Part shown: one piece after another, positions 1-26,294 of the stretch
How positions within the stretch are numbered: position 1 is the first letter of the stretch
How the letters are laid out: every line of letters starts with the position of its first letter
IMG/VR virus record: IMGVR_UViG_3300046736_000149
Coordinates: 1 to 26,294 of that record
Length of the DNA stretch: 26,294 nt
Strand: one strand, 5' to 3'
From: a virus
The notes under the pieces: model-generated
The model's input: only the letters and a program-made list of their open reading frames with translations
Databases searched by the model: none
What the model was told of the DNA's origin: nothing
Position numbers and translations under genes: made by a program

Positions 1-190
1 CGAGCCATCGCTCCCGCTGGGGTCCGCTGGCATAGGGGTCACAGTATTTGCTGACATGATCGGCAAGTGCTTGGAAAAGAGCATGCGTGATCTTCCCCTG
101 GACACCCCATTGAGGGAAAAACTGCTCCATGAGGATGTGCCACGTGTTCGGGTCCACGTAGCCTTGGATACGGTAGCGGTGCGCGGGCAT
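1..190 (-). CDS. Hypothetical protein, 3' part beyond window edge
   Basis: A reading frame starts with ATG at 190 and stays open to the left edge, giving 63 residues (MPAHRYRIQGYVDPNTWHIL...). The start lies two bases after the TAG of the upstream gene (TAGCCATG), so it is translationally coupled to it and is the last gene of the leftward run visible here. The segment reading MEQFFPQWGVQGKITHALF looks like an amphipathic helical region; the style (a short beta strand, then a bulky tryptophan/phenylalanine helix) is seen in small phage proteins of unknown role. I do not recognise a family. The truncation is only due to the window edge. Confidence 0.6.
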   Translation of the reverse strand, partial: MPAHRYRIQGYVDPNTWHILMEQFFPQWGVQGKITHALFQALADHVSKYCDPYASGPQRERWL

Positions 191-192
191 GG

Positions 193-456
193 CTAAAGGT
201 TCCTCAGGTTCTCAATTCTCTGCCGGGCCATCAATAACTCAGTTTTGAGCGCCGGCTCCAAATCAGTGAATTCACCTTGGGTTAATCGCCTGAGTTTCAA
301 CTGATTGTCGAAGATCATGGGATTTCCACAGGCGAAGCAAATGCTGAGGTCTCCCGGCTGCGGCTCCGCCTCCGCTCGCCCCTGTGCCGGCTTGTGTGCG
401 TCACAAGCGGCACCACATGCCGGACACTGATGGGAAGGAATTCTGTCCTGAACCAT
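193..456 (-). CDS. Small protein with two CxxC zinc-ribbon knuckles
   Basis: This 87-residue protein has an N-terminal CPAC pair (about residues 11-14) with a further Cys at 18, then CFAC at about residues 40-43. The two CxxC pairs are spaced like a zinc ribbon. The C-terminal half is a charged helix (LKTELLMARQRIENLRNL) that could form a coiled coil. Zinc ribbons of this size in phages usually bind DNA or act as adaptors, but no specific role can be read from the sequence. It is followed after two bases by the next gene of the operon. No Shine-Dalgarno motif is visible upstream. The protein is probably real; its function is unknown. Confidence 0.65.
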   Translation of the reverse strand: MVQDRIPSHQCPACGAACDAHKPAQGRAEAEPQPGDLSICFACGNPMIFDNQLKLRRLTQGEFTDLEPALKTELLMARQRIENLRNL

Positions 457-502
457 GCAGGGAGAGTAACTTAGTTCAGTCCCTGAGTCAAGGAGGAATT
501 AT

Positions 503-745
503 CTACTTCCTCAAACTCATGATGAACTCCTTGTCCTGGCGCTCCCGCGTCACCTGCTCCTCCAATCCCTTGATTTGCTCAGGCAGCGGCCTCCGGTCCA
601 CTATCACCGGCGGGTAGCCGCCAGGGGGCACCTGCATCAGCCGCTGCATCTGCGCCGCCTCCCGCTCCCTCGCACGCCCGCTCATTACGGCTATGAAACA
701 ATAGAACCCGGCGAACCCTATCCCAATGTAGAGTAGTGCTTTCAT
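503..745 (-). CDS. Small single-pass membrane protein with coiled-coil tail
   Basis: I place the start at the ATG at 745 rather than at 976, because this start follows the stop of the upstream gene by two bases (TAACCATG) and avoids a 230-base overlap with it. The 80-residue product begins with a hydrophobic helix (ALLYIGIGFAGFYCFIAVM, residues 3-21), followed by a basic stretch (GRAREREAAQ) and a charged helix to the end. This is the layout of an inner-membrane anchored protein with a cytoplasmic coiled coil by the positive-inside rule. It could be a superinfection-exclusion or other accessory membrane protein, but no family is recognised. Confidence 0.6.
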   Translation of the reverse strand: MKALLYIGIGFAGFYCFIAVMSGRAREREAAQMQRLMQVPPGGYPPVIVDRRPLPEQIKGLEEQVTRERQDKEFIMSLRK

Positions 746-747
746 GG

Positions 748-1188
748 TTAGCTCAAGGTGATGGTGATGATCCCGGCAACTTCCCCCATCGAGGCCACCT
801 CTTCTGAGGCAAATATCAATTCCCCCACTTGGAACCCACGGCTCGTTCCAGTCCTCGTCAGGCACAGCCGCGAGCTCACGCTCACCGGGCCAATCACTGT
901 CTCCTCTCCCCGCCGGCTCACCATCACCTCTATGTGATGCTGCCACGACAGATGCACCAGTGCGTTCCACACGCATCCTTTAAACTGGCTCTCCGCGTGC
1001 CTCACCGCTGTAATGTGATGCGCTGTGGTCGCCGTGGTTGAGCGCTGCTGGCTGACCGGGGATGCCAGCTCCCTCAGCGCTTTAGATAATTGCTCCTCCT
1101 CGGCAAGGTGCGGCGAGTGCGCCGCATAAAAGGCGTCCATTTGTGCGCGCTTCCTCGCCATTGATTCTGTCATCTCTTGTTGGTTCAT
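748..1188 (-). CDS. Hypothetical protein of the leftward operon
   Basis: This 146-residue protein starts with a charged helical segment (about residues 1-45, including EEEQLSKALREL), continues with a His-rich stretch (TTAHHITAVRHAES) and ends in a beta-rich part (GFQVGELIFASEEVASMGEVAGIITITLS). No family or catalytic motif is recognised. The start codon is preceded by an A/C-rich leader (CAACAACAAACGAACAAA) with no Shine-Dalgarno motif, a leader style that recurs elsewhere in this genome. The stop codon lies two bases from the start of the downstream membrane protein gene, so the two are probably made together. Confidence 0.6.
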   Translation of the reverse strand: MNQQEMTESMARKRAQMDAFYAAHSPHLAEEEQLSKALRELASPVSQQRSTTATTAHHITAVRHAESQFKGCVWNALVHLSWQHHIEVMVSRRGEETVIGPVSVSSRLCLTRTGTSRGFQVGELIFASEEVASMGEVAGIITITLS

Positions 1189-1213
1189 TTTGTTCGTTTG
1201 TTGTTGGTGATCT

Positions 1214-1747
1214 TTAGGTCATAAAATAGCCAGGCAACCCATCAGGATGTATCCCCATCCCTACATTCCTCACTGCTCCTGCCTCCCGTATCGCTTCCCC
1301 TATCTCAGGCGTCATTGCCGGAAAATGCGTCCCCTTTATCAGGATTCCCCTCTCGTGCAGCAGCATCAGCGCTTCCAAGATCTCAGGCTCCGGATTGCCA
1401 GGGATCGTTAGCCCATGCGTCTGCCATGGTCGCTCTATCCGTATCGCCAGCTCCAGCTTCCCCTTCCGCGGCCCCAACACTACCATCTCTGCCGCGCTCA
1501 CCCTCACTGCCGTCTCCTTCCATGTCGCCGCAAATGCCTCCATTGAAAACTCCGTCGCCCATCGGTAGTGCATCAGCTCCTTTGCCAGCTTCCTTAGCCG
1601 GTTTGCCAACGTCTCAGGTGAAATCGTCTCAGGACACGGTACCTCTATCGATCTCGGGTACGCCTTCATGTACCCCACAAATATGTGCTCATGCTCCCGA
1701 TAACTCTCCTCCCTCTGCTGCGCAGGCGATCCGTTTATGCTGATCAT
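1214..1747 (-). CDS. Hypothetical protein, 177 residues
   Basis: The predicted protein is soluble and mixed alpha/beta, with a central segment KGKLELAIRIERPWQTHGL and a Gly/Pro-rich C-terminus (MGIHPDGLPGYFMT). It lacks membrane segments, Cys clusters and any motif I can assign. It sits between the regulator gene (12-base gap) and the 146-residue gene (25-base gap) in the same leftward run. The leader (TTTTAACAAACACCCATC before ATG) again has no Shine-Dalgarno sequence. The pattern of neighbouring genes suggests an early accessory gene, but this is context only. Confidence 0.6.
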   Translation of the reverse strand: MISINGSPAQQREESYREHEHIFVGYMKAYPRSIEVPCPETISPETLANRLRKLAKELMHYRWATEFSMEAFAATWKETAVRVSAAEMVVLGPRKGKLELAIRIERPWQTHGLTIPGNPEPEILEALMLLHERGILIKGTHFPAMTPEIGEAIREAGAVRNVGMGIHPDGLPGYFMT

Positions 1748-1759
1748 GATGGGTGTTTG

Positions 1760-2269
1760 TTAAAATGTCTGCGGATACTCTGGTGTCGCCTCACACTGGT
1801 CCGCTAATCGCTCCAATGGATCGTCTGAAACTGTCTCCCGTCGCTCCAAGGGCCTCACACGCGTCGCCAACTCCCTCATTTGCTTGATCGCCATCCGTCC
1901 AGGCATCCGCCCCGCCTCCCATCCCTCAATCGTTCGCCTCGCTACTCCCAACTCCTCCCCCAGCTCCCCGGTGCTCAGCCCCCACCTCTCCCGAACTGCT
2001 CGCACGCCCCCTGCATAGTTCGTTCCGTCCTTTGCTCGCTCAAATGGTGTCGGTACCCCGTGATCCCGCCTCCGCTTCTCTGATATTGTCAGCTCCGGTG
2101 CTTTCCCTAGCGCGTCCGCCCACTTCCCTACGCTCTTGTGCCCGCGCCCTGTGCTCTGGCTCACGATCCACTCCCACCCTGCATCCGTACACCATAGCGA
2201 CCTCACTCGCCCAGGTGTCGATCGTGGTCGGCCTACTCGCCGCTTGCCTGTTGTTTGCTGTTCCGACAT
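1760..2269 (-). CDS. Helix-turn-helix DNA-binding regulator
   Basis: This 169-residue protein has a basic AT-hook-like start (KRRVGRPRS, about residues 9-17) and a classical helix-turn-helix near residues 88-130: VRAVRERWGLSTGELGEELG followed by VARRTIEGWEAGRMPGRMA, the XRE/Cro pattern with the second helix reading ARRTIEGWEAG. The C-terminus is acidic. It is the first gene of the leftward operon that ends beyond the left edge and abuts a gene-free stretch with palindromes and inverted repeats, so it may be a repressor or activator acting on them. That role is inferred from the fold and position. The fold call is firm; whether it acts as CI-like, Cro-like or another regulator cannot be told. 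Confidence 0.75.
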   Translation of the reverse strand: MSEQQTTGKRRVGRPRSTPGRVRSLWCTDAGWEWIVSQSTGRGHKSVGKWADALGKAPELTISEKRRRDHGVPTPFERAKDGTNYAGGVRAVRERWGLSTGELGEELGVARRTIEGWEAGRMPGRMAIKQMRELATRVRPLERRETVSDDPLERLADQCEATPEYPQTF

Positions 2270-2341
2270 TAGATGAGAATTACGGACGGGACGGGATCAG
2301 TCAAGGAAAATTGTTACCCGTGCGTGGAAAATGGCCGCTTT

Positions 2342-2440
2342 TCTGATACTCTACGCATCAGTCGTTTTGCACGATTTACGCTCCCTGCGCGCTCACGATG
2401 GACCCGCTTTGCCCTTTTTTCATTAGCGTAGTGTATCAGA
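2342..2440. repeat. Long-spaced 15-bp inverted repeat
   Basis: The left arm TCTGATACTCTACGC (2342-2356) pairs with the right arm GCGTAGTGTATCAGA (2426-2440) at 14 of 15 positions. The 69 bases between them include a run of T (2415-2420). Possible roles are a protein-binding pair that loops DNA, or a folded RNA; neither is shown by sequence alone. Confidence 0.6.
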
Positions 2441-2550
2441 ATCAATACCTCTTTTCTACTGCGCTCGCGCTATTGTTTCTCAGTGACTTTGCGGTTGGCG
2501 TATCAAACCTATTGCTCTGATCACCTACCTCTACGCTCCATCCGTGCCGT

Positions 2551-2661
2551 CTGCCGTGACGACAGGACTAACTTGCCTTAGATTGGATTAGGTCTCTTAA
2601 AAAAAAAAATAAATGAAGACCTAACCTCCTGTACTCAAAGGGTCTGAGGTCGTCACGTCAG
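2551..2661. repeat. Nested dyad centred on an A-tract
   Basis: The outer arms CTGCCGTGACGAC (2551-2563) and GTCGTCACGTCAG (2649-2661) pair at 12 of 13 positions. The inner arms TTAGGTCT (2588-2595) and AGACCTAA (2617-2624) pair perfectly. Both pairs share exactly the same centre, base 2606, inside a loop holding eleven A (2599-2609). Bases between the arms pair poorly. The shape suggests a cruciform or bound dyad such as an origin, or a bidirectional structural element. Confidence 0.6.
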
Positions 2662-2685
2662 CAGCCACATTCCCTGCGTAGCCGC

Positions 2686-2857
2686 CTAGACTGCCAGACT
2701 AATGACCCGCTACGACCGAGCGTTAGCGAGGTCCGCTACCCTACGGCTCCTGGACCGCCAGACAAGCCCTTTATGCCCCTACGCGCACCAAAGAAAGGGC
2801 ATCTGGCTAGCCCGACCTGGACTGCCAGATTGCCGGTTAGCTCGCCTGGACTGCCAG
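2686..2857. repeat. Four copies of a 12-bp palindrome CTGGACTGCCAG
   Basis: Copies start at 2686 (CTAGACTGCCAG), 2750 (CTGGACCGCCAG), 2817 and 2846 (both CTGGACTGCCAG). Each has CTGG/CCAG half-sites around four bases, except that the first has CTAG on the left. Distances between starts are 64, 67 and 29 bases. The last two copies lie within a near-duplicated block of about 29 bases. The last copy falls in the 3' end of the adjacent leftward gene. They look like operators or iterons for a dimeric protein. Confidence 0.6.
2717..2730 (+). repeat. Dispersed GCGAGC-type repeat, copy 1
   Basis: CGAGCGTTAGCGAG matches a short sequence that recurs at 3588, 5727, 6282 and 8533, always in the same orientation. 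It consists of two CGAGC-like words separated by a few bases. This copy is intergenic and lacks the final C. Confidence 0.5.
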
Positions 2858-3160
2858 ATTCGGCCTCTCCCCCTCTCTCCCTCTATTGAGCCAGCTGTAG
2901 GTCGCCTGCGCTTGCTCCAATGCTCCCTTACCGCTGTACGTCCATCCGTACTTCCCCCAGTCATTGCTCCCAGGATAACGCTCGCTCTCAGGTAATTGCC
3001 TCCCAAATGCTTCGTGCGCCCGGTCGATCCGTATCTGGATTACCTCATAGGCCGCCACCTTGCCGTCCTGTGATTGGCTGTAGATCGCGGCTGTTGGCGA
3101 CCGCTCAATCTGGGCATAGTCGTACTTGTCGTGCCGGAATGTCAGGGGAAGTTTCTTCAT
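2837..3160 (-). CDS. Small phage protein of the K-Y-x-Y-x-Q-I-E-R-S type
   Basis: The 107-residue protein opens with a basic beta region (LTFRHDKYDYAQIERSPTAA) followed by an YEVIQIRI strand, and has an aromatic patch near residues 68-76 (SNDWGKYGWTY) ending in a helix. From memory this resembles a family of small phage proteins of unknown function with the pattern Y-x-Q-x-x-R-S...A-x-Y...Y-E-V-I...W-G-x-x-x-W-T-Y; that link was not checked. The last residues overlap the fourth 12-bp palindrome, so the protein end and the control region share sequence. A hairpin lies only 12 bases before the start codon and there is no Shine-Dalgarno motif, so initiation may depend on RNA folding. Confidence 0.65.
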   Translation of the reverse strand: MKKLPLTFRHDKYDYAQIERSPTAAIYSQSQDGKVAAYEVIQIRIDRAHEAFGRQLPESERYPGSNDWGKYGWTYSGKGALEQAQATYSWLNRGREGERPNLAVQAS

Positions 3161-3171
3161 GGCACAATAAA

Positions 3172-3197
3172 GCCTTGCACCGTCGCCAGTGCAAGGC
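3172..3197 (-). terminator. Perfect 9-bp hairpin, terminator or attenuator
   Basis: GCCTTGCAC and GTGCAAGGC form a perfect 9-bp stem around an 8-base loop. Read leftward, the hairpin is followed by CTTTATTGTG, a weak U-rich tail, and then directly by the ATG at 3160. It may end transcription of the upstream DUF7249-like gene or limit expression of the downstream one. Confidence 0.5.
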
Positions 3198-3212
3198 CCG
3201 CGCGCGCTCTGC

Positions 3213-3240
3213 TATTAGCTATTAGCTATTAGCTATTAGC
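3213..3240. repeat. Four tandem TATTAGC heptamers
   Basis: TATTAGC occurs four times in perfect tandem. The stop codon of the 106-residue leftward gene lies in the repeat, and because the unit is 7 bases, TAA/TAG triplets appear in all three leftward frames. Copy number could change by slippage without harming termination. Confidence 0.85.
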
Positions 3241-3549
3241 TAGCTTGCCTTCAAGCTTGTGCTCTGCGATCTCGAACCAGTTCACTTCACTCAAGGCCGC
3301 CCCTAGCAAGTCTGCCCAGACGCTACACGTCGCCTTGGCTCCTTCCAGGAGATCTTGACTCGCTTCCTCGTACTGGTCCTTCATTAACTCGCCCAGCTTA
3401 TACCTCGCCTTGTCGGAGTCTTCTTCCCGTGCAATGCGTTCTGCTTCCTCTTCCCAATAGACATGGCTTCCCTCGTCATTGTCCATCCACAGAGCCACAT
3501 TCCATGTCTCGTAGTTCGTCCATCCGTTGTATGTCTTGTCGGTTGTCAT
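3229..3549 (-). CDS. DUF7249-like phage protein (W-x-N-Y-E-T-W family)
   Basis: The 106-residue acidic protein begins with the typical N-terminus YNGWTNYETWNVALWMDNDE (residues 7-26), which is shared by a large family of small phage and plasmid proteins (DUF7249, from memory). The rest is a helical, acidic region (WEEEAERIAREEDSDKARYK, then LLEGAKATCSVWADLLGAAL) and an NWFEIAEH end, all typical of the family. The biochemical role is unknown. Directly before the ATG lies the tandem pentamer CCTAACCTAACCTAACCA instead of a Shine-Dalgarno motif. The stop codon sits in a tandem heptamer repeat, so both ends of the gene are made of simple repeats. Identity is fairly sure; function is not. Confidence 0.8.
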   Translation of the reverse strand: MTTDKTYNGWTNYETWNVALWMDNDEGSHVYWEEEAERIAREEDSDKARYKLGELMKDQYEEASQDLLEGAKATCSVWADLLGAALSEVNWFEIAEHKLEGKLANS

Positions 3550-3550
3550 T

Positions 3551-3567
3551 GGTTAGGTTAGGTTAGG
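3551..3567. repeat. GGTTA pentamer repeat before the DUF7249-like gene
   Basis: GGTTAGGTTAGGTTAGG is read on the minus strand as CCTAACCTAACCTAACC and ends one base before the start codon at 3549. It takes the place of the ribosome-binding site. A shorter version occurs before the next leftward gene. Confidence 0.8.
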
Positions 3568-3587
3568 CTACAGCTGCCCCCTTTCTG

Positions 3588-3602
3588 CGAGCGCTAGCGA
3601 GC
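3588..3602 (+). repeat. Dispersed GCGAGC-type repeat, copy 2
   Basis: CGAGCGCTAGCGAGC lies between two leftward genes. With flanks (TGCGAG...GAGCAGC) it is nearly identical to copy 4 at the end of the PEP-CTERM gene, differing mainly by one inserted base. Confidence 0.55.
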
Positions 3603-3632
3603 AGCATGTCGCTTGGTCCCTTGGTTGCTTGG

Positions 3633-4091
3633 TTACAGATTCATGTTGTCAATGGCTGCCTCCAGCTCGCTCTTGAACGGCCCCATCGCTTCACTGTCTG
3701 GCAAGCAACCAGGTAGGCACGTCCACCAGTACCAGCCGGCCAAGGCTTCGCTTTCTGCCTTCACGCTTTCCGGATTAGTCCAATCAACGCCTGCCGCATC
3801 CATTGCCTCAGCATGCCATGATCCCGCCTCAGCCTGAGCAAACTCACTAGCCGGCATTTCGAATATCTCAGCGTGATTGCTCCCGGTTGCTTCATGCATG
3901 ATGCCGTCAGTAGTCAACCCCATGTAATCGTGCTTCCCGCCACACTGGCAGCAGGACGGATAGCTATCCATTTCGCTATCCGCGAAGATTGGATGCACTT
4001 CTTCGTTGTCTGGTTCAATGCCCTTGGGCAGACATTGCACGCAGTAATAGTCGCAGTCATAGGCGACACAGTCATAGTCGTAGGATTTCAT
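3633..4091 (-). CDS. Cys-rich small phage protein
   Basis: The 152-residue acidic protein begins KSYDYDCVAYDCDYYCVQCL and contains CVQC (about residues 17-20) and CCQC (about 47-50), a pair of knuckles that can bind zinc. A conserved-looking part PIFADSEMDSYPSCCQCG and a C-terminal CLPGCLPDSEAMGPFKSELE resemble, from memory, small phage proteins of unknown function that carry a LPGCLPDSEP motif. It probably belongs with the neighbouring DUF7249-like gene as accessory early genes. The start codon is preceded by a TAACC-type pentamer repeat and no Shine-Dalgarno motif. Function is unknown. Confidence 0.7.
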   Translation of the reverse strand: MKSYDYDCVAYDCDYYCVQCLPKGIEPDNEEVHPIFADSEMDSYPSCCQCGGKHDYMGLTTDGIMHEATGSNHAEIFEMPASEFAQAEAGSWHAEAMDAAGVDWTNPESVKAESEALAGWYWWTCLPGCLPDSEAMGPFKSELEAAIDNMNL

Positions 4092-4094
4092 CAG

Positions 4095-4107
4095 TAGGTT
4101 AGGTTAG
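4095..4107. repeat. TAGGT pentamer repeat before the Cys-rich gene
   Basis: TAGGTTAGGTTAG is read leftward as CTAACCTAACCTA and ends three bases before the start codon at 4091. It repeats the leader of the neighbouring gene at 3549, so the two leaders share an origin or a function. Confidence 0.7.
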
Positions 4108-4361
4108 TTGGTTTGTGTGAGTGAGAGCAATCGCGCCCTCGTACCTCTATACCAATTGCCACCTTGCCGCCTCACTCGCTCTCTCCTGAGGGTACCCTTG
4201 CCACCCGCCGCCTTGCCCCCATATATAGTTCCCGGCTTCGTTAATTTTGATTTTGCATTCCTAACACTGTTACAGGATTCTGGTGCCGGGGATGTGGCGG
4301 CTGCTGGTTGTTCTGCATACTATTGGCTTCATCCCTTCCGGCTTCATCTGCACAGACGGCA

Positions 4362-4379
4362 CTTGTACAGCTGTACAAG
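4362..4379. promoter_or_regulatory. Perfect 18-bp palindrome, candidate operator
   Basis: CTTGTACAGCTGTACAAG reads the same on both strands with no spacer mismatch. A perfect 18-bp palindrome in a gene-free stretch beside leftward genes suggests an operator for a dimeric repressor, for example one of the helix-turn-helix proteins of this window. No second copy was seen in the window. Confidence 0.55.
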
Positions 4380-4404
4380 GTCTGAACGGGCGCGCAGGTG
4401 CGCT

Positions 4405-4435
4405 CGCGCGCGTATACGTGCGTACGCGTACGCGC
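4405..4435. other. 31-base alternating purine-pyrimidine tract
   Basis: From CGCGCGCGTATACGTG onward, 31 bases alternate strictly between pyrimidine and purine, including the 14-bp palindrome GCGTACGCGTACGC at 4420-4433. Such CG/TA alternation is the classical sequence pattern for left-handed Z-DNA under negative supercoiling. Confidence 0.7.
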
Positions 4436-4457
4436 CCACATGCCTACGGCATGTGGG
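4435..4457 (-). terminator. 10-bp hairpin downstream of the methyltransferase gene
   Basis: CCCACATGCC and GGCATGTGGG form a perfect 10-bp stem around a three-base loop, starting 13 bases beyond the methyltransferase stop codon. No T-run follows in the leftward direction, so it would be an imperfect intrinsic terminator or an mRNA-protecting hairpin. Confidence 0.5.
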
Positions 4458-4470
4458 TGGTGGAGAAGCG

Positions 4471-5592
4471 TTAGGCGGGGGAGAGCGTCTCGCAGTACGC
4501 CTTCACGAACTCTGCCGCGACTTGCGGCACGATTGCATTGCCCGCTCCCCGCAGCAGGCCCACTCTGCCGGATACCCCATGAGCCAGAGGGAAAATCTCG
4601 GGTTGAGCGCGCCGTGCTTTTCCGTCCCGGCAGGGGATGAGGTTGAAGGAGGACCAGAAGCCAGCTGCGCCTGCACCTGAAGGCTGGTTATCGCAGTCCG
4701 GTTCGCATTGCTGCCATCGCGTTCCCCCATCCGCTTCTTCATCGCCAAGTGAGCCTCGACACTCTTGTTGTCGTCGTTCGCCACTGGCGTAGCCCACCCC
4801 GCCAGCGTCGCTGTCCGCCCCAGCAGCGCGTTCACCGGCACGTTCGTGCAACTCTGCTCGTCCCCGTCCTTGTGGTCGCGGGTCGTCGGCGTCGGCCACC
4901 CCACCAGTCCGCCCATCAGCAGTTCGTCCTTCCTCTTCCCGCTGCGGCTCGTCTGCCCGCCCTCCATCGCGTTGGGCGTCGGCCACCCAGCCAGCACCGC
5001 TTGGTCCTCCAGGTTCACCTGATGCCCCGCCTCGATCCGCGTCAGCACCTTCTCCGGGTCGCTGTAGCACCCGCCCCGCTGGTTGTGATCCGGACTGCGC
5101 CACCCAGTACAGCCGCTGCCGGATGTGCGGCGCCCCGACGCTGTGTGCGCCCAGTATAACCGCCCCGCACGCGTAACCTTCCGCCTCCAAATCTGCCGAT
5201 ACTCCATCGAGCCAGTCGAATCCAATCGCCTGCGCAACCTGCTCGCCAAAGACTCGCTGAGGACGCTGCTCGGCGATAAGCCGACGAAGCTCCGGCCAGA
5301 GGTGTCGCACGTCACCCGCGCTCCCTTGCTTGCCGGCGGCACTGAAGGGCTGGCATGGGCAACTGCCTGTCCAAACAGGTCGAGTGTCTGGCCACCCGGC
5401 GAGGCGCAAGGCGTATGACCACCCTCCGATCCCGGCGAAGAAATGGCACTGGGTAAACCCTCGAAGATCGGCTGCTCCCACGTCAACGATGCTTCTCTCA
5501 TCAACCTCTCCCGCGGCGATGAGTCCTCCTTTGATGAGTTCTCGCAGCCAGGCGGCAGCTTGTGGGTCGTTCTCATTGTAGTAGGTGCTCAT
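4471..5592 (-). CDS. dcm: DNA cytosine-C5 methyltransferase
   Basis: The 373-residue protein transfers a methyl group from S-adenosylmethionine to cytosine in DNA. Visible motifs in order: motif I FFAGIGGWS (residues 51-59, cofactor binding), motif IV GSCPCQPFSAAGK (catalytic Cys80), motif VI in the GEQV form (Glu117), motif VIII-like IRQRLYWVA (157-165), and the C-terminal motif GNAIVPQVAAEF. The N-terminus YYNENDPQAAAWLRELI and the segment FGEQVAQAIGFDWLDGVSAD are typical of a phage subfamily. Residues about 170-300, where target recognition lies, are low-complexity and rich in Ala, Asp, Gly and Arg. No cognate restriction enzyme is nearby, so it is an orphan enzyme, probably protecting phage DNA from host restriction. 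The middle and end overlap a second long frame (separate entry). It is divergent from the PEP-CTERM gene. Confidence 0.93.
   Translation of the reverse strand: MSTYYNENDPQAAAWLRELIKGGLIAAGEVDERSIVDVGAADLRGFTQCHFFAGIGGWSYALRLAGWPDTRPVWTGSCPCQPFSAAGKQGSAGDVRHLWPELRRLIAEQRPQRVFGEQVAQAIGFDWLDGVSADLEAEGYACGAVILGAHSVGAPHIRQRLYWVAQSGSQPAGRVLQRPGEGADADRGGASGEPGGPSGAGWVADAQRDGGRADEPQREEEGRTADGRTGGVADADDPRPQGRGRAELHERAGERAAGADSDAGGVGYASGERRQQECRGSLGDEEADGGTRWQQCEPDCDNQPSGAGAAGFWSSFNLIPCRDGKARRAQPEIFPLAHGVSGRVGLLRGAGNAIVPQVAAEFVKAYCETLSPA
4503..5576 (-). CDS. Overlapping ORF nested in the methyltransferase gene (W-P-T-P repeat type)
   Basis: On the same strand as dcm, shifted by one base, 357 codons stay open from an ATG at 5576. 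The product contains DLFGQ near residue 66, repeated W-P/A-T-P units (AGWPTPNAMEGG, VGWPTPTTRDHKDG, AGWATPVANDDNKS) and an end with LNPRFSLWLMGYPAEWA and SCRKSRQ. From memory, proteins with WPTP repeats and LNPxFxxWLMGYPxxW ends occur in many phage annotations. The frame relation is systematic: VADA in dcm is read as WPTP here, and GNAIVPQ of motif X is read as MQSCRKS. So it may be a truly overprinted gene, or an open shadow frame of a GC-rich gene. The sequence alone does not decide. Confidence 0.35.
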   Translation of the reverse strand: MRTTHKLPPGCENSSKEDSSPRERLMREASLTWEQPIFEGLPSAISSPGSEGGHTPCASPGGQTLDLFGQAVAHASPSVPPASKGARVTCDTSGRSFVGLSPSSVLSESLASRLRRRLDSTGSMEYRQIWRRKVTRAGRLYWAHTASGRRTSGSGCTGWRSPDHNQRGGCYSDPEKVLTRIEAGHQVNLEDQAVLAGWPTPNAMEGGQTSRSGKRKDELLMGGLVGWPTPTTRDHKDGDEQSCTNVPVNALLGRTATLAGWATPVANDDNKSVEAHLAMKKRMGERDGSNANRTAITSLQVQAQLASGPPSTSSPAGTEKHGALNPRFSLWLMGYPAEWACCGERAMQSCRKSRQSS

Positions 5593-5681
5593 GGAATGTA
5601 ACGAAACTCGACGCTTTGTCGGAAAATCTTACATAACTTGTTCTGGACAAGCAGGCTCTGCCCAGGTTACAGAGTTATCTC
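5593..5681. promoter_or_regulatory. Divergent promoter region between dcm and the PEP-CTERM gene
   Basis: The two genes leave this 89-base gap in opposite directions, so promoters for both must lie here or in the adjoining coding ends. It is AT-richer than its surroundings. TTGT-containing hexamers occur on both strands (for example in CTTGTTCTGGACAAG, itself a partial dyad), but I could not find well-spaced -35/-10 pairs and give none. Confidence 0.45.
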
Positions 5682-6290
5682 ATGAAATTCAACCTTCTTC
5701 TCCTATCCGCCTTTGCACTCGCCTCCGCGAGCGTTAGCGAGCGGGCCTCGGCCGTCACCATCACCAACCCGCTCACCCTCCAGACCCAGTTCGTCGCGGG
5801 GACTTTGACTGGCCAACCCGGTAACTCAAACATCGCAACTGAAACTCTGATCGCCCAGCATATCCTCAACCTTGCCCTGGGGCAGGTTGATGGCGCCTAC
5901 GCGGCGAACACAGTCTTCAACTACTCCGGGACCATCACCGCCAACGGCGGCCAGCACCCGGACACCATCCTCAACGACGGCATCGTCAGCATCCCGGCGG
6001 GGTGGGGCGGCGCTCTGGCAAAGTATGACGGCGACAATGGCGGATACGTCTTATTTCTCTTTGGCGGTCAAGCCTCTACGATTCCCGAGTATCCTTGGAA
6101 CTTCTGGACCACCAACCAAAGTCAGTATCGCATCAGCCACTACACTTTGTTCAACGGTCAGGGCGACGTGACCCCCAACCCAACCAGCGTGCCCGAGGGC
6201 GGCGTCGGTGTCGCGCTGCTGGGGCTTGCCCTTGCCGGCCTGGCGGGCGCACGCAGGCTAATTCACGGACGCGCCGCTCTGCGAGCGTAG
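5682..6290 (+). CDS. Secreted PEP-CTERM/VPDSG-CTERM sorting-domain protein
   Basis: The 202-residue protein has a signal peptide (MKFNLLLLSAFALASASV..., cleavage probably after the ASA near residue 24) and a C-terminal sorting signal: SVPEGG, a hydrophobic helix (VGVALLGLALAGLAG) and basic ARR. This tripartite tail is recognised by exosortase systems that process and place proteins in the envelope or matrix; the VPEGG form is typical of Verrucomicrobiota. The middle domain (IPAGWGGALAKYDGDNGGYV, LFGGQASTIPEYPWNFW, QYRISHYTLFN) fits, from memory, other PEP-CTERM proteins. Such proteins are host functions, unusual in a phage. Repeat copies lie in the signal-peptide codons and across the stop codon, and a terminator follows, so it looks like a cargo gene (moron). 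Confidence 0.85.
   Translation: MKFNLLLLSAFALASASVSERASAVTITNPLTLQTQFVAGTLTGQPGNSNIATETLIAQHILNLALGQVDGAYAANTVFNYSGTITANGGQHPDTILNDGIVSIPAGWGGALAKYDGDNGGYVLFLFGGQASTIPEYPWNFWTTNQSQYRISHYTLFNGQGDVTPNPTSVPEGGVGVALLGLALAGLAGARRLIHGRAALRA
5727..5743 (+). repeat. Dispersed GCGAGC-type repeat, copy 3
   Basis: GCGAGCGTTAGCGAGCG lies inside the PEP-CTERM gene, where it encodes the SVSERA part at the end of the signal peptide. The core is identical to copy 1. It may have been inserted in frame, because the hydrophobic core of the signal peptide is complete before it. Confidence 0.6.
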
Positions 6291-6295
6291 CGAGC
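6282..6295 (+). repeat. Dispersed GCGAGC-type repeat, copy 4
   Basis: CGAGCGTAGCGAGC spans the TAG stop codon of the PEP-CTERM gene; the last residues LRA are encoded by its beginning. Together with copy 3 it brackets most of this gene. Confidence 0.6.
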
Positions 6296-6307
6296 AGCTT
6301 GCTGGTC

Positions 6308-6508
6308 TCATTGGCCGGAGGGGGGACGCTCTCTCCGGCCTTTTTGCGTCTGGGCTAAGGCAGTCAGTGCGAGTCCTGCTTCTGTAGTGATCGGGTGGGC
6401 CCCGCTCTCCCGGTGCGCCAGAGTCGAGCGCGCTATCCCCAGCCGGCTCGCCACCTCCTTCTGCCTCCCAAGCTGTAGTCGCAATGCCTTGTAGGTCGCT
6501 GCGTCCAT
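6308..6508 (-). CDS. Small helix-turn-helix DNA-binding protein
   Basis: The 66-residue basic protein is almost only a helix-turn-helix: YKALRLQLGRQKEVASRLG, then IARSTLAHRESGAHPI, then TTEAGLALTALA. This matches the XRE-like pattern found in many very small phage proteins (helix 2 QKEVASRLG, recognition helix ARSTLAHRE). The start is supported by a good Shine-Dalgarno sequence on the minus strand (GGGAG at 6518-6514, five bases from ATG), a rarity in this genome. It reads away from the terminase gene and toward the PEP-CTERM gene, and its last codons overlap the terminator of the latter. It may control the promoter of the rightward late block next to it; this is inferred from position. Confidence 0.8.
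   Translation of the reverse strand: MDAATYKALRLQLGRQKEVASRLGIARSTLAHRESGAHPITTEAGLALTALAQTQKGRRERPPSGQ
6313..6345 (+). terminator. Intrinsic terminator after the PEP-CTERM gene
   Basis: GGCCGGAG (6313-6320) pairs with CTCCGGCC (6333-6340) in an 8-bp GC-rich stem that can extend by G-U/G-C pairs, followed directly by five T. This is a classical Rho-independent terminator, separating the PEP-CTERM gene from the late operon. Confidence 0.9.
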
Positions 6509-6542
6509 TTACACTCCCTGTAGACAATACGGCAAAATCTCC

Positions 6543-6569
6543 TTGACGTTTCCTGATTTTCCCTATTCA
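6543..6569 (+). promoter_or_regulatory. Possible weak promoter for the late operon
   Basis: TTGACG (6543-6548) resembles a -35 box. The nearest -10-like hexamer, TATTCA (6564-6569), is only 15 bases away, shorter than the usual 16-18. It lies in an AT-rich gap downstream of the terminator and upstream of the terminase gene, where a promoter is needed. A small inverted repeat, TCACT-GGT-AGTGA, follows at 6592-6604. Confidence 0.3.
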
Positions 6570-6757
6570 CTCGCGAGCAGTGCCGACTCGCTCACTGGTA
6601 GTGATAAAATTGCGTCCCGCGCTGGTGCCGGTTCCGCTTCTCGGTTTGCGCCCAGGTGACAAGCCAGCCGGCCCCTCTCCGAGGGGCTTTAGACGGGAGG
6701 ATGCCAAGAAGTTTCCGGCTACTGAGCCTGAGTGCCAACCGGCCAAGGATTGACTTT

Positions 6758-7357
6758 ATGGACACCAACGGCGGATCCCTTGAAGAACTGTTCCAGGCTT
6801 CCGCTCGTGGCGAGCCGACAGACGCGCCCACGGTCGAGCGCGAAGCGCGATACGAGGGAGAGGCACAAATGCTCCCGGTTCGAGACTTCCATGGGGTGAA
6901 GCCACCGAACCGCAAGATTGCCAAGGAGCGTTCGCAGCACCGTCTGGCTGCCTACATGTTCGCGATGGGAGTCTCTCAGACTGAGATCGCAAGGCGCCTC
7001 GACGTCGAGATCGCGACGGTTTCTCAGTGGTGGCGCCAGCCCTTCATGCAGGAGTTCGTCAAGGAAGAGATGGCCAATACCGGGCGTGACACTCTCAGCA
7101 AGGTCATTGCGGGCGCTGCTGTCGATTCCGTCTTCACTCTTATCACGCTCCGTGATGAAAAGACAACGCCCGCGTCTGTGAAGCGTGCCTGCTGCTCAGA
7201 GTTGCTGGACCGCGCCATGGGCAAGGCTCCTCAGACCGTCCACAACGTCGGCTACCAGGGCGGTGACGTGGCGGATATCGCCCGCGTAGATGAAGATTTG
7301 CGCAACATGCTTGACGATAAGGCACTTATGCAAAGCCTCCAGCCTTCAATGTCATGA
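6758..7357 (+). CDS. terS: Terminase small subunit
   Basis: The small terminase subunit binds phage DNA at the packaging site and hands it to the large subunit. I start at ATG 6758 (MDTNGGSLEELF), preceded by AAGGA at a fitting distance, rather than at 6656, whose extra N-terminal part is basic and non-conserved in look; this gives 199 residues. A helix-turn-helix lies near residues 67-97: AAYMFAMGVSQTEIARRLDV then EIATVSQWWRQPFMQEFV, typical of small terminases (a short helix pair, then W-x-x-x-P-F/x-F). A helical oligomerisation region follows (TLITLRDEKTTPASVKRACC). The large subunit is about 9 kb downstream instead of adjacent, an unusual separation. The next gene overlaps by ATGA. Confidence 0.8.
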   Translation: MDTNGGSLEELFQASARGEPTDAPTVEREARYEGEAQMLPVRDFHGVKPPNRKIAKERSQHRLAAYMFAMGVSQTEIARRLDVEIATVSQWWRQPFMQEFVKEEMANTGRDTLSKVIAGAAVDSVFTLITLRDEKTTPASVKRACCSELLDRAMGKAPQTVHNVGYQGGDVADIARVDEDLRNMLDDKALMQSLQPSMS

Positions 7358-7554
7358 GTGAAGACCGCCTTGGCAAGGTCGCCCATGCTGCCTGGTGCTC
7401 CGCCAGTGGCCAGGACCAGCCGCTCTGGGAAAACCTCTCAGACGACATCCAGCGCGCTTGGAACGCCGTCGGTCAGGGAGTCTTGCTCGCCGTAGGCGAA
7501 AAGAGCGGACTTTTGCAAGAGGACGAAGACGAGACTCCTGCCCCTGCTGCTTAA
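7354..7554 (+). CDS. Small acidic phage protein
   Basis: A 66-residue protein translated by ATGA overlap with the small terminase gene. The centre PLWENLSDDIQRAWNAVGQG is a single amphipathic helix of a kind common in tiny phage proteins (W-x-x-L...I-Q-x-A-W), followed by an acidic tail (EDEDETPAPAA). No biochemical function is known to me. Context suggests a late or packaging-associated role. Confidence 0.65.
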   Translation: MSEDRLGKVAHAAWCSASGQDQPLWENLSDDIQRAWNAVGQGVLLAVGEKSGLLQEDEDETPAPAA

Positions 7555-7566
7555 CCCCTGACGTCT

Positions 7567-7854
7567 ATGGCCGGTCCCATCCCCAGCTTTCCCGATCCGT
7601 CCGTCCCAGCCTTTGGGATGAATGGCCTCATTTATCTCAATAATACTCAGCCACATACGGGTCATTTCTTCTGCTTCATCCCCGTCGAGGACACCGTCTT
7701 CGCTGAGTTCGAACTCGCCGGTGGCACTATCGGCGGCAACGCCTTCGTCGGCGACGTCATGCCAGCGGGAATCCCCATCTACGCCCAGTTCACCAGCATC
7801 ACCCTCGCCTCGGGGCGTGGCTGGGCCTACAAGGCTGTCAAGGAGGCATCATGA
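7567..7854 (+). CDS. Small beta-rich virion-type protein
   Basis: The 95-residue protein is beta-rich with little charge. The pattern HTGHFFCFIPVEDTVFAEFE...GDVMPAGIPIYAQFTSITLASG, then WAYKA, matches from memory small phage proteins with T-A-H-T-G...V-F...P-A-G-T-x-I-Y-G-x-F-T-x-I-x-L-x-S-G...A-Y found next to head genes. Such proteins are thought to decorate heads or to form tips or fibres. It is followed by an ATGA-overlapping small gene. The likely role is structural; the exact place in the virion is unknown. Confidence 0.65.
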   Translation: MAGPIPSFPDPSVPAFGMNGLIYLNNTQPHTGHFFCFIPVEDTVFAEFELAGGTIGGNAFVGDVMPAGIPIYAQFTSITLASGRGWAYKAVKEAS

Positions 7855-8003
7855 CCCTTGGCCTCGCTATGGGCCTCCAGAGGCTCTCTAGGCTCGTCAA
7901 GCCACCCTCGGCGCCCGCAGGGCGCTTAGTTGCACAGACGCCCCCTGAGCGCGGCGTAGACGTCAAACTGCCCCCTTCTGCCAACGTCCGTCAGTCAACC
8001 TAA
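7851..8003 (+). CDS. Short basic proline-rich protein (50 residues)
   Basis: ATG overlaps the stop of the previous gene (ATGA), and 50 codons follow to TAA: MTLGLAMGLQRLSRLVKPPS, then a Pro/Ala-rich part. The N-terminus forms an amphipathic basic helix. The ATGA junction, the same as at several other gene borders here, supports translation, and without it 7855-8017 would be empty. No family is recognised. Confidence 0.5.
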   Translation: MTLGLAMGLQRLSRLVKPPSAPAGRLVAQTPPERGVDVKLPPSANVRQST

Positions 8004-8017
8004 ACCCAACTATTGCC

Positions 8018-8485
8018 ATGGCTGCTCATACCGCCCACGAAAATCACGATCACGACTCCAAGCACGGAGCCACTGCCACCCTCGACCCGGTTTCCGCCAC
8101 TGAACGCGAACGCCGCGTCTCCCGCTCCCCTCACGACTCCCTCGAAGCCCTCGAAAAGCACGAGAAAGAAGTGAAAGCCGACGAAGAGGCTCGCACCAAA
8201 GCTTTCGAGGACTCGCCCCGCGGCAAGCTCATCAAGTCCCGCACTGAAAAGGCGAAGAAGGATGCTGAAGGTAAAGAGGTGAAGGACATCTCGGAAGACG
8301 ACGCTCGGAAAAGAGCGTTCTCCTCTCCGCCGCTTACCAAGGAGGGTGAACCAGACCTCCCGCAAGGAGCCGTCCTCCCGCCAGCTTCCAAAGAGCCGTA
8401 CTGGATGAACGCTCCTGCCTGGGCCCAACCTTTGTCCGAGCCCCCGCCGGAAGACATCGGAACCCCGGTCGCGGCTGCCAAATGA
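8018..8485 (+). CDS. Highly charged, disordered-looking protein
   Basis: The 155-residue protein starts with a His-rich segment (HTAHENHDHDSKHG, residues 4-17), continues with a long charged helix rich in Glu/Lys/Asp/Ala (SLEALEKHEKEVKADEEART; KSRTEKAKKDAEGKEVK), and ends in a Pro-rich tail with EPYWMNAPAWAQP. Low hydrophobicity and skewed composition suggest a mostly disordered protein. The leader AACCTAAACCCAACTATTGCC has no Shine-Dalgarno motif. It could be an internal or scaffold-associated protein; I do not recognise a family. The long antisense frames over it are composition artefacts. Confidence 0.65.
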   Translation: MAAHTAHENHDHDSKHGATATLDPVSATERERRVSRSPHDSLEALEKHEKEVKADEEARTKAFEDSPRGKLIKSRTEKAKKDAEGKEVKDISEDDARKRAFSSPPLTKEGEPDLPQGAVLPPASKEPYWMNAPAWAQPLSEPPPEDIGTPVAAAK

Positions 8486-8532
8486 ACACAAGCTTCTTCA
8501 CCCTTAGCCGGAGGGCAGCCCGCCTTAATACG

Positions 8533-8547
8533 CGAGCGCAGCGAGCG
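8533..8547 (+). repeat. Dispersed GCGAGC-type repeat, copy 5
   Basis: CGAGCGCAGCGAGCG runs into the GTG start codon of the holin-like gene (8547). It is the fifth same-orientation copy and, like copy 4, lies on a gene boundary. Confidence 0.55.
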
Positions 8548-8735
8548 TGAACATCATCGTCCTGGTCATCGTCCTCGCTGTTGTAGGGTTCCTCCTCTAC
8601 TTGCTCCTCACTTACGTCCCGATGCCCAGACCTTTCCCTCAGCTCATCGTGGGAATTGTCGTCTTCGCCATCATCCTCTGGCTCTTAAGCGCTTTCGGTC
8701 TTCTGGGGGGCGGACCAACCTTCAGACTCCGATGA
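8547..8735 (+). CDS. Two-TM membrane protein, candidate holin (Thivi_2564-like)
   Basis: The 62-residue product starts with GTG and has two transmembrane helices, IIVLVIVLAVVGFLLYLLLT (residues 3-22) and about 33-53 (LIVGIVVFAIILWLLSAFGL), joined by a YVPMPRPFP loop. The pattern helix-Y-x-P-M-loop-helix-W-L-L resembles, from memory, the Thivi_2564 family of small membrane proteins found in phages and bacteria. Its place at the head of the lipoprotein and endolysin genes points to a holin, which makes the membrane hole that frees the endolysin. The next gene overlaps by ATGA. The start codon lies at the edge of a repeat copy, so the upstream signal may have been reshaped by it. Confidence 0.7.
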   Translation: MNIIVLVIVLAVVGFLLYLLLTYVPMPRPFPQLIVGIVVFAIILWLLSAFGLLGGGPTFRLR

Positions 8736-8914
8736 CCTTTTCGTGGCCCAGAGGGTTCCGAGTGGAACACGGCGCCAGCCGATCTAGTTCGGGGAAATGT
8801 CTACTCGTCGGGTGCCTCCTCTGGGTCGCCCTCCTCTCCGGTTGCTCCACCGCCTCGGACAATGACGTCATCGATCAGGCTATCGCCGCCAGAATCTACA
8901 ACCTCCAGCGGTGA
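8732..8914 (+). CDS. Small lipoprotein, possible outer spanin
   Basis: The 60-residue product has a basic N-terminus, a hydrophobic segment and a lipobox (LLSGC, Cys38), then a short polar part STASDNDVIDQAIAARIYNLQR. After signal peptidase II cleavage only about 23 residues would remain, an extreme but not impossible size for an outer spanin. The start at 8732 overlaps the holin-like gene by ATGA. An in-frame GTG at 8762 would give a more ordinary signal-peptide length. Position in the lysis cassette suggests disruption of the outer membrane in a Gram-negative host. The link to spanins is inference. Confidence 0.6.
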   Translation: MTFSWPRGFRVEHGASRSSSGKCLLVGCLLWVALLSGCSTASDNDVIDQAIAARIYNLQR

Positions 8915-9303
8915 AACCATGGCCTCTAGCTCTGCTCATGCTCCCGTCTTGCCAGACGGCTCGTCAGGTTACCATGCCCAACGGCGCTACCTACGCTGAC
9001 AATGGGCACTTTGCAGGGGACACCACCGTCATGATGCTCCCAGACGGCACTGTCATCCTCCGCAACAAGATGAACGCACCGTGGCGTGACTTCCTCCAAG
9101 CCGCCGCTGCCATGTACGGGTTCCATGAGGCAGCTGACGTTGCCACAGCTCAGATCGCCAAGAGCCAAGCCACAAGGCTCGCCGCTCAACGCACGGCTGC
9201 TGCCAAGGCCGCGGGGGCCACTGAAATCGAAAAGCTCCGTCTCGCTCAAGAGTTCGAGATGTTCAAACTCCTCCATCCGGCAACTCTGCCAGTTACCCCG
9301 TGA
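8911..9303 (+). CDS. Second lipoprotein with helical C-terminus
   Basis: The 130-residue product starts at GTG (GTGA overlap with the previous stop). It has a short signal with a lipobox-like LMLPSC (Cys14), a Gly/Thr-rich beta part (MPNGATYADNGHFAGDTTVM), and a long Ala-rich helix (ATAQIAKSQATRLAAQRTAA...EIEKLRLAQEFEMFKLL). A lipid-anchored protein with a long helix could span the periplasm or stack with the neighbouring one-TM coiled-coil protein, as spanin pairs do. It belongs to the lysis cassette by position. The sequence does not prove lipidation because the signal is short. Confidence 0.6.
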   Translation: MKPWPLALLMLPSCQTARQVTMPNGATYADNGHFAGDTTVMMLPDGTVILRNKMNAPWRDFLQAAAAMYGFHEAADVATAQIAKSQATRLAAQRTAAAKAAGATEIEKLRLAQEFEMFKLLHPATLPVTP

Positions 9304-9491
9304 ACAATGGCAACAGAACCCAATTCCTCACCACCATCATCTCCGCTGTCTTTGCTGCGGGCATCCTCTACGCGCGCATTGGCTCGTCTGCGGCTGCGAT
9401 GCGGGCGTCTATGGAGACGATTCGCCAGGAACAGATTGAACTGAGAAAATTAGTCGAATCATTTGTCCATGAGCACCCTCGAAATCCGTGA
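9300..9491 (+). CDS. Single-TM coiled-coil protein, candidate inner spanin or holin
   Basis: The 63-residue product starts at GTG (GTGA overlap). A transmembrane segment lies at about residues 9-25 (FLTTIISAVFAAGILYA), followed by a charged helix (SMETIRQEQIELRKLVESFV). This is the layout of inner-membrane spanins and of some class III holins. It ends inside the endolysin gene, 23 bases past the endolysin start, so the two are tightly coupled. The exact lysis role is inferred only from topology and place. Confidence 0.65.
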   Translation: MNNGNRTQFLTTIISAVFAAGILYARIGSSAAAMRASMETIRQEQIELRKLVESFVHEHPRNP

Positions 9492-9981
9492 ACGCTTGGT
9501 CTCAATCGCTCTCCGCGACCGGGGCAAGACCGAGGAGACCCACAACCAGGCTGATTGGATTGCCAAGTTCTGGCCGACCACCACTTACCCGGACGGCATG
9601 GAAAACCAAGAGCCCTACTGTGCGGCTGGTTGCTGCTACTGGGTCTGCGAGTGGGTTAAGATGCCGGAAGTCCAGCAAGCGTTTGGCATGTCCGCCAGTG
9701 AAATGGAAAGTTGGAGACCAAAGTCACCAGCGGTCTTTGATTGGAACGACTGGGCTGAGGCTAAAGGACTCCAAATGCTCGGACGTGATGAGGTCCTCCA
9801 CACGGGCGACATCTTCATCTTCGATTGCAGCCACATCGGCATCGTTTGGACCGACCGAGGGCAGAATGTCCTCACCATGGAAGCGAACACCGGACCCATG
9901 GGTGAGCGCGACGGTGACGGGGCGTATGTCAAGATCCGGTCCCGCAGCGAGGCCCGCAATTTCATCCGGCTACTGGAATGA
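9469..9981 (+). CDS. Endolysin, Cys/His (CHAP or NlpC/P60-like) peptidase or amidase
   Basis: I start at the ATG at 9469 rather than the TTG six bases earlier; the product has 170 residues. The catalytic Cys is expected in EPYCAAGCCYW (Cys51), and the His in FDCSHIGIVW (His122), with Glu138 or a nearby polar residue as third member. The spacing and the phrase HTGDIFIF (111-118) before the His match CHAP/NlpC-like cell-wall hydrolases (P-Y-C-A...G-D-I...H-I-G-I-V). It cuts peptidoglycan peptides or amide bonds at the end of infection. There is no signal peptide, so it relies on a holin. The holin, lipoprotein and coiled-coil genes just upstream complete the lysis cassette. Confidence 0.8.
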   Translation: MSTLEIRERLVSIALRDRGKTEETHNQADWIAKFWPTTTYPDGMENQEPYCAAGCCYWVCEWVKMPEVQQAFGMSASEMESWRPKSPAVFDWNDWAEAKGLQMLGRDEVLHTGDIFIFDCSHIGIVWTDRGQNVLTMEANTGPMGERDGDGAYVKIRSRSEARNFIRLLE

Positions 9982-9986
9982 AAGGC

Positions 9987-10577
9987 TCACTCGACATGCC
10001 GCCACAGTCGGCGAGAAACGATGCTGTGGATAGTACCTGGGGCAGCCTTGAATTGAATCCCGATTTTGATCAGGGTCATTCCGCCTGCGCGCAAGCGTCG
10101 CATTTCACGGATGTCCGCATCCGTAAATCTTGCATTCCCGTGAGCTTCGCCACGAGGCAGTCTTTCGGGATGAAGACGAGGTCCACTATTGTCACCTCGG
10201 GCAAGTTTCTCGGGATGTATGCGAGAATAATGCTCGTCACCAGACTGAGATCGTTGTCTGCCCTTCTGGTCCCGGTCAGCACTGTTTTCCGTCTTTGTTC
10301 CAAGCCAGAGGCAGGAAGGCGAACAGCACGCTGGCGTATCGCATCGGTGGCAGACGCACATCCCTGCTGGAATGTCGCCGAAATGAATCTGCCAACTCAC
10401 CCGGTGAGCCAAGTAGATCTTTTTCTTAAATCTCAGTATCCCGTATCCTTTGGGCTCCCGGTATCCTTGCCACAACCAGCATTCATTCGGTCCTCGCTTA
10501 TCCACCTTTGCCCAAAACCGGGCTTTGTCTTCTTCCGTGATCTGTGGCAGGGGCTTTCCAGCCTGATTCGTGGTCAT
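9987..10577 (-). CDS. HNH endonuclease with C-terminal helix-turn-helix, inserted against the operon
   Basis: I start at ATG 10577 instead of a TTG 12 codons earlier, giving 196 residues. The N-terminal part (FWAKVDKRGPNECWLWQG, LAHRVSWQIHFGDIP, CVCHRCDTPACC, LWLGTKTENSADRDQKGR) follows the free-standing phage HNH pattern A-H-R...C-H-x-C-D-x-P...N-P-x-H-L...G-T...N...D...K-G-R. Then come three linker repeats (SGDEHYSRIHPEKL, ARGDNSGPRLHPERL, PRGEAHGNAR) and a helix-turn-helix (FTDADIREMRRLRAGGM...TIHSIVSRRLWR). Unusually, the usual N-P-x-H motif reads SPSC (Ser86, Cys89), which removes the expected Asn and metal-binding His; activity is doubtful unless Cys substitutes. Its opposite orientation between endolysin and fibre genes marks it as a mobile insertion. 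Confidence 0.85.
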   Translation of the reverse strand: MTTNQAGKPLPQITEEDKARFWAKVDKRGPNECWLWQGYREPKGYGILRFKKKIYLAHRVSWQIHFGDIPAGMCVCHRCDTPACCSPSCLWLGTKTENSADRDQKGRQRSQSGDEHYSRIHPEKLARGDNSGPRLHPERLPRGEAHGNARFTDADIREMRRLRAGGMTLIKIGIQFKAAPGTIHSIVSRRLWRHVE

Positions 10578-10669
10578 GCGCGAATTTGGGTTAGGGGCGC
10601 TTCGGCTCGTCAAAGCCGCTGCGTCCCGTCCTTTTTATCCTTTTTAACCCTGGGGGGCAATCTCTAATT

Positions 10670-12574
10670 ATGGCAAAAGGAATCCACCTTGGTTCTCTTG
10701 TCTCGGCTCCTTCTGTCCCAGGCGGCGGAACTACAGGTGTCGTTTTCGTAGTCCAGGATGACGTCCTATTCCTGACTGACTTGGCTACGGGCCTGACTTA
10801 CGAGGCTCCAGTCGTCCTCTTTGGCCCATCCTCCCTCCCCTCGGGCACCATCACCGGCGCCCACGATACCCTCAGCTTTCACTACCTCGGCGGTCAGTGG
10901 AACTCACCCGCCACACAAGCCCCGGGCACTACCCCGCCGGCACGAGGCATTGTCCTCAACGATACGTTCTTCATCTCGATCGGCGGCGTGACCCTGTCCA
11001 TGCCGGTGACGCTTAGCGTCGCCCCGGGCGGGCAGCCAAGTGGCGAGATGTCGTTGGTCACTATTGATGGGGTGGAATACGTACGGGTAACCTTCCCCGA
11101 TGGCGAGGTCCGTTACGAGGAGATGCACGAGACTCCGACTCCGGATGCCACCGGTAGTGGAGTCGTCCCAGTCGCCGCTACTACCGTCTTCGCCAACCCG
11201 ACCGGCGCCACCGCACTGCCAGTCTTCTCTGCCAACCCAGTCGTTGCTTCCCTCTCGGTTGGCGATGTCCCCTACGACGCCACCGCCTGGAATGGTGACC
11301 TCTCCGTCCCCACCAAGAACGCCATCCGCGATGCCCTGGTTGCCCTGCCGGTTGCTGGTTCCGTCGCCACCGACCCCATCTTCGATGCCAAGGGTGATCT
11401 CGCCGTCGGCACGGGCGCTGATGCCGCTGCAAGGCTTGCCACGGGCACCAACGGCTTCGTCCTGACGGCGGACTCTGCCACGGCAACCGGCCTCAAGTGG
11501 GCCGCTGCTGCCGCTGGCGGCGTCGCCACGGGCGATAGCCCCACCTGGTCCGCCGCTCACATCTTCGCCGTCAACGGCGCAGCGGACACTCCGGCTATCC
11601 GGCTATCCGGCACCCCGTTCCTCGGCACCGCCACCACCTCTAAGCCGCTCCTCTTGATCGAGCCGACCGGCACCACCTCCACCGGCTGGGCGACCACGGG
11701 CACGATGCTGGGGGTGAACGCGGCGACCGGGTTCGCGGGGAATCTGATTGACTTAAAAGTAATTGGGACCACAGGCTTTAAGGTCGATTCGGGAGGCACT
11801 GTTACCACGTTTGGCAATGTAAACGTAGGAGCGTCAGTTTTGGCGACCAGTCACCTTATCCTAAATGGAACAACTAATCTGATCTATTGGAACGGTGGCG
11901 ACTTGGTTCTGGGACGCCTCGGACCAAAAAGTCTTCGCCTCGGCAACAATCCCACGGCGTCGCCGACTGCCCAAACCCTCACCCTCGGCGAAGCCTCCCG
12001 CCCAGGCACCGACAGCAATGTGGCAGGAGCCAATGGCACACTGCAATCTGGCCTGGGCACCGGCACCGGCACCGCCTCCTCGCTCATCTTCCAGACGCCC
12101 ACGGTCGCGGCGAGCGGGAGCACGGTGCAGACGTATGCGACGAGGCTGACTGTAAATACTGGTGGAGCGACGATCGTCGGTGACATGTCTTGCAATGGAG
12201 CTGTTGTTGCTGCTGCAAATCAGAAGTTCTTATTTTCTGGAATCGGCGGACTATATGGAAGTGCTGTGTCAGGAGTCATGTCTCTTCAGGATACCGGAGC
12301 CACTAGTGCGCGAATTGGTATAGGTGGTCAGACTTCTTCACATCCAGCCATCAAGCGCAACGGTGCAGCGTTGGCCTTCCGCCTCGCCGACGACTCGGCT
12401 GACTGCGCCGTGAGTGCGCTCTCCTTCCAGTCTGCCGCGCCTGCCGGTGGCACCTCGGGCGTGTGGAAGCTCGGCACCGTCGCTGTTGTCAGCCCAACCG
12501 TGCCCAACCGCACCATCGAGGTCGAGATCGGCGGCACCACCTATTATCTCGCCGCCAAAACCACCAATAACTGA
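10670..12574 (+). CDS. Tail fibre or appendage protein
   Basis: The 634-residue protein is Gly/Thr/Ala-rich and beta-rich. It has an N-terminal virion-attachment-like region (about 1-160), a linker with the motif DPIFDAKGDLAVGTGADAAA near residue 238, read on as RLATGTNGFVLTADSATATG, which is widespread in phage tail fibres, then repeats with GTGTASSLIFQTPTVAAS and an end TIEVEIGGTTYYLAAKTTNN typical of fibre C-termini. Such proteins trimerise and bind the cell surface. Base composition varies inside the gene: bases about 11740-11900 and 12180-12360 are AT-richer, as in mosaic fibres. It is followed by two short genes and two tailspikes. No intramolecular chaperone domain is obvious at the end. 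Confidence 0.85.
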   Translation: MAKGIHLGSLVSAPSVPGGGTTGVVFVVQDDVLFLTDLATGLTYEAPVVLFGPSSLPSGTITGAHDTLSFHYLGGQWNSPATQAPGTTPPARGIVLNDTFFISIGGVTLSMPVTLSVAPGGQPSGEMSLVTIDGVEYVRVTFPDGEVRYEEMHETPTPDATGSGVVPVAATTVFANPTGATALPVFSANPVVASLSVGDVPYDATAWNGDLSVPTKNAIRDALVALPVAGSVATDPIFDAKGDLAVGTGADAAARLATGTNGFVLTADSATATGLKWAAAAAGGVATGDSPTWSAAHIFAVNGAADTPAIRLSGTPFLGTATTSKPLLLIEPTGTTSTGWATTGTMLGVNAATGFAGNLIDLKVIGTTGFKVDSGGTVTTFGNVNVGASVLATSHLILNGTTNLIYWNGGDLVLGRLGPKSLRLGNNPTASPTAQTLTLGEASRPGTDSNVAGANGTLQSGLGTGTGTASSLIFQTPTVAASGSTVQTYATRLTVNTGGATIVGDMSCNGAVVAAANQKFLFSGIGGLYGSAVSGVMSLQDTGATSARIGIGGQTSSHPAIKRNGAALAFRLADDSADCAVSALSFQSAAPAGGTSGVWKLGTVAVVSPTVPNRTIEVEIGGTTYYLAAKTTNN

Positions 12575-12576
12575 CC

Positions 12577-12852
12577 ATGCAGATCACAGATCTTTCCCCG
12601 CGTGAGCAGGAAGCAATTGAGTTTGCTTTTGTAAGATACACCTGGCCCGGGCGCGACGCCAACGAAGGCTTGGTCATCCAGACCAAATACCAAGTCGAAC
12701 AGTACGCCAAGCAAATGGACGAGGCTGAGTTCGAGAAACTCTACACCGACTGGCAGAGCCTCCCGCCTGACCAACAGGAGAACATCGCCAAGGTCATTGA
12801 TGCCGCTGTCCAGAAAAACCAACCGCCACTCGAAAAACCTGCTGCCGCATGA
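12577..12852 (+). CDS. Small acidic helical protein between fibre genes
   Basis: The 91-residue protein is acidic and helical (REQEAIEFAFVRYTWPGRDA; AKQMDEAEFEKLYTDWQSL; QQENIAKVIDAAVQKN) with a Pro/Ala tail. It starts two bases after the fibre stop and overlaps the next gene by ATGA. Its location between fibre and tailspike genes would suit a fibre-assembly chaperone or an accessory virion protein, but no family is recognised. Confidence 0.6.
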   Translation: MQITDLSPREQEAIEFAFVRYTWPGRDANEGLVIQTKYQVEQYAKQMDEAEFEKLYTDWQSLPPDQQENIAKVIDAAVQKNQPPLEKPAAA

Positions 12853-13022
12853 GCGCGAATCCCTTGGAAATCCTCAAGAATGATGAGACTTCTGTCCTGC
12901 GACAGATCGCCCAGCTCGAAGGCGCATTGCTCTATATCCGTCAGTTCCGCGCCACCCTCACCAAGGACGAGGAAAAGAAGCCCACTGCCGGAGAACCTGC
13001 TGATCCTGATGGCAACGGATGA
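12849..13022 (+). CDS. Short protein (57 residues) overlapping both neighbours
   Basis: The start ATG overlaps the previous stop (ATGA). The product MSANPLEILKNDETSVLRQI... continues as one amphipathic helix (AQLEGALLYIRQFRATLTKD) with an acidic, Pro-rich tail. It ends 14 bases inside the next gene. The tight overlaps support expression. A single long helix suggests an assembly or tail-associated small protein; the function is unknown. Confidence 0.55.
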   Translation: MSANPLEILKNDETSVLRQIAQLEGALLYIRQFRATLTKDEEKKPTAGEPADPDGNG

Positions 13023-14715
13023 CTCACCAACCTTGACGGGCGCCACCAACTGCCTGTTCAACCAGCGTTCGTTGACGGCGCCCTACTACCGCGAAGCGGT
13101 GGGCATCCAGGGTGACGAGAACGTCGGCAAGGCAATCGGCTTCGATGCCAATGGCGTCCTGGGGGCCATCATCGCCGGGGATGGCTCTTCGATCAACCTG
13201 CTCGCCCGTGGCGTGGTCAACGATGACACTGGCGACCAGGGCATTGCGATCAACGCCGTTATCGCCGCAGCGCCCCTCGGCTCCACTATCCTCTTTCCGC
13301 CGGGCAACTACAAGGTCCTCACCCCGATCAATACACTCGCCAAGCGTCTCCACTTCCGAGGCGCCGGTGCCCACTGCACACGCATTAACTTCCGCCCAGC
13401 CGCGCCGTCGTTCCTGTTCACCATCCCTGCCAACTCCGATAACGTCTACTTCTCTGATATCTCGCTCGTCGGCTCAGGCAACCCAGGCACCAACATCCGC
13501 ATGGGGGCGATCAAGCAACTCAGCGACGCCCCGACCAACTCCGCCCTCACCGAATGCTTCATCACTCGCTGCAACTTTGAGCAGTTCACCGACGACGTCC
13601 TCTTCTTCAATGCTCTTGAATACGCCAGGATCTCTGAATGTCGGTTCCTCTCCAATGCCGACATCACCTCCCTCGGTGGCTCGGGCACAGGCACTGCCAC
13701 CTGCGTCCGAGCTGATGCCCACGCCAATGCCATCCACCTCTACAAGTCACGGTTCTCTCAAAACGATCGCCTGATCCTCGCCCCCAGTGTCACGCTCTTT
13801 GACATCTCCAACAACTCGTTCGAACTCGATGGGTCACTGACCCGTGGCGGATGGTCCGCCGACTATTTCATCGATGTCGGCTCTGACTCCGTTCAATCCC
13901 GGGGCGTCACTTTCCGCAACAACTATGTCGAGGGTGAGAAGACGATCGCCACCCGGGCGTTCATGCGCCTGCGCAACGCTCTCGCCCCAATGGTCATCGG
14001 CAACACCATCACCGGCTGGAACAGTGGCGCGTCTCAAACCCACTGCTTCATCGAATTCGGCAATGGCACGCTCTGCGCTCGCGTCTCGTGCAATTGGTTC
14101 GAGGAGGTCCTGTCCTCCTTTATGTCCGTCACCGGTTCCGGTGGCAAGGTCCGCGCCTGGGACAACATCTTTGTCGATGGCGGCACCCTGTTGGCGACGA
14201 AGTCGTCCATCAATGCCCTCCTTGCCCCGTCCTCGGGCGCCTTCGAACTCGATGGCGACTTCATCAACCGAGGCGTCACCGTCGATGTCGGCGCCAATGG
14301 CGAAGGCTTCAATGCCTTTGGCTCCGGTAACGTCAACGCCACTGTCCAGTCGCTCTCCACGGGAGGCTCCCGCTCAGCTGTCCTCGACCTCAAGGTCGCC
14401 AATTCAGGCGGCGGTGACGCGGCAGGTTCCGTGCGCTTCAACTCCGGCATGTCAACCGGCGGCGGCATTACCGCCCTGATCGAGGGACTGACCAATGTCT
14501 CGGGTAACGGTGGGCAGCTTCGCCTCTCCACCATGAAAAGTGATGGCGTCATGACTGCCCGCCAAACCATCGACAGCAATGGCGATGCCATCTTCTCAGG
14601 TGCCGTCGAGCTCACCACGGCGGGAGGTGGCCTTGTCCTCAAAACCCCAGACGGCACAAAACGCTACCGCATCACCGTCAATAACTCGGGGGTGGTCACC
14701 TCCACCCTGATATGA
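13009..14715 (+). CDS. Tailspike 1, right-handed beta-helix (pectate-lyase-like) receptor-binding protein
   Basis: I start at ATG 13009 (MATDDSPT), because upstream codons to 12880 overlap the 57-residue gene and look non-coding; this gives 568 residues. Residues 11-50 form an attachment module (GATN...QR...PYYR...IQGD...GKAIGFDANG) shared with the next protein. Residues about 70-430 show the parallel beta-helix pattern: ILFPPGNYKV, an RGAGAHCTRI turn, and repeated N/C/G rungs (CFITRCNFEQF, ISECRFLSNAD, VTFRNNYVEG, VIGNTITGW). Such tailspikes bind and often cut surface polysaccharide. The end TPDGTKRYRITVNNSGVVTS is a common fibre terminus. Catalytic residues cannot be assigned from one sequence. 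It overlaps tailspike 2 by ATGA. Confidence 0.82.
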   Translation: MATDDSPTLTGATNCLFNQRSLTAPYYREAVGIQGDENVGKAIGFDANGVLGAIIAGDGSSINLLARGVVNDDTGDQGIAINAVIAAAPLGSTILFPPGNYKVLTPINTLAKRLHFRGAGAHCTRINFRPAAPSFLFTIPANSDNVYFSDISLVGSGNPGTNIRMGAIKQLSDAPTNSALTECFITRCNFEQFTDDVLFFNALEYARISECRFLSNADITSLGGSGTGTATCVRADAHANAIHLYKSRFSQNDRLILAPSVTLFDISNNSFELDGSLTRGGWSADYFIDVGSDSVQSRGVTFRNNYVEGEKTIATRAFMRLRNALAPMVIGNTITGWNSGASQTHCFIEFGNGTLCARVSCNWFEEVLSSFMSVTGSGGKVRAWDNIFVDGGTLLATKSSINALLAPSSGAFELDGDFINRGVTVDVGANGEGFNAFGSGNVNATVQSLSTGGSRSAVLDLKVANSGGGDAAGSVRFNSGMSTGGGITALIEGLTNVSGNGGQLRLSTMKSDGVMTARQTIDSNGDAIFSGAVELTTAGGGLVLKTPDGTKRYRITVNNSGVVTSTLI

Positions 14716-16226
14716 TCGAGAACGACACACCCTCAGCCGAAGGCGCCACCAATGTGGCGTTGCACCAGCGTGACTCCGCGCCCCCGTATCAGCGCCTCGT
14801 GGTCAATATCCAGGGCGATGCCAATCCCGGCAAGGCGATCGGGTTCGACGCGGAAGGCAGGTTGGCGACGCTCGAAGTCGACGAGAACCCGTTTGCCGTA
14901 GTGCGCACTGAGGCCCAGTTCGACGCCGCCCTAGCGGCTGGCAGGAGCATTGTATTGGATGGCACTGTTGCCCTGACCACCCCCAAGTCCATCGACACCC
15001 GCTGGACCACCATCAAAGGACCGGGATGCCTGAGCTTTACCCTCGATCAGGCTCTGCCAGCTTGGCAACTCCGCGCGCTCACCATCAATGCCGATGACGT
15101 CACACTGAGCAATTTTGAGTTGGTCTCGACTGAGCCAGTTGCCTCCAATCTCTGCTACGGCATCGCCTTCACCGAAGGACTGCAAAATGTCGGTCACCGC
15201 ACCAAGCTCATCGATCTCCTCATTCACAACTGGAAGCGGTGCGTCTCCAAAGATGGCAACACCAGTGCGTTTACTTCGCCCCATGAAGGCGTCCTGATTG
15301 AGCGGCTCTTTGCCCACACCGCACGCGAGTACGTCTGCTGCCTGAACTTCGGCTTCACCCGCCTGATCATGCGCGATAGCAGGCTTCTGGGCTGGCTCGA
15401 TGGAGCAACGCACGTCACCACCGACAACGCCATGTACGGTGGCTCCAACTGGAACGACTGCTCGTTCGATAATTGCCACTTCGGCAATGTCGGCAGAATG
15501 GGCTTCGAGGCTACGCCAGCGTCAATGGTCGACTACATCCACGAGCGCACACGGCTCCACTGGTGTCGGGCTGAGAACTGCGGCTCGATGGGGTTCAGTC
15601 TGGGCTTTGTCGACTCGGGCATCTTCGAAAAGTGCCTCGCCAAGAACGTCAAGCAGTGCGGCTTCGAAGTGGCGGGCTCCGCGCCAGGCGATCCACAGAA
15701 CCCACCAGGGCATCCCGGGCTCTATGCGAAAGCGATCATCGAGTCCTGCGAGGTCGATGGCGTCTCCCACAACAACCCCTGCTACGGCATCAGCATCGAC
15801 GGTGCAGCTGATACGCTCGTCCGGGGGGCGACCAAAATCTCCAACATCACCACTACCCTGACCGATGGCGCCTGTGGCGTAGGCCTTACCTCCTCCATCC
15901 GCTCCTCGGTTAAGCTCGTCGATTTCACCGACTGTGGTCACCTCTTCATCTACTGCACCAAGGGGTTCCTGGCCAATACGACGGGCGGGCACGTCTTCGA
16001 GAACAATACTTTCCGCAACCCGGGGGGGACGGGGAGCACGCACAGAAGTGTGTACGTTGACCAGCAAAGTGCTTCGGTACGGCAAAATACAACGTATCAG
16101 AAAGCGGGGACAACGCTAGGGTATCAGTGCATTACATCTGTTCCAGCTCAAGTTTTCGTAGACGGGGTGGCAGTGGCTTATGGTGATCAGACGTTTGGAG
16201 GCTCAAATATTCAATTGCCGGGATGA
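14712..16226 (+). CDS. Tailspike 2, Cys-rich right-handed beta-helix protein
   Basis: The 504-residue protein shares residues 11-50 with tailspike 1 without a gap, by my hand count 24 of 40 identical. The rest differs: a beta-helix pattern with rungs such as TINADDVTLSNFELVS, LIDLLIHNWKRCVSKDG, CSFDNCHFGNVG, CRAENCGSMGFSLGF, IESCEVDGVSHNNPCYGISI and FENNTFRNPGG. Cysteines are frequent and often on the same rung position, which can stack inside the helix. So a common base plugs two different receptor-binding bodies into the virion. The last 200 bases are AT-richer than the rest and may come from another source. It overlaps the large terminase gene by ATGA. Confidence 0.8.
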   Translation: MIENDTPSAEGATNVALHQRDSAPPYQRLVVNIQGDANPGKAIGFDAEGRLATLEVDENPFAVVRTEAQFDAALAAGRSIVLDGTVALTTPKSIDTRWTTIKGPGCLSFTLDQALPAWQLRALTINADDVTLSNFELVSTEPVASNLCYGIAFTEGLQNVGHRTKLIDLLIHNWKRCVSKDGNTSAFTSPHEGVLIERLFAHTAREYVCCLNFGFTRLIMRDSRLLGWLDGATHVTTDNAMYGGSNWNDCSFDNCHFGNVGRMGFEATPASMVDYIHERTRLHWCRAENCGSMGFSLGFVDSGIFEKCLAKNVKQCGFEVAGSAPGDPQNPPGHPGLYAKAIIESCEVDGVSHNNPCYGISIDGAADTLVRGATKISNITTTLTDGACGVGLTSSIRSSVKLVDFTDCGHLFIYCTKGFLANTTGGHVFENNTFRNPGGTGSTHRSVYVDQQSASVRQNTTYQKAGTTLGYQCITSVPAQVFVDGVAVAYGDQTFGGSNIQLPG

Positions 16227-17782
16227 GCGTCGCTCTGCCAACTGCCGAATCGCTCAAGGACTTCTCCGATGTCGAGAAGCTCCGCATGCGGGCATTGCTC
16301 AAAGAACGCAAGGAGCAGCAGCGCAAGAATGGGATCGCCTTCTACCGCCCCCACCCGAAGCAGCAGCTCTTCCATGGGTGCGGGTTCCGCTACAGGTTGG
16401 CACGAGTGGGCAACCGCTTCGGCAAGAGCCTGATGGGAAGCGCTGAAGATGTCGCATGGCTGCTGGGGGAGCGCCCGTGGATCCCAGTGGGACTAGCTGA
16501 AAGAACCGTTGGTATCCCCCAGCGGCCTGTCAAAGGCGTGCTGATCTGCTCAGACTGGGACAAGAGCACTGAGATCTTCACCAATCAGCACGGCGATGCG
16601 GCGGCACGCGGTAAACTCTTCCAACTTCTCCCTGAAGCCAAAATCGAGAACGTCACCAAAAACCACTCGGGCAATACCTGCAAAATCTCAGTAAAGGGAA
16701 AGTACGGGGTCTCGATCCTCTACATCGAAACCGTCGCCTCCTACAAGGCGAACACGATGTCCGTCGAGTCCAGTGACTGGGACTTCATCCATGTCGATGA
16801 ACCGCTCCCTGAGGGCATGTGGAAGGCAATGGCTCGCGGTCTGGTGGACCGGGGCGGAAGTGCCTGGTTCGTCTGCACCATGCTGAACGAACCGTGGATC
16901 AATGATTTCTTCCTCCCGAGCATGCGCGAGGAGCTGGACGGCGACATCCCATTCGAGTCAGGCCAAAAGTGGGTCCTGACTGGGTCCATGTACGACAACC
17001 CGTTCCTCGATCCATCCAACATCAAGGAGTATGAAGGTTCGCTCACCGAGGACGAGATCCAATGCCGCGTCTACGGCATCCCGATGAGCATGAGCGGGAC
17101 GATCTACCGCGAGTTCAACATGAACCGGCACGTCTTCCACCATGCCCCACACGGCTGGAAAGGGAAGAATGACCCACCTTTTGAGTATTCGATTCGCTAT
17201 GCCATCGACCCACACCCGCGCACGCCAACGGCAGTCCTTTTTGCTGCTACTGCTCCTTCTGGCGAGGTCTTCTTCTACGACGAACTCTTCCTGGGCGGGA
17301 CCATCGATGAAATCTCTGTCCAAATTAAGCTGAAACTTCACAACCGAAACGTCATCTGGGGAATCTGCGACCCGCTCGCCTTCATCGAAAGCCCAATCGA
17401 CGGCAGGAGCATGGCAGATGTCTTCATCGAGCACGGGCTCAACATCGAGAAAGCACCAAAGGACCCGAGCAACGGCATCCTCCAAGTCAAGGAGGCACTC
17501 AAGACCAAGGATTTCCTGTTCTTCTCCTCTGACTGCCGCAGGACTTTGTGGGAGTTCGATCACTACATCTGGGACGAGAAGAACCCGGACAAGCCGCGCC
17601 CAAAGGACAACCACGCCATGGAGTGCCTCTACCGCATGGTGCTGACGGGACTGGAGTACATCGAGCCGGAGGAGAACGACGGCAGAATCATTCCATACTC
17701 CACGCTCGCCACCTCCCGGTTCGTCCTTCCCGAAGGTCCACGCAAGCCCAAGCCCTGGGACCCGTCAGTCCGCTACCGCTAA
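16223..17782 (+). CDS. terL: Terminase large subunit
   Basis: The 519-residue protein pumps DNA into the prohead and cuts it. The ATPase part has a variant Walker A RVGNRFGKS (residues 61-69, Lys68) and Walker B WDFIHVDEP (Asp192-Glu193). The nuclease part has candidate metal-binding acids: Asp329 in IRYAIDPH, Asp383 in WGICDPLAF and Asp462 in KDNHAMECLYRM, at the typical strand ends. Length is ordinary for the family. Its N-terminus overlaps tailspike 2 and the portal gene follows after three bases, the usual terL-portal order. The small subunit lies far upstream. Packaging type (cos or headful) cannot be told from this alone. Confidence 0.92.
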   Translation: MSVALPTAESLKDFSDVEKLRMRALLKERKEQQRKNGIAFYRPHPKQQLFHGCGFRYRLARVGNRFGKSLMGSAEDVAWLLGERPWIPVGLAERTVGIPQRPVKGVLICSDWDKSTEIFTNQHGDAAARGKLFQLLPEAKIENVTKNHSGNTCKISVKGKYGVSILYIETVASYKANTMSVESSDWDFIHVDEPLPEGMWKAMARGLVDRGGSAWFVCTMLNEPWINDFFLPSMREELDGDIPFESGQKWVLTGSMYDNPFLDPSNIKEYEGSLTEDEIQCRVYGIPMSMSGTIYREFNMNRHVFHHAPHGWKGKNDPPFEYSIRYAIDPHPRTPTAVLFAATAPSGEVFFYDELFLGGTIDEISVQIKLKLHNRNVIWGICDPLAFIESPIDGRSMADVFIEHGLNIEKAPKDPSNGILQVKEALKTKDFLFFSSDCRRTLWEFDHYIWDEKNPDKPRPKDNHAMECLYRMVLTGLEYIEPEENDGRIIPYSTLATSRFVLPEGPRKPKPWDPSVRYR

Positions 17783-17785
17783 CCC

Positions 17786-19648
17786 ATGGACAAGCGCTAC
17801 ATCGATGAGTTGGACGAGGAAACGCCTACGCGTTTCCACGCTGACCTGCTGGAGAAGTGCCTTGACCTCGTTAAGCAGTCGAGGAGCCGGATGGCGGATC
17901 GCTACTCCAGTTGGGACCGCCAGCATGAGGTCTACCTGAGCCGTATGCCGCTCGACAAGGGGGATCGCCAGAACATCGAGCAGGGGGTCCCGCCAAAGTT
18001 CATTGTCCCGCTCACGTTCGCCCAGGTCCAGACGTTCGTGAGCTTCTGCTTTTTGTTGTTTGGCCAGAACAAGCGCTTTTTCGAGCTTGAGCCCACTGGC
18101 GAGGAGGATTCGCTCACCAACGACGCTATCGAACTCATCATCAATGGCGACCTGGAGCTGAACAAGTGGTCGCTTTTGCTCTACCAGTTCCTCACCGATG
18201 TCACCAAGTTCGGAGTTGGCGTCTTCAAGACCAGCTGGCGGGTCGAGAAGACTGATGTGCCGGTGGAGGCACCGGAAAGGATCAACGAGGAAGTGACGGC
18301 ACTCCAGACGCAGGAGGAGACGGTGACGGCATTCGAGGGCAATCGTATTTACAATGTAAGTCCCTACCAGTTCTTCCCAGACCACAGGCTACCCACCCGG
18401 GACTTCCAGCGGGGCGAGTACTGCGCCTCATCGGAGGAGTACACCGAGTCCGAACTCAAGGGGTTGGAGCAGGACGACATCATCACGGGACTGAAATATG
18501 TCGAGAAACTTAACTTCCGGAGTGACTTTGCCATCGACCGGATGCGGTTCGCCGCCATCGACCCCAAGAACCCTCAGGATGGCCTGTTCTCGATTATGCA
18601 GGTCCAGATCAAGCTGGTCCCGAACGACTGGAAGCTTGCGGGGGGTCGTGGAAAGCTGGGAGACTCCAAGCGACCCAAGACATATCTCGTCTGGATCGCC
18701 AATGACCACCGGATCGTCCGCTTTGAACCACTCAACGTTTACCATGGAGAATTCACCTACGCCGCCCACGAACTCCTCCCAGACATTCACGAGAAGCTCA
18801 ACCTTGGACTCGCCGAGCTCATTGACGTATTACAAAGTGTCGTTGGTTGGTTTATCAATTCTCGTATCCAGTCCGTTTCGAGAACCATCGACAACTGGCT
18901 GGTGGCAGACCCTTCCGGAATTGACCTCGCCACCATTGAGAACAGATCTCGGGTCATCCTCCTGAAGAAGGCAGCGGCACGGCTGGGAGTCGAGCGGTTC
19001 GTCAAGCAGCTGACCGTCCAGGACAACACCACCGGGCACATCAACGATGCCCAGATGCTCATGCAGCTGCTCCAGACGGTCACAGGCGTCAACGAGAACG
19101 CCATGGGGCAGTACAACAGTGGTCGGCGGTCTGCTACGGAGGCCAGGGCGGTAATTTCGGGCGCCAGTGCACGCATGCGCATGCTCGCTGAGTTGATCTG
19201 GGTCGGCGGCATCGCCCCCGTGGGACGGCAGCTAATGATCAATGCCCGCCAGTCGATGTCCTCCGAGACATACGCCAAGCGAGTGGGGATTGGGAAAGTC
19301 GACCAGTATCCGATGTTCCACCAAGCGCCCAAGGACCTCGTGAGCAATGTCGACCACTTCATCATGAACGGGACGTTGCCGAGCGAGAAGTCGTTCATGG
19401 CCCAGTCGCTCCAGGAACTGCTCGGGATCGTCCTCCAGAGCCCAGAGGCTGCCCAGATGTTCAACCTCGACCCCAACAAGCTGATGAAGGAAATCTATGA
19501 ACTACGTGGAATCCCCGGACTCGGACGATTCGGATTTAGCCCGGAGGACCAGGCAAGGCTCGCTCAGGCATCAGCGGCAACAACTCCAGGAGCTGAGGGA
19601 GTCCCCAGCGACGAAGGCAATGTTGTCAGACTTGCGCCGCCAGCGTGA
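17786..19648 (+). CDS. Portal protein
   Basis: The 620-residue protein forms the dodecameric ring at one head vertex through which DNA passes. Support: position directly after terL, typical length, an N-terminal helical region (FHADLLEKCLDLVKQSRSRM), the wing/stem-like segments PPKFIVPLTFAQVQTFVSFC and LLYQFLTDVTKFGVGVFKT, a SPYQFFPDHRLPTRDF segment (portal proteins often show P-x-x-F-x-x-D-P), and a C-terminal helical region with QLLQTVTGVNENAMGQYNSG followed by RRSATEARAV, typical of portal proteins of podovirus type. The end overlaps the next small gene by 29 bases. Confidence 0.85.
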   Translation: MDKRYIDELDEETPTRFHADLLEKCLDLVKQSRSRMADRYSSWDRQHEVYLSRMPLDKGDRQNIEQGVPPKFIVPLTFAQVQTFVSFCFLLFGQNKRFFELEPTGEEDSLTNDAIELIINGDLELNKWSLLLYQFLTDVTKFGVGVFKTSWRVEKTDVPVEAPERINEEVTALQTQEETVTAFEGNRIYNVSPYQFFPDHRLPTRDFQRGEYCASSEEYTESELKGLEQDDIITGLKYVEKLNFRSDFAIDRMRFAAIDPKNPQDGLFSIMQVQIKLVPNDWKLAGGRGKLGDSKRPKTYLVWIANDHRIVRFEPLNVYHGEFTYAAHELLPDIHEKLNLGLAELIDVLQSVVGWFINSRIQSVSRTIDNWLVADPSGIDLATIENRSRVILLKKAAARLGVERFVKQLTVQDNTTGHINDAQMLMQLLQTVTGVNENAMGQYNSGRRSATEARAVISGASARMRMLAELIWVGGIAPVGRQLMINARQSMSSETYAKRVGIGKVDQYPMFHQAPKDLVSNVDHFIMNGTLPSEKSFMAQSLQELLGIVLQSPEAAQMFNLDPNKLMKEIYELRGIPGLGRFGFSPEDQARLAQASAATTPGAEGVPSDEGNVVRLAPPA

Positions 19649-19826
19649 ACTGACTGAACAACTCATCTTTGAAAGTGAAATCGACTTCAAAACCCTGCTT
19701 AGCCGCGAACAGCTCATCGGCCAAAGGAACGGACTGGCCACTGCTGAGAGCTGGTTCGATGGTCGCATGATTGAAATTGACTCGGAAATCGCCAAACTCG
19801 AAAAGTCCCATGTCCCAGATTCCTAA
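19620..19826 (+). CDS. Small coiled-coil protein between portal and scaffold genes
   Basis: I choose the ATG at 19620 (MLSDLRRQRE), which overlaps the portal end by 29 bases, rather than 19497, which would overlap it by 152. The 68-residue product is a pair of charged helices (SDLRRQRELTEQLIFESEID; ESWFDGRMIEIDSEIAKLEK). The same layout, portal then a tiny helical gene then scaffold, is seen in other phages, and it may help head assembly. Function is unknown. Confidence 0.65.
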   Translation: MLSDLRRQRELTEQLIFESEIDFKTLLSREQLIGQRNGLATAESWFDGRMIEIDSEIAKLEKSHVPDS

Positions 19827-20442
19827 TAACAACATACAGTTAACTGAGGAAGAAATTTCACGTCGCCTCAAGAGGTTCGTTGTGAGTGATGAGCAGATTC
19901 AGTCGCTCCTCGATGCCAATACCCCTGTGGGGCATCGGAAGCAGATCCTCCAGCAAATGCTGGACGGGGCTGCCAATCACGCGATTACCGCCTCCAATGC
20001 CCTCCTTGAGCACAGGTTCGGTGAGCACCAGAAGGTCTTCGCCGACACCGACCGGATCGCGAGGGAAATGTACCGCGACCGGATGTTCGACAAGTTCTTC
20101 GGCAAGTACGGCACCTTGAAGGATTACCGCAAGCTCGTGGAAGATTCGGTCTCTGCCCTCTCCACCCGCGAAGATCTCCCCACCGACGATGAGAAACTTT
20201 TCGAGCTGATCGCCAAGGAATCCGAGGCGCGCGTTCGACCACTCAAGCCTGACTTCGTCTTAGTCCCAGACGCCAGCCAGACACCCACACCAACACACGG
20301 CGAGCGTGAGCGCGCCACCACACCATCCCATACCCCTGCGTCCACTGACGCTGGCGGCTACCAAGGAGGCACTGCCGGGGGCGGCAGCCGCTCCTCAGTG
20401 CCCGCCGGCAAAGCTGAACCCGGCCTCTGGGACGACAACTAA
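19810..20442 (+). CDS. Scaffold-like head assembly protein
   Basis: I use ATG 19810 (MSQIPNNNIQLTEEEISRRL), which overlaps the previous gene by 17 bases; the product has 210 residues. The N-terminal two thirds are helical and highly charged (FVVSDEQIQSLLDANTPVGH; NALLEHRFGEHQKVFADTDR; MFDKFFGKYGTLKDYRKLVE), and the last 60 residues are low-complexity, Thr/Pro/Gly/Ser-rich, ending EPGLWDDN. Helical protein with a disordered tail directly before the major capsid gene is the pattern of scaffolding proteins, which guide capsid assembly and leave the head. No protease domain is visible. The assignment rests mainly on position and composition. Confidence 0.6.
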   Translation: MSQIPNNNIQLTEEEISRRLKRFVVSDEQIQSLLDANTPVGHRKQILQQMLDGAANHAITASNALLEHRFGEHQKVFADTDRIAREMYRDRMFDKFFGKYGTLKDYRKLVEDSVSALSTREDLPTDDEKLFELIAKESEARVRPLKPDFVLVPDASQTPTPTHGERERATTPSHTPASTDAGGYQGGTAGGGSRSSVPAGKAEPGLWDDN

Positions 20443-20477
20443 ACAACAAACTCCGCCCCTGACCGGGCACTACGACA

Positions 20478-21890
20478 ATGGCAATCCTGGGACTAACCAA
20501 CACGAACAACCTGAGTGCCTTCATGGCCCTCACCAACCGCCGGAGGGTCTTCTACACCTACCCGAATGGCGCCGCACCGCTCGTCGGCTTGCTCTCCATC
20601 ATGGAGGATGAGGTGACTGATGCCCCCACCTTCGGCTGGTGGGAGCAGCGGTTCTTGGAGAGAGGCACCACGCTCAACGCGACTCTCCAGTTCTACACCG
20701 CCTCCGGACCCACGGACATCGCCTCTAGCACAACCGCAGGCGCTGCCGTGACTTGGGCCGTTGGAACTGGCAACTACATCCAGACCCGTACGGTGACGGA
20801 CGGGGCACGCTACCTGCGTCCCGGTGACGTGGTCACCTACTTCAACATGAAGATGACGGCAGGCTTTGCGGATTTGAAGCTGCTCATCACTGCTGTCGAT
20901 TACGTGAACATGGACCGGTTTACCGGAAGAATCCTGGTCACTGCCGCCTCGACCATCCTCAACAATGCCACTGCCGGCGACAACGTCGGGAAATCGGTTC
21001 GCGTGACAGGGAGCGCGCATGAGGAAGGGGGTGTTTCGTACACCAGTCTCTCCCGCTATCCGACCAACCCGGTGAATTATACCCAAATTTTCCGGACTCC
21101 GTTCTCGTTCACCCGGACCGCTCTCAAGGAGCCTCTCCAGTGGGACAAAACCGGTGCCTACAAGCACGTCGCCAAGGACAAGGGGCTCGACCATATGGTC
21201 CAAATCGAGAATGCCTTCTTGTTTGGCACCCGGACCTCGTTTCTTGCCGCCAATGCCGATGGCGAGTCGGTCCACACCCGGACGACTGGCGGTGTTGAGT
21301 GGTTCCTGCAGCAGTGGGAACTGGGCAACATTACCAATACCGGGGCATTCGACTACCGCCCAGGCGGTGCTGTCGCTACCCTCAACTCTGACGCCAACAA
21401 GCGCATCATCGATGCCAGCGGCACCAGCAACACGATCACCCGCACCGAGCTCGAAGGCTACCTCCAGCGGGTCTTCGCCGTCTCCAACAACAAGACCAAC
21501 GAGAAGCTGGTCCTCGGGGGTGCCGGATTCATTGGCGCCATCAACGTCACCTACGAGCGCCTGATCCAGACGACCCGCTCTCTCGGCAAGAAGGACGACG
21601 AGACCTACGGCATGAACCTCACCGGGCTCCAGACCGTCCACGGGATGATCTGGATGAAATCCCACCCGCTGTTCAGCGCCCGCACTGACATGAACTACAA
21701 CGCCCTGATCTTGGACGTTGGGAACCTCAAGTACCGCTACCTGACCGATAGCGATACCATCCTGCTCAAGAATCGCCAGAACCCGGGCGAAGACCGCCGC
21801 CGCGACGAATGGCTCACCGAGTGCGGACTGGAAGCCCGGTTCCCCGAAAGCCACATGTACTTCAAGAGCGTGCAAATCATCTCCGGTTAG
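20478..21890 (+). CDS. Major capsid protein (HK97 fold, SU10/DUF5309-like)
   Basis: The 470-residue protein lies after the scaffold-like gene and before the adaptor, the standard place for the capsid subunit. The phrase NYTQIFRTPFSFTRTALKEP near residue 196, DHMVQIENAFLFGTRTSF, and a late strand-rich part (VLGGAGFIGAINVTYERLIQ; LKYRYLTDSDTILLKNRQNP) resemble, from memory, the SU10/DUF5309 type of HK97-fold capsid proteins. The central YLRPGDVVTYFNMKM suggests an inserted beta domain. The leader ACAACTAAACAACAAACTCC contains no Shine-Dalgarno motif though this should be the most strongly translated gene, so another initiation mode is likely. A 470-residue antisense frame over the gene is a composition artefact. 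Confidence 0.82.
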   Translation: MAILGLTNTNNLSAFMALTNRRRVFYTYPNGAAPLVGLLSIMEDEVTDAPTFGWWEQRFLERGTTLNATLQFYTASGPTDIASSTTAGAAVTWAVGTGNYIQTRTVTDGARYLRPGDVVTYFNMKMTAGFADLKLLITAVDYVNMDRFTGRILVTAASTILNNATAGDNVGKSVRVTGSAHEEGGVSYTSLSRYPTNPVNYTQIFRTPFSFTRTALKEPLQWDKTGAYKHVAKDKGLDHMVQIENAFLFGTRTSFLAANADGESVHTRTTGGVEWFLQQWELGNITNTGAFDYRPGGAVATLNSDANKRIIDASGTSNTITRTELEGYLQRVFAVSNNKTNEKLVLGGAGFIGAINVTYERLIQTTRSLGKKDDETYGMNLTGLQTVHGMIWMKSHPLFSARTDMNYNALILDVGNLKYRYLTDSDTILLKNRQNPGEDRRRDEWLTECGLEARFPESHMYFKSVQIISG

Positions 21891-21924
21891 TGAACAGCCA
21901 AACAATCAACAACCAATTACTATC

Positions 21925-22116
21925 ATGAAAGGCTACAATAACATCATCAACGAAGACCTCAGCACCGGTGCCGTGGACGTCAACTCGTCACGGCTTTACA
22001 ATACGACGGCTCAGCCCTGTGCCGCCCACAACTCCGGCGACAACCCCCAGAAGGAGTACACGGTCGAAGCCCCCAAGAAGGGGAAACTGGGCGTCATCGG
22101 TGACGCTACCGGCTAG
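21925..22116 (+). CDS. Small polar protein after the capsid gene
   Basis: The 63-residue protein (MKGYNNIINEDLSTGAVDVN...) is polar, with a Lys/Gly-rich end (APKKGKLGVIGDATG) and one Cys. Its leader, CAATCAACAACCAATTACTATC, is of the same CAA-rich kind as the capsid gene leader. A tiny gene between capsid and adaptor is often a head decoration or completion protein, but this is only positional. A weak hairpin, CACC-TTTT-GGTG, follows at 22122-22133. Confidence 0.6.
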   Translation: MKGYNNIINEDLSTGAVDVNSSRLYNTTAQPCAAHNSGDNPQKEYTVEAPKKGKLGVIGDATG

Positions 22117-22176
22117 AACTCACCTTTTGGTGGGGCCACTACTCCATAGGGCAAAACTTGGGAGGGTAGAAATCCT

Positions 22177-22938
22177 ATGACCGTCGGTGAATTAGCGCAG
22201 CAAGTTCGTGATTTTTTGCACGTCGGAGCGAGCCACGATGCCGCAGATTTGGTGATCATAAACCGCCTGATTCTGCAAGCACTCAACAATGCTCGTATCT
22301 GGGCGGAGCGAGAGAACGATTTTGCCCTTGCGCTGGTTCACGGCACCGTGGTGGCCTCACCAGCTGTCGGCGCCAACCTGGAGCAGGTTCTGGTGGGGGG
22401 CGAGATCGTCTCCATCAAGAGTCTGCTCAATGTTTTTTACGAACCGACGGCTGGCTCGGGGGAGCTGTTCCCCTTGCGCCGGAGACCCCGCTCCTCCTAC
22501 GTCGGCTCCCTGCGCCGTACGAACCTCCTGGAGGAGTCCGCAGGCCCATGGGGGTCATATGGCCACCAGCTCGCCCGGACGGCTCCTGAGGTCACCAGCG
22601 GCCCAACGGCGGGCATCTGTGCCGAGGTCCTGACCTTCGGCAACAGTCTGTTCATCGAGCCATCCGCCAATGCCGACGTCACCCTCACTGTCGACGGCTA
22701 CCGCTGGATGCCAGTTTACCAATTCGATTCTGATTCAGATTTCTTCTGCCGCTACTGTTCGGACTTTCTGCTCTGGAAGGCGGTCATCGAAGTCAACCAC
22801 CGGCTGGAGATATTCGCCCAGAGGCAAGAGGGCACGTTGCCGCCTCCCACCACCATGCGTGACGAAGCCTGGGAGTCTGCGCTGAAGTGGGACGGGTTCC
22901 TCCACGAGGCGGGACGCGAGTACACACTTCTGACCTGA
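22177..22938 (+). CDS. Head-tail adaptor-like protein
   Basis: The 253-residue protein starts with a helical region (ELAQQVRDFLHVGASHDAAD; LVIINRLILQALNNARIWAE), typical of adaptors that dock under the portal. A beta domain follows, and the C-terminal helical part reads FFCRYCSDFLLWKAVIEVNH, then EAWESALKWDGFLHEAG. Position after the capsid gene and this helix-beta-helix layout fit SU10-type adaptors. A purine-rich GGGAGGG lies about 13 bases before ATG. The gene ends by one-base overlap with the next (TGATG). Confidence 0.6.
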   Translation: MTVGELAQQVRDFLHVGASHDAADLVIINRLILQALNNARIWAERENDFALALVHGTVVASPAVGANLEQVLVGGEIVSIKSLLNVFYEPTAGSGELFPLRRRPRSSYVGSLRRTNLLEESAGPWGSYGHQLARTAPEVTSGPTAGICAEVLTFGNSLFIEPSANADVTLTVDGYRWMPVYQFDSDSDFFCRYCSDFLLWKAVIEVNHRLEIFAQRQEGTLPPPTTMRDEAWESALKWDGFLHEAGREYTLLT

Positions 22939-23714
22939 TGCCTAAGCACGTTGTCTGCTTCTCTGGGGGAATTGGCTCGTGGGCTGCCGCCAAACGAGTT
23001 GCCGCCTGCCATGGAACTGACAACCTCACCTTGCTCTTTTGCGATACCAAGATGGAGGACGAGGACCTCTACAGGTTCCTGCATGAAGCTCACGCCAGCA
23101 TCGGTGGACAGCTTGTGACGCTCTGCGACGGGCGGACACCATGGCAGGTATACGAGAAGGAACGGTACATTGGAGATTCCAGAATTGATCCGTGCTCGAA
23201 AATTCTGAAGCGAAAGCTGCTGGACAAGTGGAGGAACGAAAACTGTGATCCCGAAACTTCAACCTTCTACGTTGGAATCGATTGGACAGAGAAGCACCGG
23301 CTTGACCGGCTCCAGAAGTTGGTTGCCCCGTGGCGCTACGAGGCACCGCTCCTCGCCCCGCCATATACGACAAAGTGGATGCTGTTGGCAGAACTGAAGG
23401 AGGATGGGATCGAACCACCACGGCTCTACAAGATGGGGTTTGCCCACAACAACTGTGGCGGATTCTGCTGCAAGGCGGGGCACTCGCACTTTCGGCACTT
23501 GCTCGCCACGATGCCGGATCGCTACCGCTACCATGAGGAACAAGAGGCGCGACTGCGCGGTCTCGGCATCAACGGAGCAATTCTCAAGACTCAGGTTGGT
23601 GGTATCAGACGAAAGATTACCCTGAGAGAATTTCGCGAGGCAATCGAGTCCGATACCCAAGGCAATCTCTTTGAAGAAGACGACCTTGCCGCCGGGTGCG
23701 GGTGTGCCCTGTAA
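22938..23714 (+). CDS. PP-loop (PAPS-reductase-like) enzyme with Cys clusters
   Basis: I start at ATG 22938 (MPKHVVCFSGG), giving 258 residues, because the upstream codons overlap the adaptor gene. Residues 5-14 (VVCFSGGIGS) form the PP-motif S-G-G-x-x-S of adenine nucleotide alpha hydrolases, which activate substrates with ATP or bind PAPS. Further family-like parts: LLFCDTKMEDEDLYRF, the DPCSKILKRKLL segment (Cys86), GIDWTEKHRLDR and an HNNCGGFCCKAGHSHF segment (Cys173, 177, 178). The end is CGCAL (Cys254, 256). The clusters could bind an iron-sulphur centre or do sulphur transfer. From memory this is a phage-borne family without known function; it may modify DNA or RNA or scavenge sulphur. 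Its place among capsid genes is odd. Confidence 0.75.
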   Translation: MPKHVVCFSGGIGSWAAAKRVAACHGTDNLTLLFCDTKMEDEDLYRFLHEAHASIGGQLVTLCDGRTPWQVYEKERYIGDSRIDPCSKILKRKLLDKWRNENCDPETSTFYVGIDWTEKHRLDRLQKLVAPWRYEAPLLAPPYTTKWMLLAELKEDGIEPPRLYKMGFAHNNCGGFCCKAGHSHFRHLLATMPDRYRYHEEQEARLRGLGINGAILKTQVGGIRRKITLREFREAIESDTQGNLFEEDDLAAGCGCAL

Positions 23715-23725
23715 CCAATTGTCCT

Positions 23726-24931
23726 ATGCCGCTTGAGCCCCGCCAGTATGACCCGACTCGGGCTCACTTTGGGAAGGAACTCCGTTCCCAGCGCTACATC
23801 CCGGAGGTTGGCGACTTTGTCGAGGAGGTCGAGTTCGAAGTCCCTCACGACATCCCGTTCCAGTACGTCCAGGAGGATCTCGACCCCACCTCTTGGTCTG
23901 TCCTCGGCGGCGAGATCGTCAACGAGCGCAACTCGAACAAGTCCCGCCACAAGGAACTCCGCTACCCGAAGCAGTTGGACCCGGGCAGCGGCGACCCTGC
24001 CACCGCCTCCTTCCCGCTCATCACCGAGGAACTCCTCAGTGCTGACGAACTCAGGGAATTTGTCGATCACACGATTGTTGTCAGCCGCCTTGAGCCCCGG
24101 GGCGGCTCGCTCGATGACGAGGTCCTGGGCGTCAATGGCGTCTATCGGGTGGCACTCGACCCCGCCACCACCGGCCCCTACTACAAGGTCCGGAAGGTCT
24201 ACCGCGCCAAGGACCAGGTGTTCCTTACCCGGGAGAGTTTCGACACCGACCCGACAACTGGAAACCGAGTGCGGGTCACCCGTAGCGTGGTCGACTTTGT
24301 CCCCTCCCCGTTGACGGTCCCGCAGCTGCCGGGCGTGTCGGTGAGCTACAAGGAAGCCGCTGAAGGAGTGTGGATCAAGGAGCTGCGGGAACTGCTCCAG
24401 ACCGATGGTCAGACGCCGATCACGGGTGCTGGCGCCTTCGCCACCTACCAATATTACACGAGGATCAACTACACTTTTCCATCGTACATCAAGCCGTTCG
24501 ATCCGTTCGTTGACCTGATCAGAACGTTGAACAGGCAGCAGAGGCGCACCATCTTCGACATCAGAATACGCACCCGGCGCGAGTTCACTGCCAATGTCTG
24601 GGCCAAGAAGATTGTCTCGTACCACGCGGCGGCTCCCGCCAGACCAGCCGTGTTCGAGTGGAGGTATACCGATTGGCGCCACAGTGGGGCTCTCTTCTCG
24701 GTCAACATCGAAAGAGTCATCGCTAACGAGACGCCGATTTACGCGATCACTTTGCTTAACGACACGGTGTGGGGCGCCTACAACGAACTGGTCGTATTTC
24801 CCGCGTCACCACGGCTTACAACTGACCAATATTTGGGAGCCATAGGCTCTGAAGCCTTGGTTGATGTGGATATTACCCAAGTGGAAAACCGGATATTTAG
24901 GATGACAAAAACCTACGTGGTGATTGAATGA
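23726..24931 (+). CDS. Structural-type protein of unknown function
   Basis: I use ATG 23726 (MPLEPRQYDPTR), giving 401 residues. The sequence is beta-rich and acidic (DFVEEVEFEVPHDIPFQYVQ; DHTIVVSRLEPRGGSLDDEV; YYTRINYTFPSYIKPFDPFV; FSVNIERVIANETPIYAITL) without membrane segments or catalytic motifs. It lies in the late block between a PP-loop enzyme and an HNH gene, followed by a large adhesin-like protein, so a tail or baseplate component is likely. I do not recognise the family. Confidence 0.65.
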   Translation: MPLEPRQYDPTRAHFGKELRSQRYIPEVGDFVEEVEFEVPHDIPFQYVQEDLDPTSWSVLGGEIVNERNSNKSRHKELRYPKQLDPGSGDPATASFPLITEELLSADELREFVDHTIVVSRLEPRGGSLDDEVLGVNGVYRVALDPATTGPYYKVRKVYRAKDQVFLTRESFDTDPTTGNRVRVTRSVVDFVPSPLTVPQLPGVSVSYKEAAEGVWIKELRELLQTDGQTPITGAGAFATYQYYTRINYTFPSYIKPFDPFVDLIRTLNRQQRRTIFDIRIRTRREFTANVWAKKIVSYHAAAPARPAVFEWRYTDWRHSGALFSVNIERVIANETPIYAITLLNDTVWGAYNELVVFPASPRLTTDQYLGAIGSEALVDVDITQVENRIFRMTKTYVVIE

Positions 24932-24938
24932 TGGAGTA

Positions 24939-25496
24939 ATGAATAATCTCTGTCCATTGTGCAAAAATACTCCACGCCTTGAAGGGCAAGCATACTGTCG
25001 TGAGTGTCGCAATCTATACGCGAGAGAATGGCGGGCAGTTGCCCAAGGGGGAATTTGTCCGAAGTGCAACATTAATCCCAAGAGAAAGGGGCAGTGGGAC
25101 TGCTCAGAATGCCACAACGAAGCACAGAGAAAACGGACGAAAACGCATCCCCCGGCAAAGCGCACTCCTGCACAACTTCGTCAGATTGCACATACCAAGA
25201 GAGAACGGTATAGGAAGAATCCGCCTCCAAAGGTTCCGTATTCAGGATATCAGGCTCCAAGAACTCCTGAAAGATGCAAACGAGCAAAGGCTCGATTTAC
25301 GGCTTGGTATCATTTATCGCGGGGGAAAATCACAAAGAAAGATGAGTGTGAAATTTGCGGGGAAGGGAAGACTGAAATACATCACCCTGATTATGACAAG
25401 CCTTTGGAAATAGTGTGGCTATGTAAGCCGTGCCATGATGGCATTCATATCCTTATGCGTGAAATGGAGCGAGAGCGCGCTATGAAGTCCGCTTAA
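24939..25496 (+). CDS. HNH endonuclease with two zinc fingers, mobile insertion
   Basis: I use ATG 24939, preceded by GGAG, instead of a TTG 15 bases earlier. The 185-residue protein has zinc finger 1 (Cys5, 8, 20, 23), zinc finger 2 (Cys40, 43, 55, 58), a basic linker and a C-terminal HNH domain: CEIC (137-140), IHHPDYDKP (His148-149), LCKPCHDGIH (Cys162, Cys165, His166, His170). The pattern C-x-x-C...H-H-x-D-Y-x-K-P...W-L-C-x-x-C-H-x-x-x-H is the common phage homing HNH, and all key residues are present. The stretch is visibly AT-richer than its neighbours and has a Shine-Dalgarno motif that most genes here lack, so it is probably a recent arrival in the late operon. Confidence 0.85.
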   Translation: MNNLCPLCKNTPRLEGQAYCRECRNLYAREWRAVAQGGICPKCNINPKRKGQWDCSECHNEAQRKRTKTHPPAKRTPAQLRQIAHTKRERYRKNPPPKVPYSGYQAPRTPERCKRAKARFTAWYHLSRGKITKKDECEICGEGKTEIHHPDYDKPLEIVWLCKPCHDGIHILMREMERERAMKSA

Positions 25497-25511
25497 CAAG
25501 AGACTCAAAGT

Positions 25512-26294
25512 GTGGCAGAAGATCCATACCATCCCCGGCCTGAAGATTCTCAGATCGATCCGCATCCGTTTCGGGCTTCGTTTCACGGACGCGAAGATGG
25601 TTCGCCCGGTCATCTCGCAGTCGAATCAGGTTATGTGATCCCCGGGGGTTTCCTCGCCGGCTTCGAAGCCATCCTTCCCTCTCTCAATGCCCTGCCTCTT
25701 CAGAATCCAGTGCATACAGGCGAGATTACGCACATCGTTGACCCCCCGATAGGTGACTATTATTTAGAGGCCACTGGGTCGTGGAGGACGATAGGAGCGG
25801 ATGGGGCGGATCAGATTGAACTGTTCCAACCTGTCACGGCTGAAGTCCTCCATCGAAACGACCTGACTCTCACAGACGACACCAAGCGGGCTCTGAAGAT
25901 CTTCAGGCTGGAGAGTGACGGGCGTGTGAGCCAGTACATCCGAAGCGATATCCCGATGAACTTAACGCGGAATGTCACGACTCCTGATCCGCCGATTGAC
26001 CCGCCGCCAACTGAGCCAAGCAGCAGTTCAAGCTCGTCGTCATCCAGTTCCTCCTCGTCATCCTCGTCCAGCAGCGGTCCTGGTCCTGACAACGCCGCCT
26101 TCGTCCACTGGTTCATCCCCCCGGATGAAGTGCTCCCAGAGGAAACCTACTGGATGGACGTCACCTTCCGCAACCTTGGGGATACGTGGTATCCCGGCTT
26201 CGAAAAGCTCCTGCCCACGGCTTACGACTGGGGGATGTTCGAAGTGCCGCTGCCGGCTGTGACCCCACCAGGAGTCGAGCGCACATTCAACGTC
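25512..26294 (+). CDS. Large adhesin-like virion protein with poly-Ser linker (3' part beyond window)
   Basis: From GTG 25512 the frame stays open for 261 codons to the window end. An N-terminal domain (residues about 1-165) has no recognised family. Residues 170-188 are 19 consecutive serines, using mixed codons, before PGPDNAAF. After it comes FVHWFIPPDEVLPEETYWMD, then VTFRNLGDTWYPGFEKL, a W-G-M-F-E-V-P-L segment and PAVTPPGVERTFNV. The order F-V-x-x-x-I-P, V-x-P-E-x-x-Y, V-T-x-R-N-x-G-x-x-W, W-G, L-P, V-x-P-G matches NBR1-like Ig domains of surface proteins. An Ig domain on a flexible serine stalk would serve attachment to the host or stabilise the virion. No better start (ATG) exists upstream in frame before the HNH stop. 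Confidence 0.65.
   Translation, partial: MAEDPYHPRPEDSQIDPHPFRASFHGREDGSPGHLAVESGYVIPGGFLAGFEAILPSLNALPLQNPVHTGEITHIVDPPIGDYYLEATGSWRTIGADGADQIELFQPVTAEVLHRNDLTLTDDTKRALKIFRLESDGRVSQYIRSDIPMNLTRNVTTPDPPIDPPPTEPSSSSSSSSSSSSSSSSSSSGPGPDNAAFVHWFIPPDEVLPEETYWMDVTFRNLGDTWYPGFEKLLPTAYDWGMFEVPLPAVTPPGVERTFNV

Follow-up and report, generated by a model that had tools for sequence, protein, structure and literature searches.

Exosortase substrates are regarded as bacterial surface proteins, and their purpose is largely unknown. PEP-CTERM/exosortase substrates (TIGR02595, PF07589; PMC1569441) have a signal peptide, lack an internal membrane segment, end in a motif followed by a helix and a basic cluster, and are single-gene units whose core belongs to no recognisable family. 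The VPEGG-tailed protein described here shares these properties; by contrast, it carries VPEGG instead of VPEP, has no PF07589 match, and is carried by a phage. It also follows the V-P-acid-x-G plan of the VPDSG-CTERM variant (TIGR03778, PF18205), but its tail scores under both cut-offs and has a glycine in fourth place. Phages, which the founding PEP-CTERM paper does not mention (PMC1569441), are known to encode surface proteins of another kind. Ltp of phage TP-J34 is the precedent for a phage-encoded surface exclusion protein (PMC3952083), and lipoproteins of the Ltp type, by which temperate streptococcal phages exclude superinfection, resemble our protein in its predicted place at the host surface and in being encoded by an extra gene of a phage. 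Unlike the window protein, which has no Cys and a predicted exosortase route, they use a lipoprotein anchor in Gram-positives. Phage morons and other accessory loci (PMC7067206) are similarly single genes between phage modules, with their own terminator and variable among relatives; expression in the lysogen is a further moron trait. Phage morons have been described before, as have PEP-CTERM proteins of cells, and their joining is new as far as the searched open-access literature goes: we found no report linking PEP-CTERM/exosortase substrates to phage cargo in that literature, subscription papers and most preprints being outside its scope.

The window, i.e. the whole stretch of DNA analyzed, is an entire IMG/VR record, which is 26,294 bases long and is listed as a linear fragment. 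Its leftward gene block ends at 5592 and its rightward block starts at 6656, with the VPEGG gene (5682-6290) between both (Table 1). Profile searches of the rightward block identified a terminase large subunit, an SU10-type portal and an SU10-type capsid, and these genes prove the phage nature of the window. The position between two phage blocks, the divergent gap and the strong terminator, all three claimed in an earlier sequence-only reading of this DNA, were borne out by the block limits, the 89-bp spacing and the 12-bp stem. No consensus promoter for the VPEGG gene was found on the plus strand of the window. An element within the gap is partly common to the upstream region of a homologous gene (L002, below); the similarity is weak, since 1.8% of shuffles score as high in local alignment.

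Table 1. Features of the window (positions counted from its first base)
Feature	Position	Strand	Evidence or remark
DNA cytosine methyltransferase, divergent neighbour	4471..5592	-	PF00145 4e-16, phrog_363 8e-75; no match in G052
Divergent gap, 89 bp, methyltransferase start to VPEGG gene	5593..5681	.	contains TGTCGGAAAATCTTACA (5617-5633)
VPEGG-tailed surface-protein gene, 202 aa	5682..6290	+	ORF; homologues in 3 other phage contigs
Signal peptide, residues 1-24, predicted cleavage ASA/VT	5682..5753	+	by eye; sequence, hydropathy peak
Repeat copy GAGCGTTAGCGAGC	5729..5742	+	inside signal-peptide codons
Exported core domain (predicted), residues 25-169, Cys-free	5754..6188	+	mostly beta by low-confidence model
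Sorting tail (predicted): VPEGG, hydrophobic helix, basic end, residues 170-202	6189..6287	+	sub-threshold profile matches; kept in 4/4 homologues
Repeat copy GAGCGTAGCGAGC	6283..6295	+	overlaps last codons, supplies TAG stop
Small HTH_3 regulator, convergent with VPEGG gene, overlaps terminator	6308..6508	-	PF01381 5e-6, above cut-off; no match in G052
Intrinsic terminator	6313..6345	+	12-bp GC-rich stem then TTTTT, about -24 kcal/mol
Terminase-small-like HTH protein, opens rightward block	6656..7357	+	phrog_2538 2e-4; 78% identity in G052
Terminase large subunit, SU10-type portal, SU10-type capsid	16223..21890	+	74%, 85%, 93% identity to G052

Some further features of the window were noted. 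A long open reading frame (4503-5576) overlaps the methyltransferase gene in another frame. The region 12880-16226 encodes two long proteins, probably tail spikes whose target is surface polysaccharide; a pectate-lyase-like domain (PF12708) occurs in the first of them. Within the structural block, a PAPS-reductase-like protein (22887-23714; phrog_424, E 3.5e-42) that is absent from the related phage G052 is a probable further cargo gene, and an open reading frame at the contig end (25512-26294) contains a run of about 20 serines.

The VPEGG protein starts with a signal peptide of the layout MKF, hydrophobic run, ASA|VT, and ends in the tail SVPEGGVGVALLGLALAGLAGARRLIHGRAALRA. Its hydropathy peaks lie at the two ends only, and the residues after the tail helix carry a net charge of +4. 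Signal peptide and tail are kept in all four homologues (the window protein included), none of which contains Cys or, by hydropathy, a membrane segment in between; after the motif each shows a hydropathy peak of 2.0–2.1 and a net charge of +2 to +4, and the AxA box is also present in L168 and L170. The open reading frame, its hydropathy and this conservation therefore confirm the complete signal peptide and VPEGG-type tail that had been proposed. Third-position GC of the gene (0.75) is similar to that of the structural genes. A structure model built from four sequences reached a pLDDT of 56.6 (a two-sequence model, at pLDDT 31, was useless) and gave no confident fold match in PDB or BFVD; among solved structures designed proteins alone matched, via the low-complexity tail.

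Next, we considered whether the tail belongs to the exosortase-type signals. The best-matching Pfam tail model was PF18205 VPDSG-CTERM (18.0 bits, E 0.0026, cut-off 25); TIGR03778 gave 16.6 bits against a cut-off of 22, and the L002 tail reached 21.2 bits against the VPDSG-CTERM cut-off of 25. Profile searches with PF07589 matched neither the window nor G001. The near-invariant Pro-Glu-Pro of PEP-CTERM is replaced by V-P-E-G-G in 4/4 homologues, in which the rest of the PEP-CTERM layout was found, namely an N-terminal signal peptide and, after the motif, a transmembrane helix and a basic C-terminus. Within this layout VPEGG is invariant across the four proteins while adjacent residues vary. 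Moreover, the last 32 positions of the four-sequence model (A2) picked up L031, an unrelated viral protein, by its VPDGG tail, and that tail passes the Pfam VPDSG-CTERM cut-off. For the predicted sorting tail, the profile evidence is suggestive and the comparative evidence stronger. The profile matches anticipated earlier are thus real for PF18205 and TIGR03778 but lie below both curated cut-offs, and a strict PEP-CTERM or VPDSG-CTERM label has to be given up, as the PEP triplet is absent as well. Given the sub-threshold scores and the conserved VPEGG plan, we classify the tail as a variant, with VPEGG, of the exosortase-type plan and not as a member of a curated family. No exosortase gene was found on the 23 phage contigs examined, hence the host would have to supply the enzyme.

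Three further homologues, L002 (found by a scan of viral sequences), L168/G051 and L170/G052 (both found by a two-motif scan), are 57–72% identical and full-length, and all have phage genes and VPEGG tails. Two of the three belong to a phage group other than that of the window. The L002 protein is 72% identical to the window protein (alignment A1), with the core the best conserved part (80%); its contig encodes an integrase, DnaB, terminase, head-tail connector and capsid, and apart from the VPEGG gene and a tail-fibre piece no sequence in common with the window phage could be detected. L168 is from the same group as the L002 phage (terminase 97%, portal 98%), and its VPEGG gene occupies the same position, 5' of the terminase genes. 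By contrast, G052, which is grouped with the window phage by its capsid (93%), portal (85%) and terminase (74%), has the gene at another site, with counterparts of window ORFs 193-456 and 1214-1747 on either side. Since the methyltransferase and the small HTH gene are unmatched in G052, the site of the window copy is a variable spot. A hairpin with a T run lies 3' of the VPEGG gene in three of the four copies (window, L002 and L170); none was found downstream of the L168 copy. Model A2 found no match to the family in G003, and no homologue was found in isolate phages or plasmids. Two scans of genome contigs yielded no chromosomal homologue, a weak negative because they used strict exact patterns, the second of them over-specified. 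Neither the window nor G052 yielded an integrase match. The integrase of the L002 phage has a homologue in G051, which suggests that the L002 and G051 phages are temperate. Separately, we noted that L002 and L168 are mosaic in a stretch that starts with the DnaB-like helicase and ends at the small terminase (28% helicase identity) and are otherwise about 90% identical in DNA across the head genes; the helicase-to-small-terminase stretch is a recombination hotspot.

We then asked how the gene has moved. Despite near-identical terminases and portals, the L002 and L168 VPEGG proteins are only 57% identical, and their synonymous divergence (dS) is 1.43 for the VPEGG gene against 0.41 for terminase and 0.24 for portal; the allele has therefore been replaced and is not merely fast-evolving. 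Between the window and L002, dN/dS is 0.21, i.e. purifying selection, so the protein is functional. The gene tree places the window protein together with the protein of L002, an unrelated phage (bootstrap 94%/91%), and the topology expected from the phage backbone has an AU p of 0.056 (protein) and 0.027 (DNA). Discordance between gene tree and backbone is thus supported, though not overwhelmingly. The gene is an extra one between phage modules, is placed elsewhere in the relative G052, and mostly has its own terminator. Collectively, comparison of the four contigs showed a moron-like cassette, swapped among unrelated phages and found at differing sites in related ones. On four phage contigs in two unrelated groups, with differing sites or swapped alleles, the earlier proposal of phage cargo is supported, and so, as a prediction, is that of a surface protein reliant on sorting by the host.

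The sequence-only reading had further described the gene as bracketed by two copies of a dispersed repeat. The repeat, GAGCG-N1/2-AGCGAG (also seen as GCGAGCG-TA-like-GCGAGC), occurs five times in the window, at 2718, 3589, 5729, 6283 and 8534, all on the plus strand, where 0.09 copies are expected and 200 first-order Markov resamples of the window's dinucleotide content gave at most one. Both copies named as brackets lie inside the gene ends, the homologues have no repeat at the gene, and the repeat is absent from L002 and G051, while the two copies in G052 are elsewhere. A role as a mobility end is ruled out; the repeat is possibly a regulator site or a host-type repeat.

The same reading had held such proteins to be cellular, not viral, and had suggested a search of viral genomes for VPDSG/PEP-CTERM domains, which we ran on IMG/VR. 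In-frame VP(D/E)(G/S)G tails were found, besides L002, in one more family on three contigs (L027, L028 and L031), whose gene has a terminase large gene on one side and, on the other, a large ORF for a putative portal-like protein. An off-frame control scan gave 17 matches and no real tail. Classic VPEP tails were present at no fewer than 120 loci (L042-L161). Among the 120 loci listed, 113 have the motif in a frame that stays open for over 90 codons and stops 15–45 residues after the motif; 96, judged by a simple rule, begin like a signal peptide as well. All 45 VPEP records tested exceeded the PF07589 cut-off, as did none of 14 control genomes; because the records were chosen by motif, this result confirms the tails and is not an estimate of prevalence. 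Clustering was performed on cores only; iterative profiles of whole proteins drifted via the shared tails. Among the listed loci, the cores formed families of 19, 15, 6 and 4 members and many singletons. The largest, with an FGQTSG-like core, includes L066, where the PEP-CTERM gene has the terminase gene before it and the portal gene after it; terminase genes also lie near L071, L091 and L105. As IMG/VR records may include host flanks, proof comes only from loci with adjacent phage genes. More than 100 IMG/VR loci carry true PEP-CTERM C-termini, some of them beside terminase or portal genes, and as a generalisation the cellular claim is wrong.

What might the protein do? We give about even chances to the reading that it is moron-like cargo of a tailed phage, an exported protein with an exosortase-type VPEGG tail that at the cell surface most likely blocks competing phages. 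The signal peptide would take it across the inner membrane, and a host exosortase would then cut at VPEGG, releasing the core or attaching it to the outer surface or to exopolysaccharide. There the core might block adsorption or DNA entry of competitors (superinfection exclusion or receptor masking), and alleles would be swapped because exclusion is competitor-specific. We guess at phage competition because phages maintain the gene and swap its alleles, and because Ltp-type phage surface proteins act in this way (PMC3952083). Allele swapping can, however, also reflect a recombination hotspot and not exclusion-driven selection. The pectate-lyase-like tail protein suggests that the window phage probably handles surface polysaccharide, and hints that its own adsorption involves it.

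Alternatively, the gene might serve lysogenic conversion for the benefit of the host, changing exopolysaccharide matrix, flocculation or attachment and leaving other phages directly unaffected. Cellular PEP-CTERM proteins have been tied to exopolysaccharide (PMC1569441) and to floc formation (PMC9850573), and both the purifying selection and the temperate relatives are consistent with such a role; we nevertheless consider it unlikely, since rapid allele exchange between phages fits phage competition better and no integrase was detected in the window phage. A role in the productive phase, as a late product, made beside the packaging genes, that coats or releases the cell surface to spare progeny from loss on debris or siblings, or as a virion decoration, would explain why the gene directly precedes the small and large terminase genes in the window, L002 and L168, and why other phages have a PEP-CTERM gene flanked by terminase and portal (L066). 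Its own terminator and the G052 copy, among early genes of opposite orientation, speak against this role, as do, for a virion protein, the export signal and membrane tail, and we think it quite improbable.

That the tail is a mere C-terminal membrane anchor and no exosortase signal would fit its scores below the curated cut-offs, and L168 and L170 have no Pfam match of any kind and no match to an NCBIfam tail model; the invariance of V-P-E-G-G amid varying flanks and the passing score of the L031 tail, aligned by the same model, make this distinctly improbable. More doubtful still is an exosortase decoy, in which an abundant substrate saturates host sorting and strips the host of its surface proteins. 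The decoy would likewise use the host pathway, consistent with the missing exosortase on the phage contigs examined, yet a tail alone would suffice, and it is the core that is best conserved between the window and L002. Lastly, an assembly join of host and phage DNA, named earlier as the outcome that would undo the proposal, has nothing in its favour beyond the cellular look of the gene, and is refuted in practice by four independent contigs in two phage groups, by synteny and by purifying selection: the whole window contig carries terminase, portal and capsid, and the homologues also lie on phage contigs.

With superinfection exclusion as the preferred reading, viruses may use a host sorting system to re-dress the infected cell. 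It is conceivable, though we rate it somewhat short of even, that phages of exosortase-bearing bacteria commonly carry exchangeable, diverse sorting-tailed cargo that re-dresses the cell and excludes competitors via the host exosortase. Exchangeable phage cargo offers a concrete hypothesis for part of the exosortase-substrate class. If true, the exosortase route would join the lipoprotein and outer-membrane routes of phage-made change to the host surface, in environmental and Verrucomicrobia-like bacteria, about whose interplay with phages least is known.
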